A stretch of DNA of 64,000 nt from an uncultured Acidobacteriia bacterium (lineage in GTDB: Bacteria; Acidobacteriota; Terriglobia; Bryobacterales; Bryobacteraceae), in NCBI GenBank assembly GCA_903907865.1, contig CAIVPR010000085.1, positions 62,001-126,000 on the forward strand. The letters are read 5' to 3'. The stretch's first letter is position 1; every line of letters begins with the position of its first letter. Positions 1 to 64,000 of this stretch are shown one piece after another. The notes beneath the pieces were generated by a model that did no database searches, was not told where the DNA came from, and worked only from the letters and a program-made list of their open reading frames with translations. The translations under genes and the position numbers were made by a program.

Positions 1-476
1 GGGTCGCGGCCGAGGCCTTCGCGGAGGTCGATGGCACCGTCGGCACCAAACGAGGGGATTACTTTGCCGGTGCGGGCGTCGAGGGCGTAGATGTGGTCCT
101 TCACACCGGCGAGGATACGGTGGTCGTCGCCGGCTTCCCAATAGACGAGGCCGCGGTTGGCACCGCGCTGGGGCGTGCCGGAGTCGAAGCGCCAGAGCTC
201 CTTGCCGGTGGCGGCGTCGAGGGCGAAGATCTTGTGGCGAGGAGTGATGCCGTAGAGGACGCCGTGGACGACGATGGGCTGGGTTTGGGGGTCGCCTGTG
301 CCGTCGGCGGTGTCGTACTGCCATGCAACTTGCAGCTTGGCGACGTTGGCGCGGGTGATTTGTTTGAGAGTGGAGTAGCGGGTCTGGTGGGCGTCGCCAC
401 CATAGGCGGGCCAGTCCGTCTGGGCCGGGAGGGTGGTGGCGGCGAGGAGGGTTAGGGCGATAACGAGCGGTCGCAT
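1..476 (-). CDS. PQQ-dependent dehydrogenase, N-terminal part (runs off the window)
   Basis: Reading leftward from an ATG at 476 gives an uninterrupted frame to the window edge. It begins with a short signal peptide (MRPLVIALTLLAATTLPAQ) and continues into WPAYGGDAHQTRYSTL, the N-terminal hallmark of quinoprotein alcohol/glucose dehydrogenases. Beta-propeller blade motifs follow (ALDAATGKELWRFD, ALDARTGKVIPSFG). It aligns by eye with the complete PQQ dehydrogenase at 15782-17797. The expected role is periplasmic oxidation of a sugar or alcohol, passing electrons to a c-type cytochrome; the substrate cannot be told. Only about 158 residues are visible, so the catalytic and PQQ-binding residues are outside the window. 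The gene is divergent from the DUF433 gene at 573. Confidence 0.85.
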   Translation of the reverse strand, partial: MRPLVIALTLLAATTLPAQTDWPAYGGDAHQTRYSTLKQITRANVAKLQVAWQYDTADGTGDPQTQPIVVHGVLYGITPRHKIFALDAATGKELWRFDSGTPQRGANRGLVYWEAGDDHRILAGVKDHIYALDARTGKVIPSFGADGAIDLREGLGRD

Positions 477-572
477 TTGGCGACTATTCTATCGGTGCCG
501 GCGGCGCGGGAGCCAGTAGTGGCGTCAGCCCGCAGCGACGCGGCTATGATACGGATAGAGCGAGGTGAATCG

Positions 573-800
573 ATGTCGGCACTGAACTGGTCGGAATGCA
601 GCGCGGTCGAGAGCGTGCCTGGAAAAATGAGCGGAGCGTGGGTATTTCGCGGAACGCGGACACCGGTCTCCACCGTGTTCGAGAACCTTCAGGATATGGG
701 GGTGGACGAGTTGGTGGAGGAGTTTGGCGTTACCCGAACCCAGGTCGAGGCGGTGCTCCAGTTTGCGGCACGGAGCACGCAACCTTTGGAGCTTCAGTAG
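573..800 (+). CDS. DUF433 family protein, probable antitoxin
   Basis: A 75-residue protein of the DUF433 (COG2442) family, with the signature PGKMSGAWVFRGTRTPVSTV followed by a helical C-terminus. I chose the ATG at 573 over a longer in-frame start at 477 because GAGGTG lies 6 nt upstream and the family begins near this point. DUF433 proteins are typically encoded just before a DUF5615 PIN-like protein, and here such a gene follows after 6 nt, so the pair is read as an antitoxin-toxin-like module. A TATGAT box at 544-549 could be its -10 element. It resembles the DUF433 protein at 5056-5304 (shared WS-C, PGK-SG, RGTR and DMG positions). The toxin-antitoxin role is inferred from the family. 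Confidence 0.8.
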   Translation: MSALNWSECSAVESVPGKMSGAWVFRGTRTPVSTVFENLQDMGVDELVEEFGVTRTQVEAVLQFAARSTQPLELQ

Positions 801-806
801 GCCTGG

Positions 807-1148
807 ATGCTAGTTCTGTTCGACAACGGAACACCTCGGACTTTGGCGCGATACCTGGTTGGGCGCCACACAGTCACAGAGGCCCGTGCCCGCAAGTGGG
901 ACGAGTTGGTAAATGGCGATCTGTTGGAGGCAGCGGAATCTGCCGGTTTTGAGGTACTGGTTACGGTTGACAAGAATCTGAGGTACCAGCAGAACCTCGC
1001 AAAGCGAAAGATTGCGCTGGTGGTGCTTGGTCAAGGACGCTGGAGCCTGATCCAGCCCCATATCCCTAGGGTGGTTGCCGCAGTGGATGTCGCTATTCCC
1101 GGAAGCTACGCTGAAATCGAGATGCCTTATAAGCGCCGGTCCGCTTGA
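807..1148 (+). CDS. DUF5615 PIN-like protein, probable toxin
   Basis: A 113-residue DUF5615 (Mut7-C/PIN-like) protein. It has the N-terminal acidic motif LVLFDNGTPR, the central conserved GFEVLVTVDKNLRYQQNL and a hydrophobic strand IALVVLG. PIN-like folds use clustered aspartates to cut RNA; Asp of FDNG and Asp of TVDKN are visible. It follows the DUF433 gene by 6 nt and is almost certainly co-transcribed. Compared with its paralogue at 4727-5059, the first motif reads DNGTP instead of DEHLD, so one acidic residue is missing. Toxicity is inferred from the pairing and has not been shown. Confidence 0.8.
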   Translation: MLVLFDNGTPRTLARYLVGRHTVTEARARKWDELVNGDLLEAAESAGFEVLVTVDKNLRYQQNLAKRKIALVVLGQGRWSLIQPHIPRVVAAVDVAIPGSYAEIEMPYKRRSA

Positions 1149-1342
1149 TGTGCTGCGATCTACTCTGCGAGCTTGGACCAGCTTGGGCGGTTAGCCAAGA
1201 GGACCTAGGCCTATCCATTGTGGTTCTCAGGTAGCGCTGCGAGACGAAGAGCGAGATCAATATCGACGCTGCGACCTACCCGCCCCGAAGCGACGTGTTC
1301 GACTGATTGCATATCTGTGAGACATTATTTGAGGAGCCCCGA

Positions 1343-2521
1343 ATGCCAGAAGCGGTCATCGTCGATTGCCTGCGCACCGCAGTGGGAAAGTCCGGACGCG
1401 GCGCGTTGCGCAACACCCGCCCGGACGACCTTGCGGCCGCCACCATAAAAGCACTGTTGGAAAAATACCCGCAAGTCCCTGTTGCCGAGATCGAGGACGT
1501 GATCCTCGGCTGCGCGATGCCGGAAGGCGAATCGGGCAGCAACATGGCCCGGATCGCAGCCTTGCGCGCCGGATTGCCGTTCACCACCACCGGCGTCACC
1601 ATCAACCGGTTCTGCAGCTCGGGCTTGCAGTCGATCGCCATGGCTGCGGAGCGGATCCGGTCGGGCGGGGCGGAGATCCTGCTCGCGGGCGGCGCGGAAT
1701 CCATGAGCATGATCCCGATGGCCGGCAACAAGCCCGCGCCCAATCCGTGGCTGGTCAATAATTACCCCGAGGTCTACATCAACATGGGCCTCACCGCGGA
1801 AAACGTCCAGCGCCAATACGGCATTTCGCGCGAGGCCGCCGACGCCTTCTCCTACCGCAGCCACCAGAACGCGCTGCGGGCGCAGGCCGAGGGGCTGTTC
1901 GACGACGAGATCGTACCGGTCACCGTCGAATCCACCGTGCTCGACGCCAAAGGCAAGGCGTCGCAGGTGCAAACAGTTTTTGCGAAGGACGAGGGGCCTC
2001 GCGCCGATACATCCAAGGAAGCGTTGGCGAAGCTGAAGCCGGTATTCCACGTGCAAGGGACAGTGACGGCGGGCAACGCGTCGCAAACCAGCGACGGCGC
2101 GGCCATGGCTCTGGTCATGTCGGACACGAAGGCGCGGGAGCTCGGCCTGACGCCGCGGGCCCGGTTTGTGAGCTTTGCCGTCGGTGGCGTGCCCCCGGAA
2201 GTGATGGGGATCGGGCCGGTAGTGGCGATCCCGCGTGCCCTCAAAATGGCTGGCCTGGCGTTGGACGATATTGGCGTGATCGAGTTGAACGAAGCGTTCG
2301 CAGTCCAGGCGCTGGGCGTGATCCAAGGGGCCGGGCTGGATGTTGACCGGGTGAACGTGAACGGCGGCGCGGTGGCGCTGGGGCATCCGCTGGGGTGCAC
2401 GGGCGCGAAGTTGACGGCGTCGATCCTGCGCGAGATGCACCGCAAGGGGCACCGGTACGGCATGGTGACGATGTGCGTCGGGGGCGGCCAGGGCGCTGCC
2501 GGGATTTTTGAGAGAATCTAG
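1343..2521 (+). CDS. fadA: Acetyl-CoA C-acyltransferase (thiolase)
   Basis: A 392-residue thiolase that cleaves 3-ketoacyl-CoA with CoA, the last step of fatty-acid beta-oxidation. The ATG at 1343 is preceded by GAGGAG and the protein starts MPEAVIVDCLRTAVGKSGRG, as the family does. The nucleophilic Cys is in NRFCSSGLQS (about residue 91). The other catalytic residues are in NEAFAVQ, GHPLGCTGA (His) and MCVGGGQG (second Cys), so the active site is complete. Its length is normal for the family. It is followed after 15 nt by an acyl-CoA dehydrogenase gene, which supports a degradative role rather than acetoacetyl-CoA synthesis. Confidence 0.93.
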   Translation: MPEAVIVDCLRTAVGKSGRGALRNTRPDDLAAATIKALLEKYPQVPVAEIEDVILGCAMPEGESGSNMARIAALRAGLPFTTTGVTINRFCSSGLQSIAMAAERIRSGGAEILLAGGAESMSMIPMAGNKPAPNPWLVNNYPEVYINMGLTAENVQRQYGISREAADAFSYRSHQNALRAQAEGLFDDEIVPVTVESTVLDAKGKASQVQTVFAKDEGPRADTSKEALAKLKPVFHVQGTVTAGNASQTSDGAAMALVMSDTKARELGLTPRARFVSFAVGGVPPEVMGIGPVVAIPRALKMAGLALDDIGVIELNEAFAVQALGVIQGAGLDVDRVNVNGGAVALGHPLGCTGAKLTASILREMHRKGHRYGMVTMCVGGGQGAAGIFERI

Positions 2522-2536
2522 TCGGGGGTGATGCAG

Positions 2537-4285
2537 ATGTCGGGACAAAAGAGGACGGGCGGGTCGTTCCTGGTGGAAGATCACCCCGCGAACGAGAGTT
2601 TTACCCCGGAGGATTTGACCTCCGAACACCAGGCGATCCGCAAGGCGGCGCGCGAGTTTTTCGAGAAGGAGGTTGCGCCGAACGTGGAGGCGATCCTCGA
2701 AGGGAACAAGACGGTGGCCGTGGCGGTGCTCCGGAAGGCCGCGGAACTGGGCTTCGAGTCAATCCTGACGCCGGAGCGGTTCGGCGGAATGGAGTTGGAT
2801 CTGGCGTCATCCATGGTGGTGGCCGAGGAGTTGGCGCGGGACGGGTCGTTTGGCGGCTGGCACGGGGCGCACGCGGGCATCGGGACGCTGCCTCTGCTGC
2901 TGTTCGGCACGGAGGCCCAGAAGGCGAAGTACCTCCCGAAGCTCTCGTCGGCGGAACTGATCGGCGCCTACTGCTTGACCGAGCCGCACGCGGGTTCCGA
3001 TTCGTTGGCGGCCAAGACGAAGGCGGTGCTGTCCGAAGATGGCACACACTACGTCCTGAATGGTCAGAAGGCTTGGATCACGAACGGCGGCCGTGCGGAC
3101 CTGTTCACGGTTTTTGCGAAGATCGACGGCGAGAAGTTTACCGCCTTCCTCGTGGAGCGCGCCTTCGGGGGCGTCACCAACGGCAAGGAAGAGCGCAAGA
3201 TGGGCATCAAGGGCAGCTCGACCACGGTGGTCAACTTTGACGACGTCAAGGTGCCGGTGGAGAACCTGTTGGGCGAGATCGGGCGCGGGCACATCATCGC
3301 GTTTAACATCCTCAATCTGGGGCGGCTCAAGCTGGGGCCGTCGGGCGTGGGCGGGTCGAAGGCCTCGCTGGCGGTTTCGATCACGTACGCGAAACAGCGC
3401 AAGGCGTTCGGGACGGAGATCGCGAACTTCGGCATGATCCAGCACAAGCTGGCGGAAATGGCGATCCGCACATTTGCGGTAGAGTCGATGACCTACCGGG
3501 TGGAGGGCCTGATCAACGGGCATCTGGAGGGCTTCTCGTGGGCCGAGCCGAACGCGGCGTTCACCATGATGAAGGCCATCGAGGAGTTTGCGGCGGAGTG
3601 CTCCATGGTCAAGGTCTACGCGACCGAGTTGCTGGACTATTGCGTGGACGAGGCTGTGCAGATCCACGGAGGCAACGGCTATTCGGCGGAGTATCCGGTG
3701 GAGCGGGCGTACCGCGATTCGCGTATCAACCGGATTTTCGAGGGCACGAACGAAATCAACCGGCTGCTGGCGAGCGGGACCATCGTGAAGCGCGCGGCGG
3801 CGGGTCGGCTGCCCCTGATGCAGAAGGCGAAGGCTCTGATCGGCGAGATCATGTCGGGACCGGACGGGACCGAGTACGCATCCGAGGAGGCGCGACTGGT
3901 CGCGAACGCGAAGAAGGTGGCGCTGCTGTTGCTGGCGCGCGTTTTCGAGAAGTTCGGCACGGCGATGGACAAGCAGCAGGAAGCGATGGCGGGCATCACG
4001 GACGTGCTGATGGAGCTGTTCGCGATGGAGTCGTCGGTGTTGCGGATCCAAAAGACGGGCAACAAGGGGACGGGCGCGGAGATGTGTGCGGTGTTCCTGC
4101 GGGACGCGATGCTGCGGATCGACGCTTCGGCGACGACGGTGCTGGCTGCGTGCGCCGAGGGCGACGCGCTGCGGACTGACATGAAGGTGCTGCGGCGGTT
4201 TACGAAGTTCGACCCGGTCAACACGATCGCGTTGCGGCGCGGGATCGCGGCGCGGTTGATTGCGACCGGACATTATGTCGTCTAG
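2537..4285 (+). CDS. Acyl-CoA dehydrogenase, long VLCAD/ACAD9-like form
   Basis: A protein of about 582 residues that oxidises acyl-CoA to trans-2-enoyl-CoA with FAD. The dehydrogenase core carries AYCLTEPHAGSDS and WITNGG (FAD/substrate contacts), followed by QIHGGNGY and the active-site region RIFEGTNEINR. About 150 helical residues follow the core, as in very-long-chain dehydrogenases and ACAD9, so long-chain substrates are likely. The start is ambiguous: GTG at 2528, ATG at 2531 and ATG at 2537 are all in frame. I favour 2537 because GGGGG at 2524-2528 is then at ideal Shine-Dalgarno spacing. It is co-directional with the thiolase gene and overlaps the next gene by 11 nt. Confidence 0.92.
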   Translation: MSGQKRTGGSFLVEDHPANESFTPEDLTSEHQAIRKAAREFFEKEVAPNVEAILEGNKTVAVAVLRKAAELGFESILTPERFGGMELDLASSMVVAEELARDGSFGGWHGAHAGIGTLPLLLFGTEAQKAKYLPKLSSAELIGAYCLTEPHAGSDSLAAKTKAVLSEDGTHYVLNGQKAWITNGGRADLFTVFAKIDGEKFTAFLVERAFGGVTNGKEERKMGIKGSSTTVVNFDDVKVPVENLLGEIGRGHIIAFNILNLGRLKLGPSGVGGSKASLAVSITYAKQRKAFGTEIANFGMIQHKLAEMAIRTFAVESMTYRVEGLINGHLEGFSWAEPNAAFTMMKAIEEFAAECSMVKVYATELLDYCVDEAVQIHGGNGYSAEYPVERAYRDSRINRIFEGTNEINRLLASGTIVKRAAAGRLPLMQKAKALIGEIMSGPDGTEYASEEARLVANAKKVALLLLARVFEKFGTAMDKQQEAMAGITDVLMELFAMESSVLRIQKTGNKGTGAEMCAVFLRDAMLRIDASATTVLAACAEGDALRTDMKVLRRFTKFDPVNTIALRRGIAARLIATGHYVV

Positions 4286-4736
4286 TCCCGATCCCGGTTC
4301 CCGGCCGCGTATCGTTTTGGCGGTCGGGCTGCCGGGCTCGGGGAAATCCACGTATTTCGCGGCGATCGGGGTGACGCCGATTTCGAGCGACGCGATCCGA
4401 CTGTTGTTGGCGGACGACGAGAACGACCAGACCATCCATGGGCGGGTGTTTGCGACGATCCGGTTTTTGCTGCAGCAGCGGCTAGAGTTGGGACGTCCGG
4501 TGTCGCACGTGGACGCGACGAATCTGACGCGGCGGGACCGGCGAATGTACATCGACATCGCTAGGAAATTTGGGTGCGGGATCGAGGCTCTGGTGTTCGA
4601 GACGCCGCTATCGGTGTGCAAGGCGCGGAATGCGGTGCGGAAGCGGGTGGTGCCGGAGCGGGTGCTGGACTTGATGGCGGCAAGGTATGTGCCGCCTTCG
4701 TTGGAGGAGGGGTTCGAGGCGGTGGTCTATCGCTGA
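4275..4736 (+). CDS. Small P-loop kinase (AAA_33 / polynucleotide-kinase-like)
   Basis: A 153-residue ATPase with Walker A GLPGSGKST near the N-terminus, then SSDAIR, THVDATNL-like (HVDATNLTRRDR) and a basic C-terminal lid (RKRVVPERV). This layout matches the polynucleotide kinase/chloramphenicol phosphotransferase-like AAA_33 group, which phosphorylates nucleic acids or small molecules; the substrate is unknown. The ATG at 4275 lies inside the end of the acyl-CoA dehydrogenase gene (11-nt overlap), so translation is probably coupled. Its 3' end overlaps the opposite-strand DUF5615 gene by 10 nt. Nothing visible ties it to beta-oxidation apart from position. Confidence 0.8.
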   Translation: MSSSPDPGSRPRIVLAVGLPGSGKSTYFAAIGVTPISSDAIRLLLADDENDQTIHGRVFATIRFLLQQRLELGRPVSHVDATNLTRRDRRMYIDIARKFGCGIEALVFETPLSVCKARNAVRKRVVPERVLDLMAARYVPPSLEEGFEAVVYR

Positions 4737-5059
4737 AAGTGACCGCAGTCTACGGACTGAAAGCTGCCCGGTTCAGCTCGTTCGATTGCCGCTAAGATCA
4801 CCGAGATGTTGTCACGCAAGATCGGGAATTCAACCGTGGACAGAACCACGATGGCGACTTGGCGTCCATCAAGATTCTGTTCATACCGCAGAGTTTGGTC
4901 GCCTGTCACAAACACGTCAATGCCTTGGGCCTCGGCTATGCCAAGCAGCTCACCGTTCTTCAATCCGTTCCAGCCCATGAAGCTGACGGTGAAAACTTCG
5001 TGGCCGGCCAGACGTAGCCGCAGACGATGGTCCAAATGTTCGTCCAGCAGAATCTTCAC
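4727..5059 (-). CDS. DUF5615 PIN-like protein, probable toxin (second module)
   Basis: A 110-residue DUF5615 protein starting at GTG 5059, with MKILLDEHLDHRLRLRL (the Asp-Glu of the PIN-like active site), then GIDVFVTGDQTLRYEQNL and QVAIVVL. The GTG shares four bases (GTGA) with the stop codon of the upstream DUF433 gene, a tight translational coupling typical of toxin-antitoxin pairs. Unlike the paralogue at 807-1148 it keeps both acidic residues of the first motif, so it is the better candidate for an active nuclease. Its 3' end overlaps the kinase gene by 10 nt. Confidence 0.82.
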   Translation of the reverse strand: MKILLDEHLDHRLRLRLAGHEVFTVSFMGWNGLKNGELLGIAEAQGIDVFVTGDQTLRYEQNLDGRQVAIVVLSTVEFPILRDNISVILAAIERAEPGSFQSVDCGHFQR

Positions 5060-5304
5060 AGAACAGGCTGTCCACGTCGCGAGTGGGCGAAATTGATCAA
5101 GCGGACGATGTCTACCGATCCAAGCGACGGGAAACCCTCCTTGAGATCCTCAATGGTTTCTCCCATGTCGAAGCTGTTCACAATCACATCGGGCAGGATG
5201 CGGGTTCCTCGGACAATGGGGCGTCCCGATACCTTTCCGGGAATCTGCTCGATGAGATCGCAGTCGGACCAATCCAATGTAGACGAGATTGTTGATAGAG
5301 GCAT
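5056..5304 (-). CDS. DUF433 family protein, probable antitoxin (second module)
   Basis: An 82-residue DUF433 protein with IPGKVSGRPIVRGTRILPDV and DMGETIEDLKEGFPSL. The ATG at 5304 is chosen because GAAGGT lies 4-9 nt upstream; in-frame ATGs at 5319 and 5337 are alternatives. It overlaps the DUF5615 gene by 4 nt and should be its antitoxin. It is related to the DUF433 protein at 573-800, but the two modules point in opposite directions on either side of the thiolase operon. Nothing else recognisable lies between this gene and the PEP-CTERM gene (5305-5458). Confidence 0.8.
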   Translation of the reverse strand: MPLSTISSTLDWSDCDLIEQIPGKVSGRPIVRGTRILPDVIVNSFDMGETIEDLKEGFPSLGSVDIVRLINFAHSRRGQPVL

Positions 5305-5458
5305 GCTTACCTTCAGCATACTCAATCCCGGCGGCATTTCAATGTTGAATTGCAGGGCCCTTCTCCTGACCGCACATTCCGGAAGTTCCAGACCGAGTTC
5401 CGACCGCATCAGTGGGTTTGGCCTGCCGGAGGTTGTCCCGTAGTTCACCAAGCCCTGA

Positions 5459-6367
5459 TCAGGCGTTTGTAGACGGCCGCAGTCGGCGGACGCAGCTGGC
5501 GGCAACGACGACCACCCCGCAGAGGAACCAACTCGCCGGTTCGGGCGCGTCCGACTGGGCCACGCTCCAGTCGAAACCGGTGGAACTGGATAGCGTTCCC
5601 GAGACCGGCGAGTTGCTGCCGTCCAAGATCTGGATGCCACCCCAGAGTACCGTGTCCGCAAGGTTCAGCGACGAGTTTGCGTCGTCCACTACGCCCGGAA
5701 AGGTGGTGCTGGCCGAGACGCCCGCGCCGAAGGTGACGGCGAAATTCACGTAAAGGGTTCCGCCCGGGTCAAAGTAGGTAGGGAGGTCGATGGAGACATA
5801 GGTGCCGCGCGGGTCGACCGTGTCGTAGTAGTCGGTGCCCTCATTGAATCCGTTCGATCGGGTCACCCGCTGGCCTTGGTACGTAACGTGGTTGATTCCG
5901 GAATTGTCGAACCCGTCCACTTGCCAGCGGAAGTTGGTTGTCGCAAGGTTGTAGAGACCGGCGGAGGTCGAGGCGTTTCCGTGGATCCAGAAGCCCGTTG
6001 AGAAGTGGACGTCGGCAGTGGCACTGGAAGGCGTGAACGTCAGGACGTCCTGCCATTCCGTAACTACGAGCGCGGTGGACTGCTGGGTCGTGGTGCCGTC
6101 GGAGTGGGCGTGGGCGGATTCACTGAGGTGGAGGACACCCAAGCTTGCCGTACCCCAGGTGCTGACGTCCGATCCGGCGGTGAGGGAAAGATCGACCAAG
6201 GCGCCGGGAGCGCTGGAAACGCTCGAAAGGGTTGTATCGGCCGAGAACGGGTAGTTTCTGTTCACGGCCACTGTGACGCTGGAGCCGGGAATGATGCCAG
6301 CCACCGCGGCGGTAACGCCGACGAGGGAGAACAGGGCAATTGGGAGAATCGACCTACGGTTGCACAT
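5459..6367 (-). CDS. PEP-CTERM sorting-domain exoprotein
   Basis: A protein of about 302 residues with an N-terminal signal peptide (MCNRRSILPIALFSLVGVT). A Thr/Ser-rich beta-type body follows. It ends with APEPASWFLCGVVVVAASC plus a basic tail, the PEP motif, hydrophobic helix and Arg cluster recognised by exosortase. It should be exported, processed and anchored or released at the cell surface. No exosortase gene is in the window. The body (for example FSTGFWIHGNAST) matches no family I can name. The start is uncertain: ATGs at 6373 and 6367 both give a good signal peptide and neither has a strong ribosome binding site. Confidence 0.75.
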   Translation of the reverse strand: MCNRRSILPIALFSLVGVTAAVAGIIPGSSVTVAVNRNYPFSADTTLSSVSSAPGALVDLSLTAGSDVSTWGTASLGVLHLSESAHAHSDGTTTQQSTALVVTEWQDVLTFTPSSATADVHFSTGFWIHGNASTSAGLYNLATTNFRWQVDGFDNSGINHVTYQGQRVTRSNGFNEGTDYYDTVDPRGTYVSIDLPTYFDPGGTLYVNFAVTFGAGVSASTTFPGVVDDANSSLNLADTVLWGGIQILDGSNSPVSGTLSSSTGFDWSVAQSDAPEPASWFLCGVVVVAASCVRRLRPSTNA

Positions 6368-6393
6368 GCCCATACGTGTGGCAAAGGGCCTAT

Positions 6394-6422
6394 TTGTTGC
6401 AGGGTGCCGCGACGGATATACT
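6394..6422 (+). promoter_or_regulatory. Sigma-70-like promoter for the PIG-L deacetylase gene
   Basis: TTGTTG (6394-6399), a 17-nt spacer and TATACT (6417-6422). This is the cleanest housekeeping-type promoter in the window and lies just upstream of the secreted deacetylase gene. The predicted transcription start is near 6429. Confidence 0.55.
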
Positions 6423-6450
6423 GGCTTAATAAATGAGGGTTTCCACTGGC

Positions 6451-9084
6451 ATGCGGCTTTCCACGGCGACGGCATTTGTCGCGCTCCTTTCCTGCCTGCG
6501 TTTGGCGGCGCAACCGGCTCCGGTCGGCGAGATCGAGCTCGGGTTGCGCAAGCTCAACGAGACGGGCACGGTGCTCATGATTGCGGCCCATCCCGACGAC
6601 GAGCGCACCAACATCCTCACGCTGTTTGCGCGCGGGCGGCACATGCGGACCGCCTACCTCTCGATTACGCGCGGCGAGGGCGGGCAGAATTTGATCGGGT
6701 CGGAGCAGGGGGCTGCTCTTGGGATCATCCGGACGCAGGAGTTGCTGGCGGCTCGGCGCATCGACGGCGCGGAGCAGTTTTTCTCACGCGCCATCGACTT
6801 CGGCTTCACCAAGACGGTGCCCGAAACGATGGAGAAGTGGGGGCATGACCGGGTCCTGTCCGACGTCGTCTGGGTGATCCGCCGCTACCGGCCCGACGCC
6901 ATCATTCTCGGTTTCAGCGGCACGCCCGCGGACGGCCACGGGCAGCACCAGGCGTCGGCAATCCTGGGCAAGGAGGCGTTCGAGGCTGCTGGGGATGCCT
7001 CGAAGTTCGCGGATCAGTTGAAGTTTGTGCAGCCTTGGAAGCCGGCGAAGTTGGTGTATGCGGGCGGCTTTGGCGGGGGCGGTCGCGGGCCGCAGGCGGC
7101 GAATGGCGCGGCGGGCGGCGGACGCGGCGGACGTGGGGGTGGGCGAGGAGGTCGGGGCGGAGGAAATGCTCCGCCTCCCACCGAGGCTGGCGCTGCAGCA
7201 GCACCTACATCGGCTCCACCCGCGGCTCCGATCGCGCCTCCCGCCGCGATCTCGACCACAGGTTACAGCCCGTTCTTGGGGTACACATTCGACCAACTGG
7301 CGTCGATCAGCCGCAGCCAGCACCGCAGCCAAGGTTTTGGCAACGTCGGCAACGGGCCTGGACCGGGGCGCGGCGGGGCTCCCGGAGCACCTCCTACTGC
7401 GGGCCAGGCACCCGCACCGCCTCCACCCGCACCGAATTACGTCGACATCTTCTCTGACATCGACCACTCCTGGAGCAGATTCCCGGGCGGCGCGGCGGTC
7501 GGGACCATCCTCTCCCGCGCGGTGAAAGAATTCGATCCGGAACATCCCGAGAAGACCATTCCGGCGTTGGGCGAGGCTCGTCCCCTGATGGCGGCTATTG
7601 CGGACCCGATCGCAAAGATCAAGCTGGCGGAGCTGGATGAACTAGTCGCCAAGTGCGCCGGTCTGTGGGCCGAGGCCCTGACACGGCAGGCGGAGGTTGT
7701 CCCCGGCTCCAAAGTCGAAGTGGCGACGGCGGTCTATTCGCGATCTTCAGTGCCGGTGGAGTTCCGGTCGGCGCGGGCGGAGGGCGTGTTCGCCGGACCC
7801 GAGATTGCGAAACTGGCGGCGCGGACGGGTGGCGGGGTGGCTGGAAACATCGAACTGCAGGTGCCCGCCGACCAACCCTACTCGCAGCCGTACTGGCTGG
7901 AAAAAGCCCCGGTCGGCGAACGCTACACCGTCGAGAACCAGATGCTGGCGGGGTTGCCGGAAGGGCCGGTCGAGCGGATTCGATTCAGCCTGACGGTCGG
8001 CGGCGTGCCCGTCGAGGTTTCCCGTGCCATCGAGCACCATAGCGCCGAGCGGGCCGACGTGGAGCGGATTCGGCCCCTGACAATTGTGCCTCCCGTGGCT
8101 GTGAATATGCAGAGCTTGGTGGCAGTCTTCCCCAACAGCGCCGCCAGGCAGGTGCGGTTGAGCGTGAAGGCGAATGTTGGCAAGGCGGAGGGGTCGGTGC
8201 GGCTGGAGCTGCCCGCCGGGTGGAAGTCCGTACCGGCGACCCGTGCCTTCGAGTTGGTTGCAGTCGGCGAGGAGCGCGAGTTGGCGTTCGACGTGACCCC
8301 TCCGGCCACGTCATCCACCGGAAAACTCAAAGCCATCGCGACGGTCGGGGGCAAGGATATTCCGGTAGGCGAGGCAGCCTTGAACTTTCCCCACATCCCC
8401 ATCCAAGTGCAGTTCCCGCCCGCCGAATTGAAGCTGGTGCGGGCGGACATCCAGGTGACGTCGAAGAAGGTCGGCTACATCATGGGCGCGGGCGACGAGG
8501 TCCCGGAATCGATTCGGCAGATGGGTGCCACGGTCGAAATGATCTCGGACGCCGATCTTGTGAAGGGGAACTTGTCCCGCTTCGACGCCATTGTGGCGGG
8601 TGTCCGGGCGTACAACGTACGGCCCGACCTGCGCGCCAACCATTCGCGCCTCATGGACTACGTCAAGGATGGCGGCACCTACTTGGTGCAGTACCAGAGC
8701 GCCGGCGCGGACGCGGCCAACATCGGGCCGTACAAGATCTCGATAGCAAGCGGCAACGGGTTCCGGGTGACGGTGGAGGAGGCTCCGGTCGCATTCACGC
8801 ATCCCGACAGCCGGTTGCTGCAGTACCCGAACCACATCTCGCCTAAGGATTTCGAGGGCTGGGTGCAGGAGCGCGCGCTGCTGTTCCCGACAGAGTGGGA
8901 CCCGAAGTACGAGACCGTGCTGTCGTCAAACGATCCGGGCGAAAAGCCGCTTGAGGGCGGCGAACTTTGGACCCACTACGGCAAGGGCGTCTACATTTTC
9001 AGTTCCTACGTGTGGTTCCGGCAACTTCCGGCGGGTGTTCCGGGAGCCTATCGGTTGTTTGCCAACATGCTCAGCGCGAAGTAA
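6451..9084 (+). CDS. Secreted PIG-L family deacetylase with Gly/Arg-rich insert
   Basis: A protein of about 877 residues. A signal peptide is followed by a PIG-L/LmbE deacetylase domain: MIAAHPDDE at about residues 43-51 supplies the zinc-binding His/Asp, and GHGQHQ is a later His site. These enzymes remove N-acetyl groups from GlcNAc-type sugars. The domain is interrupted by a low-complexity stretch (about residues 207-275, DNA about 7070-7260) of RGG repeats then Pro/Ala. The middle looks like a beta-sandwich, and the C-terminus (VGYIMGAGDEVPESI onward) resembles a class-I glutamine-amidotransferase fold. The start at 6451 has GAGGG upstream; ATG 6433, close to the predicted transcription start, is the alternative. 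The real substrate is unknown. Confidence 0.85.
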   Translation: MRLSTATAFVALLSCLRLAAQPAPVGEIELGLRKLNETGTVLMIAAHPDDERTNILTLFARGRHMRTAYLSITRGEGGQNLIGSEQGAALGIIRTQELLAARRIDGAEQFFSRAIDFGFTKTVPETMEKWGHDRVLSDVVWVIRRYRPDAIILGFSGTPADGHGQHQASAILGKEAFEAAGDASKFADQLKFVQPWKPAKLVYAGGFGGGGRGPQAANGAAGGGRGGRGGGRGGRGGGNAPPPTEAGAAAAPTSAPPAAPIAPPAAISTTGYSPFLGYTFDQLASISRSQHRSQGFGNVGNGPGPGRGGAPGAPPTAGQAPAPPPPAPNYVDIFSDIDHSWSRFPGGAAVGTILSRAVKEFDPEHPEKTIPALGEARPLMAAIADPIAKIKLAELDELVAKCAGLWAEALTRQAEVVPGSKVEVATAVYSRSSVPVEFRSARAEGVFAGPEIAKLAARTGGGVAGNIELQVPADQPYSQPYWLEKAPVGERYTVENQMLAGLPEGPVERIRFSLTVGGVPVEVSRAIEHHSAERADVERIRPLTIVPPVAVNMQSLVAVFPNSAARQVRLSVKANVGKAEGSVRLELPAGWKSVPATRAFELVAVGEERELAFDVTPPATSSTGKLKAIATVGGKDIPVGEAALNFPHIPIQVQFPPAELKLVRADIQVTSKKVGYIMGAGDEVPESIRQMGATVEMISDADLVKGNLSRFDAIVAGVRAYNVRPDLRANHSRLMDYVKDGGTYLVQYQSAGADAANIGPYKISIASGNGFRVTVEEAPVAFTHPDSRLLQYPNHISPKDFEGWVQERALLFPTEWDPKYETVLSSNDPGEKPLEGGELWTHYGKGVYIFSSYVWFRQLPAGVPGAYRLFANMLSAK

Positions 9085-9093
9085 TCGTCTGCC

Positions 9094-9606
9094 ATGACGC
9101 CGCTTCCCTCAATTCTCATCCCTTTGCAGGAAATTGGTGCCATCCTGGCGGCGCTGGTGATTTTCCGTTTGGTGGCGGGGATCACATCGCCCCCGAAGCG
9201 CCGCCTGCTGGGCGCCATGGTCAGCATCGTGGTCGCCGTGGTTCTGAACGTGTTGATGGACATTGTGGCGTCGAGGGCGGGTTGGTGGTGGGACTCGTCG
9301 AAGGAGCACTCGTACGGGCCAATGTGGGTCTACGTGGCTCAACAATTGCTGTTCAGTGGGTGCGGGGGGCTGATCGGCTGGCGGATCGGCAAGAAGTGGG
9401 GAATGGCGGCGTTCTGCGGCTATGCGGCGGTTGCGGGGCTGGTGGGGGCGCTGCGCGCTGGCATCGTTGTCGCAGTCAGCCCTTTGGCCCAGTTTGGGGA
9501 AGGACTTGGGCCGCGGGTGGCGGACGTAGTCGGGTGGATTGCGATCCTCTTCATCGCCCAGACGGTGATGGCCGTCATTGCGGGGCTACGGATCGATCCG
9601 GAGTGA
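9094..9606 (+). CDS. Hypothetical integral membrane protein
   Basis: A 170-residue protein with about four or five hydrophobic segments: ILAALVIFRLVAG, MVSIVVAVVLNVLMDIV, LLFSGCGGLIGW, AVAGLVGALRAGIVVAV and IAILFIAQTVMAVIAGL. I recognise no family motif. It starts 9 nt after the deacetylase gene and is probably co-transcribed with it. Its last 32 nt overlap the opposite-strand membrane protein gene. Confidence 0.7.
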   Translation: MTPLPSILIPLQEIGAILAALVIFRLVAGITSPPKRRLLGAMVSIVVAVVLNVLMDIVASRAGWWWDSSKEHSYGPMWVYVAQQLLFSGCGGLIGWRIGKKWGMAAFCGYAAVAGLVGALRAGIVVAVSPLAQFGEGLGPRVADVVGWIAILFIAQTVMAVIAGLRIDPE

Positions 9607-10429
9607 GGAAGCGGACGAGCGGCACGCCCCTATACGCCTGCGCGCCGAGCAGCAGGAACAGGACGAGGTAAGCTGCCGAACCGATCCAGACGAGCGGCAG
9701 AGTGGTGCTGTCCCCGAAGGCCCTTCGCAGGAGCAGTGCGAGGAGCGGGATGACCTGCATTGCGTGTAGTCCGACGAAATGGGCGATTCGTAGGTCGCCA
9801 TGCCCGGTGCTCCAGTTGGTGAAGGGGAGACCGGGACCGCCATCGGGACCGCCGACCGTATGGGCACCTGTGACCCGGAGACGCCCGGTTTCGCGCGCTT
9901 CCGCCAGTTGCCGGGACGTCGGGCTTGTCATGGCACCACCCGATGCCGAGCCGAGGACGGTAATCGTCATCCCCAGACGCAGGGCGGTGCCGAGGATTTC
10001 GTCGTCGAACTTCTGGACCCACAGGGCTGCGGCGAAGACGACCGAGGCCGCCCAGACCGCGGCGATTGCGAGCCCCATCATGCGGTAGATGACTGAATCA
10101 ATCGGGGTTGCTGTGTTGAAGTGGCTTGGGACACCGCGCGCCGCTTGGAACACCAGCAATACCATTTCGAGCATCAACAGCGCGGTGGTGGCGGTGGCAG
10201 CGAACGTGATCCTACCGGGCCAGACGGTGACGTACCCCTCTACGAAGGCCAGCGAAAGCAGGTAGGTGGCGATCGAGAGGGCGAACTTCGTCGGTTTGAG
10301 CCAGACGGGAGCACCTGTCACCATCCGGCGGTCGAGTGGGATGCCGAGGGCGAAAAGACAAAACAAAGCCAGCATGGCGAGGCCGGTGGCGGTCATCGCG
10401 GGGTCTGTGGAATAGAGCGTGGAGATCAT
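9575..10429 (-). CDS. Hypothetical polytopic membrane protein under TetR control
   Basis: A 284-residue protein with about eight predicted transmembrane helices and few charged loops. A Gly/Ser-rich loop (GSASGGAMTSP) sits in the middle, and conserved-looking His residues occur in STGHGDLRIAHFVGLHAM. I recognise no domain. Its start codon lies inside one of two identical palindromes in the promoter region shared with the divergent TetR gene, so its expression is very likely repressed by that regulator. A transporter or heme-related membrane role is possible but unproven. Confidence 0.75.
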   Translation of the reverse strand: MISTLYSTDPAMTATGLAMLALFCLFALGIPLDRRMVTGAPVWLKPTKFALSIATYLLSLAFVEGYVTVWPGRITFAATATTALLMLEMVLLVFQAARGVPSHFNTATPIDSVIYRMMGLAIAAVWAASVVFAAALWVQKFDDEILGTALRLGMTITVLGSASGGAMTSPTSRQLAEARETGRLRVTGAHTVGGPDGGPGLPFTNWSTGHGDLRIAHFVGLHAMQVIPLLALLLRRAFGDSTTLPLVWIGSAAYLVLFLLLGAQAYRGVPLVRFLTPDRSVAPQ

Positions 10430-10446
10430 GTTGACGGCGTCAACAT
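10428..10446. promoter_or_regulatory. Palindromic operator O1 (probable TetR site)
   Basis: A perfect 19-nt palindrome (arms ATGTTGACG and CGTCAACAT around one G) that includes the start codon of the membrane protein gene at 10429. An identical core recurs at 10464-10480. TetR-family dimers bind this sort of site, usually in their own divergent promoter. Confidence 0.75.
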
Positions 10447-10463
10447 TTAGTCTAGCCCGCCAT

Positions 10464-10480
10464 TGTTGACGGCGTCAACA
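10464..10480. promoter_or_regulatory. Palindromic operator O2 (probable TetR site)
   Basis: A perfect 17-nt palindrome, TGTTGACGGCGTCAACA, identical in its core to O1. The centres are 35 bp apart. It lies 20 nt before the TTG start of the TetR gene, which suggests autorepression as well as control of the divergent membrane protein gene. Confidence 0.75.
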
Positions 10481-10499
10481 TATTTCAATAGGATGGTTC

Positions 10500-11069
10500 T
10501 TGGCCGCAAAGGGGTATCATCACGGGAATCTGGAAGCAGCGCTGGTAGAGGCTGCGCTGGTGACACTGCGAACGGAGGGCGCGGAGGCGCTGACGCTGCG
10601 CGGGGTTGGGGCCAAGGTGGGTGTTTCCCGGACAGCCCTCTACCGGCACTTCGCGGACAAGGCGGCGTTGATGGCGCGCGTGGCGGCGGAGGGGTTCCGG
10701 CTCCTGGCAGCGGCGCTGGCGTCCGTTTCCGGGGGCCCCCTGGGCGATATGGGTGAGGCCTACGTTCGTTTCGCGTTGGAAAATGAGGGGCACTACCGCG
10801 CGATGTTCGGGCGCGTGGCGAACGAGTGGTGCCACTATCCCGAACTCTTGGAGGATGGCGGACGGGCATTCGGGGTACTCCTCGATGCCGTGGTGCACGG
10901 GCAGGCGCAAGGCCGACTAGTCCAAGGAGATCCGGTGGGCATGGCGCGGGTGCTGTGGGCGTCGATGCACGGCGTGGCCATGCTCACGATGGACGGGCAT
11001 TTGTCGGTCGAGGACGGTGTGACTGCGCTAGCGGCGGGGTACCTGAAAACAGGAATCGGGACGCCATGA
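10500..11069 (+). CDS. TetR/AcrR family transcriptional regulator
   Basis: A 189-residue repressor. The N-terminal helix-turn-helix is clear: GYHHGNLEAALVEAALVTL, ALTLRGVGAKVGVSRTALYRHF and DKAALM. The C-terminal ligand domain resembles the WHG (TetR_C_13) type, with FALENEGHYRAMFG. The start is TTG at 10500, with AGGATGG just upstream (10490-10496); no ATG in this frame fits the family's N-terminus. It faces a membrane protein gene across two identical palindromes, so it probably represses that gene and itself. Its stop overlaps the start of bpt (ATGA). Confidence 0.9.
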   Translation: MAAKGYHHGNLEAALVEAALVTLRTEGAEALTLRGVGAKVGVSRTALYRHFADKAALMARVAAEGFRLLAAALASVSGGPLGDMGEAYVRFALENEGHYRAMFGRVANEWCHYPELLEDGGRAFGVLLDAVVHGQAQGRLVQGDPVGMARVLWASMHGVAMLTMDGHLSVEDGVTALAAGYLKTGIGTP

Positions 11070-11854
11070 CGGAAGTGTTCCGGATGGTGGATAACCCGAG
11101 GGAGTGCGCGTACCTGCCGGACCAGCAATCGTCGATGGACTACCGAGTGGTGGCGGACGTCAGCGCGGGGGAGTACCTTGACCTGCTGGAGCGGGGATAC
11201 AGGAGGTTCGGGCGGTACATCTTCCGCCCCGCCTGCCATACCTGCCGGGAATGCCGGAGTTTACGGATTCCGGTCCGGGAGTTCGAGCCCACGGCGTCGC
11301 ACCGGCGGGTGCTGCGGGCGAACTCCGGGGTGCGGGTGGAACTGCAGCCGCTTTACGCCACGATGGAGCACCTGGCGATCTTCAACCGATACCACGATTT
11401 CATGGCGGGATTCCGGGGGTGGCGACACAAAACCACGACCGGACGGGAGTACATTGACGATTTCGTGGTGGACCCGTTCGAGGCCGAAACGGACGCCTGC
11501 GGCTGGCAGTGGCTGTACTTCGAGGGCGACCGTCTGATGGGCGTGTCCCTGATGGACGAGGTGCAGATCCCGGGCACGCCGGGCGCCGTGTCGCTGGTCT
11601 ATTGCTACTACGATCCCGATTGGCGACCTCGCTCGCCGGGGACGTTCGCGATCTTGAACCAGTTGGCGTATGCTCGGGACGTCGGGGCGGAGTACGCGTA
11701 CTTTGGGTATTGGGTCGAGGGCTGCCAGTCGTTGAACTACAAAGGGAGGTATCGGCCTTCGGAAGTGTTGGATTGGCCGGTAGAGGAGGGTGGTTTGGCG
11801 GAGTGGCGGCGGCGGGGAGCTAGTTCTCCGACGGTCGTTCCACATGGTCGATGA
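11066..11854 (+). CDS. bpt: Aspartate/glutamate leucyltransferase (Bpt)
   Basis: A 262-residue aminoacyl-tRNA-protein transferase. Bpt adds Leu from Leu-tRNA to N-terminal Asp or Glu, making a substrate for the ClpS/ClpAP N-end-rule pathway. The N-terminal Cys cluster (ECAYLPDQ, then FRPACHTCRECRSLRIPV) and the C-terminal SLVYCYYDPDW, GTFAILNQ and YAYFGYWVEGCQSLNYKGRY are family signatures. The ATG at 11066 overlaps the TetR stop by 4 nt, which explains the lack of its own promoter. Its 3' end overlaps the opposite-strand DUF3738 gene by 35 nt. Confidence 0.93.
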   Translation: MTEVFRMVDNPRECAYLPDQQSSMDYRVVADVSAGEYLDLLERGYRRFGRYIFRPACHTCRECRSLRIPVREFEPTASHRRVLRANSGVRVELQPLYATMEHLAIFNRYHDFMAGFRGWRHKTTTGREYIDDFVVDPFEAETDACGWQWLYFEGDRLMGVSLMDEVQIPGTPGAVSLVYCYYDPDWRPRSPGTFAILNQLAYARDVGAEYAYFGYWVEGCQSLNYKGRYRPSEVLDWPVEEGGLAEWRRRGASSPTVVPHGR

Positions 11855-12623
11855 CGGGAGTCTTGAGAGTCGCCCGCGCGGATTCCAGCTTGAGACCTAA
11901 TTGCTCCCGCAGCGCGCCGAGGAAGTCCGGAGCATCCTCGGCGTCCGGCTTGCTCGACCAATCCAGGAGGAAGTCGTAGCGGCCTTCGAGTCCTGTCTGG
12001 TCCACCACGGGACGGTCCAACTGTCCCAGTCCGGGCAGCGAGGCCGCGAAGAGCGGCAACGTTGTATTCCGCGAACCGGCCCGACGCAGTCCGGCGGGAG
12101 TCATGTTCAAGGCCTGTACGTCGCACCTGTCGGGGAATATGTCCGGGGTTGGCTGGGAGTCGCAGGCGGGGCCCTCAGCGTGAGAGCGCAATTTTGGTCC
12201 GGGCTTGCCGGGCCGGATCAATCTCAGGGCGAGTACCGGCACTTCACGGTCTTCGAAATGGATTTGCAGGTGGAAACGGTCGGCGAGCAGCGACTGGATC
12301 ATAGCTCGCATCTGGTCCTTGGTGGGATTCCCTTGAGCACGGGCTTCGATGCGGAAACGGTCGGAGCCGATCCAGCTTGGAAGGTGGGCCAGCATGGCCT
12401 CGGTCTGGGCGGGTGTCAACGGAAGCTTGTAGGCGAAGCGGATGTTAGTCGTGAGCGGAAAGTCGGCCGAGAACCGACCCCCGACAGGGCCGTAGGCATC
12501 GCCAGCGTCCAACGGGAAGTTTGGAGGAGTGAATGCGCCTTTGTCGGCATGCACCGAGGCCACCTCGAACTGCTGACAACAGGTCGTCGAGGCCGCAAGG
12601 AGCAGCAGCCCAAGGGCTCTCAC
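11820..12623 (-). CDS. DUF3738 (TIGR03435) protein, Acidobacteria-type
   Basis: A 267-residue protein with a short signal peptide followed directly by QQFEVASVHADKG, the diagnostic start of TIGR03435/DUF3738. Later family motifs are NIRFAYKL, ADRFHLQIHFEDREVPVLAL and VVDQTGLEGRYDFLLDW. The family is greatly expanded in Solibacter-like acidobacteria, and its function is unknown. It is probably secreted or envelope-bound. It overlaps the upstream membrane protein gene by 4 nt, so it is the last gene of that operon. Its 3' end overlaps bpt by 35 nt. Confidence 0.9.
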   Translation of the reverse strand: MRALGLLLLAASTTCCQQFEVASVHADKGAFTPPNFPLDAGDAYGPVGGRFSADFPLTTNIRFAYKLPLTPAQTEAMLAHLPSWIGSDRFRIEARAQGNPTKDQMRAMIQSLLADRFHLQIHFEDREVPVLALRLIRPGKPGPKLRSHAEGPACDSQPTPDIFPDRCDVQALNMTPAGLRRAGSRNTTLPLFAASLPGLGQLDRPVVDQTGLEGRYDFLLDWSSKPDAEDAPDFLGALREQLGLKLESARATLKTPVIDHVERPSEN

Positions 12624-13135
12624 TGCCGCACTACCGCCTGCGCCACAGGCTTGTCCCGGTCACCCTCATAGTAGGCAATCCACCGGCCCATGGACATGAT
12701 ACCCAGCCAGATCGCAAGGGAGAGGTAAGCTGCCAGCTTGGCCGTACCGGGCCTCGGCTCTGCGCCGCCGTAGACCGATCTCCTGAACGCCAGCGCATGT
12801 ACCGCCACACAAAACAGCAGTAGTATCTTGATCTGGAAATAAGGATTCGGGGCGTACTGTTCGGCCTTCGACCCAGCTAGTAGCAGTCCGCAGGTGACCA
12901 TGACGACGAATCCGAGCTGTTTCCACGGTCGCAGGCCCCGGATCACGTCGGCGGCGGGCACGTCGCGCAGGATCAGGCCGAGCAGGCGGAGGTCGGTAAC
13001 CAGTATCAGGCCGCCGAAGAAGGCGATCATCGTCAGGTGCAAGGACATGATGATCGGGTAGGCGAGGGCGGATTCGCGCAGGTCGGTGGCCCAGCCGGAG
13101 AATTGGATCGCGTGGGTGATTTCGGCGATGTTCAT
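12620..13135 (-). CDS. DUF6644-like integral membrane protein
   Basis: A 171-residue protein with about four or five transmembrane segments. Motifs include SLHLTMIAFFGGLILVTDLRLL, with the His-helix and LRLLG pattern I associate with DUF6644, and LGFVVMVTCGLLLAGSK. The next gene upstream (13158-13592) encodes the same fold, so the two may form a hetero-oligomer. The stop overlaps the start of the DUF3738 gene by 4 nt. Function is unknown; the intramembrane His residues could bind heme, but this is speculation. Confidence 0.72.
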   Translation of the reverse strand: MNIAEITHAIQFSGWATDLRESALAYPIIMSLHLTMIAFFGGLILVTDLRLLGLILRDVPAADVIRGLRPWKQLGFVVMVTCGLLLAGSKAEQYAPNPYFQIKILLLFCVAVHALAFRRSVYGGAEPRPGTAKLAAYLSLAIWLGIMSMGRWIAYYEGDRDKPVAQAVVRQ

Positions 13136-13157
13136 GGTTTTCCCCTACACTCTTTCC

Positions 13158-13592
13158 CTACACAAAGGCGATGAAGATCGCGGAAAAGACCAGCGAGGCC
13201 CAAATCAGCAGGGAAACCACAGCCGCCAGCGTTCCCCGCCCCGCCTGGACGGCTCGTTTGTGCAGGGTGTAGTGGTAGACGAGGCCAGCGAGCAGCAAGG
13301 CCATCTTCGCTTGGAACGACTCGTTGTGGAGGTACAGCACCGGGTCCGTGGTGAAGATGACCATGCCCGTAAGGATGACGAGGACGAAGCCGATCAAGGT
13401 CCATACTTCGGTTTCCCGCGAGAGTTGGGCTGCGCTGCGACCGGGAATCCCGGTACCCAGCAGCCTCAAATCGACGGCGACAATGGTGCCGATGGCCATC
13501 GCCATGGAGGCGACGTGGACGCATTCGGTCAAGGGAAACGCCCACTCGTTATTGTTGAGGGGGTTGGTGGCGGGATCGTAGGCGAGTAGCAC
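13158..13592 (-). CDS. DUF6644-like integral membrane protein (paralogue)
   Basis: A 144-residue protein starting at GTG 13592, with PLTECVHVASMAMAIGTIVA, VDLRLLGTG, FVLVILTGMVIFTTDP and QAKMALLLAGLVYHYTL. It resembles its downstream neighbour in the order of the His-helix, LRLLG motif and later helices. It starts 21 nt after the secreted-protein gene at 13614-14726 and lies 22 nt before the next gene, so a single operon of four genes is likely. Function is unknown. Confidence 0.72.
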   Translation of the reverse strand: MLLAYDPATNPLNNNEWAFPLTECVHVASMAMAIGTIVAVDLRLLGTGIPGRSAAQLSRETEVWTLIGFVLVILTGMVIFTTDPVLYLHNESFQAKMALLLAGLVYHYTLHKRAVQAGRGTLAAVVSLLIWASLVFSAIFIAFV

Positions 13593-13613
13593 TGTTGTAT
13601 CCTGGCGGTGTCT

Positions 13614-14726
13614 TTAGGGCTTCTTCGGGGCGACTGGCGGATCCTCTGCCTTTTGGTCGTCGGGCAGCGTGGCTTCGTCGCTGGTGTCGAACTTGATGGT
13701 CGCGTCGGCAGCGTACTTCTGGTACTTGCGGAATTCGATTTCATTGCGGCTGCCGTAACGTCCGGCGCGGCTCTGGACCGACGAGTAGAGCGGGAGCAGG
13801 TGCGGCTGACCGCTGATGTCGACGAAATCGTAGTCGACCACCTGGTGGATCTCCTGGACGGGAAAGCCTTCGGGCATGTCGGGCTCGATGGTCAGGCGGG
13901 TGATCACGTTGAGGCCCTTTTCGACGTAAACCAAGCCGTGGTAGCCGGGGACGGCCTGCTCCTTCTTCTCGTAGTCGACGCTGTAGTGGGAGTTGCGCTG
14001 CAGGACGGCGTAGCGGAACACGTAGCAGAGCTTCTTGCGCAGGGTGCCCCAGTGGTCCCAGACCATGATGGCGTCGGTCTGCGGCTCGAAGACGTCGCGC
14101 AGGAGGCTGCCGAACTCGCCGCGCGAAATGGAGCCGCCGAGCGACTCCCAAGTCTTGCCGATCATCGAATTGTCATTGACCGTAATGGGCTCGTACTTTT
14201 CCTTCTGTTCGAAGTAGCTGAGCTTTTCCACGATGCGGTCGGAAGGAGTCCAAGCGCCCTTGCTGCCCGGCTGGAAGTGTGCGTCCACCATGCGGCGGGT
14301 GAGCTGGAGGCAGATAAAGTTGGGCAGCGATTTGGCGTAGTTGAGGGCGTAGTCGCGGATTTCGGCGAGGATCTTCTCCTGGTCGGCCTGGGACGGCGGG
14401 GGCGGAGGTACGTACACAGGGGCGCTAGCCACCGGTTTGGGGGGTGCTGCGGCGAGCTTGGCGGACTGGTCCGCGAGTTTTGTCAGTGCCGCAACCGTTT
14501 TCGGCCCCGCGCCCATGCGGCGAAGGTCCTCGACAACCTTGTCGTCCAGCTTGTCCGTCATGCGGACTTGGGCCAAGTACGCGGCGACATCCTTGTCCGG
14601 AAGCTTCTGTTCCACCGAGGACTTGATGAATTCGACGAGCTTGGCCGACGCGAGAGGCTGCTGCGCCGGGCACACCATGGCGAAAAGGCAGGCCAACAAC
14701 GCCGACCGGAGGATGACAAACCGCAT
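13614..14726 (-). CDS. Secreted hypothetical protein, Acidobacteria-type
   Basis: A 370-residue protein. It has a signal peptide (MRFVILRSALLACLFAMVCP) and a helical N-terminal region with KLDDKVVEDLRRMGAGPKTV. A proline linker (PPPPPSQ) leads to a mixed alpha/beta domain with SLPNFICLQLTRR and VFEPQTDAIMVWDHWG, and the tail is Lys/Pro-rich. The C-terminal domain resembles secreted proteins common in acidobacterial genomes, but I cannot name a Pfam family. It heads the reverse-strand run of four genes ending at 11820. Confidence 0.72.
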   Translation of the reverse strand: MRFVILRSALLACLFAMVCPAQQPLASAKLVEFIKSSVEQKLPDKDVAAYLAQVRMTDKLDDKVVEDLRRMGAGPKTVAALTKLADQSAKLAAAPPKPVASAPVYVPPPPPSQADQEKILAEIRDYALNYAKSLPNFICLQLTRRMVDAHFQPGSKGAWTPSDRIVEKLSYFEQKEKYEPITVNDNSMIGKTWESLGGSISRGEFGSLLRDVFEPQTDAIMVWDHWGTLRKKLCYVFRYAVLQRNSHYSVDYEKKEQAVPGYHGLVYVEKGLNVITRLTIEPDMPEGFPVQEIHQVVDYDFVDISGQPHLLPLYSSVQSRAGRYGSRNEIEFRKYQKYAADATIKFDTSDEATLPDDQKAEDPPVAPKKP

Positions 14727-14785
14727 GTTTCTATTGTCGCACCGGAAAACTGAAAGGTTTCCTCAACTTGGGGTCGAAGGTTGGC

Positions 14786-14813
14786 TAAAGTTTATCGCCC
14801 ATCCTGCCGATAA
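14786..14813 (+). promoter_or_regulatory. Sigma-28 (FliA)-like promoter
   Basis: TAAAGTTT (14786-14793), 12 nt, GCCGATAA (14806-14813). Both boxes match the enterobacterial FliA consensus (TAAAGTTT-N11-GCCGATAA) exactly, with the spacer one base longer. The same N12 spacing recurs at 33813-33840 and 34044-34071. It points at the small membrane protein gene at 14836. Confidence 0.7.
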
Positions 14814-14835
14814 GACATTCAAGGACGGTGAACAA

Positions 14836-15048
14836 ATGTTTTGGTCCCTACTACTTTGGACCCAGCTGGATTGGTCCCAACTGATTATCGACGCGGTGAT
14901 GGTGCTGACGGGATGCCTCGGCACCGTGTTCCTCGCCTACGGACTCTCGGACTGGGCGGAGAAGAGCGCACCCGATCAGACAAGCTTTGAACAGCCACAC
15001 GAAGACGCTCCACACGCGGGCGTGCTTTCCGAAGTGGTAAATATGTAG
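14836..15048 (+). CDS. Small membrane protein (70 residues)
   Basis: A short protein beginning MFWSLLLWTQLDWSQLIIDA, with one clear hydrophobic helix (AVMVLTGCLGTVFLAYGL) and a polar acidic tail. The ATG at 14836 has AAGGA 10 nt upstream. A sigma-28-like promoter ends 22 nt before it, and this is the main argument that the gene is real, since the long in-frame extension upstream overlaps the antisense gene. The stop is adjacent to the cytochrome c start. I recognise no family. It may be an accessory membrane subunit or part of a motility-type regulon. Confidence 0.5.
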   Translation: MFWSLLLWTQLDWSQLIIDAVMVLTGCLGTVFLAYGLSDWAEKSAPDQTSFEQPHEDAPHAGVLSEVVNM

Positions 15049-15050
15049 TG

Positions 15051-15776
15051 ATGTTCGCCAAGACCCTTCGTAGTCTGATTGTGATTCTGATCGCGTGCCT
15101 GCCGCTTTGCGGACAGGAAAAACGGACGGTGTGGGATGGAGTCTACACTGCCGACCAAGCCGCGAGGGGGCAGGCAGCGTACGTGGCGGCGTGCGCGGGG
15201 TGCCACCGGGATGACTTGGCGGGGTACAACTCGGCGTTGGTCGGTGCCAAATTCATGGACCGGTGGCGCGAGGACAGCGTGTTCAGTTTCGCGGATCTTG
15301 TCATGCGGACCATGCCACGGAATTCCCCGGCAAGCTTGAGCAGGGAACGGTATGCCGACATCGTGGCATATGTGCTGAAGTTCAACGGCTTCCCAGAGGG
15401 CAGTGCGGAATTGAAGTGGGAGAATCTAAAGCCGATTCGCATCGAGGCCAAGGACGGGCCGCAGGAAGTGCCGAATTTCTCGCTGGTGACCGTAGTCGGA
15501 TGTTTGTCAAAGAACTCCGAGGGGACGTGGGTGGTCAGTCGGGCGAGTGAGCCGGTGCGGACTCGCGATCCGAAGGATTCCAGTGCCGACGAGCGCAAGG
15601 CACTGGCGGCCAAAGCGCTCGGGAAGCATGTCTTCAACCTCTTGGACCCTGCCGGAGTGCAATCGAATCCGCCCGATGGACGCAAGGTCGAAGCCAAGGG
15701 GTTCCTGATCCGCCAGCCGACTGGCGACAAGATCAATCCTACGTCGTTGGTGGCGGTCGCAGATAGCTGCCAGTAG
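15051..15776 (+). CDS. Secreted mono-heme cytochrome c
   Basis: A 241-residue protein with a signal peptide (MFAKTLRSLIVILIACLPLC), then a class I cytochrome c domain. The heme site is CAGCH, and the likely axial Met is in MRTMPRN. The first 100 mature residues match the cytochrome encoded at 17804-18205 (shared DGVY, QAARG, SLSR and ADIVA positions). A C-terminal extension of about 110 residues (VTVVGCLSKNSEGTWVVSRA) resembles a DUF/OB-type domain of unknown role. ATG 15051 is preferred over GTG 15048. It ends 5 nt from the stop of the opposite-strand PQQ dehydrogenase gene. It probably accepts periplasmic electrons. Confidence 0.85.
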   Translation: MFAKTLRSLIVILIACLPLCGQEKRTVWDGVYTADQAARGQAAYVAACAGCHRDDLAGYNSALVGAKFMDRWREDSVFSFADLVMRTMPRNSPASLSRERYADIVAYVLKFNGFPEGSAELKWENLKPIRIEAKDGPQEVPNFSLVTVVGCLSKNSEGTWVVSRASEPVRTRDPKDSSADERKALAAKALGKHVFNLLDPAGVQSNPPDGRKVEAKGFLIRQPTGDKINPTSLVAVADSCQ

Positions 15777-15781
15777 TTGGT

Positions 15782-17797
15782 CTATGGCAACGCTAGCGCC
15801 ACGAGTTCGGCCGGGACTCCGGCTGCTCCGATGGCAACCACGATGAATTGGCGTCCCTTGACCATGTACGTCATCGGCACACCCGTCGTCATGGCGGGAA
15901 GCTGCATTTCGTGGATAACCTTGCCGGTCTTCTTGTCGTAAGCACGGAAGGTGTTGCCGCCCGCGCCCGCAGGGCTCGCCCAGAGGTTATTGCCGTCGCC
16001 GCCGAACAGAAGCGTCTTGGTGACCATGAGCAGGGATCGAGAAGGACGTCCAGCCTTGCTGAGGTCGATGCCCTTCATGGCCGGGTGATTCTTGACGTAG
16101 TCCGGGGCGTCGCCGTTGGGGACCATCCAGAGGTGGTCGCCGGTGTTGAGGTCGATTGCCGTGATGCGGCCCCACGGCGGCGCGATCAGGGGCAGTCCCT
16201 GCGGCCCGATGTTGGTCTTCGGGGCGGGGCGCATGGCGAACTGTTCGCTGTCGTCGCCGCCGACCGGGGTGACACGGGCCGGTGCGCCCGGTCGGGGTGG
16301 CCCACCCATCCCTCCGACATAGCCCATATCGGAGCGCTTGGGATCCGCCACTGTCAGAGCCAAGGGATCCTGCTGGGTCACCGAAGCGACATAGAGCACG
16401 CCCGTCTCGGCGTCCACCGCTCCGCCGGGCCAATTGGCACCGCCGACATGGGCTGGCAGCAACAGGGTGGCGGACTTGCCATTGGTGTCGCGAACGATGG
16501 GCGGCGTGTAGAGGGGGCCGAGTTTGAACTGGTTAGCAATCTTGACCGCTTCCGCGCGGAGTTCGGGAGTGAAATTGATGAGGTCGTCGATGCTGGTGCC
16601 GATGCGGTCGAACGGCGCGGGCTTGGTGGGGAACGGCTGGGTCGGGGATGTCTTCTCCCCGGGCACGTCAGACTGCGGCACTGGTTTTTCCTCAATCGGC
16701 CAGACTGGCTTGCCCGTGACGCGGTCGAAAACGAAGGTCAGAGCCTGTTTGGTGACTTGGGCGACGGCTTTGATTTTCTTTCCGTCAACGGTGATGTCGA
16801 CCAAGGCCGGGGGGGCGGCGATATCCCAGTCCCAGACGTCGTGGTGGACGAGTTGGAAGTGCCAGACACGTTTGCCTGTCTTGGCGTCGAGGCACACCAA
16901 GCTGTCGGAGAAAAGGTTGTCGCCGGGATGGCTGCCACCGTAGAAGTCGCCGGTGGGCATTTCGACGGGGATGTAGACGTAGCCGAGTTCCTCGTCGGCG
17001 CTCAGCGGGGCCCATGCACCCGTATTGCCCGTGTATTTCCACGATCCGTTCTCCCAAGTCTCGTGACCGAATTCGCCTGGCTGGGCGATGGTGTGGAAGG
17101 TCCATGTGCGCTTGCCGGTCTTCACGTCGAAGCCGCGGATGTAGCCGGGAACATTCTCCTTCGAGGGAGGGGCGGTTCCCGCAAGAAGCGCCGCGCCGAC
17201 GATCACCGTGTCGCGCACCACAATGGCCGGGGAACTGGCGCCAATGGAGCCGGGCTTGACGTTGGGACGGTCGAGGCCCTCGGTGAGGTCGATCAGGCCG
17301 TTCTTGCCAAAGGTCGGGATGGGCAGGCCTGTCTTGGCATTCAGTTCGACCAATTGGTAGCCGGGGGAGATCAATAGGATGCGCTCGTCGCCCTTGCCGT
17401 CGGTCCAATAGGCCAAGCCGCGATTGACGACGCGGGCCGGGGACACGCCACGCGCGCCCTCGTCCAGCCGGTAGACCCAGAGGGTTTCGCCGGTGGCGGC
17501 GTCAGCAGCAATGACGTCACGGCGGGTCCCGGCGGTGAAATAGAGGTTGCCACCGGCCATCAAGGGGGTGACCTCCCAATTGAAGTCAGGTCGCCGACCG
17601 AAATTCTGGCTCTTCCACTGCCAGACGATCTTCAAGTCCTTCACGTTGGAGGCGTCAATCTGGTCCAGCGCCGAGTATTTGGTGGTTCCGGCGTCGCCGC
17701 CATAGAAGCGCCATTCGCCGTTGGCGGCACCGTGCTGGGCCAAGGCGGGCAGGGCCGCAAAAATCAGGAGGACTGGGAGGGAGCTATTTCGTGACAC
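15782..17797 (-). CDS. PQQ-dependent dehydrogenase (quinoprotein glucose/alcohol dehydrogenase type)
   Basis: A 671-residue periplasmic quinoprotein. It has a signal peptide and then EWRFYGGDAGTTKYSALDQI, the family N-terminus. The propeller blades are marked by repeated AxDxxTGxxLW motifs (AADAATGETLWVY, CLDAKTGKRVWHF, AIDLNTGDHLWMV), and VHHDVWDWDIAAPP is the conserved active-site loop. No cytochrome domain is fused; instead a cytochrome c gene lies just upstream (17804-18205), so the two probably form a dehydrogenase/electron acceptor pair. The start is GTG 17797, 6 nt past that gene. The substrate (sugar, alcohol or other) cannot be told. Confidence 0.92.
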   Translation of the reverse strand: MSRNSSLPVLLIFAALPALAQHGAANGEWRFYGGDAGTTKYSALDQIDASNVKDLKIVWQWKSQNFGRRPDFNWEVTPLMAGGNLYFTAGTRRDVIAADAATGETLWVYRLDEGARGVSPARVVNRGLAYWTDGKGDERILLISPGYQLVELNAKTGLPIPTFGKNGLIDLTEGLDRPNVKPGSIGASSPAIVVRDTVIVGAALLAGTAPPSKENVPGYIRGFDVKTGKRTWTFHTIAQPGEFGHETWENGSWKYTGNTGAWAPLSADEELGYVYIPVEMPTGDFYGGSHPGDNLFSDSLVCLDAKTGKRVWHFQLVHHDVWDWDIAAPPALVDITVDGKKIKAVAQVTKQALTFVFDRVTGKPVWPIEEKPVPQSDVPGEKTSPTQPFPTKPAPFDRIGTSIDDLINFTPELRAEAVKIANQFKLGPLYTPPIVRDTNGKSATLLLPAHVGGANWPGGAVDAETGVLYVASVTQQDPLALTVADPKRSDMGYVGGMGGPPRPGAPARVTPVGGDDSEQFAMRPAPKTNIGPQGLPLIAPPWGRITAIDLNTGDHLWMVPNGDAPDYVKNHPAMKGIDLSKAGRPSRSLLMVTKTLLFGGDGNNLWASPAGAGGNTFRAYDKKTGKVIHEMQLPAMTTGVPMTYMVKGRQFIVVAIGAAGVPAELVALALP

Positions 17798-17803
17798 GTG
17801 GAC

Positions 17804-18205
17804 TCATTTCTTAGGCTCAATGTGGATTGCAGCGAGGGCATCCGCCCCGCTGTCGAGATCCTTGGGGCCTGCTGGATAATCGTTGGATTCGAGCACGACG
17901 GCGACTAGATCGGCGCATTGGCGGCGACTGAGGCTGCCGGGATCGTCGGTCGGCATGGTCTTGAGGATGAGATTGAAGAGGTCGCCGGCTGTGCGGCCGG
18001 TCCACTTCGTCTGGAATTCGGGCCCGAAGAGGGGCGGGGCCGATTCGCCGCCTTCGAGGTTTGCCCCGTGGCACTTGGCGCAGTCCTGGCCGTAGGACAC
18101 CTTGCCGCGCGCGGCCTGGGCCTTGGAGTAGACGCCGTCACGGACGGAGGTTGCGGCCAGACAGAGAAGGCAGGCTGAAAGGAGCAGAAACTGGGCTCGG
18201 ACCAT
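17804..18205 (-). CDS. Cytochrome c, partner of the PQQ dehydrogenase
   Basis: A 133-residue exported cytochrome c with a signal peptide, heme motif CAKCH and axial Met in LKTMPTD. It shares DGVY, QAARG, SLSR and the CxxCH spacing with the cytochrome at 15051-15776. It lies 6 nt upstream of the PQQ dehydrogenase gene in the same direction and should accept its electrons. No Shine-Dalgarno sequence is visible; instead a strong hairpin (18212-18257) ends 6 nt before the ATG. Confidence 0.9.
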   Translation of the reverse strand: MVRAQFLLLSACLLCLAATSVRDGVYSKAQAARGKVSYGQDCAKCHGANLEGGESAPPLFGPEFQTKWTGRTAGDLFNLILKTMPTDDPGSLSRRQCADLVAVVLESNDYPAGPKDLDSGADALAAIHIEPKK

Positions 18206-18211
18206 GGTTTA

Positions 18212-18257
18212 AGGATTCTGACTCCCGATCCGATCACAGACCGGGAATCAGAATCCT
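18212..18257 (-). promoter_or_regulatory. Hairpin abutting the cytochrome c start codon
   Basis: Arms AGGATTCTGACTCCCG (18212-18227) and CGGGAATCAGAATCCT (18242-18257) can pair over 16 positions with one mismatch around a 14-nt loop. On the reverse strand it lies downstream of the DUF3300 gene and ends 6 nt before the ATG of the cytochrome gene. No T-run follows, so a plain intrinsic terminator is unlikely. It may be a bidirectional or Rho-type end, or a translational control element. Confidence 0.55.
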
Positions 18258-18294
18258 ATCAAAGCGGCGGACGCGACGCAAGGGGGAAATCGGA

Positions 18295-19209
18295 TTAACG
18301 GCGCTCGTCGCGACGTTCGTCGCGGCGATCCTCTCGACGATCATCTCGGCGACGTTCCTCTCCCCGGTACTCGCGCAGTTCATGGCGTTCGACACGGGGG
18401 GCCTCGGCGCGCGGTCGGACGGCTTCGTACTGATGACGGTAAGCCTCCCGATTCTCCCAATTCCGCTCCCACGGGCGGCTGTTGACGATGATCGCGTGCT
18501 CACGCCACCCGAAGGCGGCCCCTCCCCAGCCCCACGGGGCGAAGACGCCGATCGAGATCCGCGGCCCGAAGGAGATGGCACCGCCGACAACAAGACCCGG
18601 ACGCGGACGCCGGAATACGACGTAGGGGTCGTAATAGGGCGCATAGATCACTCCGGGCTCGACCGGCAGGATCTCGATATAGCCGGGATTTGCCACCACC
18701 CGGATCTGGCTGTTGGACCGGAGGTAACCATAGCCGAGAGCGAGGGAGCGCTGGGCCTGGACCGCATCCATCACCGCCGACCTACTTGCGAGGACAGCGC
18801 TCTCCAGCTGCTGGGTCCAGTTCATGTCGCCCGCCAGCATGTTCAGGACACTGGGGAACGGGATGAGGCCGATGACACTGGGATCCCACGGCAACCCATC
18901 CTCGCGAATGGCGCGAACCATCTGATCCGGTGCGAGATACGCGTGGGCACGAGCCCACCCAGCGGCGTCGAGGATCTGGTAGGAGTAGGTGGAGGCCGTC
19001 AAGACCTGGGCGAGAAGGGGATCTGGATAGAGGGCGATTCGACCGACCAAGTCGTCGAGCTGCTGGGTCCCGTAGGCAGGTGCCTGCTGCGGGTAGCTTT
19101 GCTGCTGGCCGTAGTAGGGAGGGGGTTGCTGGGGATAGTTCTGGGCCGACAACGGGTTTGCAGCCAAGGCGGCTGTGAAGGTGAGAATGAAGCTTGCTGC
19201 GCGTTTCAT
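18295..19209 (-). CDS. DUF3300 family secreted protein
   Basis: A 304-residue protein with a signal peptide and a Gln/Pro/Tyr-rich stretch (NYPQQPPPYYGQQQ). The DUF3300 core follows: DDLVGRIALYPDPLLAQVL, YLAPDQMVRAI, WDPSVIGLIPFPSVLNML and NPGYIEILPVEPGVIYAPYY. A Gly-rich loop leads to a very Arg/Asp/Glu-rich repetitive tail (DRREDRRDERR). The ATG is preceded by GGAGG, with a CATAAT box just before it. DUF3300 proteins are envelope proteins of unknown function. The charged tail could bind nucleic acid or acidic polymer, but this is untested. Confidence 0.9.
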   Translation of the reverse strand: MKRAASFILTFTAALAANPLSAQNYPQQPPPYYGQQQSYPQQAPAYGTQQLDDLVGRIALYPDPLLAQVLTASTYSYQILDAAGWARAHAYLAPDQMVRAIREDGLPWDPSVIGLIPFPSVLNMLAGDMNWTQQLESAVLASRSAVMDAVQAQRSLALGYGYLRSNSQIRVVANPGYIEILPVEPGVIYAPYYDPYVVFRRPRPGLVVGGAISFGPRISIGVFAPWGWGGAAFGWREHAIIVNSRPWERNWENREAYRHQYEAVRPRAEAPRVERHELREYRGEERRRDDRREDRRDERRDERR

Positions 19210-19305
19210 GCCTCCATTATGGGCACCTTGGAGGCCAAACGGGAAGTGGTTTTGTTTGCAACACTGAGCAGGGCGCGAGTGCGCCGTGTTGGCGGAGTTT
19301 GGCCA

Positions 19306-19333
19306 CCGGACCGGTGGAAAACCACCGGTCCGG
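19306..19333 (-). terminator. Perfect 12-bp hairpin after the giant exoprotein gene
   Basis: CCGGACCGGTGG (19306-19317), loop AAAA, CCACCGGTCCGG (19322-19333). It sits 10 nt beyond the stop of the reverse-strand gene at 19343. The stem is very stable but lacks a following U-run, so it may act with Rho or as an RNA 3'-end stabiliser. Confidence 0.6.
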
Positions 19334-19342
19334 CACGCGATT

Positions 19343-22300
19343 CTAGTTGGTGGGCGCCTTTACGGGCACAATGGTCCGGTTGCTGTTGTTGCCCAACTGG
19401 CTAATCACCATGGACAAGTCGCCATTGGGAGCGTCTGCGGGTATCTGGAAGTTGATCTGGTAGAGACCGACCAAGCCAGGTGTCATTCCGGCAAACGCGA
19501 CGGGGGCAGACTTGCCGTTGAATGCGATCGATGGCGGAACGACCGGGTGGACCAAGTGGTCGAACGGAGTGGCGTTGCCGCTTGGAACAGGGCTGTCCAA
19601 CGTTCCCAGACCAGCTAGGTAGAAAATGATGAACTCACCCGGTGCGGCTGGCGCATCCTCGGTCACCAGAGCGCCGCTCAGGTGCTGCGCGATGATTAGA
19701 CCGTTCGCGAATGCCGCCACACCGGGCGTGGTGTCCGTCACCTGGATGCCGTTCGGCGTGCTCAAGGCACCGTTGGCGCTGATGACGATCTCGTACCTCC
19801 GGCCGGCAACCAGCTCAAACGGGAGCTGCGCGTTGACCTGTCCCGGACTCACGTAGTAGACCGGGGACGGGATGCCGCCGATGATGACGGACGTCCCGCC
19901 CAAGTTGGTCGGCAGCGGCAGAGTCGAAGACTGGGTCGGTTGTGCCGCCAGGTTGTCGCCATAGATCTGGATGATGCTACCCGGTCCAACCGAGCCACCG
20001 ACAATGGGGGCGAAGGCATGCAGCGAGCCGTCCGGAGTCAGCACAGGAGCCGCGTTGGGCGTTACCTGTCCCTGGATCTGCGTCGTGGCAGCAGGATAGC
20101 CGGAGACGGTCGCGCGGGCCAAGATGGTTACCTGTGACGACGTGGATCGCGGGGTCCACGTGCCGGTATAGATGCCGCTCGCATCGTTGATCGGCTTGAG
20201 GGGCAGAGGCGGATCCCCATTGGAGAAGGTGGCGACCACTTGGCCGCCCGGAACAGCAGTACCGCAGTTGTCGGAAACCTTGATCGAGAGTGCGGTCGGC
20301 CAAGCGGTCGGCTGGGCGAAGTTGTTGACCAACCCTGTCTGGGTCGGGATCAGGGCAGACGACGTACACCCGGAGACGGCACGGGGCTCGGTCGCCGCGG
20401 TATCGGATATCTGGAAGCTCGGAGCTGCACCCGCGCGGACGATCAGGGTCACATTGACAGTGCGGACAGCGGCCGCAGAGAAGGCGTAGCTCACGCCACC
20501 ACGGTAGGTGCCAACGGGAAGGCCAGCAGGGCTGATGGTAACAGTTGTTACCGCTGGCGACGAGGCCGAAGTTGTGCCGGAATTGGGCGACACGGCAAGC
20601 CATGAAGCGCCGTCGTTGGTGCTGGCGGAGGCTTGGTACGGAATCCCCGTCTTCGACGAGGCGTAGACGGTGACGGTTTGTTTGGCTGTGGTGCTGGATA
20701 CCGGCGTGGTGTAGTCGAAACCGGCGGGCTGTGGGTCGGGACGAACCAGCACCGTCGCCGGCGTCACGTTGAGGACAGCCGTGAAGGTTTGGGGCGAATC
20801 GACAACATCCGGTGAACTGACTTGGATTGTCGCGTAGTAGGTGCCGGGGTCCAAAATACCTGCTACGGTGGAGTCGACGGAGTATCCGACACTGCCGGGA
20901 TTCGTTACCGTCGCCGCACCGCTGGATGATCCCACCTTCAACCATGCACCGCCGGTCGAACTCGTCACGGAGGAGGTAAATCCTATCGACACCTTGCCGT
21001 GCGGGAGAACAAGGAACGAACCGCTCGGATTTCCAGGAGCAGAACCCGCGGGCATGGAGAACTGGGTTCCGCCTGGTGCCAAATCCATGGTGCCGGGCGC
21101 AACGAAATTCAACGTCACCGGAACACTGGCAGTGCCAGCAGAACTGGTAACCGTAACCTTGCCCTGGTAGTAATTGGGGGTTAAGCCTGTAGTGTCAATG
21201 CCGACTGTGACGTTCGCGGTAATGCCGGCCTTCAGGCTTGCCGGAGCGCCTGAGACTTTGATCCAAGCATCGGACGGCGCTATCGAGGAGATGTTGAGCG
21301 TTCCGCCACCAATGTTGGAAACAGCAAAGTCCCGCGAGGGGGCGCTCGGGTCGGTCGTTGTGGCGCTGAAACTCAGCAGCGAGGTTGTTGCTGAAAGTTT
21401 CGGATCGGGCGCGGTGACGCTCAAGGAGACGGCGACGGGCTGCGAGTTCCCCTTGCAAAGGCTCGGGGCGACGCACGCAACCACAACAGATGTCGTGTAA
21501 GGCGTGTCGGACGGCGGCAGCGACAGCGCGGCGGAATTGAGCTGGACGCCTATGCTTCCGGGCGTCGTGGTTCCGATGCTGGTCACCGTTAGCCACGGAA
21601 CCGACGGTGTGACCGTGATGCTGTAGTTCAGGATCTGCTGCACCACGCTAGACCGGATGGTGACATTGGTGCCTCCGGGCAATACCGTAGCCGGAGTGGT
21701 CAAAGAGAAGCCCACGCTAGTTGTCGAGAGGATCAAGTCGGCGTTGGCAGTCTTGATGAGGATGGAGGTGGCGAGGACGGAGGTGCTGCCGTCGGCGTCC
21801 GTAACCTTGATGGAGAACGGGTAGGTTCCAGCCTCCGTGGGTGTTCCTGTTAGATCGGAACCCGACAAACCGAGCCCCGGCGGCAGGCTTCCCGATGTAA
21901 GCGTGAATTTGTACGGTTTGGTGCCACCGGTCACGGAGAAAATCTGCTCGGGGTATTCGGAGCCAACAACACCGTTCGGCAGCGTCCCGATAGAAAGCTT
22001 GAGCGCCGGGGGATTGACGGTCAGCGTGAAACTTGACGAGGCCGTTGCTCCAGACGAGTCTTTGACCTTCGCAGTGAACGAGTAGCTGCCCGCCTTGGTT
22101 GGTGTGCCCGTAATGGAGCCGTCGGATCCCAGCGACAGTCCGTCCGGCAACGCGCCACCCTCCACGGTCCACGTGTACGGTGCCACGCCGCCGCCCGCAG
22201 CGAGTGAATCGGAATACGTCATGTCCTTGGTTGCGGTGCCCAAACTACCTTTGGAGATTGTCAGGGTGGGCGGGGCTGTGATGTCCAGCGAGAAACTAGT

Positions 22301-24382
22301 GGTCACGCTCACGTTGCGCGAGTCGGTCACCCTCACGGACAGGGACCGCTTGCCGGCAGCCTTCGGCGTGCCGCTGAGAGCACCGCTGGACGACAATGCC
22401 ATGCCGTCGGGGACGCCCGTGGCGCTCCAAACGTAGGGCGCAGCGCCGCCGGTCGCGCCAAAGGAGCCCGAGTATGGCGCGACCGTGCTGGCCGAGCCCG
22501 TCTGGGGCACAGAGGTGATGCCCAGCACCTGTACCGAAAATGTGGCCGTGGTGCTGACGGGCTGGTTGTCGGTGACTTTGGCGGTGAACGTGAAATTGCC
22601 TGCAGCCGTTGGCGTGCCGGACAGGTTGCCCGTGGCATCCAACGAGAACGTGGCGGGGAGGCCACTGGCGGACCAAGTGAACGGCGGCTTGCCGCCGGTG
22701 GCAGCAAACGTTCTGGCCAACGGGGTGCCCACGGCAGTCCCCCCCAAATCCCCCCCAGTTGAAATGGTGAGGTCGACATAGTTGACCGTCAATGACAGCT
22801 GCTTCGAGGCGAATTGGCCGGAAGTCGGATCGGACGCGCTCACCGAAACAGTAAATGTGCCCCCGGTTGTTGGCGTACCCGTGATGGAACCGCTGGCACC
22901 CATGGTCAGATTCGCGGGCAAACCGCCCGCCGAGAGCGTCGCCGAGCCGGAGCCGCCGGCAGCCACAACCGAGGCGCTGTAAGACTGTCCCACCGTAGCC
23001 GGCGGCAGTGAATCGGTATTGATGATCAGCGGTGGGTAGACGTTGATCGTCAGTGATTTTGTGACCGGATTGACTCCATCGGTGGCACGCACCGTGACGG
23101 GGAACTGCCCCGCGACAGTTGGCGTTCCTGTCAGCACGCCAAGCGTGGTCAAGCTTATGCCACTGGGAAGGGTACCCGACACCAAGCTCCAAGCCAACGG
23201 CGTCGTCGCACCGCCCTGTGAGGACAAGGGGGACGAATACGCCCGGTTGATGATGCCGGGAGGCAGTGAACTGGTCGTAATCGTGATCGGCGCGTTGACT
23301 TGCCAGGTCAGGGTCTTCTGAACTACGGTCCCATTGTTGTCGGTCACTTGGACCGGAATGGTGAAGCTGCCGGTCGCCGTGGGTGTGCCCGACAGCGTGC
23401 CGCCGGAACTCACAGTGACCCCGTTGACGGCGGTCGGCGCGGGAGTCCCGAAGAAGGCCCACGTGTAGGGCGGATAGCCTCCAATGACGCCGACGGGCGA
23501 GGTGAAGGCGGTTCCCGTAACCCAGTTCGACAGCGCGGTGCTCGTGATCGCCAAATCCTGCGGGATGATCGTGATCGAGAACTGCTGGGTGACCGAAACA
23601 ACGGGAGTCTCGGCGTCGGCCAACTGCAGGGTGAAGGTGTTGGTGCCAAACGGCAGAATCGGCGTCCCGCTCAGGGTTCCGTTCGCGGCCAAGGTCAGGC
23701 CGGGGGGCAACGTGCCACTTGAAAGAGTCCACGTGTAGGGCGTGGTGCCGCCATTGCCTTGGAACTGGTACGAGTAGGGCGTGGCGACCTTGCCGCCGGG
23801 GGGCGTCTGCACGCTGACGAGCAGTTGGGCCACGGAATTTGTGGCCCCGAGGATGTCGATGGCGTAAGCACCCGTGCGCTGGATTCCGGAATCATCATAG
23901 AAGCCCGGCCGGGTATCGTCGCCCGAAGTGAAATTACCCTCTCCGGCGAAGACGAACGAATCAGCAAGGGTCGGACCGTTGGCGGAGTTGTCTGACTGGG
24001 TCAAAACGACTTGATAGGAGCCAGCAGGCAGCGGGACCACCATTTTGGAATCCCAACAGAAGCCGGTCTGGGCCTCGACGGCCACCGAGGGGCAGCCGCC
24101 GTCCTGGTTGGCGGCGATCAGATTGCCTGCCGAATCAAACAGCGACACGGTGGGATCGAAGCCGCCCGGCGCGATCACCGTCCCGGCCGCATTGGTGCCG
24201 CCGCCGAACCCGAACGTGCGGACGGTGACCGAAGTCGGGGAACTGAGCGTGAAATAGAACGTGCGCGTCTCGTCGTCGTGCGTGAAGGTTCCGGTATAGG
24301 AGAATTGCCCGGTGCCGCCCGGGACCTCACGAGGCGAAGCACCGTGGAGCGCGGTCCCCGCCGACAACGCGGCAAGGACCAT
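19343..24382 (-). CDS. Giant secreted Ig-like repeat protein with TIGR03437 C-terminal domain
   Basis: A 1,679-residue exoprotein. Its N-terminal domain has TFYFTLSSPTSVTVRTFGF and FDPTVSLFDSAGNLIA, as in DVUA0089-type domains. About eight putative Ig (He_PIG) repeats follow, each with the motif LPxGLxLxxxGxLxGTPTxAG. Several BACON-like beta domains come next, and the protein ends in the Solibacter C-terminal domain TIGR03437 (GPGSIIQIYGDNLA, YVSPGQVNAQLPFEL, GEFIIFYLAGLG). It is likely a surface adhesin or matrix protein. The annotated ATG gives a signal peptide with no basic residues; reading from CTG 24415 or 24418 adds LKRSGNVLV before the hydrophobic core, with GGAG upstream. A hairpin follows the stop. 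Confidence 0.9.
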   Translation of the reverse strand: MVLAALSAGTALHGASPREVPGGTGQFSYTGTFTHDDETRTFYFTLSSPTSVTVRTFGFGGGTNAAGTVIAPGGFDPTVSLFDSAGNLIAANQDGGCPSVAVEAQTGFCWDSKMVVPLPAGSYQVVLTQSDNSANGPTLADSFVFAGEGNFTSGDDTRPGFYDDSGIQRTGAYAIDILGATNSVAQLLVSVQTPPGGKVATPYSYQFQGNGGTTPYTWTLSSGTLPPGLTLAANGTLSGTPILPFGTNTFTLQLADAETPVVSVTQQFSITIIPQDLAITSTALSNWVTGTAFTSPVGVIGGYPPYTWAFFGTPAPTAVNGVTVSSGGTLSGTPTATGSFTIPVQVTDNNGTVVQKTLTWQVNAPITITTSSLPPGIINRAYSSPLSSQGGATTPLAWSLVSGTLPSGISLTTLGVLTGTPTVAGQFPVTVRATDGVNPVTKSLTINVYPPLIINTDSLPPATVGQSYSASVVAAGGSGSATLSAGGLPANLTMGASGSITGTPTTGGTFTVSVSASDPTSGQFASKQLSLTVNYVDLTISTGGDLGGTAVGTPLARTFAATGGKPPFTWSASGLPATFSLDATGNLSGTPTAAGNFTFTAKVTDNQPVSTTATFSVQVLGITSVPQTGSASTVAPYSGSFGATGGAAPYVWSATGVPDGMALSSSGALSGTPKAAGKRSLSVRVTDSRNVSVTTSFSLDITAPPTLTISKGSLGTATKDMTYSDSLAAGGGVAPYTWTVEGGALPDGLSLGSDGSITGTPTKAGSYSFTAKVKDSSGATASSSFTLTVNPPALKLSIGTLPNGVVGSEYPEQIFSVTGGTKPYKFTLTSGSLPPGLGLSGSDLTGTPTEAGTYPFSIKVTDADGSTSVLATSILIKTANADLILSTTSVGFSLTTPATVLPGGTNVTIRSSVVQQILNYSITVTPSVPWLTVTSIGTTTPGSIGVQLNSAALSLPPSDTPYTTSVVVACVAPSLCKGNSQPVAVSLSVTAPDPKLSATTSLLSFSATTTDPSAPSRDFAVSNIGGGTLNISSIAPSDAWIKVSGAPASLKAGITANVTVGIDTTGLTPNYYQGKVTVTSSAGTASVPVTLNFVAPGTMDLAPGGTQFSMPAGSAPGNPSGSFLVLPHGKVSIGFTSSVTSSTGGAWLKVGSSSGAATVTNPGSVGYSVDSTVAGILDPGTYYATIQVSSPDVVDSPQTFTAVLNVTPATVLVRPDPQPAGFDYTTPVSSTTAKQTVTVYASSKTGIPYQASASTNDGASWLAVSPNSGTTSASSPAVTTVTISPAGLPVGTYRGGVSYAFSAAAVRTVNVTLIVRAGAAPSFQISDTAATEPRAVSGCTSSALIPTQTGLVNNFAQPTAWPTALSIKVSDNCGTAVPGGQVVATFSNGDPPLPLKPINDASGIYTGTWTPRSTSSQVTILARATVSGYPAATTQIQGQVTPNAAPVLTPDGSLHAFAPIVGGSVGPGSIIQIYGDNLAAQPTQSSTLPLPTNLGGTSVIIGGIPSPVYYVSPGQVNAQLPFELVAGRRYEIVISANGALSTPNGIQVTDTTPGVAAFANGLIIAQHLSGALVTEDAPAAPGEFIIFYLAGLGTLDSPVPSGNATPFDHLVHPVVPPSIAFNGKSAPVAFAGMTPGLVGLYQINFQIPADAPNGDLSMVISQLGNNSNRTIVPVKAPTN

Positions 24383-24495
24383 GGCCGAGACTAGTACGTT
24401 ACCCGATCGCTTCAGCAGAAGGACTCCGAAAACACTCTTCGCCCGCCAGGACGCACCCTCTCGGCGCCGACAGAACGACTTGTTTTATCTTAACC

Positions 24496-24522
24496 GCAAA
24501 AGGACTCCGATTCCAAGTCCTT
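24496..24522 (-). terminator. Intrinsic-terminator-like hairpin after oligopeptidase B
   Basis: On the reverse strand AAGGACT and AGTCCTT (24516-24522 and 24500-24506) form a 7-bp stem with a 9-nt loop, followed by TTTTGC. It starts 7 nt past the oligopeptidase stop. The stem is short, so termination strength is uncertain. Confidence 0.4.
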
Positions 24523-24528
24523 CATGTC

Positions 24529-26562
24529 TCAGACGTAGCGCCCAAGGACGAAGGCATATTCAAAGGCCTTTTCCTTGAGTTTTTCGTACCGGCCCGAGGG
24601 CCCGCCGTGTCCCGCTCCCATGTTTGTTTTCAACAGTATACAGGCTTTTCCTGAATTTGCCTCACGGAGCTTCGCCACCCACTTGGCTGGTTCCCAAAAT
24701 GGAACACGGGGGTCGTTTAGGCCGGCCGTCACGAGAATATTGGGAAAGGCCCCGTCCTGCACATTCTCATACGGGGCGTAGGAGCGGATGTAGCGGTACG
24801 CCTCGGGCTCGTTCGGATTGCCCCACTCCTCGTATTCGGTCACCGTAAGCGGCAGGGTCTCGTCGAGCATGGTGTTGACGACATCGACGAACGGGACGTG
24901 CGCGACCACGGCGCGGAATAGGTCGGGCCGCATGTTGGTGACAGCACCCATCAGGAGCCCTCCGGCGCTGCCTCCCGCGATGGCCAGCCGGTCCGGCAAG
25001 GTGTGCCCGGAGTCGACGAGGCATTCGGCGGCGGCAATGAAGTCGAGGAAGGTGTTTTTCTTGCGACCCAGCTTGCCCTCCTCGTACCAGTTGCGGCCCA
25101 TGTCGGCGGAGCCGCGGATGTGTGCCAGCGCGAAGACGAAACCACGGTCAAGAAGGCTGACGCGCTCCGACGAAAAGGACGGCTCCGTGACAATGCCGTA
25201 GGAGCCGTAACCATAAAGATATGTGGGCTTGGGACCAGGGGGCGCGTCGCGCCGGTAGACCAGTGAGACCGGCACCCGCACATCGTCATGCGAAAGGGCG
25301 AAGATGCGTTCGCAGACGTAGTTTTCAGGATCGTAGCCGCCGAGTACGGGTTGGCGCTTCTTCAGTTCGCGGGCGCGGGTGTCCAAGTTGTAATCGAAGA
25401 TGGAACGCGGGGTCGCAAGGGAGGAATAGGAGAAGCGGAAGAGGGGCGTATCGTACTCGGCATTGACGTCGGGCTCGATGGTGTACGCGGGCTCGTCGAA
25501 GGCGATGAAGTGTTCGGCCCCCGTCAGGGTATCCTGGGCCCGGAATCGCCTCAGCCCGTCGTGGCGCTCCAGCACGACAAGGTGGTTGCGGAAGCCCTCT
25601 ACGGATTCGAGGGTGGTGTCGTCGCGGTGCGGCAGGACCTCTTCCCACAATTCCGCCAATGGGTTGCCAGCCTGGGCGCGGAGCAGGCGGAAGTTCTTTC
25701 CCCTGTCGTTGGTGCGCACGTACAGCCAGTCGCCCTGGTGCTCGACGAAATACTCGACGTCCTGGCGGCGTTGGAGCAGGAGTTGGAATTCCCCCTCGGG
25801 GTTGTCGGCATCGAGCAGGCGGATTTCAGTGGTCGTGTGGCTGGAGAGGAGGAGGGCCAGGTACCGGCTGCTGCGCGTGCGGTCGATTTCGACGTTGAAG
25901 CGGGCGTCGGGTTCCTCGAACACCTCGACCGGGGCATCCATGGACCCCGCCGTACAGCGCCAGAGCTTGTGGGGGCGTTTGGTTTCATCCAAGGTGGTGT
26001 AGAAGAAAGTCCGGGAATCGTTGGCCCAGGCGGCACCGTAGTAGACGCCGTTGATCTCGCCCGGCAGCAGTTCCCCGCTGCGCAGATCGCGGAAACGAAG
26101 GGTATAGACCTCGGAACCGTCGGTGTCAACGGCGTAGGCGAGCAAGTTGCCATAGGGGCTCACGAACTGGAACGCGAGCGAAAAATACTCGTGGCCTTCC
26201 GCTAGGGCGTTGCAATCGAGCACCGTCTCTTCGGCGTCCAAGCCGGCGAACAGATCGCGACGACAGAAGATGGGGTACTGCTTGCCGGTCTCGGTACGGG
26301 TGTAGTACTCATACTCCCCCATCCTGTAAGGGGCGGACACGTCGGTTTCCTGGATGCGCGCCTTCATTTCCTCGTAAAGGGTGGCTTCGAGGTCGGCGAA
26401 CGGCTGCATGCATTCGGCGGTGTAGCGGTTCTCGGCCTCCAGGTAGGGGATGGTCTCTGGGTGTGTGCGGTCGCGGAGATAGAACCAGTCGTCGACCACG
26501 GTTTCGCCGTGTTCGGTGCGGGCATGGGGAATCTTGGGGGCGCGAGGGGGAGAAGTAGCCAC
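24529..26562 (-). CDS. ptrB: Oligopeptidase B (S9 prolyl-oligopeptidase family)
   Basis: A 677-residue serine peptidase without a signal peptide. The N-terminal propeller begins HGETVVDDWFYLRDRTHPET, typical of oligopeptidase B. The catalytic domain has Ser in IAGGSAGGLLMGA, Asp in NDPRVPFWEPAKW and His in MGAGHGGPSGRY, so the triad is complete. These enzymes cut short peptides after basic residues in the cytoplasm. Length and domain order are normal. The start is GTG 26562, and it is divergent from the response regulator gene. Confidence 0.93.
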   Translation of the reverse strand: MATSPPRAPKIPHARTEHGETVVDDWFYLRDRTHPETIPYLEAENRYTAECMQPFADLEATLYEEMKARIQETDVSAPYRMGEYEYYTRTETGKQYPIFCRRDLFAGLDAEETVLDCNALAEGHEYFSLAFQFVSPYGNLLAYAVDTDGSEVYTLRFRDLRSGELLPGEINGVYYGAAWANDSRTFFYTTLDETKRPHKLWRCTAGSMDAPVEVFEEPDARFNVEIDRTRSSRYLALLLSSHTTTEIRLLDADNPEGEFQLLLQRRQDVEYFVEHQGDWLYVRTNDRGKNFRLLRAQAGNPLAELWEEVLPHRDDTTLESVEGFRNHLVVLERHDGLRRFRAQDTLTGAEHFIAFDEPAYTIEPDVNAEYDTPLFRFSYSSLATPRSIFDYNLDTRARELKKRQPVLGGYDPENYVCERIFALSHDDVRVPVSLVYRRDAPPGPKPTYLYGYGSYGIVTEPSFSSERVSLLDRGFVFALAHIRGSADMGRNWYEEGKLGRKKNTFLDFIAAAECLVDSGHTLPDRLAIAGGSAGGLLMGAVTNMRPDLFRAVVAHVPFVDVVNTMLDETLPLTVTEYEEWGNPNEPEAYRYIRSYAPYENVQDGAFPNILVTAGLNDPRVPFWEPAKWVAKLREANSGKACILLKTNMGAGHGGPSGRYEKLKEKAFEYAFVLGRYV

Positions 26563-26610
26563 TTACAAAGGTTTACCGCATCGAAACACGCGCGGTGCTA
26601 AATTTCAGTT

Positions 26611-27297
26611 GTGCGCATCCTGATAGTGGATGACGACGACGAGCTCTCCAGCCTTCTAACAGAATTGCTGACGCGTGAGGGTTTCCGTGTCGATACCCAA
26701 AATGATGGTCGCCGTGGCTTGGCCGCGGCGTTGAACGGCGGCTACGACCTGATGGTCCTGGACGTCATGCTTCCCGGATTGGACGGCTTCGAGATCCTGA
26801 AAAGGGTCCGACGCGAAGCGCGACTCCCAATCCTAATGTTGACCGCGAGGGGCGAGGACGAGGATCGTATCGTCGGCTTGGACCTCGGGGCCGACGACTA
26901 CCTATCGAAACCCTTCAACACCCGCGAGTTGGTGGCAAGAATCCGAGCGATCCTGCGCCGTCTGGAAAACCGGATGGCGGGCGACCGCTTCGAAGTCAAC
27001 GGCATCAGCATCGATCCGGGCTCCCGCGAAGTTCTGCGCCAGGGCAAGCCGGTCGAAGTGACCACGTTCGAGTTCGACATTCTTGAAACGCTGATGCGGT
27101 CCGCCGGCCGGGTGGTCTCCCGGGACGAGCTGATGGAAGAATTGTACGGTCGCAAGGCGACGCCGTTCGACCGCTCGGTCGATATGCACATCAGCCACCT
27201 GCGCCGGAAGCTCGAGGGAGCCAACCCGCTCATCAAGACGGTGCGCGGCGTCGGCTACCAGTTTGTGCGGTCGTTCGACGAAGGCAACCAGTCGTGA
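26611..27297 (+). CDS. OmpR-family response regulator
   Basis: A 228-residue regulator. The receiver domain begins MRILIVDDDDELSSLL, with phospho-acceptor Asp at about residue 51 (LMVLDVMLPG) and Lys in LSKPF. A C-terminal winged helix (VEVTTFEFDILETLMRSAG, RSVDMHISHLRRKL, IKTVRGVGYQF) binds DNA. It starts with GTG at 26611; there is no Shine-Dalgarno sequence, but TAAATT at 26599-26604 is placed as a -10 box for a leaderless transcript. Its stop overlaps the kinase start (GTGA), so the two form one operon. Confidence 0.95.
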   Translation: MRILIVDDDDELSSLLTELLTREGFRVDTQNDGRRGLAAALNGGYDLMVLDVMLPGLDGFEILKRVRREARLPILMLTARGEDEDRIVGLDLGADDYLSKPFNTRELVARIRAILRRLENRMAGDRFEVNGISIDPGSREVLRQGKPVEVTTFEFDILETLMRSAGRVVSRDELMEELYGRKATPFDRSVDMHISHLRRKLEGANPLIKTVRGVGYQFVRSFDEGNQS

Positions 27298-28682
27298 CAC
27301 GGCTATTTACAAAGATCCTCGTTTGGTTCCTCCTTACCGTGGCGGTCAGCGTCACGGCCAGCTTCTACATCTGGAACGCGTTCATGGCCAGTTCCCCGCA
27401 GCCCCAGTTCAACGGACTGCGGTCGTACGAACTTCGGCAAGCGCGGCAGGCTTGGGAAGCGGGCGGGCGAGCCAGCTTGGAAGCGTGGCTGGCAAGGTAC
27501 AAGCAGGCGACCGATTTGGACGGAGTTCTGGCCGACGCGTCGGGCCGGGACATACTGACGGGTCGCGACTGGTCCGCTGACTTGCACAGCAATCCGGGTC
27601 GAGGGCGCACCGGGCGGGGCCCGATGTCCGCATTTGTCCGGATTGAGAGCCCGAGGCCAGCCTATTTCATCCTGTCTTCGGCGTCGCGGGATGGCAAGTA
27701 TTATTTCCTGACGGCGCATCCCGACCGTGGCCAGGCCCGGGCGGGATCTGGGGGCTGGAGCATCGAGGTCCCTCAGCAAACCTGGTGGATGCTCGGGATC
27801 TTTGCGTTTCTCTGCTATCTTTTGGCACGGCACCTGACTTCCCCGTTGCGCCAGATGCAGAAGACTATCGAACGGTTCGGCAAGGGCGATTTTTCGGCGC
27901 GGGTCAATACGCGTCGCGGCGATGAATTGGGACAACTGGCGCGCACGGTGGACCAAATGGCCGAGCGCATCGACTTGCTGCTTAAGTCGCAGCGCCGGTT
28001 GTTGCAGGATATTTCGCACGAACTGCGTTCGCCGCTCGCCCGGTTGGGCGTGGCGGTGGAGCTGGCGCGAGGGGGCGGAGACGCGGTAGTCGCGCTGAAC
28101 CGGGTGGAACGGGAAGCGGACAGGCTGAACACGCTGGTCGGGGAGTTGATCCAAGTAACGCGGGCTGAGGGCGATCCCCAGGGGCTGGCGACGGAATCGG
28201 TCCGGCTGGACGACTTGATCCGGGTCATACTCGACGATGTGCACATCGAGGCCGAAAAGCGTGGGGTCTCGTTGCGCTCGGACATCTCAACCGCGGAGTT
28301 GGTGGGCAGTCCCGAGTTGCTCCGCCGGGCTGCGGAAAATATCGTCCGGAACGCAATCCGCCATTCGCCGGAAGGTTGCCAGGTCGATGTCGCGCTGAAA
28401 CAAATACCGGATGGATTCCGGATTTCCGTCCGCGACTACGGCACGGGCGTACCGGAAGAGTCTCTCGCCAACATCTTCGACCCGTTCTACCGCGTGGAGA
28501 AGGACCGGGGGCGGACGAGCGGAGGCGTGGGACTGGGCTTGGCCATCGCCAAACGGGCTGTCGAACTCCACCACGGGACGATGCGGGCGACGAACGCCAA
28601 CCCAGGCTTGATGGTGGAAATCGATTTGCCGGGCGCGACGGCGGTCCCGCTTGGCACGGCGCACGAGGCCGTACTCGCTTAG
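27294..28682 (+). CDS. CpxA-like sensor histidine kinase
   Basis: A 462-residue membrane kinase. TM1 is near residues 8-30, followed by a periplasmic sensor of about 130 residues and TM2 at about 163-180. A HAMP segment precedes the HisKA box LLQDISHELRSPLARLG with His near residue 242. The ATPase has N-box NIVRNAIRHS, DYGTGVPEE, FDPFYRVEKDRGR and GGVGLGLAIAK. The sensing domain resembles CpxA, suggesting an envelope or stress signal. It is translationally coupled to the response regulator gene. It ends 18 nt before the acyl-CoA carboxylase gene, which may therefore be read from the same transcript. Confidence 0.94.
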   Translation: MTRLFTKILVWFLLTVAVSVTASFYIWNAFMASSPQPQFNGLRSYELRQARQAWEAGGRASLEAWLARYKQATDLDGVLADASGRDILTGRDWSADLHSNPGRGRTGRGPMSAFVRIESPRPAYFILSSASRDGKYYFLTAHPDRGQARAGSGGWSIEVPQQTWWMLGIFAFLCYLLARHLTSPLRQMQKTIERFGKGDFSARVNTRRGDELGQLARTVDQMAERIDLLLKSQRRLLQDISHELRSPLARLGVAVELARGGGDAVVALNRVEREADRLNTLVGELIQVTRAEGDPQGLATESVRLDDLIRVILDDVHIEAEKRGVSLRSDISTAELVGSPELLRRAAENIVRNAIRHSPEGCQVDVALKQIPDGFRISVRDYGTGVPEESLANIFDPFYRVEKDRGRTSGGVGLGLAIAKRAVELHHGTMRATNANPGLMVEIDLPGATAVPLGTAHEAVLA

Positions 28683-28700
28683 GCATACACTGGTGGTCGG

Positions 28701-30359
28701 ATGACCGATCATTCCAACAACGCAGCCCATTCCAGCAACACAGCTCACTCCAACAACGCAGCAGCGGAGCAGGCACGGACTGCGAGGATGCGGCTGATGG
28801 TCGAGTCGCTCCAGCGTCTGGAGGCAAAGCTTCGCGAGGGTGGCGGCAAAGCGCGCATTGACAAGCAGCACCGCGCAGGCAAGTTGACGGCCCGGGAGCG
28901 CGTGTCCCTCCTCGTTGACCCCGGTTCCCGCTTTGTGGAAATCGGTCTGCTGATGGCGTTCGATCAATACGATGGCCAAGCCCCGGCCGCCGGGGTTGTG
29001 ACCGGCTTGGGGCGCGTCGAGGGGCGTCCGATGGTGGTTGTCGCGAATGACGCCACCGTCAAAGCTGGGGCGTGGTGGCCCGAGACCATCGCCAAGATCC
29101 TGCGAGCGCAGGAGATCGCGATGCGCAACCGGATTCCCATCGTGTATCTGGTGGATTCGGCTGGCGTCAACCTGCCGTACCAGGACGGAATCTTCCCCGG
29201 CCAATACGGGGCAGGCCGCATCTTCTACTACAACTCCCTCATGCGCCGACAGTTGCGCGTGCCGCAGATCTCCGCCGTGATGGGGCCGTGCATCGCCGGC
29301 GGCGCATATCTGCCGGCGCTGAGCGACGTCATCATCATGGTGGAAGGCTCCGGGTTCATGGGGTTGGGCGGTCCGAACCTGGTCAAGGGTGCCACCGGAC
29401 AGGAGATCGACCAAGAGTCGCTCGGCGGTGCCCACATGCACACGGCGAAGAGTGGAGTTGCGCACTATGTCGCCAAGGACGACCGCCACTGTATTGAAAT
29501 GATCCGCGAACGGTTTGGCCGGATGCCCCACCCCCAGGCGGCACCGGCGCGTGTGGTGGGACCCGTGCGTCCCGCCGAAACGCTCCACGGAGTCCTGCCA
29601 GCCGACCACCGCCTTCCCTACCCCGTCGAGGAGCTTCTCGACGCGGTGCTCGATGGCGATGGGCGCACCGAGTTCCAGTCCGATTTCGCGCCCGAGATGC
29701 TCTGCGCGGAGGCCCGTCTCGGAGGGCGGCCGGTCGCCGTCATAGCCAACCGCAGGGGCTTCCTGAAACCGCGGATCGGGGGCATCATCTACGCGGAAAC
29801 GGCCCGCAAGACGGCCTACTTCGTCGATTTGGCGGACCGACAGGGCCTTCCAATCCTCTATGTGCAGGATGTTTCAGGGTTCATGGTGGGAGTCGAGGCG
29901 GAAACCCAAGGTATCATCCGGGCCGGGGCGGAAATGGTGGAGTCGATGTCGTGCGCCTCGGTGCCGCGCATCGTCTTGACCACCAACCATGCCTCGGGGG
30001 CGGGCTACTACGCGATGTCGGGCCAAGGGTTCGACCCCAATTTCACGTTTTCGTGGCCGTCGGCGCGGATCGGAGTGATGGAGGGAGAGTCGGCGGTCCA
30101 GGCAATGCATTCGACCGAATTGGCCAAGCTGAAGGAGTCTGGCGGTACGGTGCCGGTCGAGTTGCAAGACTCGATGGACCGGACACGCCAAATATACGAA
30201 CACTGGCTCGACGCCAAGTACGGCGCGGCCAAGGGGCACTGCGACGCGGTGATCGATCCCGCTGAGACGCGGGAAGTCTTGATGTGTGCCCTCGAAGCCT
30301 CAATGCAACGGCCTAGGGCGACGGCTCTGGCGCTGGAAACAATTGGAGGCTGCAAGTGA
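28701..30359 (+). CDS. Acyl-CoA carboxylase, carboxyltransferase (beta) subunit, methylcrotonyl-CoA type
   Basis: A 552-residue carboxyltransferase. Motifs VVANDATVKAGAWWPETI, IVYLVDSAGVNLPYQDGIFP, VMGPCIAGGAYLPALSD and LGGPNLVKGATGQEI place it with methylcrotonyl-CoA carboxylase beta (MccB/LiuB) rather than propionyl-CoA carboxylase. It should carboxylate an enoyl-CoA from leucine breakdown. The biotin carboxylase/carrier (alpha) subunit is not in the window. The N-terminus carries three copies of a six-residue repeat, so translation could also begin further in (Met at about residue 30). It overlaps the enoyl-CoA hydratase gene by 4 nt. Confidence 0.9.
   Translation: MTDHSNNAAHSSNTAHSNNAAAEQARTARMRLMVESLQRLEAKLREGGGKARIDKQHRAGKLTARERVSLLVDPGSRFVEIGLLMAFDQYDGQAPAAGVVTGLGRVEGRPMVVVANDATVKAGAWWPETIAKILRAQEIAMRNRIPIVYLVDSAGVNLPYQDGIFPGQYGAGRIFYYNSLMRRQLRVPQISAVMGPCIAGGAYLPALSDVIIMVEGSGFMGLGGPNLVKGATGQEIDQESLGGAHMHTAKSGVAHYVAKDDRHCIEMIRERFGRMPHPQAAPARVVGPVRPAETLHGVLPADHRLPYPVEELLDAVLDGDGRTEFQSDFAPEMLCAEARLGGRPVAVIANRRGFLKPRIGGIIYAETARKTAYFVDLADRQGLPILYVQDVSGFMVGVEAETQGIIRAGAEMVESMSCASVPRIVLTTNHASGAGYYAMSGQGFDPNFTFSWPSARIGVMEGESAVQAMHSTELAKLKESGGTVPVELQDSMDRTRQIYEHWLDAKYGAAKGHCDAVIDPAETREVLMCALEASMQRPRATALALETIGGCK
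28710..28763 (+). repeat. Three tandem 18-bp repeats at the start of the carboxylase gene
   Basis: Three in-frame units, CATTCCAACAACGCAGCC and two variants, encode HSNNAA, HSSNTA and HSNNAA. They extend the N-terminus beyond the usual family start. Copy number could change by slippage without shifting the frame. Confidence 0.85.
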
Positions 30360-31090
30360 TTGAAGTCCTCCAGCTTGGCCTCGTGTTGCGGATCACACTG
30401 GACCGGCCTGAAAAACGGAACGCGCTGGACTTGGCATTATGCCGGATGTTAATCGCGGCATTCGAGTCGGCGGTTTCCGATGAGTCGGTCGGCTGCGTGG
30501 TCTTGGCTGCGAACGGACCCGTCTTTTGCGCGGGAATGGACTTGGGCGAGGTCTTCGAAGTCGACCCGGACGAGGCGGCCATGCTGCACGAACGCGTGTT
30601 CGGCTTGGTGCACTGGTTCCGCAAACCAGTGGTGGCCGCAGTGGCGGGACCGGCGTTGGCGGGCGGGGTCGGGTTGGTGGCGAATGCGCAGATCGTGGTG
30701 GCCGCGCCGAACACGCAGTTTGCGGTCGGGGAAATCCGGATCGGGTTGTGGCCAGTACTGATCTTCCGGGCATGCGCACTTGCCATGGGAGAGCGCCGGG
30801 CCACGGAACTGAGCCTGACGGGGCGGAGCTTTTCGGCCAAGGATGCCCTCGGGTACGGGCTGGTCACGGAACTGGCGGATGATCCGCTGGCGCGTGCGAT
30901 GGAGATTGCCCAGGGGATTGCGGCCTTCAGTCCATTTGCCGTGACGACGGGTCTCGATTACGTGGCACGGATACGGGGAATGGGCTGGGAAGAGGCCGGA
31001 GCTGAGGGCCGCGCGGTACGAAAACGGCTCATGGCCGCACCGGATTTCGCCCGAAGCGTTAGCGCGTTCTTGGAAAGGAGGAAAGCATGA
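30356..31090 (+). CDS. Enoyl-CoA hydratase/isomerase (crotonase), possibly methylglutaconyl-CoA hydratase
   Basis: A 244-residue crotonase that adds water to an enoyl-CoA. It has DRPEKRNALD, the oxyanion-hole segments FCAGMDLGE and AGPALAGGVGL, and both catalytic glutamates (FAVGEIRIGLWP and RRATELSLTG). The GTG start at 30356 shares GTGA with the carboxylase stop. A carboxylase beta subunit followed by a crotonase is the order liuB-liuC of leucine catabolism, so 3-methylglutaconyl-CoA is a good guess for the substrate. The motifs alone do not prove it. Confidence 0.88.
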   Translation: MIEVLQLGLVLRITLDRPEKRNALDLALCRMLIAAFESAVSDESVGCVVLAANGPVFCAGMDLGEVFEVDPDEAAMLHERVFGLVHWFRKPVVAAVAGPALAGGVGLVANAQIVVAAPNTQFAVGEIRIGLWPVLIFRACALAMGERRATELSLTGRSFSAKDALGYGLVTELADDPLARAMEIAQGIAAFSPFAVTTGLDYVARIRGMGWEEAGAEGRAVRKRLMAAPDFARSVSAFLERRKA

Positions 31091-31527
31091 CGGTTCGGCA
31101 GGCGACCGTGGCGGACCTCGATATCCTCGTGCCGCTGTTCGACGGCTACCGCCAGTTCTACCGGCAGCCGAGCGAGCCGGATCGGGTCCGCACCTTCCTT
31201 CGAGACCGGTTCGCCCACAACCAGTCCGTAATTTTCGTGGCGGAGCAAGACGGTGCGCCGGTTGGATTCACGCAACTCTATCCCAGTTTCACGTCGGCAG
31301 GGCTGGGGCGGATCTTCGTCCTGAACGATCTCTTCGTGGACCCGGCGGCACGGCGGACCGGTGCGGGCGCGGCGTTGCTGGAAGCTGCCGCCGAGTACGG
31401 TCGACGCGTGGGCGCACTCCGGCTGGTGCTTTCCACCGAAGTCACCAACATGGCCGCCCAAGCGCTCTATGAAAGGCTCGGCTGGAAGCGGAACTCCGAT
31501 TTCCACGCCTACCAACTCGGATTGTGA
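31087..31527 (+). CDS. GNAT-family N-acetyltransferase
   Basis: A 146-residue acetyltransferase with the GNAT acetyl-CoA-binding region LNDLFVDPAARRTGAGAALLEAA and the C-terminal ALYERLGWKRNSDFHAY. The N-terminus (TVRQATVADLDILVPLFDGY) is also standard. The ATG overlaps the hydratase stop (ATGA). The substrate is unknown; small amines or amino acids are common for this subgroup. It sits within the acyl-CoA operon. Confidence 0.88.
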   Translation: MTVRQATVADLDILVPLFDGYRQFYRQPSEPDRVRTFLRDRFAHNQSVIFVAEQDGAPVGFTQLYPSFTSAGLGRIFVLNDLFVDPAARRTGAGAALLEAAAEYGRRVGALRLVLSTEVTNMAAQALYERLGWKRNSDFHAYQLGL

Positions 31528-31534
31528 GGACCCG

Positions 31535-32287
31535 GTGACGAAATCTGGCGTCATCGTTGTCACTGGCGGTGGACGAGGTATCGGCGCGGCCACAGCGCGG
31601 ATGGCCGGCGCGGGAGGGTACGCGGTCTGCGTCAACTACCTTTCGGGGGTAGATGCGGCTGAGATCCTCGTCGCGGAAATTATCGGAGCCGGAGGACGGG
31701 CGGTCGCGGTCCAAGCCGATATCGGCACCGAATCCGGCGTCGTCGCGTTGTTCCAGCGGGTGGATTCGGAACTCGGCCCGATCACGGCGCTAGTGAACAA
31801 CGCGGCAACGCTGGAAACGCAGATGCGGTTGGAAGCGATGGATTCGGCGCGCATGGAGCGAATCTTCGCGGTCAACGTGTTGGGGACAATGCTCTGCGCC
31901 CGTGAGGCGGTCCGGCGGATGTCGACCCGGCGCGGCGGGCAGGGGGGCGGAATCGTGAACGTGTCGTCGGGGGCGGCGAAATACGGCTCTCCGGGAGAAT
32001 ACGTCGACTACGCAGCCAGCAAGGGAGCCGTCGAAAGCTTCACAGTCGGATTGGCGAAGGAGGTCGCGGAGGAGGGGATCCGGGTCAACGCCGTGCGTCC
32101 GGGCTTCATCTACACCGACCTGCATGCCAAGGGCGGCGAGCCCCAGCGTGTCGACCGGGTGAAAGCGTTGGTCCCGATGAAGCGCGGCGGCGAGCCGGAC
32201 GAGGTCTCCAACGCCATCCTTTGGCTGTTGTCCGACCAAGCCTCCTACGTCACGGGCACGATCCTGGACGTTGCCGGCGGGCGTTGA
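31535..32287 (+). CDS. Short-chain dehydrogenase/reductase (3-oxoacyl-ACP reductase-like)
   Basis: A 250-residue classical SDR with the cofactor motif VVTGGGRGIGAATAR, NNAATLE, the catalytic Ser in NVSSGAAKYG, YAASKGAVE (Tyr-xxx-Lys) and VRPGFIYTDLH. The start is GTG 31535 with GAGG 5 nt upstream; the long in-frame extension over the acetyltransferase gene is not real. It probably reduces or oxidises a 3-hydroxyacyl thioester. It is the last gene of the operon and ends 1 nt before the stop of the opposite-strand lipase maturation factor gene. Confidence 0.9.
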   Translation: MTKSGVIVVTGGGRGIGAATARMAGAGGYAVCVNYLSGVDAAEILVAEIIGAGGRAVAVQADIGTESGVVALFQRVDSELGPITALVNNAATLETQMRLEAMDSARMERIFAVNVLGTMLCAREAVRRMSTRRGGQGGGIVNVSSGAAKYGSPGEYVDYAASKGAVESFTVGLAKEVAEEGIRVNAVRPGFIYTDLHAKGGEPQRVDRVKALVPMKRGGEPDEVSNAILWLLSDQASYVTGTILDVAGGR

Positions 32288-32288
32288 G

Positions 32289-33734
32289 CTATTCGCGGCC
32301 ACGCAAGCTGGCAGGCGGAAAGTAGGTCCCGCGGGACTCCCGGAACCACCAATTCCCGGTCCGCCGGTGTTCTTCGAAGCTCGTGAACCGGTATTCGTAG
32401 CGCATGGCGCGAACATATTTCGGAGGGCGCTCGCCGAAGGGAGTCCGTTCGAACAGGGCAAGAACCGGCTTCGACGGCTCGAGGAGCCGCAGGAGAAGCC
32501 GGGTGAACCACGGGTTGTCGCGCGCGGTGCCCAGAGCTGCGAACCACATCTGCCAATCGAGCCGCGGCTGCAACGGGGCGATCCAGCCGGGGGCCCGTCC
32601 CAACGGACCGGGTTTGTGGGGCAAGACGTAGGGGAGCCAAGTCTCGCCGTCCATGGAGCCTTCAATTTCGATCTCCATGCGCGTGGTGGTCATCACGGCG
32701 AAGAGACCGTATCGGTTGACGATGCCAAACGGAGCTTGCGCCTCGATGACGGCCTCCACCGGGGCGGGCGGGGTGGCGAACATGCCCCAAATCTCGGCTA
32801 TCGAGAGGAAGGCGATCACCGAGGCCAACGCGATTGTTACCGGTCGTCTTGCGGGTGCCGAGGGGGCCCGGGCCGGGCGCAGGCGGAGTCGCGACAGGAA
32901 GTCGTCATCGAACAGAAACAGGCAGAGGGCAATCGTGAGCAGGTTGAAATAGGTGTAGTTGCCGGTAAGGAAGATGAGCAGTTGGAGTCCGATGGTGCCG
33001 AACCCCGCGATGTGCCTGGCGCGGCGGGGGCCGAACATCAGGAACGGCAGCGCCAGTTCGACCACGAAGACCATCGCGGTGGAAAATCTATGGAAGGCAA
33101 GCGGCAACTGGGCAGCCAGCCAAGCGGGCGGTGCCGGAAGGGGCTGGGTCTCGTAGTGGCGCGCTAGAGCGGTTAGATTGCGCCACGAGAGGTCGTGGCT
33201 CAGGATCTTGACCAGCCCGGACTCCAGCATCAGCCTTGCGAGCAGACAGCGGAAGAGCAGCGGCCTCCAGCGGTCGGGGATAAGAAATAGAGCCAGGAAA
33301 CCGACTTCGAGTAGCAGGTAATCCCACTGGTATTCCATGAACAATTGTCCGCCACTGACGATGGAAAGGTGGTAGCAGTAGAGGATCGCGAAGATGGCGC
33401 GCTGCCAAGTGCTGAACGGCTTGGCGAGGATGGCAACAGCGGCGAGAGCGACGCCGCTCCAAGCGACGGCGAGGATTGAGAGGTCGCCGCGCGACCACCA
33501 GAACAGCGTTGGTGCCCGCAGGAACAGACTGACACCGGGCGGCCCAGCTGGCAAATAGGTTGCGAGAGGCAGGATGCCGTCGTGCCCGACCAGGCCCCTG
33601 GCCTGCGTGCCAAACGAGGCGAACGCGGCCATGTAAATGAGTGCGAGAGCAATGGTAAATGCGGAAGACGCGGCGTTGTAGGACGGTCGACTGCTAGGTG
33701 GGTGTTCGGCGGTCAAGATCCACGTGTAGCACAC
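32289..33734 (-). CDS. Lipase maturation factor family membrane protein
   Basis: A 481-residue polytopic membrane protein. WDYLLLEVGFLALFL, LLARLMLESGLVKILS, WRNLTALARHYETQPLP and PHKPGPLGRAPGWIAPLQPRLDWQMW are the landmarks of the LMF1 (PF06762) family. In animals LMF1 helps secreted lipases fold; the bacterial role is unknown. The first part has about seven or eight helices and the C-terminal third is soluble. The start is GTG 33734, but the GGAGGG upstream sits only 3 nt away, so a start slightly further in is possible. Confidence 0.88.
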   Translation of the reverse strand: MCYTWILTAEHPPSSRPSYNAASSAFTIALALIYMAAFASFGTQARGLVGHDGILPLATYLPAGPPGVSLFLRAPTLFWWSRGDLSILAVAWSGVALAAVAILAKPFSTWQRAIFAILYCYHLSIVSGGQLFMEYQWDYLLLEVGFLALFLIPDRWRPLLFRCLLARLMLESGLVKILSHDLSWRNLTALARHYETQPLPAPPAWLAAQLPLAFHRFSTAMVFVVELALPFLMFGPRRARHIAGFGTIGLQLLIFLTGNYTYFNLLTIALCLFLFDDDFLSRLRLRPARAPSAPARRPVTIALASVIAFLSIAEIWGMFATPPAPVEAVIEAQAPFGIVNRYGLFAVMTTTRMEIEIEGSMDGETWLPYVLPHKPGPLGRAPGWIAPLQPRLDWQMWFAALGTARDNPWFTRLLLRLLEPSKPVLALFERTPFGERPPKYVRAMRYEYRFTSFEEHRRTGNWWFRESRGTYFPPASLRGRE

Positions 33735-33789
33735 CCGCCCTCCAGAGGTGGTTCCCTACTTGCAAGCCGGGGGAATGGAGTCCTCGCTC

Positions 33790-33843
33790 ATCAGAAATTT
33801 TCGGACGGACCCTAAAGCTTTTGCATGGAGCCGTCGATATGTA
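33790..33843 (+). repeat. Imperfect 54-nt direct repeat, copy 1
   Basis: It aligns without gaps to 34021-34074 at 41 of 54 positions. The central GACCCTAAAGCTTTT and the CGATA near the end are identical. It carries a sigma-28-like promoter. Confidence 0.75.
33813..33840 (+). promoter_or_regulatory. Sigma-28-like promoter, upstream copy
   Basis: TAAAGCTT (33813-33820), 12 nt, GTCGATAT (33833-33840). It deviates from the FliA -10 consensus at two positions (T for C, and T for the final A) but keeps the same spacing as the other two sites. Confidence 0.45.
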
Positions 33844-34020
33844 GGGTTGATAGCCGAACTGTAGCCAAGCTGGCGCGGGTGATCGTGGAACGCGGCCGAG
33901 TGGCCCTTGCTGCAATCGGCGTCGCGAAGATGACGGGGTGGCACCAGTGAAAACGATGAGCGCCGACCCTGAACCTGCCACCGTCCCCGTGCACCCCGCC
34001 CGGATGCAAGGCATCGAAAT

Positions 34021-34074
34021 ATCAGAATTCTACAGATAGACCCTAAAGCTTTTTCACGGACTGGCCGATAAGTA
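34021..34074 (+). repeat. Imperfect 54-nt direct repeat, copy 2
   Basis: Copy 2 of the block at 33790-33843. It ends 4 nt before the start codon of the porin-like gene. Confidence 0.75.
34044..34071 (+). promoter_or_regulatory. Sigma-28-like promoter adjoining the porin-like gene
   Basis: TAAAGCTT (34044-34051), 12 nt, GCCGATAA (34064-34071). The -10 box is a perfect FliA match. It ends 7 nt before the ATG at 34079, so the predicted transcript would be leaderless; no Shine-Dalgarno sequence is present. Confidence 0.6.
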
Positions 34075-34078
34075 CCAC

Positions 34079-35446
34079 ATGAGACGGTGGTACACAATAA
34101 AGCCTTTCCCCTATCTCTGTGCCGCATTGCTGGCAAATTTCCAGCTCTCCGCGCAGGAAGCAGACAGAAAACTGCTGGAGGACCCGGTGGTCTCCAAGCT
34201 ATTGCAGCGGCTGGCCGACGACGAGGCCCGGATTCGAAGTTTAGAGGCTCGTTTGTCCTCTCTGCTGCCTCCCGCCGCAGCGGTCCCCGACCACGGGGGT
34301 GTGACGGCGTCCCCCGTCCTTGCGCCGGTTCCGACAGGTAATGGCGAGGCCAAGTCAAGCCCTGCCACGGAACCTGATTCTGCCAGCGCATTGGCCATGG
34401 CAAGCATGATGGCCGGCGACCACGACCACGCCATGGAGATTCCTGGCGGGCCCGTGCTTAAGTTCCGAGGATTTACCGACCTCGGATTCGGTGTCGGACA
34501 AGCTTCCAATCACTTGGTATTTCCACTCGGCGTCCCCGGGCACTCAACGTTCACGATTGGCGAATTCGACCTCTTCATGTCGTCCAAGATCTCCGACCAC
34601 TTGAGCTTCGCCAGCGAATTGGTTGTCGGCCCCAGCCCTGACAATTCGTGGGGACTGGACATCGAGCGCATCCAGTTGACCTACCGGGCCAATCCCTATT
34701 TTGAGGTTAGCGGCGGACGGTACCATACAGCGATTGGCTACTACAACACGATGTTCCACCACGGGACATGGTTCCAAGCGGCGACGGGTCGACCTTTCAT
34801 GTATCTGTTTGAGGATTCGGGCGGCCTGCTACCGGTTCACAATGTCGGCCTTACGGCTACGGGGCTGGTGCCGGGCACCGAAAAGCTGGGGCTCCATTGG
34901 ATCGCCGAAGTCGGCAACGGCCGGACCTCGGACAGGAACGCCTACACCGTCCAGAATTTTGTTGCGGACAAGAACCGGAAGAGTTTCAACGTTGCGGCCT
35001 ATGTGCGGCCGGAAGGAGTCCCCGGCTTGCAGGTCGGGGGATCGATCTATCGGGACCGTCTCTACCCCGACACGGTCACTCCCGTGAACCAGACAGTGGC
35101 TAGCGCCTACGCGGTCTATGGCAACTCAACATGGGAGTTCCTGAACGAGGGAGTGCTCCTGCGCAACGCTTCGGGGTTCAACCACCGCGTCTACAACACA
35201 CCGATGATGTACAGCCAAGTCTCGCGCAGGTTTGGGGCATATCGGCCCTACCTCCGGTATCAGTACGTCAACGCGATTGCCGGCGACCCGGTCAATGTCT
35301 ATCGTGGCAAGTACGCGGGACCATCCTTTGGAATCCGGTACGATCTGTCCGACTACGCGGCTTTGAAGTTCCAGTACAACCGCATCAACCAGACGGGGAT
35401 TGCGGCTTTGAACGGCTTGGAAACACAGCTGGCCTTTACGTTCTAG
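34079..35446 (+). CDS. Outer-membrane porin-like beta-barrel protein
   Basis: A 455-residue protein with a signal peptide (to LSAQ). A short coiled-coil segment follows (DDEARIRSLEARLSSL, as in phosphate-selective-type porins), then a Pro/Ala linker. A beta-barrel of alternating strands ends in QLAFTF, a C-terminal Phe as needed for BAM assembly. DHDHAMEIPGGP before the barrel is His/Asp-rich and might bind metal. The next gene encodes a small phosphate-binding-like protein, so uptake of an oxyanion or attachment is plausible. The promoter looks sigma-28-dependent. Confidence 0.75.
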   Translation: MRRWYTIKPFPYLCAALLANFQLSAQEADRKLLEDPVVSKLLQRLADDEARIRSLEARLSSLLPPAAAVPDHGGVTASPVLAPVPTGNGEAKSSPATEPDSASALAMASMMAGDHDHAMEIPGGPVLKFRGFTDLGFGVGQASNHLVFPLGVPGHSTFTIGEFDLFMSSKISDHLSFASELVVGPSPDNSWGLDIERIQLTYRANPYFEVSGGRYHTAIGYYNTMFHHGTWFQAATGRPFMYLFEDSGGLLPVHNVGLTATGLVPGTEKLGLHWIAEVGNGRTSDRNAYTVQNFVADKNRKSFNVAAYVRPEGVPGLQVGGSIYRDRLYPDTVTPVNQTVASAYAVYGNSTWEFLNEGVLLRNASGFNHRVYNTPMMYSQVSRRFGAYRPYLRYQYVNAIAGDPVNVYRGKYAGPSFGIRYDLSDYAALKFQYNRINQTGIAALNGLETQLAFTF

Positions 35447-35479
35447 GGCAGCTTGGAAAGAAGAAAGAGAGGAGGGCCT

Positions 35480-35911
35480 ATGAGGAGATATATCGTCGCC
35501 ATGGTCATGGTGATCGGCATGAGCAACGTCAGCGCCGTGCATGCGGGTGCGGAAATCGTACTGGTCGTCAACAAGTCTAATCCAGTCAATACCTTAACGA
35601 AGGCACGAGTACGGAGCATGATTCTTGGAGCGGTCAAGAAATGGCCGACGGGGGACGCTGTGTCGGTGATTACGACTAGCCCTGGGGACGCGGAACGCAA
35701 GTCGGCTTTGTTGACCTACGCAGGGATGAGTGAACAGCAATTCGCCACGGCATTTCTGCAAGCCAACTTCAAGGGCGAGGACCGGACACCCCCTAAGACC
35801 CTGCCCAATGGCAAGATCATTGTTCAGATTGTTGCGCTCACACCGGGAGCGATCGGCTTCGTTGATTCCGCCGATTTGAGCCCGATGGTCAAGCGCGTGG
35901 CTGTCGAGTAG
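35480..35911 (+). CDS. Short periplasmic phosphate-binding-like protein
   Basis: A 143-residue protein with a signal peptide. It has the PBP-like features VLVVNKSNPVNTLTKARVRS and ILGAVKKWPTGDAVSVIT, with VALTPGAIGFVDSADLS near the C-terminus. This is the compact PstS-like fold found as stand-alone proteins in many Proteobacteria and acidobacteria. AGGAGG precedes the ATG at 35480. It lies 33 nt after the porin gene and is probably co-transcribed, suggesting a pair in which the small protein captures a ligand behind the pore. The ligand is not proven. The 3' end overlaps the opposite-strand glycosyltransferase gene by 23 nt. Confidence 0.78.
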   Translation: MRRYIVAMVMVIGMSNVSAVHAGAEIVLVVNKSNPVNTLTKARVRSMILGAVKKWPTGDAVSVITTSPGDAERKSALLTYAGMSEQQFATAFLQANFKGEDRTPPKTLPNGKIIVQIVALTPGAIGFVDSADLSPMVKRVAVE

Positions 35912-38258
35912 GCCGCGTCCGGCGGGTAGTGCGTTTGTTCGTGACAATCCGCACGTATCGTTCTGTCAGCCGCTGCGTGATGGCCGCCATGTCCCAATTG
36001 GCCTCCACCTCGCTGCGGGCACGGGCGGCCATCGTCGCGGCGGATTCGGGATCTTGCAACATACGGACGACACGGCTGGCGAAACCGGCCGGGTCGTCCG
36101 CCAAACCGCAAAATTCCCCGTCTGTCCTAGCCAGCCCCTCGGCCCCCAAATAGGTGGAAACTACCGGTATTCCACTGGCAAAAGCCTCCAGCAGCTTGAC
36201 CCGGACACCCGAGCCGCTGCGGATCGGGCAGATGAAGAGCGCGCTGGATGAGAACAGCGGCTGGATGTCTTCGACGAAACCAAGAACTTCGACGGCGCTG
36301 TCGGGACCCGGAAAGTGGTGTCGGGGAGGCGGATCGGAACCAGCCACCAGCAGTTTGGCCTGAGGGACTTGTTCCAACACCAAAGGCAGAACGCTGCGGG
36401 TGAACCACTCGAGCGCCACTTGGTTGGGCATGTGGCGGAAACTCCCGAGGAACAACATGGTGAAAGGCGCTCGGGGTCCACCCGGGTAAGGATAGACCCC
36501 GGCATCGATGCCAGCCCGCAGCCCCGACTCGATTCTAGGGGCCAAGTCCGGCACGAAACTGTCGAGATATGCCTTGTTTTCGAGCGTGCAGACTTGCACG
36601 TGGTCGCAAAGCGGCAGCAGTCCGAGTTCATACCGTATCGCCCGGAGGTATTCGAAACAGGCCTTGGCTTGGTCGAGCGGGCTGCGCATGAACGGCAAGG
36701 CGCGGGCGACGGACTGGAAATACACGTCGTGTTCAAACAACGCACACGCGAGCCGGTCGTATCGCCGCGCATACTGGCCGAGCGCCGTGTATTCCAACTG
36801 GATCACATCGATCCGGTGCTTGAGGATCTGCCGTTCGATCAACCACTCCACTTCGGGCGTGTGGAATTCGCGCACTGCAAAAGGGCGGATGGAGCCCAAA
36901 CCAGGATCACGGACGTATTCGCGCACCACGAACTCGACGCTCTTGCAGTACTGGAGGAGTTCCTCGTTGGCGGCCCGCTCATGCGCGTAGTCGAGCATAA
37001 CGATCGCATGGACGTCGCACGAGCGGCACAGTTGGCGCAGGGTACCGTACATGAAAACACCGCCGCCGTGGGTCGGTGGACAGATCGGGTAGGGCGAAAC
37101 AAAAAGCACCCGGGGACGTTCCGGCACCTCGTCCAATGGCGAGAACCGGTCGTGGAAATAGTCCGGTCGCATCCGACAAAAGGCCTCGGAGTCGCCGACC
37201 GTCCCCGAACTCTTCGCACGCCAGCGGGAAACGAGCGCCGATCGCAACTGACGGAACGCCCGCAGAATTCCGCGCGAGCCGGTTCGGCCCGCCGCCGGAC
37301 CAGCCCACGCGGTGACCACCGCCCCGGCGACGGCAAAGAAGAAATGTCCCGCCAGCCGCCCCCAACCATGAATGTTCTTCCAAGTGAAGAGAAGGAAGTT
37401 CTTCTGCAGCACGGAGTCAATGTATTCGGCACTGAAATGCTTGCCGATGGTCCCCCGGTGTTCATGGAAAACTACACTCTTCGGCTGGTACAGAACTTTC
37501 CAGCCGCGCTTCCACGCCAGGAACCCCAAGTCCGTGTCTTCGAGATAGAAGGGGGCGAGGATCTCGTCGAAGCCGCCCAACTCCAGGAATTTTCGACGAT
37601 CAAACGCGCACGACCCGCCTCCGCCATAGAAGCAGGGAAACAACTGGTCCACTTGCGGGTCTTCCTTGTGGCTGACCCTCAGCGCCCCCTCGCTCCACCA
37701 GCCCTGCGTCAGACCGGTCTCCTCGCGGCGCTTATTCGGGTCGCCAAGGAAGATCTGGCATGAAACCGCGAACACAGACTCGTCCGTGAACCCGTCCAGC
37801 AACGGGCCGAGGAAACCCGGCTCAACCCGCATGTCGCTGTTCAACAGCACCACCACGTCATTGCGGGCCGCCCGGAAGCCCGCGTTGGAGCCGCCACCGA
37901 ATCCCAGGTTGACCGGCAGCTCCAACAATCGAACGCCCGGGTAGTTCGTGCGTACCCATTCAGCGCTGCCATCCGTGGAACCGTTGTCCACGACAATGAC
38001 TTCGCTGCCCGAATAGCTCGCAACCGCCGCGACCCACGTGGGAAGAAACTTCTCCAGCAGGTCCCGTCCGTTCCAGTTCGGAATCACCAAGGATGCCGCC
38101 CGTGTCTCGGGCATGGAGTCCGACCGCTGGCGGCGGCGTCCGATAAGCAGCCAACCCAGATCGGCAGCCAGCAAAGCGACCGCCGTGACAGCCAACGCCA
38201 CCGGAACCAACAACAACAGAGGCAGGGCGCGCAGAAAACGCAGGGCGGAAGCCTTCAT
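35889..38258 (-). CDS. Fused glycosyltransferase (GT2 + GT4 domains)
   Basis: A protein of about 789 residues. An N-terminal membrane segment (FLRALPLLLLVPVALAVTAV) precedes a GT2 domain with SLVIPNWNGRDLLEKFLP, VIVVDNGSTDGSAEW, VVLLNSDMRVEPGF and a hydrophobic segment after it. The C-terminal half is a GT4-type transferase: RVLFVSPYPICPPTHGGG, MLFLGSFRHMPNQVALEWF and VKLLEAFASGIPVVSTYLGAEGL. The ATG at 38258 shares ATGA with the methyltransferase stop, so I prefer it to the longer start at 38318. Two transferases in one chain could add successive sugars of a surface polysaccharide. Confidence 0.9.
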   Translation of the reverse strand: MKASALRFLRALPLLLLVPVALAVTAVALLAADLGWLLIGRRRQRSDSMPETRAASLVIPNWNGRDLLEKFLPTWVAAVASYSGSEVIVVDNGSTDGSAEWVRTNYPGVRLLELPVNLGFGGGSNAGFRAARNDVVVLLNSDMRVEPGFLGPLLDGFTDESVFAVSCQIFLGDPNKRREETGLTQGWWSEGALRVSHKEDPQVDQLFPCFYGGGGSCAFDRRKFLELGGFDEILAPFYLEDTDLGFLAWKRGWKVLYQPKSVVFHEHRGTIGKHFSAEYIDSVLQKNFLLFTWKNIHGWGRLAGHFFFAVAGAVVTAWAGPAAGRTGSRGILRAFRQLRSALVSRWRAKSSGTVGDSEAFCRMRPDYFHDRFSPLDEVPERPRVLFVSPYPICPPTHGGGVFMYGTLRQLCRSCDVHAIVMLDYAHERAANEELLQYCKSVEFVVREYVRDPGLGSIRPFAVREFHTPEVEWLIERQILKHRIDVIQLEYTALGQYARRYDRLACALFEHDVYFQSVARALPFMRSPLDQAKACFEYLRAIRYELGLLPLCDHVQVCTLENKAYLDSFVPDLAPRIESGLRAGIDAGVYPYPGGPRAPFTMLFLGSFRHMPNQVALEWFTRSVLPLVLEQVPQAKLLVAGSDPPPRHHFPGPDSAVEVLGFVEDIQPLFSSSALFICPIRSGSGVRVKLLEAFASGIPVVSTYLGAEGLARTDGEFCGLADDPAGFASRVVRMLQDPESAATMAARARSEVEANWDMAAITQRLTERYVRIVTNKRTTRRTRPTRQPRA

Positions 38259-39622
38259 TCCACGTCCCCGCCGCTCAAATTCGGCCCTAGACCGAGCTTC
38301 CGGCCCAGCCGAAGCCACTTCGAGGCTGCCGCAATCCGCCGCTGTTCACCCAACCACTCGATTTGCGCTTGCCGCTCAGTCAGCAGTTCCGCTTGTGTGG
38401 CCAAGTGCGCTTGATGCTCCACGATCTGCTCGGACAGTGCCTCGACATGCCGTGTCCGGGTTGTCAGTTCTCCCTCGAGCGATTGAGCCCATAGCGTCCG
38501 CAATGTCACATCCGACTGCAGCGCAGCCACCCGCTCGGCACCCTCTTCGACGCGGCCCTCCAAAATCCCGACGTGTTCCCGATACTGCCCGACCGCCTCA
38601 TCCCGCAGTTGTATCTCAGCTCCCAAGCCAACGATCTCGGCGCGCAGCCGACCGATCCATTCAAGACGCGCTGCGGCCTCATCCTGCAATCCCCGAATCG
38701 TTTCCTGCGCCCGGACCATTTCCGCGTCCAGATGCGAGGCCCAACCGTTTTGACGCTCCAATTCCGCCAAAGTTTGGTCGTGCAGCACTTGCAACTGCCG
38801 CCTGTCCTCAACGGCTTCCCGCAGCCACGCCTCTTTCTTGGCAACCTCGCCTTCTAGTTTGCGAACATGCCGCTCCCGCTCGCGCAGCACGTTTCCGGTC
38901 CGGGGAACCCACGCGTAAGCCTCGCGTTCGGCAAACGGCTCCGCGCCGCACACGCCGACAAAGTAATTCGCGGTTTCCGGCGCGCTATCCCCGATGGCTT
39001 CGGCAAATCCACCCGTCCCCGACGCTTCCGGGGCAAACAGGATCGCCTCCGTGTGGTTCTGCGTCCAAATGCGAACGTGAGGAAACACCGCCCGCAGCTC
39101 ATCACCAAACTCGCCAAATTCGAACTCGTGCACGTGGAACGGATTCGCGCCGGCCGCTCCCCTGGACTCCGTGTAGTAAGCGCGGTTCGGCGTCGAAACC
39201 ACCAGCTTCCCACCCACACGCAACACGCGCCGGGCCTCGGACAACAGATCGCGCCACCGCTCCAGATGCTCGATCACCTCGAACGCAGCCACCAAATCGA
39301 ACACGCCGTCGGCAAAAGGCAGGGACTCACAGCTCCCTTGCACGTAGCGGATGTTTGGCCTGGAGAAATGTCCCGCAGCGTGGCGCAAGGCGTCAGACGA
39401 GCAATCCATCGCCAGCACCAGCCCTGCGTCGGCAAATTCCGACGATCCGTAACCGGTGCCGCAACCGGCGTCCAGCACCGTGCCGCCGACGGGCAGGAAA
39501 CGCCGTCCGAACCTGTATCGGGACAGGTGCTCGTTCAGTAAGTCGTCGCCCACCAAGCCCGGCACAAGCCGTTCGCCAGTGAACTCCGTTTGCAGTGCTT
39601 CCACCCGGTTAAACTCAGCCAA
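38255..39622 (-). CDS. SAM-dependent methyltransferase with long C-terminal coiled coil
   Basis: A 455-residue protein. Residues 1-225 form a class I methyltransferase (VLDAGCGTGYGSSEFADAG at 49-67, FDLVAAFEVIEHLERW, GGKLVVSTPNRAYY). Residues about 248-430 are an almost unbroken heptad-type coiled coil rich in Leu, Glu, Arg and Gln. A basic amphipathic segment (ASKWLRLGRKLGLGP) follows near the C-terminus. The layout recalls WbdD, the O-antigen chain terminator whose coiled coil sets polymer length, though no kinase domain is present here. It overlaps the Wzt-type ATPase gene by 8 nt and the glycosyltransferase gene by 4 nt. A ruler role is inference. Confidence 0.88.
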   Translation of the reverse strand: MAEFNRVEALQTEFTGERLVPGLVGDDLLNEHLSRYRFGRRFLPVGGTVLDAGCGTGYGSSEFADAGLVLAMDCSSDALRHAAGHFSRPNIRYVQGSCESLPFADGVFDLVAAFEVIEHLERWRDLLSEARRVLRVGGKLVVSTPNRAYYTESRGAAGANPFHVHEFEFGEFGDELRAVFPHVRIWTQNHTEAILFAPEASGTGGFAEAIGDSAPETANYFVGVCGAEPFAEREAYAWVPRTGNVLRERERHVRKLEGEVAKKEAWLREAVEDRRQLQVLHDQTLAELERQNGWASHLDAEMVRAQETIRGLQDEAAARLEWIGRLRAEIVGLGAEIQLRDEAVGQYREHVGILEGRVEEGAERVAALQSDVTLRTLWAQSLEGELTTRTRHVEALSEQIVEHQAHLATQAELLTERQAQIEWLGEQRRIAAASKWLRLGRKLGLGPNLSGGDVE

Positions 39623-40868
39623 TACCCGGCTCCAAGTGGGAATTCAGCTCGATCCGGCAAGGCCAGTGGAGGTAGCCGTAAACGGGTCCTTCGCCCCGCG
39701 CCATTTGAACGGTCATCGCGTTGTCGATCCAGTCACTTACGGTAACAGACTCACCATCGGCGGGCCGGGACACGATCCACGGCGAGACAGAAAAGGCCCC
39801 TGGATACAGTTCAGGAATCTCCATTTCGAAATCCACCGTCACGGTCTCGCCGGCAACCATCGGTTCCAGCGGACGACCCTCGCGCGCGGCACCGGTCTCG
39901 GAAAATTCAAAGCCGAGGTGGTTGCGCAATACGAATCCGACATCCGGCCGCGCCAGGCTGATGGCAGCCCGAACACTGACGCGGACGATGAGGCGGGATC
40001 GCGGAATCACCATGTGCAGCGGCTCGCCGTACTCGTTCAGCAGCGCCACTCCAAGAATCTCGGCGGTGCCGTCGCCATGGCGATGGTCAATATTCGGAAT
40101 TGTGGTCACCGGCTGGACCGGGCCGGAAACGGCGGCCGGGGCGGAGCCTGTCATGTCGGCCAAATACTGGGGGATGACCACGTCGGGGTCTCCCATCGCC
40201 ACGGCGCGGCCATGCCGCAGCCAAAGCACCCGCTCTCCGATGGCCCGGACATCCGCAATCGAATGCGAGACGAAGACAATGGTGGTGCCGCGCGCCCGCA
40301 GTTCGTGCACTTTTCGCAGGCACCGTCGGCGGAAGACCGCGTCGCCCACCGCCAGCGCCTCGTCCACCAACAGAATCTCCGGGTCCACGTGGATCGCGAC
40401 GGCAAACGCCAGCCGCACCACCATACCGCTCGAATACGTCTTGACGGGGCGGTCAATGAACTCGCCAATCCCCGCAAAGGACTCGATCTCCGGATACCGC
40501 CGCGCGATTTCACCACCTGAGAGGCCGAGGATGGAGGCGTTCAGATGGACATTCTCGCGCCCGGTGAACTCGGGATTGAAGCCCGCACCCAGTTCCAGCA
40601 GCGCCGACACCCGTCCAGCCACCTGCACCGAGCCCGACGTCGGCCGCAGGATACCCGCGATCAGTTGCAGCGTCGTACTCTTCCCGGACCCGTTTTCTCC
40701 GATGATACAGAAGACCTCTCCGCGGCGGATCGCGAAACTCAGTTCGGAAAGCGCCGGGAAATCGCGATGGCACGAACGCCCGAACAAGGCCAGCTCCCGG
40801 AGCCGGTCCGCAGGGGCATCGTAGATTGCGTAGGTCTTGGAGACGCGGTCGAACTCGACGGCATTCAC
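39615..40868 (-). CDS. wzt: Wzt-type polysaccharide ABC transporter ATPase with carbohydrate-binding domain
   Basis: A 417-residue protein. The nucleotide-binding domain has Walker A GENGSGKST, the LLELGAGFNPEFTGREN segment typical of polysaccharide exporters, signature TYSSGMVVRLAFA, Walker B ILLVDEALAVGD and the H-loop SHS. Residues about 260-417 form a Wzt_C-like beta-sandwich, which in O9a-type systems recognises the capped end of the polymer. The start is GTG 40868, 10 nt past eutC, with an AT-rich TATAAC at 40873-40878. The membrane partner Wzm is not adjacent or anywhere in the window, which is unusual. Confidence 0.9.
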   Translation of the reverse strand: MNAVEFDRVSKTYAIYDAPADRLRELALFGRSCHRDFPALSELSFAIRRGEVFCIIGENGSGKSTTLQLIAGILRPTSGSVQVAGRVSALLELGAGFNPEFTGRENVHLNASILGLSGGEIARRYPEIESFAGIGEFIDRPVKTYSSGMVVRLAFAVAIHVDPEILLVDEALAVGDAVFRRRCLRKVHELRARGTTIVFVSHSIADVRAIGERVLWLRHGRAVAMGDPDVVIPQYLADMTGSAPAAVSGPVQPVTTIPNIDHRHGDGTAEILGVALLNEYGEPLHMVIPRSRLIVRVSVRAAISLARPDVGFVLRNHLGFEFSETGAAREGRPLEPMVAGETVTVDFEMEIPELYPGAFSVSPWIVSRPADGESVTVSDWIDNAMTVQMARGEGPVYGYLHWPCRIELNSHLEPGIG

Positions 40869-40878
40869 TAGGGTTATA

Positions 40879-41592
40879 TTATTTTAGCGCCAGTGCACCG
40901 GCCAGCGCGACCCCCGTCAGCCGGTGTCCGCGCGCCTTCTCCAGTAAGAGAAACAGCAACTGGGCCGCAGCTCCCGGTGACAGCCCTTCCGGTCGGACAT
41001 TCGAGATGCAGTTGCGCTCCGCGTCGGCACGTCCTGGAGCCGGGTTCCAAGTCACGTAGATGCCCATGCTGTCCGGCGACGCCAGCCCGGGACGTTCGCC
41101 GATGAGAACGACCACCAGCGACGACCCCAGGGTGTGCCCAATATCGTCTCCGATTGCGACCCGGCCCTGCTCAACCACAACCACCGGGGCGATCCGCCAC
41201 CCCTCAAGTTTCGGCACCAGCGCTCGCAAAAGCTCGACGGCGTTGCGGTGGATCGCCAGCGGGGACAGCCCGTCGGCGACAACCAACGCAATGTCGAACT
41301 CCCCGCGCAGTTCCGACAACAACTTCCGGTCCGAATCCGCCAGCTTCCGGCCCAAATCCGGTCGTCGGAGGTATTCGGCCCGGTCCCGCGCCGCGCTTCG
41401 GACGACAAGTCCCTCCGTTTCAGCCGCGATTCCCACCGCGTCGAACCGCGCATGGACCGCATCCCGTGCGCGGGCATGCGCGAGTTGGAAGTCCAGGACC
41501 TCGCGCAACGGCACGGTCCCGCCGGTCCGTCCGAGGGACACGCGCGCAGGCGTAAGACGTCGCAAGTCAATAGGTTCCAAAGTCGGCACCAT
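40879..41592 (-). CDS. eutC: Ethanolamine ammonia-lyase small subunit
   Basis: A 237-residue EutC with IALVVADGLSPLAIHRNA, IGDDIGHTLGSSLVVVLIGERPG, LASPDSMGIYVTWNP and DAERNCISNVRPEGLS, all family hallmarks. EutC binds adenosylcobalamin together with EutB and splits ethanolamine into acetaldehyde and ammonia. No eutB or other eut gene is in the window. Its length fits the short non-microcompartment form. It lies 10 nt upstream of wzt on the same strand and is divergent from a BtuB-like receptor gene that may import its cofactor. Confidence 0.93.
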   Translation of the reverse strand: MVPTLEPIDLRRLTPARVSLGRTGGTVPLREVLDFQLAHARARDAVHARFDAVGIAAETEGLVVRSAARDRAEYLRRPDLGRKLADSDRKLLSELRGEFDIALVVADGLSPLAIHRNAVELLRALVPKLEGWRIAPVVVVEQGRVAIGDDIGHTLGSSLVVVLIGERPGLASPDSMGIYVTWNPAPGRADAERNCISNVRPEGLSPGAAAQLLFLLLEKARGHRLTGVALAGALALK

Positions 41593-41637
41593 GCAATTTT
41601 CCAGTTTAGTAGCCCTGCGGGGGACAATGGAGGTTTG

Positions 41638-43437
41638 ATGAGATTCTGCCTAGCCGCACTGTTCGCGGCGCAAATGCTGCGGGCCCAGGTCCCCGCCCCC
41701 CAGGCTCCTTCCCCGCCGCACCACGATTCCGTGATTGTCACCGGCACGGCGACACCCGCTCCGTTGGACGAATCGGACCGGGATGTGGACGAGCTGCCGC
41801 TGCCGCCGGCGCACCGCCGGCTATTCGATTCGTGGTTCGGGCTGCTGCAACTGGATCCCTCGCTCGACGTGCGCCAACGCGCTCCCGGTGGATTCCTTGC
41901 CGACCTTTCCATCCGCGGAGCCACCTTCGGCCAAACTTTGGTGCTGGTTGACGGTGTCCGCGTGAACGACGCACAGACCGGACACTTCAACCTGGACCTG
42001 CCGCTGCCCTTCGAATCCGTCGGGAGCGTGGAAGTGCTGCGCGGATCGGGCTCTACGCTGTATGGCTCGGACGCGATCGGTGGCGTAGTCAACGTCCGAT
42101 CAAGGGTATTCGAAACACCGGAATTCCGTTTGTCCGGAGGCCTTGGGAACTTCGGCAGCGACGAGGAGCACGGTCTGGCGGCGTTCGGCAATGACCGGCT
42201 CAACGAACGGATCTCGTTCGCCCGCGACCGCTCGACCGGCTTCATCGCCGACCGCGATTACCGCAACCTGGCCCTTTCCTCGCAAACTAGCCTCCGGTGG
42301 AAGCCCGGCATCGCCAACATCCTGTTGAGCTACAGCGACCGTCCCTACGGGGCCGACCAGTTCTACGGCACCTACCCCTCTTGGGAGCGGATCAAGACTT
42401 GGTTCGGGTCCATCCACCAGGCGATCGGCGAAAACACCGAGGCCAGCTTCGCCTACCGTCGCCATACGGACCTGTTCGTGCTGTTCCGCTATGCGCCGTC
42501 CATCTACACCAACCGCCACCTGCTCGACAGCTGGCAGGGGAATCTGCGACGGCACGACAAGCTTCCGTGGCACGCGGTCTTGAGCTATGGCATCGAGGGG
42601 CTGAACGAATCCATCGTCAGCACCAACTTGGGAACCCGGAGCCGGACGCGCGGAAGCGGCTACATCTTCTACGACATCCGCACGTTGCGCCGCTTCTCGT
42701 TATCGCTCGGGATTCGTGAGGAGGTCTACGGCTCCGGCAAGATGGTGACCAGTCCATCGGCCAGCGGAGCCGCCTGGGTTTCGGCGAAGCTCAAGCTGCG
42801 GGCCTCGGCGAGCAGCGCTTTCCGGTTGCCCAGCTACACCGACCTGTACTATTCCGACCCCGGCAACCTCGGCAACCCCAACCTCAAGCCGGAGAAGGCG
42901 CTGAGCTTCGAGGGCGGAGCGGATGCCTACCTTCGATCCAACCTCAAACTCTCTGGAACCCTGTTCCATCGGCGCGATACGGACGTGATCGACTATGTGC
43001 GCGCCAACGCTTCCGTCCCCTTCACGGCAACCAACTTCGACCGGTTGAACTTCACCGGCGTCGAAGCGTCGGCAATCTACGAGCCGGTTCAGGGGCAGAG
43101 GATCTCGGCGGCGTTTTCCGGCCTCCACGGGGTCAATGCGGGGGGGCAAGTCTTGCTGAGCAAGTACACCTTCAACTACCCGGTCCAATCGTTCATAGCG
43201 ACTTGGAACGGCACGGTGGGGCGTTCCATCGCCGCCCGCACGCGCGTCGGAGTCGTTGCACACCTGAACCGCGATCCCTATGCTGTTTGGGATGCGTCCG
43301 CGACGTACTCCCGTGGCTGGGTGAGACCATTCCTGCGGCTTACGAACATTACCAGCACGGTTTACCAGGAGATTCCCGGCGTGGCGTTGCCGAGCCGGGG
43401 CGTGGTTGGCGGCTTGGAATTTGTTTGGCTGCGCTGA
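41638..43437 (+). CDS. TonB-dependent receptor, BtuB-like
   Basis: A 599-residue outer-membrane receptor. It has a signal peptide and a TonB-box-like DSVIVTGTATP, then a plug domain with LADLSIRGATFGQTLVLVDGVRVND and VEVLRGSGSTLYGSDAIGGVVNV. The 22-strand barrel ends with a C-terminal aromatic strand (GGLEFVWLR). GGAGG precedes the ATG; the longer in-frame start over eutC is rejected. The size and plug resemble BtuB, and it faces the B12-dependent eutC across 45 bp, so cobalamin is a reasonable guess for the ligand. There is no room for a cobalamin riboswitch. Confidence 0.88.
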   Translation: MRFCLAALFAAQMLRAQVPAPQAPSPPHHDSVIVTGTATPAPLDESDRDVDELPLPPAHRRLFDSWFGLLQLDPSLDVRQRAPGGFLADLSIRGATFGQTLVLVDGVRVNDAQTGHFNLDLPLPFESVGSVEVLRGSGSTLYGSDAIGGVVNVRSRVFETPEFRLSGGLGNFGSDEEHGLAAFGNDRLNERISFARDRSTGFIADRDYRNLALSSQTSLRWKPGIANILLSYSDRPYGADQFYGTYPSWERIKTWFGSIHQAIGENTEASFAYRRHTDLFVLFRYAPSIYTNRHLLDSWQGNLRRHDKLPWHAVLSYGIEGLNESIVSTNLGTRSRTRGSGYIFYDIRTLRRFSLSLGIREEVYGSGKMVTSPSASGAAWVSAKLKLRASASSAFRLPSYTDLYYSDPGNLGNPNLKPEKALSFEGGADAYLRSNLKLSGTLFHRRDTDVIDYVRANASVPFTATNFDRLNFTGVEASAIYEPVQGQRISAAFSGLHGVNAGGQVLLSKYTFNYPVQSFIATWNGTVGRSIAARTRVGVVAHLNRDPYAVWDASATYSRGWVRPFLRLTNITSTVYQEIPGVALPSRGVVGGLEFVWLR

Positions 43438-43441
43438 CAAT

Positions 43442-43469
43442 TTGTTCGGACGGGCAGCATTGATAGACT
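43442..43469 (+). promoter_or_regulatory. Promoter with extended -10 for the Hpt gene
   Basis: TTGTTC (43442-43447), a 16-nt spacer, TGA-TAGACT (TG at 43461, TAGACT 43464-43469). It ends 7 nt before the ATG at 43477, so the message would be leaderless. Confidence 0.45.
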
Positions 43470-43476
43470 CGCTTGT

Positions 43477-43848
43477 ATGCCACAAGCGCCGCTATGGCTG
43501 CTCCCCGAGGATCTTGCCGACATCTGCCGCGACGACCCGGAAACGGGGTCGTCCATCCTGGAAACCTTCGTCGAGCAAATACGCCTGAGCCTTGGGCGGA
43601 TCCGGGCGAGGGTCGACGCCGGGGAGCCGAAGGAACTTGGACGGGAGTTGCACCGGCTGAAAGGATCCCTCTTGCAATTGGGAGCTTCCAGTACCGGCGC
43701 AAGATGCAAGGAATTCGAGCTAGTGGCCGCCTCGGAGCCAGCGTCGATGTGGCGGACGCGGCTGGATGTAGTCGAGTCGGAATGCGCGCAAGTGTTGGAC
43801 CAAGTGCAGGCGTTCCTAGCTACGCCGCCAACTGCGTCCCCATCCTGA
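43477..43848 (+). CDS. Histidine phosphotransfer (Hpt) domain protein
   Basis: A 123-residue all-helical protein with the Hpt motif ELHRLKGSLLQLGA; the phospho-accepting His is about residue 59. Hpt proteins pass phosphate between the receiver of a hybrid kinase and a final response regulator. The converging gene (43820-45910) is a hybrid kinase that has a receiver but no Hpt domain, so this protein is its probable partner. The two genes overlap tail to tail by 29 nt. The start lacks a Shine-Dalgarno sequence. Confidence 0.88.
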   Translation: MPQAPLWLLPEDLADICRDDPETGSSILETFVEQIRLSLGRIRARVDAGEPKELGRELHRLKGSLLQLGASSTGARCKEFELVAASEPASMWRTRLDVVESECAQVLDQVQAFLATPPTASPS

Positions 43849-45910
43849 TACCAGCCAGACAACGCTCCAAGTCCTTTACGGTATAGGGTTTCGACATGTA
43901 TTCGTCCATTCCGGCGGCGATGCACTTACCCCGGTCCTCGGTCATGGCATGCGCGGTCACGGCGCAGATCCAGATCGGGAGACGACCCCGGTCTTTCTCG
44001 ATTCGCCGAATCTCGCGCGTAGCCTCATAGCCGTCCAGTTCCGGCATCTGGCAGTCCATCAGGATGCCGTCGAATTCGTTGGCGGACCACTCCTCGACAG
44101 CGGCTCTGCCGTTCGGGGCGATCACCGCCCGGTGTCCCAAGCGTTGCAGGAGGGCCGCCGCCACCTTCTGGTTCACCGGGTTGTCTTCAGCCACCAGAAC
44201 GCGGAGACTCCGTGGCTCGATGGCCAACGGAGGGGGAGCGCTGACTGCGACGAGCTTGGGCTGGTGCGCGGCACTGACGTCCCGCAGCCGCACCGTGAAC
44301 CAAACGCGGGTCCCCTCGCCCGGCGAACTTTCGAGGCCGATCGATCCGCCCATCTCCTCTGCCAGCCGCTTCGAGATCACCAAGCCCAGTCCTGTCCCGC
44401 CATACCTCCGGGTCATTGATGCGTCGGCCTGTATGAACGGGCGGAACAAGGCCTTTTGGCGATCCAGGGGGATTCCGATCCCCGTGTCGCGGACCTCAAA
44501 ACGCAGCAGTACGGAATCGCCATCGCGGGAGGCCACGGAAGCGTGGATCGACACGGAACCCCGCTCCGTGAACTTCACTGCGTTGCTGGCCAGATTCATC
44601 AGCACCTGTGTCAACCGCACGGGATCCCCGCAAACGTGCGACGGCAAAGATCCATCGACCTCGACGCGGAATGACACTCCCTTGGATTCGGCTTCCGGCT
44701 TCACGGCTGCAACGATGGCGCGAATGGGCTCGTCGGCAACGAAATCCGCGTGCTCGATAACCAGCTTGCCTGCTTCAATCTTGCCGATATCAAGGATGTC
44801 GTTGAGGATTTGCGTAAGATGGCGGCCGCAAAGCTGGATCGAATCCACAAGGTGGATTTGCTCCGCCGACAGCGTGCCCGCCGTCCTCAGCAGTTCCGAC
44901 ATGCCCACGATTCCGTTCATCGGTGTGCGGATTTCGTGGCTCATATTCGTCAGGAACTGAGTCTTGGCGGCGGAAGCCCGACCCGCCAGAATAAGCGCCC
45001 GGCGCAGGAAGATGGCGATCACGATCAGGGCCGCCAGCAGGACGGTCAGCACCGTCACCGCCATCGTGAGCTGGCGGCGGCGGTCGAGCGAGTTATTCAG
45101 TTCGTCGACCAGCTTGGTTTCCGGCGAGAAGCCGAAGCCCCACTTCCGGTAAATACCTTGGATGGTACCGTCGCGAGCCATGTCGCCGAGGCTTTCCCGG
45201 ATGGCGTCGATGACGACTGAATCGTCGCTCCGGGATAGAACCGCGAGTCCCTGATAGGTGTCCGGGACCGGTTCCGTGCGTAGCGACACGCCATCGCAGG
45301 CCGGGGGGCGTTCGAGGAGGAATGAGGCGAGCGACCTCGATTCCATGAGCGCCGCGACCGTTTCCCCCTTGCAGAGCGCCGACATGATGGCTGGCCTGTC
45401 GGGCTTGGCGTCCGCAATGGAGGTAGGGAACCGCAGTTCGGCGATGCGGCGATAGGCTAGGACCGTCGGCACGCCGAGTTTCTTGCCTTTGAGTTCTGGC
45501 AGTTCGTTGGATACGTTGCTGGGCCACACCAGCCACGCTTCCGTTCGCAGCCAAGCGCTGGAGAGGTGTAGGTCCCTCGTGGCTTCCCGTTCGGGAGTGA
45601 CGGCGGCCATGGGGTAGAAATCGGCTTGATGGCTGCGGAGCACGTCCTCGGGCTTGGCCATCGAGTAGACCCACTCGAGCCGAACCCCTTGCCGGGCGGC
45701 GGCCATGTCAAACAGGTCGACCGTTACCCCGGTCGCTTCTTTGCCTGGCTCCCCCGAGTAATATGGCGGATTTTGTGTATAGACAGCCCGGTAAACCGCC
45801 CGCTTCGCCTGTTTCGGGACGTGGATAGCGTACCAAATACCCGCGGCGGCGACAGCCACGACGGCGAGACACATGATCCAGAAGTTTCGCCGATTTCCCG
45901 CGTACAGCAC
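43820..45910 (-). CDS. Hybrid histidine kinase with periplasmic solute-binding sensor
   Basis: A 696-residue protein. TM1 is at about residues 9-29. An SBP_bac_3-like periplasmic sensor spans about 37-262 (RAVYTQNPPYYSGEPG, KGKKLGVPTVLAYRRIAEL, QGIYRKWGFG), with TM2 at about 281-303. HisKA has His 325 (NMSHEIRTPMNGIVGMSELL), and the ATPase has NLASNAVKFTERG, DTGIGIP and GTGLGLVISK. The receiver (LRVLVAEDNPVNQKVAAALL) has Asp 619 in MDCQMPELDGYE. Sensors of this type bind amino acids or similar small solutes. Start GTG 45910; TAAACT lies 6 nt upstream and there is no Shine-Dalgarno sequence. Confidence 0.93.
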   Translation of the reverse strand: MLYAGNRRNFWIMCLAVVAVAAAGIWYAIHVPKQAKRAVYRAVYTQNPPYYSGEPGKEATGVTVDLFDMAAARQGVRLEWVYSMAKPEDVLRSHQADFYPMAAVTPEREATRDLHLSSAWLRTEAWLVWPSNVSNELPELKGKKLGVPTVLAYRRIAELRFPTSIADAKPDRPAIMSALCKGETVAALMESRSLASFLLERPPACDGVSLRTEPVPDTYQGLAVLSRSDDSVVIDAIRESLGDMARDGTIQGIYRKWGFGFSPETKLVDELNNSLDRRRQLTMAVTVLTVLLAALIVIAIFLRRALILAGRASAAKTQFLTNMSHEIRTPMNGIVGMSELLRTAGTLSAEQIHLVDSIQLCGRHLTQILNDILDIGKIEAGKLVIEHADFVADEPIRAIVAAVKPEAESKGVSFRVEVDGSLPSHVCGDPVRLTQVLMNLASNAVKFTERGSVSIHASVASRDGDSVLLRFEVRDTGIGIPLDRQKALFRPFIQADASMTRRYGGTGLGLVISKRLAEEMGGSIGLESSPGEGTRVWFTVRLRDVSAAHQPKLVAVSAPPPLAIEPRSLRVLVAEDNPVNQKVAAALLQRLGHRAVIAPNGRAAVEEWSANEFDGILMDCQMPELDGYEATREIRRIEKDRGRLPIWICAVTAHAMTEDRGKCIAAGMDEYMSKPYTVKDLERCLAGIRMGTQLAA

Positions 45911-45936
45911 GATTCCAGTTTACTTGGATCCCGCCC

Positions 45937-48864
45937 CTAGATCGTGATCTTGAGTGCGAATTGGATGGACCGTGCCGGCAACTGTGCCGTGATGCCGGTC
46001 AAGGGCTGGCCGAAACCGGGCCCGGCGGCTGCGCCGTTGCCGTAGGTGCCGCTGAAACCGACGAAATTGGCGTGGTTGAGCAGGTTGAAGACTTCGATGC
46101 GGGGCTCCACGCGGAGGTGCTCGCGGATTCGGAACGGGCGCTCCACAAGCGGCGAGAACTCGTAGATCGGGGTGCCGCGACCGGCGTTGCGGCCCACCAC
46201 GGCGCTGCCGATAAAGGGGCGGTCGGTAGTCGCGCCTGTGTCTCCGCTGTTGTTGACACCCGTCACGAAGTTGTAGGGCAGGCCGGTGGCGAGGGTCACG
46301 ATGCCACCGTAGTGCAATCCCCACTTCCCCACATAGACGCCGCTGAACACGGCGCGGTGGCGCTGGTCGAAGATGGCACTGCCGTTCTCTGCGCGGCCTG
46401 TTACACGGGGGTCGTTGGGGTTCTGGCTGGGAATGTCGGGATCGACGTTGTCGATGGCGTGGGACCAAGTGTAGCTGATGTTGGCCACCACTTTGGTGCC
46501 GATCTTGCCGTTCAGGTTGACCTGCAGCGAGTTATATCGGGCATAGCCGTTATTGACGTCGCTCTGGATCACGGCGTAGGGCGGCTGGGGATTGGTCGCC
46601 GTGGAGGTATTGCAGGTGGTCCCGTGCTGGGTGTACCACCAGATCCAATAGGGGCGGGTGCAGTTGGCGGCCTGGGCAGTGCGCGTCTGGCCGGGCGCGG
46701 TGCGGATGAAGGAGGCCGGGGCGTCGACGTCCAAGGGGCGGTTGATGCGGAGGGTGTGGGATCCCACGTAATCGGCGCGCACCAGCCAGCCCGGGGCGAG
46801 CTTGCGCTCCACGCCGAAGGTCCACTGTTCGGAGTAGGGGTTCAGCAGACGGTCGGGATAGCCCTGGAGGGTCGAAGTCGGGAAGAACTTGTCAAGGTAG
46901 GCGCTGTTGCCGGGGCGGATGTAGAGGCTGCGCAAAGGCACCGCCGCACCGGCGGGGAAGGACGGCAGGGGTACGGAAGAAACGCTGGTCGGGAAGCCGA
47001 CCTGACCCGGCGAGGCCGTGTAGCTGAACACACCTTCCGGTCCGGTGAGGGTGTAGTTGGCCTGAGCGTTGTCGGGAATCTGCGACAGGTAGATGCCGAA
47101 ACCGCCGCGAATGACGGTCCGACCGTCGCCGCGGAGGTTGTAGGAGAAACCGGCGCGGGGGGCAAAGCCGAGCTTGAAGTCGGTGAAGGTCTGGCGTTCG
47201 TAGCGGAGGCCGAAGTTGAGCGTCAGATCCTTGCGGGGACGGAAGTCGTCCTGGATGAAGGTGGACCAAAGCACGTCGTTGACCGTGTAGTTGGCCTTGC
47301 CGAAGCTCTGGGTGTACGTTTTCACGTTGGCGAGGTTGCCGAGGTACGTTTGGCTCTCGCAGACACTGAGCGCTTGCGTGCAGGTGTTGTAGATGAACTG
47401 GCCGAGGTAGATGGGGCCGCCGAACTCCTTGCTGTTGCCGCCCGTGTGGGCCGTGATGGCGCGCGCGCCGAGGTTCAGTGTGTGACGTCCAAGGACAGCC
47501 GTGAAGGTGTCGTTGACCTCGTACTGCCGGTTCATCAGAAGCGCGGACTGCGAGGTTCCGGTGGTGAAGGTGCCGCCGGTCGAGACGGGGACTTGATACT
47601 GGGTGCCGTAGACCACCGGGTCGAACTGGGTAATCGGCGCAGCCAGTTGGAATTGCACCCGCAGGTTGTTCACCATGTTGGGGCTGAGGACGGCGGTCTC
47701 GCCGATTTCTTCGGAGTACGTGCGGCGGCGGAACACGCGGGCGACGGAGGGCAGGCTGTTGCCGCCGACGATGCCGTTGGGGTTGGTGTCGTGAAAACCG
47801 TCCGCGCCGCTGCGCAGGAACAGCGTGTTGGTTGCGTTCAACTGGCGATCAATTTTGAGGAAGCCGAGGAGGCCCCGGTAATGGCCGACAAAGCTGCCGG
47901 GCGCGAGGGGCGACGTGATCGGCGAGGCCTTGTCCTCGCGGATGAATTCACCAGCCGCGAAGAAGTGGGTGCGGTCGCCGCCCATGGGGCCGCCGAGCGA
48001 GAGATCGGTCTGGCCGAGCGTATTGCTGGTGAGGGCGTTGCCGTTGGCAGCAGTGGCGGAGGTAAAGCCGGAAAGCGCAGCCTCGGTGGCCCTCGGCCGC
48101 CAAACTTCGAGGATCTGCCCGCGCAGGCGTCGGCCCCCGGTGCGGGTCACGATGTTGACGGCACTGCCGGTGCCGCCACCGTACTGCGCCGAGAAGGAGT
48201 TCACCAGCACCGTCATTTCCAGCACGGCTGGCAACGGGATATTGGTGAAGATGGTCTGGCGACCCCAGCTATCGGTGCCGGAACTGCCGTCGACCTCGAA
48301 CCAAGTCTGCCGACGACCTGCGCCCCCGGTGGTGAAGAGGTTCTGGTTGGTGAAGACGTCGCCCTGGTTGATGGCGGGACGACTGGCGGAATTCAGCAGC
48401 GGGAGGTAGGTGATGCGACGGTCGAGCATCGGGGTCTCCTCCAACTGGCGTCCGAAGATGCGGTCGCCGAGTTGCGGCGCGTCGGTGCGGATCTCGCCCG
48501 CGACGCCGGTAACGGTGACCTCGGTCTTGCCGGGCGCGATGTCGAGGCGCAGGGTGACTTGGGCGGTGATGCCGCTCTGCAGCGCGATGCTGGCAAGCTT
48601 GCCGGGGGCAAAACCGTTCTTAGTGGCTGTGATCGAGTACGCCGAGTCGACCGGAAGGGCGGTCACGACGAAGGTCCCAGCGTCGTCGGTCTGGGCGACG
48701 CGCTTGGGTGCGGAAATGCTGCCTGCGACCGTGACCGAGACTCCTGAGACCGGGTTGTGGGCGGCATCGACGATACGGCCCTGGATGGCGGCGGTGTCGG
48801 GAGTCTGCCCGAAGGCTGTCGACAAAACAAAGCCAGATACCAGAAAGCGTCGAAATAGTGCCAC
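45937..48864 (-). CDS. TonB-dependent receptor with carboxypeptidase-like N-terminal domain
   Basis: A 975-residue Oar/CarboxypepD_reg-type outer-membrane receptor. It has a signal peptide, then the regulatory-like beta-sandwich (IQGRIVDAAHNPVSGVSVTV, VVTALPVDSAYSITATKNGF). A plug follows (LEMTVLVNSFSAQYGGGTGSAVNIVTR in sections), then a long barrel with DDFRPRKDLTLNFGLRYE and ending SIQFALKITI. This family is much expanded in acidobacteria and probably takes up large plant or microbial glycans. The start has AAGGAG upstream. A winged-helix gene lies just upstream in the same direction and may regulate it. Confidence 0.92.
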   Translation of the reverse strand: MALFRRFLVSGFVLSTAFGQTPDTAAIQGRIVDAAHNPVSGVSVTVAGSISAPKRVAQTDDAGTFVVTALPVDSAYSITATKNGFAPGKLASIALQSGITAQVTLRLDIAPGKTEVTVTGVAGEIRTDAPQLGDRIFGRQLEETPMLDRRITYLPLLNSASRPAINQGDVFTNQNLFTTGGAGRRQTWFEVDGSSGTDSWGRQTIFTNIPLPAVLEMTVLVNSFSAQYGGGTGSAVNIVTRTGGRRLRGQILEVWRPRATEAALSGFTSATAANGNALTSNTLGQTDLSLGGPMGGDRTHFFAAGEFIREDKASPITSPLAPGSFVGHYRGLLGFLKIDRQLNATNTLFLRSGADGFHDTNPNGIVGGNSLPSVARVFRRRTYSEEIGETAVLSPNMVNNLRVQFQLAAPITQFDPVVYGTQYQVPVSTGGTFTTGTSQSALLMNRQYEVNDTFTAVLGRHTLNLGARAITAHTGGNSKEFGGPIYLGQFIYNTCTQALSVCESQTYLGNLANVKTYTQSFGKANYTVNDVLWSTFIQDDFRPRKDLTLNFGLRYERQTFTDFKLGFAPRAGFSYNLRGDGRTVIRGGFGIYLSQIPDNAQANYTLTGPEGVFSYTASPGQVGFPTSVSSVPLPSFPAGAAVPLRSLYIRPGNSAYLDKFFPTSTLQGYPDRLLNPYSEQWTFGVERKLAPGWLVRADYVGSHTLRINRPLDVDAPASFIRTAPGQTRTAQAANCTRPYWIWWYTQHGTTCNTSTATNPQPPYAVIQSDVNNGYARYNSLQVNLNGKIGTKVVANISYTWSHAIDNVDPDIPSQNPNDPRVTGRAENGSAIFDQRHRAVFSGVYVGKWGLHYGGIVTLATGLPYNFVTGVNNSGDTGATTDRPFIGSAVVGRNAGRGTPIYEFSPLVERPFRIREHLRVEPRIEVFNLLNHANFVGFSGTYGNGAAAGPGFGQPLTGITAQLPARSIQFALKITI

Positions 48865-48925
48865 GTGAACTCCTTAATGCCTATGATGTGGTGGCAGCAC
48901 GGCCCCCTGATAAAGGCAGTGTAAC

Positions 48926-49216
48926 CTAGCGCCGCCACGGGGCGAGCAGTCGATATTCGGGAATCGCGGTGACACTGGCCTTCCTTACCCTCAGCAACTT
49001 CCGTCGGGTCAGGTTGCGAACGCCGTTTTGGACCGCGCTTTTCGAGATCCCGATGGCCTCGGCCATCTGTTGGTGGCTGGTAGTGACGGGACGGTCGAGA
49101 TCGCCGACGCACGCGCTCCAAAGGTGGAGGTAGACCAAGTACGAGGAGACGGAACGGTCGTGGCCCGTCAGGTCCCGCATCAGCACATCCAAGACATAAC
49201 TGTCGATTGAGATCAT
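48926..49216 (-). CDS. Small winged-helix DNA-binding protein
   Basis: A 96-residue protein with a helix-turn-helix region VTTSHQQMAEAIGISKSAVQNGVRNLTRR in two blocks, followed by a wing strand (KLLRVRKASVTAIPEYRLL). Its N-terminal helices (SSYLVYLHLWSAC) fit a MarR/GntR-like winged helix without an effector domain. It lies 61 nt upstream of the large TonB receptor gene and may control it. It is divergent from the VOC gene. Confidence 0.75.
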   Translation of the reverse strand: MISIDSYVLDVLMRDLTGHDRSVSSYLVYLHLWSACVGDLDRPVTTSHQQMAEAIGISKSAVQNGVRNLTRRKLLRVRKASVTAIPEYRLLAPWRR

Positions 49217-49294
49217 CTCGGAACTATGGTACAGGATACTACTGCAACCGCCAGGACATTGACAGGGAAAGGGTTATCCAGCTAGGATCGTGGC

Positions 49295-49660
49295 ATGATC
49301 AAGCACATAAAATTCGTCAGCATCCCCGTGGCGGACCAGCAACGGGCACTCGATTTCTACACCGGGAAGCTCGGCTTCCGTATCCTGACCGACCAGCCCT
49401 TCGATAGCAAACAGCGGTGGATCGAACTCGGCATTCCGGGCGGCGAGACCAATCTCGTCCTGTTTACGCCCACCGGGCATGAGGACCGGGTCGGCACCTT
49501 CGGTCCCTGTACTTTCCACTGCGACGACATCGACAAGACCTATGAGGAACTGACGGCCAAAGGTGTCGAATTCACCGGGCCGCCGCAGAGGCAGCCTTGG
49601 GGCACCTTCGCAATGATGAAGGACTCCGAAGGCAACAGTTTCGTCCTATCGGCCCGGTGA
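49295..49660 (+). CDS. VOC-superfamily protein (glyoxalase/dioxygenase-like)
   Basis: A 121-residue vicinal-oxygen-chelate fold: HIKFVSIPVADQQRALDFYTGKLGF, WIELGIPGGETNLVLF, GPCTFHCDDIDKTYEEL and GVEFTGPPQRQPWGTFAMMKD. Metal-binding His and Glu positions are compatible with a glyoxalase or bleomycin-resistance-type protein; the reaction is unknown. TTGACA (49259-49264), an 18-nt spacer and TAGGAT (49283-49288) may be the promoter, although AGGA could equally be a Shine-Dalgarno sequence. It ends 2 nt before the stop of the lactate permease gene. Confidence 0.88.
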   Translation: MIKHIKFVSIPVADQQRALDFYTGKLGFRILTDQPFDSKQRWIELGIPGGETNLVLFTPTGHEDRVGTFGPCTFHCDDIDKTYEELTAKGVEFTGPPQRQPWGTFAMMKDSEGNSFVLSAR

Positions 49661-49662
49661 GT

Positions 49663-51303
49663 TCAAGGAACCAGCGACTGTCCAACCGTCGCGAACAGCA
49701 TCACGATCAGGCCGATGATCGAGGTCAGGACCAGCGAGTGCGGCAGAACCTTCCGGAATAGGTCGCCCTCGCGGCCCGGCTGCCCAACCGCCGCAACCGC
49801 CACCACCAGCGATTGCGCCGCGACCATCTTCCCCATGACACCCCCCGCCGAGTTCGCGGCGGCCATCAGCACCGGCGGCAGGCCAAGCTTGGTCGCCGTG
49901 ATCACCTGCAGGCTGCCGAAAAGGGCATTCGAGCCTGCGTCGGTGCCGGTCAGGGACACGCCGATCCAGCCGATCATGGTGCCGAAGAACGGGAACAGTG
50001 CGCCGGTGTGGGTCATCGCAAGGCCCAGGACGGCGTCCATGCCGCTGTAGCGGGTGACGTAGCCTAGCACCAGCATCGCCGAGATCGCCAACATGCTGAG
50101 GCGCATCCGGTAGCAGGTACGGAAGAAGACGGAGAGCGTCTTGCCGAAGCTGAGGCCGAGGATCGGGCCCGCGATCAGTCCGGCGATGAACGCACCGGTG
50201 CCGGCGTTGGCGAAAATGGTGAAGTCGAAGATGGCACCTTCCGCGTGGGGCGTCGGGAAGACAGGCGGCATCCGGAAGACGAGGTTGTGGAGGCCGGGGA
50301 CCGGAACCACGGGGATCAGCTTGTTCAGGTAGAGCACCACGGCTGGCACGCCGCTCAGGATCACGAATAAGGAAAGCAGTAGGAAGCCCGTCCACGCGTG
50401 GGCAATCTGAAGGAACGAGTAGGAGCGGAGGTGGACTGTGGCGGCGGGCTCTTGGTCGAAGCGCCAGATCTCCTTCGGCTTCCAAATCTTGAGGAAAATG
50501 GTCAAGCCGATCAAGGTTGCCATGCCGGCGATGATGTCGACCAAGCCGAAGTCCTGGTAGTTGGACCAGTAGAACTGGAATCCGGCGAAGATCGCCCCAG
50601 CGGTGAGCAGGCCCGGCCAGACGGCGAAAGTGTTCTTCCAAGTGGTGACCATGCGGGTCATCCAGAACGGCAGCAGGAGCGCCGTGAAGGGCAGGATACG
50701 GCCCATCATCTTGCTGATCTGCATGCCGTCGAGCCCGGTCACCGCGACCAAGGCCCGAACCGGGTTTCCGACCGCGCCGAACGCAACGGGCGAGGTGTTG
50801 GCAATCAGGCAAAGGACGGCGGCAGCGAAGGGGTCGAAGCCGAGACCGACCATCATCGCGCCACAGATTGCGACCGGGGCACCGCCGCCGCCCGCGCCTT
50901 CGAGGACCGAGCCGAACGCGAAGGCGATTAGCAGCGTCTGGAGGCGGCGGTCGTTGGTGACACCCCCGATCGAGTCCTTGATCACCTCGAACTTCCCGGA
51001 TTCGACCGTCAGTTCATAGACAAAAACAGCCGCCAAGAGCACCCAGCCGACCCTGACGATGGCGTAGACAATGCCGTGCGCAGCCGCTCCGGCGATTTTT
51101 CCCGCTGGCATGTGAAATTCAAACGCCGCGAGCGCCATGCATAGGGTGGAGGCTCCCACCGCGGCCCAATGGGCGGGTGCGCGCCGGATCGCAAGCAGGT
51201 AGAAGAGGAAGAAGACGGGCAGGGCGGCGCTCAACGTGGAGAGCCACACATTGCCAAGGGGGTCGTAGATCTGATGCCAGGGTTGTGTGAGCCAGGTTTG
51301 CAT
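49663..51303 (-). CDS. lldP: L-lactate permease (LctP/LldP family)
   Basis: A protein of about 546 residues with 12 or more transmembrane helices. Family motifs are QPWHQIYDPLGNVWLS at the N-terminus, AFGSVLEGAGGGGAPVAICG, LIANTSPVAFGAVGNPV, WIGVSLTGTDAGSNALFGSLQ and AANSAGGVMGKMVAAQS. It imports lactate or glycolate with protons. I chose the ATG at 51303 because the family starts MQTWLTQPW-like; the 90-residue upstream extension in the same frame overlaps rlpA. No lactate dehydrogenase gene is nearby. Confidence 0.93.
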   Translation of the reverse strand: MQTWLTQPWHQIYDPLGNVWLSTLSAALPVFFLFYLLAIRRAPAHWAAVGASTLCMALAAFEFHMPAGKIAGAAAHGIVYAIVRVGWVLLAAVFVYELTVESGKFEVIKDSIGGVTNDRRLQTLLIAFAFGSVLEGAGGGGAPVAICGAMMVGLGFDPFAAAVLCLIANTSPVAFGAVGNPVRALVAVTGLDGMQISKMMGRILPFTALLLPFWMTRMVTTWKNTFAVWPGLLTAGAIFAGFQFYWSNYQDFGLVDIIAGMATLIGLTIFLKIWKPKEIWRFDQEPAATVHLRSYSFLQIAHAWTGFLLLSLFVILSGVPAVVLYLNKLIPVVPVPGLHNLVFRMPPVFPTPHAEGAIFDFTIFANAGTGAFIAGLIAGPILGLSFGKTLSVFFRTCYRMRLSMLAISAMLVLGYVTRYSGMDAVLGLAMTHTGALFPFFGTMIGWIGVSLTGTDAGSNALFGSLQVITATKLGLPPVLMAAANSAGGVMGKMVAAQSLVVAVAAVGQPGREGDLFRKVLPHSLVLTSIIGLIVMLFATVGQSLVP

Positions 51304-51328
51304 GGAAGTTGAAGGGGGAAAGGAAAGG

Positions 51329-52063
51329 ATGTTATCACAGAATATGCGATTCGCTGCGTTGTCTCTTTTTCTGACCGCTGTGCTGGTTGCCGGATGCGGC
51401 AAGAAGAAGGCGCACGTCGTGCCGATTGCGGCAAATGTTCCGCCCGCGCCGCGTACGGGAACGCTGCCCACGACGCCGAAACCGACCCCGCCCGCACCTG
51501 TGCCAGCTCCGATTGCGGGCCAAACGGAGCGCGGGGTCGCAAGCTGGTACGGCCATCCGTACCACGGGCGCAAGGCGGCCGACGGCGAAACCTACGATAT
51601 GGAAACACTGGTCGCGGCGCACAAGACCCTGCCGTTCCAGACCATGGTGCGGGTGCGGAATCTGACCAACGAGAAGACCGTCGACGTGCGAATCATCGAC
51701 CGCGGACCGTTTGTCAACAGCCGGATCATCGACTTGTCACACTTGGCGGCGCAGCGCATCGAACTGGTCGGACCGGGAGTCGCGCAGGTGGAGCTGACAA
51801 TTCTGTCTTCGCCCGCCAACGCGGGCCCGGCGCTATTCGCGGTGCAAGTGGGGGCGTTCGCGGTGCGGGCCAATGCGGACAAAATGGTGGCCGACATGCA
51901 GGCAGCCTACGGGTTCGCCAAGGCCGTCGCGCGCGAAGGCGATCCCACTCTTTGGAGGGTGGTGGTCGGCCGGGCACCGTCACAAGAGGCCGCACGGGCG
52001 TTGTTGGAGCAGATCCGGACTTCGCGCGGAGTCGCGGCGTTCGTGGTACGACTGGACCCGTAA
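51329..52063 (+). CDS. rlpA: RlpA-like septal-ring lipoprotein (DPBB + SPOR)
   Basis: A 244-residue lipoprotein. The lipobox is LVAGC, followed by a Pro-rich linker. The double-psi beta-barrel domain has [39 protein letters not shown] and [17 protein letters not shown], and a C-terminal SPOR domain ([19 protein letters not shown]) binds denuded septal peptidoglycan. RlpA cleaves stem-peptide-free glycans during cell separation. ATG 51329 has GGGGGAAAGGAA just before it. It is divergent from the lactate permease gene, with a 25-nt gap. Confidence 0.92.
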
Positions 52064-52079
52064 GCCGTTCCGTTACATA

Positions 52080-52847
52080 ATGGCCTTGATGTCGAACTCA
52101 TCGAAAATTGCGCTGGTCACCGGCGCGGGCAGTGGAATCGGACGCGCGGTCAGCCTGGCGCTGCAGGGCGCGGGGTATTCGGTCGTGCTGGCCGGTCGCC
52201 GGGCGGACGAATTGGAGAAGACCGCGTCCATGGGTATCCACGAAGGCGGGCGGATGCTGGCGGTCCCGACGGATGTGGGCAGGCCGGAGTCCGTGAAGGC
52301 ACTGTTCGCCAAGGTTGGGGAGACCTTCGGGCGGCTGGACCTGCTGTTCAATAACGCGGGCATGGGCGCTCCGGCCATTCCGATGGAAGACCTCAGCTAC
52401 GAGAAGTGGAGCGACGTGGTGGCGGTCAATCTGACGGGATCGTTCTTGTGCGCGCAGGAGGCCATCCGGCTGATGAAGGCGCAGACGCCGCGCGGGGGAC
52501 GGATCATCAACAACGGATCGATTTCAGCCCACACGCCGAGGCCGCATTCGGCACCTTACACGGCGACCAAGCACGCGATCACGGGGTTGACGAAGTCAAT
52601 CTCGCTCGATTGCCGCAGTTTCGACATCTGCTGCGGGCAGATCGACATCGGCAACGCGGCAACGGAGATGACTAGCCGGATGACGGCGGGCGTCCTGCAG
52701 GCGAATGGGCAGCTGGCCCCGGAACCGCGGATGGATGTGAAGGCGGTATCGGATACAGTGCTGTACATGGCTGGACTGCCGCTGGATACCAACGTGCTGT
52801 TTGTGACAGTGATGGCGAACACGATGCCGTTGGTTGGCCGCGGATAG
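52080..52847 (+). CDS. Short-chain dehydrogenase/reductase
   Basis: A 255-residue classical SDR with [29 protein letters not shown], catalytic Ser in [28 protein letters not shown] (Tyr-xxx-Lys) and a variable C-terminus. NAD(P) is the cofactor and the substrate is unknown. A Cys pair ([11 protein letters not shown]) lies after the active site where most family members have a PG motif. The start is ATG 52080, with ATG 52089 as the alternative and no clear ribosome binding site for either. It follows rlpA by 16 nt. Confidence 0.88.
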
Positions 52848-52892
52848 GTTCGGTGCAGCAGTACGACTGCAGCTTGAGGGAGTCGTTCCGGT

Positions 52893-54467
52893 CTACCACT
52901 CCGTCGGCTTGTAGTCCTTCAGGAATTGGCCCCAGACGTGGTTACCGGTATTGATGCCGTTGATGATCGGGTCCAGAATGCGGGCGGCCCCATCCACGAT
53001 GTCGAGAGGCGGGTGGAAGAAGTGCTCCTCGGTCTTCCGGGCCGCAATCTCCGCAGGGTCTTCGTCCGTGACCCAGCCGGTGTCGACGGCGTTCATGTGG
53101 ATGCCGGAGGCCCAGTAGTCCGCCGCCGCCGTGCGCGTCATCATGTTGAGCGCTGCCTTCGCCATGTTGGTGTGGGGGTGCCGGGTCGTTTTAGCGAGCC
53201 GGTAGAACTGCCCCTCCACGGCAGACACGTTCACGATATGTTTGGCGTGTCCCGGCGTCCGCACCATCAGGGGTTTCAAACGGGCGTTGATGATAAAGGG
53301 CGCGACCGCGTTGATCAGTTGCACTTCCAACAACTCCACCGACGACACCTCGTCCATCAGTAGTCGCCACGAATTGCGGCCTCGCAGGTCCACCTGCTGC
53401 AAATCCTGGTCCAGCCGCCCTTCGGGGAATAGATGTTTCGCTCCAAGGGTGTCCACATCCTCCGCCACGAGGGCGATTTGCGACAACTCGGCGGCATGCG
53501 TTATCCCTTGGACGGGGGCTACGGCTTCGAGGGTCCGCAGCGCATCCTGAGGGTCGCGCAATTGCTCGTAGGATCCCAGCAGGTTGGCGGCGGGCTCGGC
53601 CAGGTCACGCAGGGCCGCCACTTCGCCCTCCATCATGTGCCGGTAAAACTCCGGCGGACGGCGCACGGTCTGGCAGGCGTTGTTGACGATGAAGTCGAGG
53701 CGCGGCAGGGTCTCGATCATCCGTTGGCAGAAGGCCTCGACGCTGGGCGTATGGCGCAGGTCTAAGCCGTAGATCTGCAGGCGGTGGCCCCACTGGTCGA
53801 AATCGGGTTCACGCGCGTAACGCTGGGCCGAATCGCGGGGAAATCGGGTGGTGACGATCAGCGACGCACCGGCCCTGAGCAGCTTGATGCCCGCTTGGTA
53901 GCCGATCTTCACGCGGCCGCCGGTCAAAAGGGCTACCCGACCGGTCAGGTCGGCCAGTTCGAACCGTTTCGCGTAGTTGAACTCGGCGCACGGGGGGCAC
54001 ATTTGGTCGTAGAAGTGGTGCACGACCGTGAAATCGGCCTTGCAGACGTAGCAGTGATGGGCCTCTGCCTCGGGTGCGGTTTCGTGTGCGTCGACCGGCC
54101 CGTGCACGGGCGGCTCCAAGCGGAGAGGGTCCAAGTCCTCGGGGAGGAAGATGTTCGGCGTCGAGAAAACGGGCTTGCGGCGTAGGGCGCGGATGCCGGT
54201 TTCCTGCAGTTTCTGGTCCTGCCGACGTGCCTGGGCGGCGCTGCGTTCGCGTTCCGCGGCTTTGGCGGCCCGGCGGAGTTCCCCGATATCCGGATTGTGG
54301 ACGCGGGCGACGGCGCGGTGCAACCGCCCCCGGTCCTCGGCGGAAAGGTCGTCGAGCCTCGTCTGACCGTCGGCTATGGCTTCGAGAAGGGCTGTGGTGT
54401 CGCGAATCTTGGATGCGAAGGCTTCCAGATCGGAAATGGGTTGGGCGAGAGGACGGCTGCCGGGCAA
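52893..54467 (-). CDS. Zinc-ribbon SDR-like protein with degenerate active site
   Basis: A protein of about 524 residues. A helical N-terminal region rich in Arg/Ala/Glu comes first, then a CYVC...CPPC four-cysteine knuckle, a likely zinc ribbon. A Rossmann domain follows with VALLTGGRVKIGYQAGIKLL, DFIVNNACQT, NVSAVEGQFYRL and VDTGWVTDEDP. The usual TGxxxGxG reads TGGRVKIG, and the Tyr-xxx-Lys motif reads TNMAK, so the catalytic Tyr is absent. It may be a non-enzymatic or altered oxidoreductase. The start is unclear: TTG 54467 is used here; GTG 54557 would overlap the divergent DUF4258 gene. Confidence 0.75.
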   Translation of the reverse strand: MPGSRPLAQPISDLEAFASKIRDTTALLEAIADGQTRLDDLSAEDRGRLHRAVARVHNPDIGELRRAAKAAERERSAAQARRQDQKLQETGIRALRRKPVFSTPNIFLPEDLDPLRLEPPVHGPVDAHETAPEAEAHHCYVCKADFTVVHHFYDQMCPPCAEFNYAKRFELADLTGRVALLTGGRVKIGYQAGIKLLRAGASLIVTTRFPRDSAQRYAREPDFDQWGHRLQIYGLDLRHTPSVEAFCQRMIETLPRLDFIVNNACQTVRRPPEFYRHMMEGEVAALRDLAEPAANLLGSYEQLRDPQDALRTLEAVAPVQGITHAAELSQIALVAEDVDTLGAKHLFPEGRLDQDLQQVDLRGRNSWRLLMDEVSSVELLEVQLINAVAPFIINARLKPLMVRTPGHAKHIVNVSAVEGQFYRLAKTTRHPHTNMAKAALNMMTRTAAADYWASGIHMNAVDTGWVTDEDPAEIAARKTEEHFFHPPLDIVDGAARILDPIINGINTGNHVWGQFLKDYKPTEW

Positions 54468-54523
54468 GTCTCTATTATCGCAGGGCTGACTAAACCCATG
54501 CTGCTGCTGGTAGAATACGGGTA

Positions 54524-54829
54524 GTGACGGAGCGACGGCTCGGAAAGGACCAAGCAAAGGCCAAGCTCAATCGTTGCATTGAGAACGGGAGGGTGCGGTT
54601 TTCCAGTCACTCCCGCGAAGAGCTCGAAATAGACAAGCTTACAACTGACGACGCGCTGACCGTATGCCGCTCCGGCTCGATCCACATGGAACCCGATTGG
54701 GACATCGGGCGGAGCGAGTGGACATACCGGATCGAAGGCCTTACTGCGGATCGGCGACGGATGGCAGTTCAATTCAAGTTTAAAGCCGATTCGGCAATTC
54801 TGATTACCGCTTTCGAGAGGACTACATGA
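54524..54829 (+). CDS. DUF4258 protein, probable toxin
   Basis: A 101-residue protein with VRFSSHSREELEIDKLTTDD and a C-terminal strand set (RRMAVQFKFKADSAILITAF). This is the DUF4258 fold, related to RelE/MqsR-like RNases. The start is GTG 54524, and TAGAAT (54511-54516) lies 7 nt upstream with no Shine-Dalgarno sequence. It overlaps the MqsA-like gene by 4 nt. DUF4258 followed by a zinc-finger/HTH protein is a recognised toxin-antitoxin arrangement; toxicity is not proven here. Confidence 0.82.
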   Translation: MTERRLGKDQAKAKLNRCIENGRVRFSSHSREELEIDKLTTDDALTVCRSGSIHMEPDWDIGRSEWTYRIEGLTADRRRMAVQFKFKADSAILITAFERTT

Positions 54830-55350
54830 ACGCCCTTGTCCAGACTTGCACCGATTGCGGCCAACCGGTCGCCCCCGAAAGACGAAACTATCGATACTTG
54901 GAGAGTGGTTTGTCCACAGTGATCCTTAAGGGCATCGAAATCGCCAACTGCCCCAACTGCGGCAACCAAGATATTACGATCCCCAGAATAGGGAAGGTAC
55001 ACCGAGCAATCGCCGAAGCGCTGGCCAGCAGTCCATACCGTCTGACAGGCGAGCAGGTGCGCTTTCTTCGAAAATATTTGGGATGTCACACGGAGGACTT
55101 CGCATCTTACCTGCACGCGGATGCGGCCACGATTTCCAAGTGGGAGTCGGGCGAAGAAACGCCGGGGCCGGAAGCTGACCGATTGATTCGGCTGCTAGCC
55201 GTCGCGCTCGACAAGGGTCTTCGCCCCGCCATTTCCGCAATCGCGGGCCATCTGCCGCACATCTCCGACGCGCCCGGAACCGGCAAGGAGTTGCACCTTA
55301 ATGTAGACACACTGCACGGCGCGTTTTACACCTTCTCCGTCGCCGCCTGA
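54826..55350 (+). CDS. MqsA-like zinc-finger/HTH antitoxin
   Basis: A 174-residue protein. The N-terminal YgiT-type zinc finger is seen as CTDCGQP and NCPNCGNQ. A C-terminal XRE helix-turn-helix follows (EQVRFLRKYLGCHTEDFASYL, DAATISKWESGEETPGPEADR). MqsA-family antitoxins neutralise their partner through the zinc domain and repress the operon through the HTH. The extra C-terminal 40 residues (DTLHGAFYTFSVAA) exceed the usual length. The ATG overlaps the DUF4258 stop by 4 nt. It ends 8 nt from the stop of the ThuA-like gene. Confidence 0.88.
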   Translation: MNALVQTCTDCGQPVAPERRNYRYLESGLSTVILKGIEIANCPNCGNQDITIPRIGKVHRAIAEALASSPYRLTGEQVRFLRKYLGCHTEDFASYLHADAATISKWESGEETPGPEADRLIRLLAVALDKGLRPAISAIAGHLPHISDAPGTGKELHLNVDTLHGAFYTFSVAA

Positions 55351-55358
55351 ACCCGCGT

Positions 55359-56324
55359 CTAGCGCGCCGAGGGTGCCACACCCTTCGCATGCCCACCAGC
55401 CTTGAACGGGAGTGGGTGGTAATCGCCCACAAGATCCACATTCATGGTCGGAGTGATGGCCGATTCGAGGCCGAGCGCCCAATAAACCGCGTTCACCAGC
55501 AGCCGACCTTGGGCAGGCACCAGGAGATCCTCGGACGTCCCCATCGTCGTAACGAAGATTCGGGCGTTCGCTGTCCGAGTCCACGCCACCGGCATCATTG
55601 GCTCGCTCTGCGTGCCCGGCACGGGGTCGTCCTTGGCGCTCATCCCGGCGAGAACCTGCCCGTTCACCAAGACCCGCGCGTCGGCGGGCAGAGGCGTTCT
55701 GACCGTGTAGACATCCGTCGGACTCCATAGTTCGCCCGAACGGATGCCTCGCAGTATCGGGTGGTCGGCCACATTGTCGGGAATGATGCCGCGCGTGCTC
55801 TGTTGGCCATGCTTGCCGTGGTGGCTCACCCAGGTTTCCCCCAGGACGCGCTTCCCGAAACCGCCGTCCGGCTGGTTCCAGCTATAGGCCATGTAGGTCG
55901 GGCTGGACTTGATCTGGAAGGCGTGGGTCGCCGTCCGCAGGGCGACGATGGGCTTGCCGGATTCCACGTAATCTACAATGTGCTTCATCTGCGCATCCGG
56001 GAGGTCCCGGAATCGGGTGTGGATCACCATCAGATCGGCAGTGTCGAGCGCCTCCAGGCCCGGAATGTTGCCACTCTCGCCGGGGTTGATGGTGCCGTCT
56101 TTCTTATCGATCGCGAAAAGCACCGTGCAGCGAAAGCCGTGCCGCGTCGCGAGAATCTTCGCAAGCTGCGGCAGCAGTTCCTCTGACCGGTATTCCTCGT
56201 CGCCGCTCACCAGCACCACGTGCTTCAACTTGGCGGGCGCCGAGGGTTCCAACGTGATCCACGGATCCGCCGCAAACGCCGCCGACACCGCAAACGCAGC
56301 CAAAACCAACAGCCTACCGCGCAA
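55359..56324 (-). CDS. Secreted ThuA-domain protein
   Basis: A protein of about 321 residues with a signal peptide (RLLVLAAFAVSAAFA) and a ThuA/class-I amidotransferase-like fold: LKHVVLVSGDEEYRSEELL, ADLMVIHTRFRDLPDAQ, IVALRTATHAFQI, GETWVSHHGKHG and PVAWTRTANARIFVTTMG. ThuA proteins act on trehalose-like sugars in some bacteria. TTG 56324 is chosen as start because it puts the signal peptide first and overlaps the M20 gene stop by 11 nt; the longer frame reading from 56429 lies inside that gene. It belongs to a run of exported hydrolase genes. Confidence 0.82.
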   Translation of the reverse strand: MRGRLLVLAAFAVSAAFAADPWITLEPSAPAKLKHVVLVSGDEEYRSEELLPQLAKILATRHGFRCTVLFAIDKKDGTINPGESGNIPGLEALDTADLMVIHTRFRDLPDAQMKHIVDYVESGKPIVALRTATHAFQIKSSPTYMAYSWNQPDGGFGKRVLGETWVSHHGKHGQQSTRGIIPDNVADHPILRGIRSGELWSPTDVYTVRTPLPADARVLVNGQVLAGMSAKDDPVPGTQSEPMMPVAWTRTANARIFVTTMGTSEDLLVPAQGRLLVNAVYWALGLESAITPTMNVDLVGDYHPLPFKAGGHAKGVAPSAR

Positions 56325-57540
56325 GCGCCACCGCCAGCAGCAGGGCGCGCTGCGTTCCCAGATACGAATCCTTGGTGTCGAAGGTCTCGTCGAGCGAGTG
56401 GTTCGCCGTGCCGCCGCCCCCGCCGCCAATGGTGATGGCCGGGATGCCGAGGTTCATCGGCACGTTCGCGTCTGTGGAACTCTCGCCCAAAGGCGGGTTT
56501 TCGGCGAAGAGCTTCGAGACCTCGACCGCCGTCTTCACAATCGCCGAATCCGCGGACGTGCTGCCGGCAGGGCGGTACCCGACCAGCGCGTTGTCCACCG
56601 TGACAGGCCCGCGCCCTTTCCAGCGCTTGTTCTCCTCGTCCACCGCCTGCTGTACCGCCTTCTTGTACTTGGCGTGGACGGTTTCGAGCGAGTCCTTGTC
56701 CGACGAGCGCATGTCCACCTCCATCCACCCTTCAAACGGGATCGAATTGACCGACGTGCCTCCCCCCACCCGACCCACGTTGAACGTGGTCTTGGGCGTC
56801 GTGGGAACCTCGAACTCGTCGATCTTCGCAATCGCGCGGCCCATGGCTTGGATCGGATTTCCAAGCCCGAACGCCCCGAAACTGTGGCCGCCCGGACCTT
56901 TGAACGTCGCCCGGTAGCGGTAGCTGCCGACGCCGATGTTGGTGATCCGTAGTCCCGTACCGTCGACGGACACGAACTTGTCGATCTGGCCCTTCAGGGT
57001 GACGTTGAACAATTCCTTGGTGCCGCGCAAATCGCCGAGCCCTTCCTCGCCCGTGTCGGCGACGAACGTGATGGTGCCAGGCGTCTGCACCTTGGCCTCG
57101 TCAAGGGCGCGGATCACAGAGAGCATAACCGCCAAGCCCCGGCAGTCATCGGCGATGCCGGGAGCGGCCAAGATCAGTCCGTTCCGCTTCACCTTCACGT
57201 CCGTGCCTTCCGGGAAGACCGTATCCAAGTGGGCTTGGAACAGCAGATTCGGATGCGCCGAAAGGCCAGGTCGGACGCCGATGACGTTGCCGGCCTTGTC
57301 GATGCGCACATCCTTGAGACCCGCCTGCTGGAAGAGGCGTTCAAACTCCCTGGCCCGCACTTCTTCTTTGAACGGAGGCGCGGGAATCTCGCAGACCCGG
57401 ATTTGTTCGTCGATGAAATGCGCCTCGTTGCGCTGCGCGGCATCAAGGGCCGCTTTCACCGTGGGGTCGACAGCCAATGTGGAAGCGGTCTGGGCGTGGA
57501 GCATGCCGGCGGCGGCAAGGAAGAAAAATGCGATGCGCAT
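56314..57540 (-). CDS. Secreted M20-family metallopeptidase
   Basis: A 408-residue zinc peptidase with a signal peptide. Ligands are visible in LLFQAHLDTVFPEGTDV (His, Asp), APGIADDCRGLA (bridging Asp), VADTGEEGLGD (Glu-Glu catalytic/ligand), SSTDANVP and TANHSLDETFD. The dimerisation domain contains ATFKGPGGHSFGAFGLG. It probably cleaves di- or tripeptides in the periplasm. The start codon is preceded by TAAGAT and GGGGC. It overlaps the ThuA gene and follows the second M20 gene by 13 nt. Confidence 0.92.
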   Translation of the reverse strand: MRIAFFFLAAAGMLHAQTASTLAVDPTVKAALDAAQRNEAHFIDEQIRVCEIPAPPFKEEVRAREFERLFQQAGLKDVRIDKAGNVIGVRPGLSAHPNLLFQAHLDTVFPEGTDVKVKRNGLILAAPGIADDCRGLAVMLSVIRALDEAKVQTPGTITFVADTGEEGLGDLRGTKELFNVTLKGQIDKFVSVDGTGLRITNIGVGSYRYRATFKGPGGHSFGAFGLGNPIQAMGRAIAKIDEFEVPTTPKTTFNVGRVGGGTSVNSIPFEGWMEVDMRSSDKDSLETVHAKYKKAVQQAVDEENKRWKGRGPVTVDNALVGYRPAGSTSADSAIVKTAVEVSKLFAENPPLGESSTDANVPMNLGIPAITIGGGGGGTANHSLDETFDTKDSYLGTQRALLLAVALAR

Positions 57541-57553
57541 GCCCCATCTTAAG

Positions 57554-58972
57554 TTACTTGGCGGGGCCGTTGACGGGGGCCTTGGCGTCGGCGGGAATCA
57601 GGGTCTTCCACCCGAGGCCGTGGCGGCGTTTGTCGAAGTCGGCGCGGGCAGCTTGGAGCAGGGCGGGCTGAGTGTAAAGTTCCATCGCCCCCAGCGCAAG
57701 GGTCCGCGCGGCCACCAGCATGCCCTTGCGTCCGATTGAAGTTCCCGAGCATGCCGCGGCCTGCCACGTGTGCGGCGAGACGCCGGACGGGAACGTCGCC
57801 GTGGTGAATTCGACCGAGGGGACGTTCCAGCTGACGTCGCCAAAGTCGGACGATGCCATGCCCTGTGGGGCGGATTTGTCGGCGCGGATCTCGGCAGGTT
57901 CCTGAAAATCGACGGGCGGGTCGAGGGTCTTGCGGATCTCCTCGGCGAATTTGCGCTCGTCGGGCGAGTAGGTGTAGCCACCCGCCTTTTGCATGGCGCG
58001 GCCCATGACCGAGGCCAGCGTGTCGTTGGGTACGACATTGGCTCGTGCCGATTGCTGTGCGAGTTCGATGCGGGTCTCGGAAGCCAACGCCCCGGCCTGG
58101 GCGCATTTGACGATGCGCTCCCAAATCCCGGCAAGCGTGTCCATCTGAGGATGCCGCGCCATGAGGCTGACCTCCGCAAACGCAGGCACCACGTTCGGGG
58201 CTGATCCACCGTTGGTGATCACATAGTGGATCCGCGCCTCCTGCGGCACGTGCTCGCGCAGCATTTCCACCGCGTTCAGCATGATCATGGCCCCGTCCAG
58301 CGCCGACCGCCCCCGGAAAGGCGCGATCGCCGCATGCGCCGGCGTGCCGTAGAAGCGGAACAGCGCGGAATCGACCGCCAGGTTCGAGCCGAGGTTGACC
58401 TCATTCACGGAACCGGGGTGCCAAGTCAGGACGGCGTCGACATCCTGGAAGAGTCCGGCGTGGATCATGTAGATCTTGCCGCCGCCGCCTTCCTCCGCGG
58501 GAGTTCCGTAGTAGCGGAGGGTGCCCTTGGTGCCAGCGGCCTGCATTTCCTCCTTGATCGCGATCGCAGCCAAGGCCGACGCGCTGCCGAGGAGGTTGTG
58601 GCCGCAGCCGTGTCCGGCAGCGCCGTGCTGGACCGGGGCGCGGGAGGACGTGTCTTTCTGGGAGAGTCCGGGGAGGGCGTCGAACTCGCCCAGGAGTGCA
58701 ATGACGGGCTTGCCGGAGCCGAATTCCGCGACGAAGGCGGTCGGCATGCCAGCCATGGCGGATTTGACGGAGAACCCGGCGGCCCGCAACTCCTCTTGGA
58801 GCAACAACGAACTGCGATCCTCGTGGAAACCGAGTTCCGGCGACTCCCAGATCTTTCGCGAGACGACCTCAAGCGCGGGCGCGTGGGTCGCGACGCGGTC
58901 CAAGACCCGGTCCTGGCCGTGGACCGCCGTCGCGAGGGTGGCTGCCAGGGCGAAGAGAAAGACAGGGCGCAT
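57554..58972 (-). CDS. Secreted M20D amidohydrolase (AbgB-like)
   Basis: A 472-residue exported hydrolase related to the AbgB subunit of p-aminobenzoyl-glutamate hydrolase. Motifs are LLGEFDALPGLSQKD, GAAGHGCGHNLLG, YGTPAEEGGGGKIYM, TWHPGSVNEVN and STFTTATFPS-like SVEFTTATFPSGVSPHTW. Zinc ligands of the M20D type are all present. It may remove amino acids from amide conjugates. The ATG at 58972 is preceded by TAACAT and GGGGC; the 199-residue upstream extension in this frame has no support. It is co-directional with the M20 gene. Confidence 0.9.
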   Translation of the reverse strand: MRPVFLFALAATLATAVHGQDRVLDRVATHAPALEVVSRKIWESPELGFHEDRSSLLLQEELRAAGFSVKSAMAGMPTAFVAEFGSGKPVIALLGEFDALPGLSQKDTSSRAPVQHGAAGHGCGHNLLGSASALAAIAIKEEMQAAGTKGTLRYYGTPAEEGGGGKIYMIHAGLFQDVDAVLTWHPGSVNEVNLGSNLAVDSALFRFYGTPAHAAIAPFRGRSALDGAMIMLNAVEMLREHVPQEARIHYVITNGGSAPNVVPAFAEVSLMARHPQMDTLAGIWERIVKCAQAGALASETRIELAQQSARANVVPNDTLASVMGRAMQKAGGYTYSPDERKFAEEIRKTLDPPVDFQEPAEIRADKSAPQGMASSDFGDVSWNVPSVEFTTATFPSGVSPHTWQAAACSGTSIGRKGMLVAARTLALGAMELYTQPALLQAARADFDKRRHGLGWKTLIPADAKAPVNGPAK

Positions 58973-59166
58973 GCCCCATGTTAGCCGCCCACTTCTGCCC
59001 CAGCACGGATTGATCCAAGCGGCGTTGGAGTAGAGGTAAGCCGAGGCGTGCGCTGGGAAGGCTGGCCGGCGATGCCATGGTGCAGGTCGTGCAATCGAGA
59101 TCAAGCAAACATAAGGGTATTTGCCGCCGACCGGTTCCAGTACTCCCCGCCCCGATACGGCCAGCA

Positions 59167-61236
59167 TCAAGGATGCCAGCCTCGCCGGACCAGGCGTTCG
59201 ATGGCCGATTGTGGATGGTTCAACCCCATCACCAGAGCGGTTTCCGACGGAATTGGACTCCATCCTATGATCGGCATTCCGGGCGCATAGACCCGGCGGG
59301 CACCCTTCCGGTCGTAGGGCAGGAACCAGACCTCCCACAACCGGGCAGCCGTTCCGACCTGCACATAGATGCCGTCTCCGACCGCACGCACAAACGACGC
59401 CAACGGCCCTTCGAAGACCAACTCCGGACGCCTGTCCGCCAGCGCCATCCGGTAGACCTGCCCGTTCGAGGAATAGTAGAGGACACTGCCGTCCGGAGAC
59501 TCGTCGGCGTTGCTGGCGACCGCCTCCGTGATTCGTTCCGGCGGCCCGCCCTCGCGCGGTACCCGCCAAATCCTGTAAGCGCCGTCGTTATTCGAGCTGT
59601 AGTAGATGTACCGCCCGTCGCGGGAATAGAACGGAAACTGGTTGTCGGCCCCGTCGGACGCCAGTATCCGCGCCGACGAGTCGGGGGAAACAACGTATAG
59701 CCGCGAATGGTAGCCGGACGTGCCGGCGGAAAACACAACCTCCTTTGAGTCGGGCGACCATCGCGGCAGATTCCCGGCCAACGATGTGGCGGCGCGCACC
59801 GTGCGCGTTCCGTCCGGCGCGGAAAACCAGAGTCCGGGGCTTCCATCGCGCGACGAGGTAAACACCAGCTGCCGCCCGTCGGGCGATAGATCGGGTTGGC
59901 TGTCCTCGTCCACAGTCTGGAAGCTGGCCGTGGGGGCGGCCCCGTCGGGCTCAACACGGCCAATGAATCCATGCTTCCGCATCTTGAGGTACACGTACTT
60001 GCCGGGGGCGTACTCGGCCGGCGTACCAACCCCCTCCGGCACGTCGCTCAGTTGTTCGACCCGGCCCGTGCTCACCACATAGCGCATGGCGATTCCGACC
60101 GGCTTGGTGTAGTAGACCGATTGCCCGTCGAAGCTCCAGCGGGTATTGAGCAGCCCATTACCCTTGGTGGCGTTCAAAGGCTGCGCCGGACCTGCCGCGT
60201 GGAAATCGCCGTCCAAAGGAAGCGTGTACAGTGTCGAGTTCGAGGGCTGGCCACCGTCGGCGATGAACGCGAGCGTCCGCCCGTCCGGCGAGACGGCGGG
60301 ATGGAAGGCATTCAGCCCTTCGATAAGCGCATGGCGGTCGCCCGTGGCAACCGAGACCAGATAGAGGCCCAACGGGCCACCCGAAATGCTGTCGGGGACA
60401 ATGAGGTTCCGCGAATCCGGCGTCCAAGCCAGTCCCGCGACATTGGTCTGGATCGTCGTCAACAGCCGCTGCCCTTGTCCTGGCGCGCCGTTTGCAGGTG
60501 CTAGATAGACGGCTCTCGTCGCAGCCGCAACCCGGCGCTGAAATGCGATATTCCGTCCGTCGGGCGACCACGCGGGGCTCACATTCGGCTCGGGTCCGTC
60601 GGTAAGCCGTTGGAACTTGGAAGAGCCAACGGTCACGGTGAAAATGTCGTCGCGACTACGTTCGCCATTCCAGACGAAGGCGATCTTGGATCCGTCAGGG
60701 GACACGGAAGGTTGCCGCAAGGCGCCGGGGAGCTGGATTGTGACGATCTCGGGAGGGCGGTTCGCGCTCCAGCGCCAAATCACCGAGGCTCCGAGGACCA
60801 CAACAAGCGACAGGACCGCCGGAAAAAACCACTTGGGCCGACTCCGGACCACGGCTGGCGGCGGCGCGGTGTCATCTGATTGGGGCGGTACCGGCTCTAC
60901 GGTTGCGAATTGAAAGACCGGGGCATAGGAGCCCTTGGGGATGGAAATACGGACGCCGCTGTTCCATCCTTCCGTCGAGTAATAGGAGTCGAGGCCACCC
61001 CGGACCCGCGCCATTTCGACGCGCACGATGGCGTCCTCGTCGGGGTGGAAGTCAGCACCGCGCCCGTAGACATCGGACGCGATGGTGGCGGCGGAGATCT
61101 CCGCCCCGGGGTCTTCCATGCGGCGCCGCACCACATAGGCGAGGATTTCCTTGCGACGGGCCGACCGGGCGAAAGGCGGGCTCTGGAGGATTGCCTCCAA
61201 CTGGGCCTCGACCCTCTCGGCCATGGTCGTTTCCAT
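59167..61236 (-). CDS. Winged-helix / transmembrane / PD40 beta-propeller protein
   Basis: A protein of about 689 residues. The N-terminal 100 residues (KEILAYVVRRRMEDPGAEIS, ATIASDVYGRGADFHPDEDA, IVRVEMARVRGGLDSYY) form the DNA-binding-like domain common in acidobacterial TolB-like proteins. One TM segment (WFFPAVLSLVVVLGASVIW) follows, then a periplasmic six- to eight-bladed PD40 propeller (repeated SPDGxxIAF, SPDSKEVVFSAG, SRDGRYIYYSS). This looks like a CadC-type one-component sensor: DNA binding inside, propeller outside. The start is ATG 61236 or 61224 (GGAAA upstream of the latter). It is divergent from a PEP-CTERM gene. Confidence 0.85.
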   Translation of the reverse strand: METTMAERVEAQLEAILQSPPFARSARRKEILAYVVRRRMEDPGAEISAATIASDVYGRGADFHPDEDAIVRVEMARVRGGLDSYYSTEGWNSGVRISIPKGSYAPVFQFATVEPVPPQSDDTAPPPAVVRSRPKWFFPAVLSLVVVLGASVIWRWSANRPPEIVTIQLPGALRQPSVSPDGSKIAFVWNGERSRDDIFTVTVGSSKFQRLTDGPEPNVSPAWSPDGRNIAFQRRVAAATRAVYLAPANGAPGQGQRLLTTIQTNVAGLAWTPDSRNLIVPDSISGGPLGLYLVSVATGDRHALIEGLNAFHPAVSPDGRTLAFIADGGQPSNSTLYTLPLDGDFHAAGPAQPLNATKGNGLLNTRWSFDGQSVYYTKPVGIAMRYVVSTGRVEQLSDVPEGVGTPAEYAPGKYVYLKMRKHGFIGRVEPDGAAPTASFQTVDEDSQPDLSPDGRQLVFTSSRDGSPGLWFSAPDGTRTVRAATSLAGNLPRWSPDSKEVVFSAGTSGYHSRLYVVSPDSSARILASDGADNQFPFYSRDGRYIYYSSNNDGAYRIWRVPREGGPPERITEAVASNADESPDGSVLYYSSNGQVYRMALADRRPELVFEGPLASFVRAVGDGIYVQVGTAARLWEVWFLPYDRKGARRVYAPGMPIIGWSPIPSETALVMGLNHPQSAIERLVRRGWHP

Positions 61237-61395
61237 AGGGATTCTGAACGAGGATCGTAGCACTTGCCCACGGAAGACTTGTTACGGAAACGTGTAACGG
61301 CGGCTATCCAGCACAAACGACAGGGCTTGACCGCGTCACAAAATTTTCGCGGTTGTTACTTGCCCGGCTCCGGCAATCGCTTTAGGCTCGGGCAT

Positions 61396-62091
61396 ATGCA
61401 GCTCCACAGAGTTCTTCCAATTGCCCTCGCCTTGGCCGCGGTCGCCCCCCAGGCGTCCAAAGCGGGCACAATCCTCTCCAATACCTACAACGGCATCAGC
61501 GTTGCCGGGAACGACACTGCGACCGTGAACCCCGGCACCGTCCATGGCTGGATGGCGGTTGGTTGGACCATGGGCAGCGACAACTACGACTTCACGTCCG
61601 CCCAGATGTTGATCACGAACCAAGGAGGCGTCACAGGCTCAACGTTCTCCACCAGCCTGTGGTCCGACAGCTCGGGCACTCCCGGTACGGAATTGGCGTC
61701 ACTCAGTTCTTCCGCGATCACGACATTCATCACGCTGACGCCGAACGCACCGTTCACCTTGGAGGCCAACACAACCTATTGGATCATGATTGTGAACAGC
61801 AAGACACAGTTCCGCCTTTATGGTGCCGACAACGCACCGTCGGGAACCGGGGCCACGTATGTAGGCGTCAAACAGAGCGACCCGTCGATCTCCTCGGCAC
61901 CCGGCACCAACCCTGTTGAGGCAATCACGTTTCCGTCCCCGAACCCGGCCTATCTCGTTCTGAGCGGCACGCTGGAATCATCCGGCACCCCGGAACCCGG
62001 AACGTGGGCGCTGATGGCAGGCACCGCCGTCGTCCTCGCCGCTCGTCGTGTCTGCAAGAGCGTCGTTACTTCGCCGGAACCGAAACAGTGA
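61396..62091 (+). CDS. PEP-CTERM exoprotein with choice-anchor domain
   Basis: A 231-residue protein. It has a signal peptide and then a beta-rich body with TTYWIMIVNSKTQFRLYG, resembling the choice-anchored R domain. It ends with GTPEPGTWALMAGTAVVLAA plus RR, the exosortase-processed PEP-CTERM tail. It should be anchored or released at the surface. ATG 61396 is chosen for the signal peptide; the 44-residue upstream extension has no support. GTTAC half-sites lie between it and the divergent regulator gene. The 3' end overlaps the DUF1080 gene by 26 nt. Confidence 0.82.
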   Translation: MQLHRVLPIALALAAVAPQASKAGTILSNTYNGISVAGNDTATVNPGTVHGWMAVGWTMGSDNYDFTSAQMLITNQGGVTGSTFSTSLWSDSSGTPGTELASLSSSAITTFITLTPNAPFTLEANTTYWIMIVNSKTQFRLYGADNAPSGTGATYVGVKQSDPSISSAPGTNPVEAITFPSPNPAYLVLSGTLESSGTPEPGTWALMAGTAVVLAARRVCKSVVTSPEPKQ

Positions 62092-62992
62092 TATTGCGGA
62101 ACTTCAGGCCGCCCGTGTGGTCGCCCTGGATGTAGAACGGCCCCGGCTCGCCCTCGTTCGCGTCCAAGGCTCCCCCGGTGATGCCCTCGATTTCCTTGCG
62201 GTCGATGGTGAGGACGCCGTTGCGCGTGACCGTGATGGTGCGCCCGACCAGCGTCACGTCGAAGGTCTCCCATTGGCCCGGCGTGCGCGTCAGCGTCGAC
62301 GACGGGGGGATGCGTCCATAGATGGAGCCCATGCCGCGCTCGGGCGGTTCGGAGCCTTCGGGCACGTACTCGAGTTGCAACTCATACCGGCCCCGTTGGT
62401 AGAAGCCGCTGTTGGCGTCGTTCGGGCAGTTGACCTCGAAGTGCAGCTTGTAGTCGGTGAAGGTGCGGGTGCTCTTGAGGTTGGCACCGTGCTCCTCATT
62501 GACCAAGAGTCCGTCCTTGACGATCCAATGACTCTTGGTCGGGTCGCCGATTGGCTCCCAACCCGCGAGCGACTTGCCGTCGAACAGCGGCTCCGGCTTC
62601 GACCAAGCCTTGGGCGCGGCGCGCTTGAGTTCGGGAGCACGGACGCCGGTGAGGGGGATCGACCGGTCGCCGGCCTTCTGGACTCCGACCAACTGGCCGC
62701 CCTTGGCATCGAGTTCCCATGTGGTTGCGGGACGACCGTTGGCGGCCGGACTCACGACAAATTCGAGGTGCGAGCCGGTGATCTTGGCATCCGGGACGAT
62801 GTGTACGTGCCCGCCTGTCGGCTGGAACCACACCTCGGTGGCCGCGCCTTTCTGGCTAATGCCCAGCCAGTTAGCGCGGGTGCTCCCGCCGGCTGTGAGG
62901 GTGAAATCCCAGCGACCGAGAAGGGGGCTGTCGGCGGCTTGGATGGCCAGCGGACAGATCAGAAGTGCTGTGAGTGCAAGGTTCCGGCGCAT
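62066..62992 (-). CDS. Secreted DUF1080 (3-keto-disaccharide hydrolase-like) protein
   Basis: A 308-residue exported protein. A short N-terminal beta domain (RWDFTLTAGGSTRANWLG) is followed by the DUF1080/LamG-like jelly roll: LFDGKSLAGWEPIGDP, YKLHFEVNCPNDANSGFYQRG, YELQLEYVPEG and FYIQGDHTGGLKFRNITV. DUF1080 proteins bind or hydrolyse glycosides, including 3-keto-disaccharides. The start ATG has TAGAAT 6 nt upstream and no Shine-Dalgarno sequence. Confidence 0.9.
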   Translation of the reverse strand: MRRNLALTALLICPLAIQAADSPLLGRWDFTLTAGGSTRANWLGISQKGAATEVWFQPTGGHVHIVPDAKITGSHLEFVVSPAANGRPATTWELDAKGGQLVGVQKAGDRSIPLTGVRAPELKRAAPKAWSKPEPLFDGKSLAGWEPIGDPTKSHWIVKDGLLVNEEHGANLKSTRTFTDYKLHFEVNCPNDANSGFYQRGRYELQLEYVPEGSEPPERGMGSIYGRIPPSSTLTRTPGQWETFDVTLVGRTITVTRNGVLTIDRKEIEGITGGALDANEGEPGPFYIQGDHTGGLKFRNITVSVPAK

Positions 62993-63047
62993 AGGGCAAT
63001 TCTACAGGAGCCGTCCCGGCGGCCGGCGACAACACGCACCGCGTCCC

Positions 63048-63506
63048 TTAGAACACCCGTCGCGGGATCGCCTGCTCCGGCCCCACCCGGCCAGCCACAA
63101 TCTCGGCGACATAATAATTCTCCCCCGACATCTTGATGCCCGCCTGCCGCCGCATCATCGCCAATTGGCCCACGTGGGTGAGCGCGTCGGAAATCGGCCC
63201 TTGGAACAACTTCTCCGGCGTGGACCCGCCAGCCCCGATCTCCGCGAGCTTCGCGTCCAAAGCGGAGATCGACGCATAGAACCGCGCGATTTCGTCGCGC
63301 CACGCCAATGGCGCGGAATCATGCCACTTGGAATGGCCGTCCACCATGCTCAACGACCACTCCATCAGGTCCCCGATGTGCGCCAGAACTTTCACGGCGT
63401 TCTGCGGGTCGCCTTCCGGATGGCTTGCGAACTCGGCCGACGTATCCCGGAGCACCTTGCCCAATCGGTAGGAAAGCGTGGCGAGTGAATGTCGAAGGAG
63501 GTCCAT
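63048..63506 (-). CDS. DinB-like four-helix-bundle protein
   Basis: A 152-residue helical protein. KVLAHIGDLMEWSLSMVDG and ISDALTHVGQLAMMRRQAG carry the spaced histidines of the DinB/YfiT bundle, which bind a divalent metal. Family members act in stress or thiol transfer, often with unknown substrates. It lies 3 nt after the sensor kinase gene on the same strand, so the two may be co-transcribed. Confidence 0.75.
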   Translation of the reverse strand: MDLLRHSLATLSYRLGKVLRDTSAEFASHPEGDPQNAVKVLAHIGDLMEWSLSMVDGHSKWHDSAPLAWRDEIARFYASISALDAKLAEIGAGGSTPEKLFQGPISDALTHVGQLAMMRRQAGIKMSGENYYVAEIVAGRVGPEQAIPRRVF

Positions 63507-63509
63507 ACA

Positions 63510-64000
63510 TCAATTCTCGCCTGTCCAAGCCACGGTGAACGTCGACCCCGAGCCTTCCCGGCTTGTGGCCGTGATTTCCGCTCCGTGCAGCTTCGCGATC
63601 GTCTCCGCCAACGACAATCCCAGGCCATAGCCGCTGCCCGACCCGTCGTTCGTCCTCGCCTTGTCCGCCCGATAGAACCGCTGGAAAATCCTCGGCAAAT
63701 CCTCCCCGGCGATCCCGATACCAAAATCCTGCACGGACACCAGCCCGTCCAGAACCCGCACCGCAACCCTCCCGCCGACGTGCGAATACTTCAGCGCGTT
63801 GTCCAGCAACACCAGCAACAGGCGCCGCAGCGCCGCCCTGTTACCCGTCACGACACAGACCTCCGCAGCCTCCACGCCGACCGCAATCTGCCGCAGATCC
63901 GCCAGATCGTGCAATTCCGCCACGACCTCGACCACCAAATCCCTGACCGCAACCGGCTCCATCGGCATCGACGCGGCCCGCGAGTCCGTACGCGCCAAAA
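63510..64000 (-). CDS. Sensor histidine kinase, C-terminal part (runs off the window)
   Basis: The frame is open to the right edge. The visible part starts LARTDSRAAS, the segment that follows a HisKA domain, and contains a full HATPase: N-box LLLVLLDNALKYSHVGG, DFGIGIAGEDL, IFQRFYRADKAR and GSGYGLGLSLAETIAKLHG. It ends EGSGSTFTVAWTGEN. The sensor and phospho-acceptor domains lie outside the window. Its response regulator is not visible. Confidence 0.88.
   Translation of the reverse strand, partial: LARTDSRAASMPMEPVAVRDLVVEVVAELHDLADLRQIAVGVEAAEVCVVTGNRAALRRLLLVLLDNALKYSHVGGRVAVRVLDGLVSVQDFGIGIAGEDLPRIFQRFYRADKARTNDGSGSGYGLGLSLAETIAKLHGAEITATSREGSGSTFTVAWTGEN

Follow-up and report, generated by a model that had tools for sequence, protein, structure and literature searches.

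Probable tandem sigma-28-type promoters upstream of a putative porin operon in a soil acidobacterium

Results

Genes and features at the locus

The window, i.e. the whole 64-kb stretch of DNA analysed, belongs to the genome (7.5 Mb, 186 contigs) of a flagellated soil acidobacterium, the nearest named records being uncultured Acidobacteriia or Bryobacterales genomes. A gene coding for a predicted porin and a gene coding for a small PBP-like protein follow an intergenic region which contains two copies of a 54-nt block and is bounded on its other side by a divergent lipase maturation factor gene (Table 1).

The porin sequence had no match in Pfam or NCBIfam. Its predicted structure (mean pLDDT 70, moderate confidence) consists of N-terminal helices followed by a beta-barrel, and Foldseek searches with this model identified PorB (E 2e-12), OprP (E 1e-11), OprO and OmpC-type porins, indicating at the level of the model that the product is an outer-membrane porin. 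OprP and OprO are channels for phosphate and polyphosphate. Because these porins are matched and the next gene is weakly PstS-type, the substrate might be phosphate, although the model also matches general porins. For the PBP-like gene a longer start at 35453 is also possible. A second porin of the same genome (C98, L046), 41 % identical to the first, is encoded just downstream of an apparent histidine phosphotransfer domain (KKLLHSLKGSCAQMG); no sigma-28-type site was found at that porin.

Table 1 Features of the porin locus (window coordinates)
Feature	Position	Strand	Remarks
Lipase maturation factor gene	32289-33734	-	Divergent neighbour, outside the operon; PF06762, PF25179; same neighbour in G018
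Block 1, upstream sigma-28-type promoter (copy 1)	33790-33843	+	Repeat; matrix score 25.2
Block 1, -35 CTAAAG	33812-33817	+
Block 1, -10 GTCGATA	33833-33839	+
Block 1, core	33812-33839	+	CTAAAGCTTTTGCATGGAGCCGTCGATA
Spacer between the blocks	33844-34020	+	177 nt; leader of the putative block 1 transcript; lineage-specific
27-codon leader ORF	33956-34039	+	MSADPEPATVPVHPARMQGIEISEFYR; six-frame translation; probably not a gene
Block 2, sigma-28-type promoter at porin start (copy 2)	34021-34074	+	Repeat; matrix score 26.3
Block 2, -35 CTAAAG	34043-34048	+
Block 2, -10 GCCGATA	34064-34070	+
Block 2, core	34043-34070	+	CTAAAGCTTTTTCACGGACTGGCCGATA
Porin gene	34079-35446	+	455 aa; first gene of the putative operon; N-terminal helices, then beta-barrel
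PBP-like (PstS-type) gene	35477-35911	+	Small protein; presumed second operon gene; PF12849 E 1.2e-5, under the curated cut-off; TIGR02136 weak

Two related copies of a sigma-28-type promoter

The first-pass annotation had described the blocks as two ungapped copies, 41 of 54 positions being identical and the copies lying 231 bp apart, with a sigma-28-like promoter of N12 spacing in each. Both descriptions were borne out; the repeat is direct, and the 231 bp are measured from start to start. The pattern TAAAGCTT-N12-G(C/T)CGATA(A/T) is present in both blocks and corresponds to CTAAAG-N15-G(C/T)CGATA, a sigma-28 (FliA)-type pattern. The porin ATG lies 8 nt past the end of the -10 element of copy 2. 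With a weight matrix built from other genomic sites, only three sites in the whole 64-kb window, both strands, scored at least 10: copy 1, copy 2 and a site at 14785-14812 (+). This third site (CTAAAGTTTATCGCCCATCCTGCCGATA, score 35.4) scored above both porin copies and is located upstream of a short ORF beginning MFWSLLLWTQLDW.

When the 13 core positions were excluded, the copies still matched at 29 of 41 positions, while agreement outside the core among 351 pairs of unrelated sites averaged 12.8 (SD 3.3) with a maximum of 24. The copies thus share ancestry, since they exceed every unrelated pair, and a shared motif was ruled out as the whole cause of their identity. The -35 element, the spacing and a recognisable -10 element have been retained in both. 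Among the free-gap matches listed across the genome, only the two porin copies lie on one strand within 1 kb of each other.

The motif in the window's genome

TAAAG-N15-GCCGATA matched 31 times in the window's genome, versus 0 matches for the reversed control pattern. When GYCGATA was taken as the -10 element and the gap after TAAA was left free between 12 and 20, 54 matches were obtained, 43 of them at one spacing (N16), versus 15 matches of the reversed control with free gap, summed over nine spacings. A peak at one spacing is the signature expected of a promoter class, and the same promoter is found about 40 times across the genome. That the matches arose by chance, or have a role other than that of sigma-28 promoters, is hardly credible in view of the control, the fixed spacing and the conservation at orthologues described below.

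At 17 of 30 sites, an ORF of 120 aa or longer begins no more than 45 nt further downstream, versus 9.5 % of random window positions, from which it follows that short leaders are usual at these sites. For most sites the distance to a start codon does not exceed about 30 nt, and copy 2 fits this pattern. Divergent, back-to-back pairs of sigma-28-type sites were also present in the genome (C40:33364-33441, C119:8391-8479 and C141:148887-148993), which suggests that divergent genes are switched on together.

The genes downstream of the sites include those for CheW, GGDEF proteins, HD_5 (HD-GYP-type) proteins, one of which has a receiver domain, and an HDOD protein. A LuxR-type regulator, a TonB-like protein, beta-lactamase-fold proteins and an outer-membrane-like protein of no assigned class are also among the targets, as are DUF4351 proteins. 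In this last family, three members or close look-alikes (L012, L024 and L027) have a sigma-28-type site immediately before their genes, which ties the family unexpectedly to the motility regulon.

FliA and flagellin genes

The window's genome contains flagellin genes and encodes two FliA/WhiG proteins above the TIGR02479 cut-off. Upstream of the flagellin gene on C158 is TAATGCTTCGGCCCACTCCTGCCGATA, spaced like the porin copies, and upstream of that on C141 is GTCGATAAGTA, with a poor -35 element. In relatives, too, the motif stands before flagellin genes, at N15 or N16. Among the flagellin promoters of the genus (L088-L107), the -10 element follows TAAA at either of two spacings, N15 or N16, and most genomes of the genus encode two FliA/WhiG proteins; a division of the spacings by gene cluster or FliA paralogue was considered and rejected, no clean split being observed in the genus.

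Each copy at the porin gene could in principle be read by one of the two FliA paralogues. The presence of two such proteins agrees with this, as do the differing -10 elements (GTCGATA and GCCGATA), which likewise differ before the two flagellin genes. The N16 spacing is, however, identical in both copies, and across the genus neither spacing nor -10 variant is cleanly split by flagellin cluster, and such a division of labour is regarded as highly improbable.

Among 40 relatives, 12 had no FliA match above the cut-off (G026, G028-G031, G033-G036 and G038-G040) and contained 0-1 sites each, not above their own controls. G015 and G018 contained 18 sites each versus 1 control match, the range in G000, G015 and G018 being 18-31. 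The co-occurrence of FliA and motif is imperfect, as a few FliA holders (G024, G027 and G037) had no exact site.

Porin orthologues and the history of the duplication

In all, 13 genomes yielded 18 porin loci, the nearest orthologues being those of G018 (78 %) and G015 (79 %). G018 shares the window's gene order, namely a reversed lipase maturation factor gene, which served as synteny anchor, then the porin and PBP-like genes and a reversed glycosyltransferase gene. The G018 and G015 porins have one promoter each, ending in GTCGATA just before the ATG. Sigma-28-type sites also precede the porins of G010 (where the gap is a base shorter), G013 and G009 as well as the second G004 locus, giving seven porin loci with an upstream site in the genus, the window included; none was found before the orthologues of G001, G002, G006 and the first G004 locus. 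A lack of conservation of either block upstream of orthologous porins had been named in the first-pass annotation as what would refute it. Conservation holds for the promoter, seven loci having one near the start codon, but not for its duplication, which neither of the two nearest orthologous loci shows and which is thus lineage-specific.

In its distance from the lipase maturation gene the single promoter of G018/G015 type matches copy 1, and in its distance from the porin ATG it matches copy 2. By sequence it agrees with copy 1 at 29 of 54 positions versus 21-23 of 54 for copy 2. Since the two copies agree better with each other (41 of 54) than with the orthologue promoter, these comparisons favour a duplication in the window's lineage; alternatively, one copy may have been lost in the sister lineage by recombination between the repeats.

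The porin orthologue of G009 (L039) also has two sigma-28-type sites, 154 bp apart, scoring 18.7 and 17.2; on both strands of the 64-kb window, all background sites score below 10. The G009 sites are unlike the window's copies, and this tandem pair is therefore probably of independent origin.

The spacer

No DNA relative of the spacer was found among the 40 relatives. Tandem duplication of a block together with its flanks was considered and rejected, as the spacer matched 33613-33789 and 34075-34300 no better than shuffled sequence did; the block was copied without the flank on either side. A gene remnant in the spacer was likewise rejected, since matches elsewhere to the 27-aa frame ending in WHQ were at chance level (best E 0.375). 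This frame, which starts with ATG, and a 23-codon GTG frame before it make the earlier description of a leader of about 230 nt with no ORF inexact, although gene support was found for neither. Nor was the region confirmed as the longest non-coding stretch in the window, longer gaps occurring elsewhere, e.g. at 55351-56313 by a crude heuristic gene call.

A transcript starting at copy 1 had been suggested to be a small RNA or regulatory 5' UTR, but this suggestion gained no support. The unconserved leader folds like shuffled sequence (z = -0.03), has no Rfam family match and no terminator was found in it; similarity to the corresponding stretches of G009 or G013 was not above that of shuffles. 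A functional leader of about 230 nt or a MotR-like small RNA has a precedent in MotR itself (PMC10578931), and in G009, too, one sigma-28-type site lies a long way upstream of the porin. The window's leader has no sequence relative, however, that of G009 included. A MotR-like sRNA would be a discrete RNA with a terminator or processing site and with conserved or structured sequence, and no terminator, conservation or structure was seen in the leader. This function of copy 1 is considered very unlikely.

Discussion

Tandem sigma-28 (FliA) promoters probably drive a porin and PBP-like operon that would belong to the motility regulon. The sigma-28 reading of the motif is strongly supported by the fixed-spacing sites across the genome, their flagellin, CheW and c-di-GMP gene targets, the co-occurrence with FliA and the seven porin loci, and we infer that FliA is the sigma factor used. 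Transcription from sigma-28 promoters starts about 8 nt after the -10 element. Copy 2 would therefore start transcription on the porin ATG or only a few bases from it, and as the main promoter it would give a leaderless or near-leaderless mRNA of the two presumably co-transcribed genes. Copy 1 would be an extra, possibly active start near 33847, from which the operon would receive another, longer transcript. Its common ancestry with copy 2 would go back to a local duplication, unless one copy was lost in the sister lineage. The benefit could be more porin while the cell is motile. Several observations count against this proposal: the porin orthologues without the motif, the FliA holders without an exact site, the -10 element of copy 1, which is GTCGATA rather than the commoner GCCGATA (though GTCGATA is also the form in the single promoters of G015 and G018), and its distance of about 240 nt from the ATG, when the majority of genomic sites keep to about 30 nt or less.

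Copy 1 might instead be a relic, left where the intergenic region grew by duplication or insertion, with copy 2 alone driving the porin. The nearest orthologues manage with a single promoter, the spacer is unconserved and the copies already differ at 13 of 54 positions, all of which would agree with a relic. On the other hand, the score of copy 1 is similar to that of copy 2 and above that of the G018 promoter (22.2), and only one of the 13 differences falls in the 13-nt core, a skew not significant alone. A relic is judged unlikely on this balance. The second, dissimilar pair in G009 raises the further idea of a recurrent dual-input device in the genus, in which porin levels at the onset of motility would be set by a pair of differing sigma-28 promoters; the two FliA paralogues might read them, or one promoter might yield a regulatory leader. 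Such a device is quite unlikely.

Under the preferred reading of two sigma-28 promoters serving one operon, an outer-membrane porin and a PBP-like protein would be linked to the flagellar sigma factor in Acidobacteria, a group for which no described sigma-28 regulon was found in a literature search with incomplete journal coverage. With so clean a motif, about 40 sites can be listed for testing, among them those of GGDEF, HD-GYP-type and CheW genes. By their sequence the two elements appear to be ordinary members of the motility gene network, of which only the doubling is unusual, and this doubling is a real but small, lineage-specific change.

The sRNA MotR of E. coli originates from the sigma-28-dependent 5' UTR of motA (PMC10578931). 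Copy 1 resembles this arrangement in that a sigma-28 promoter some distance upstream of the target would give a leader, but the leader, unlike MotR, has no sign of a terminator, structure or conservation. The modelled porin shares its barrel with OprP/OprO and the trimeric porins PorB and OmpC by Foldseek, from which it differs in its low identity (10-16 %) and an extra N-terminal helical part, in a model of moderate confidence.

The RpoF/FliA motif of Pseudomonas, printed as TAAAAGN15GCCGATA (PMC3247240), has the same two elements and is tied to fliC and chemotaxis genes, whereas phylum and targets are different and the printed spacing is slightly unlike the one here. In E. coli and Salmonella, FliA promoters follow TAAAGTTT-N11-GCCGATAA, and E. 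coli FliA also serves non-flagellar genes, e.g. modABC (PMC4183435, PMC4866697). The -35 TAAAG and -10 GCCGATA are the same as here, and flagellin, chemotaxis and c-di-GMP genes are targets in both, whereas the gap here is one base longer (TAAA-N16 versus TAAA-N15). The promoters described here are ordinary examples of a well-known class, from a phylum that has been little studied, and differ from the enterobacterial ones in that the target is a porin and PBP-like gene pair, the host is an acidobacterium and the promoter is doubled.
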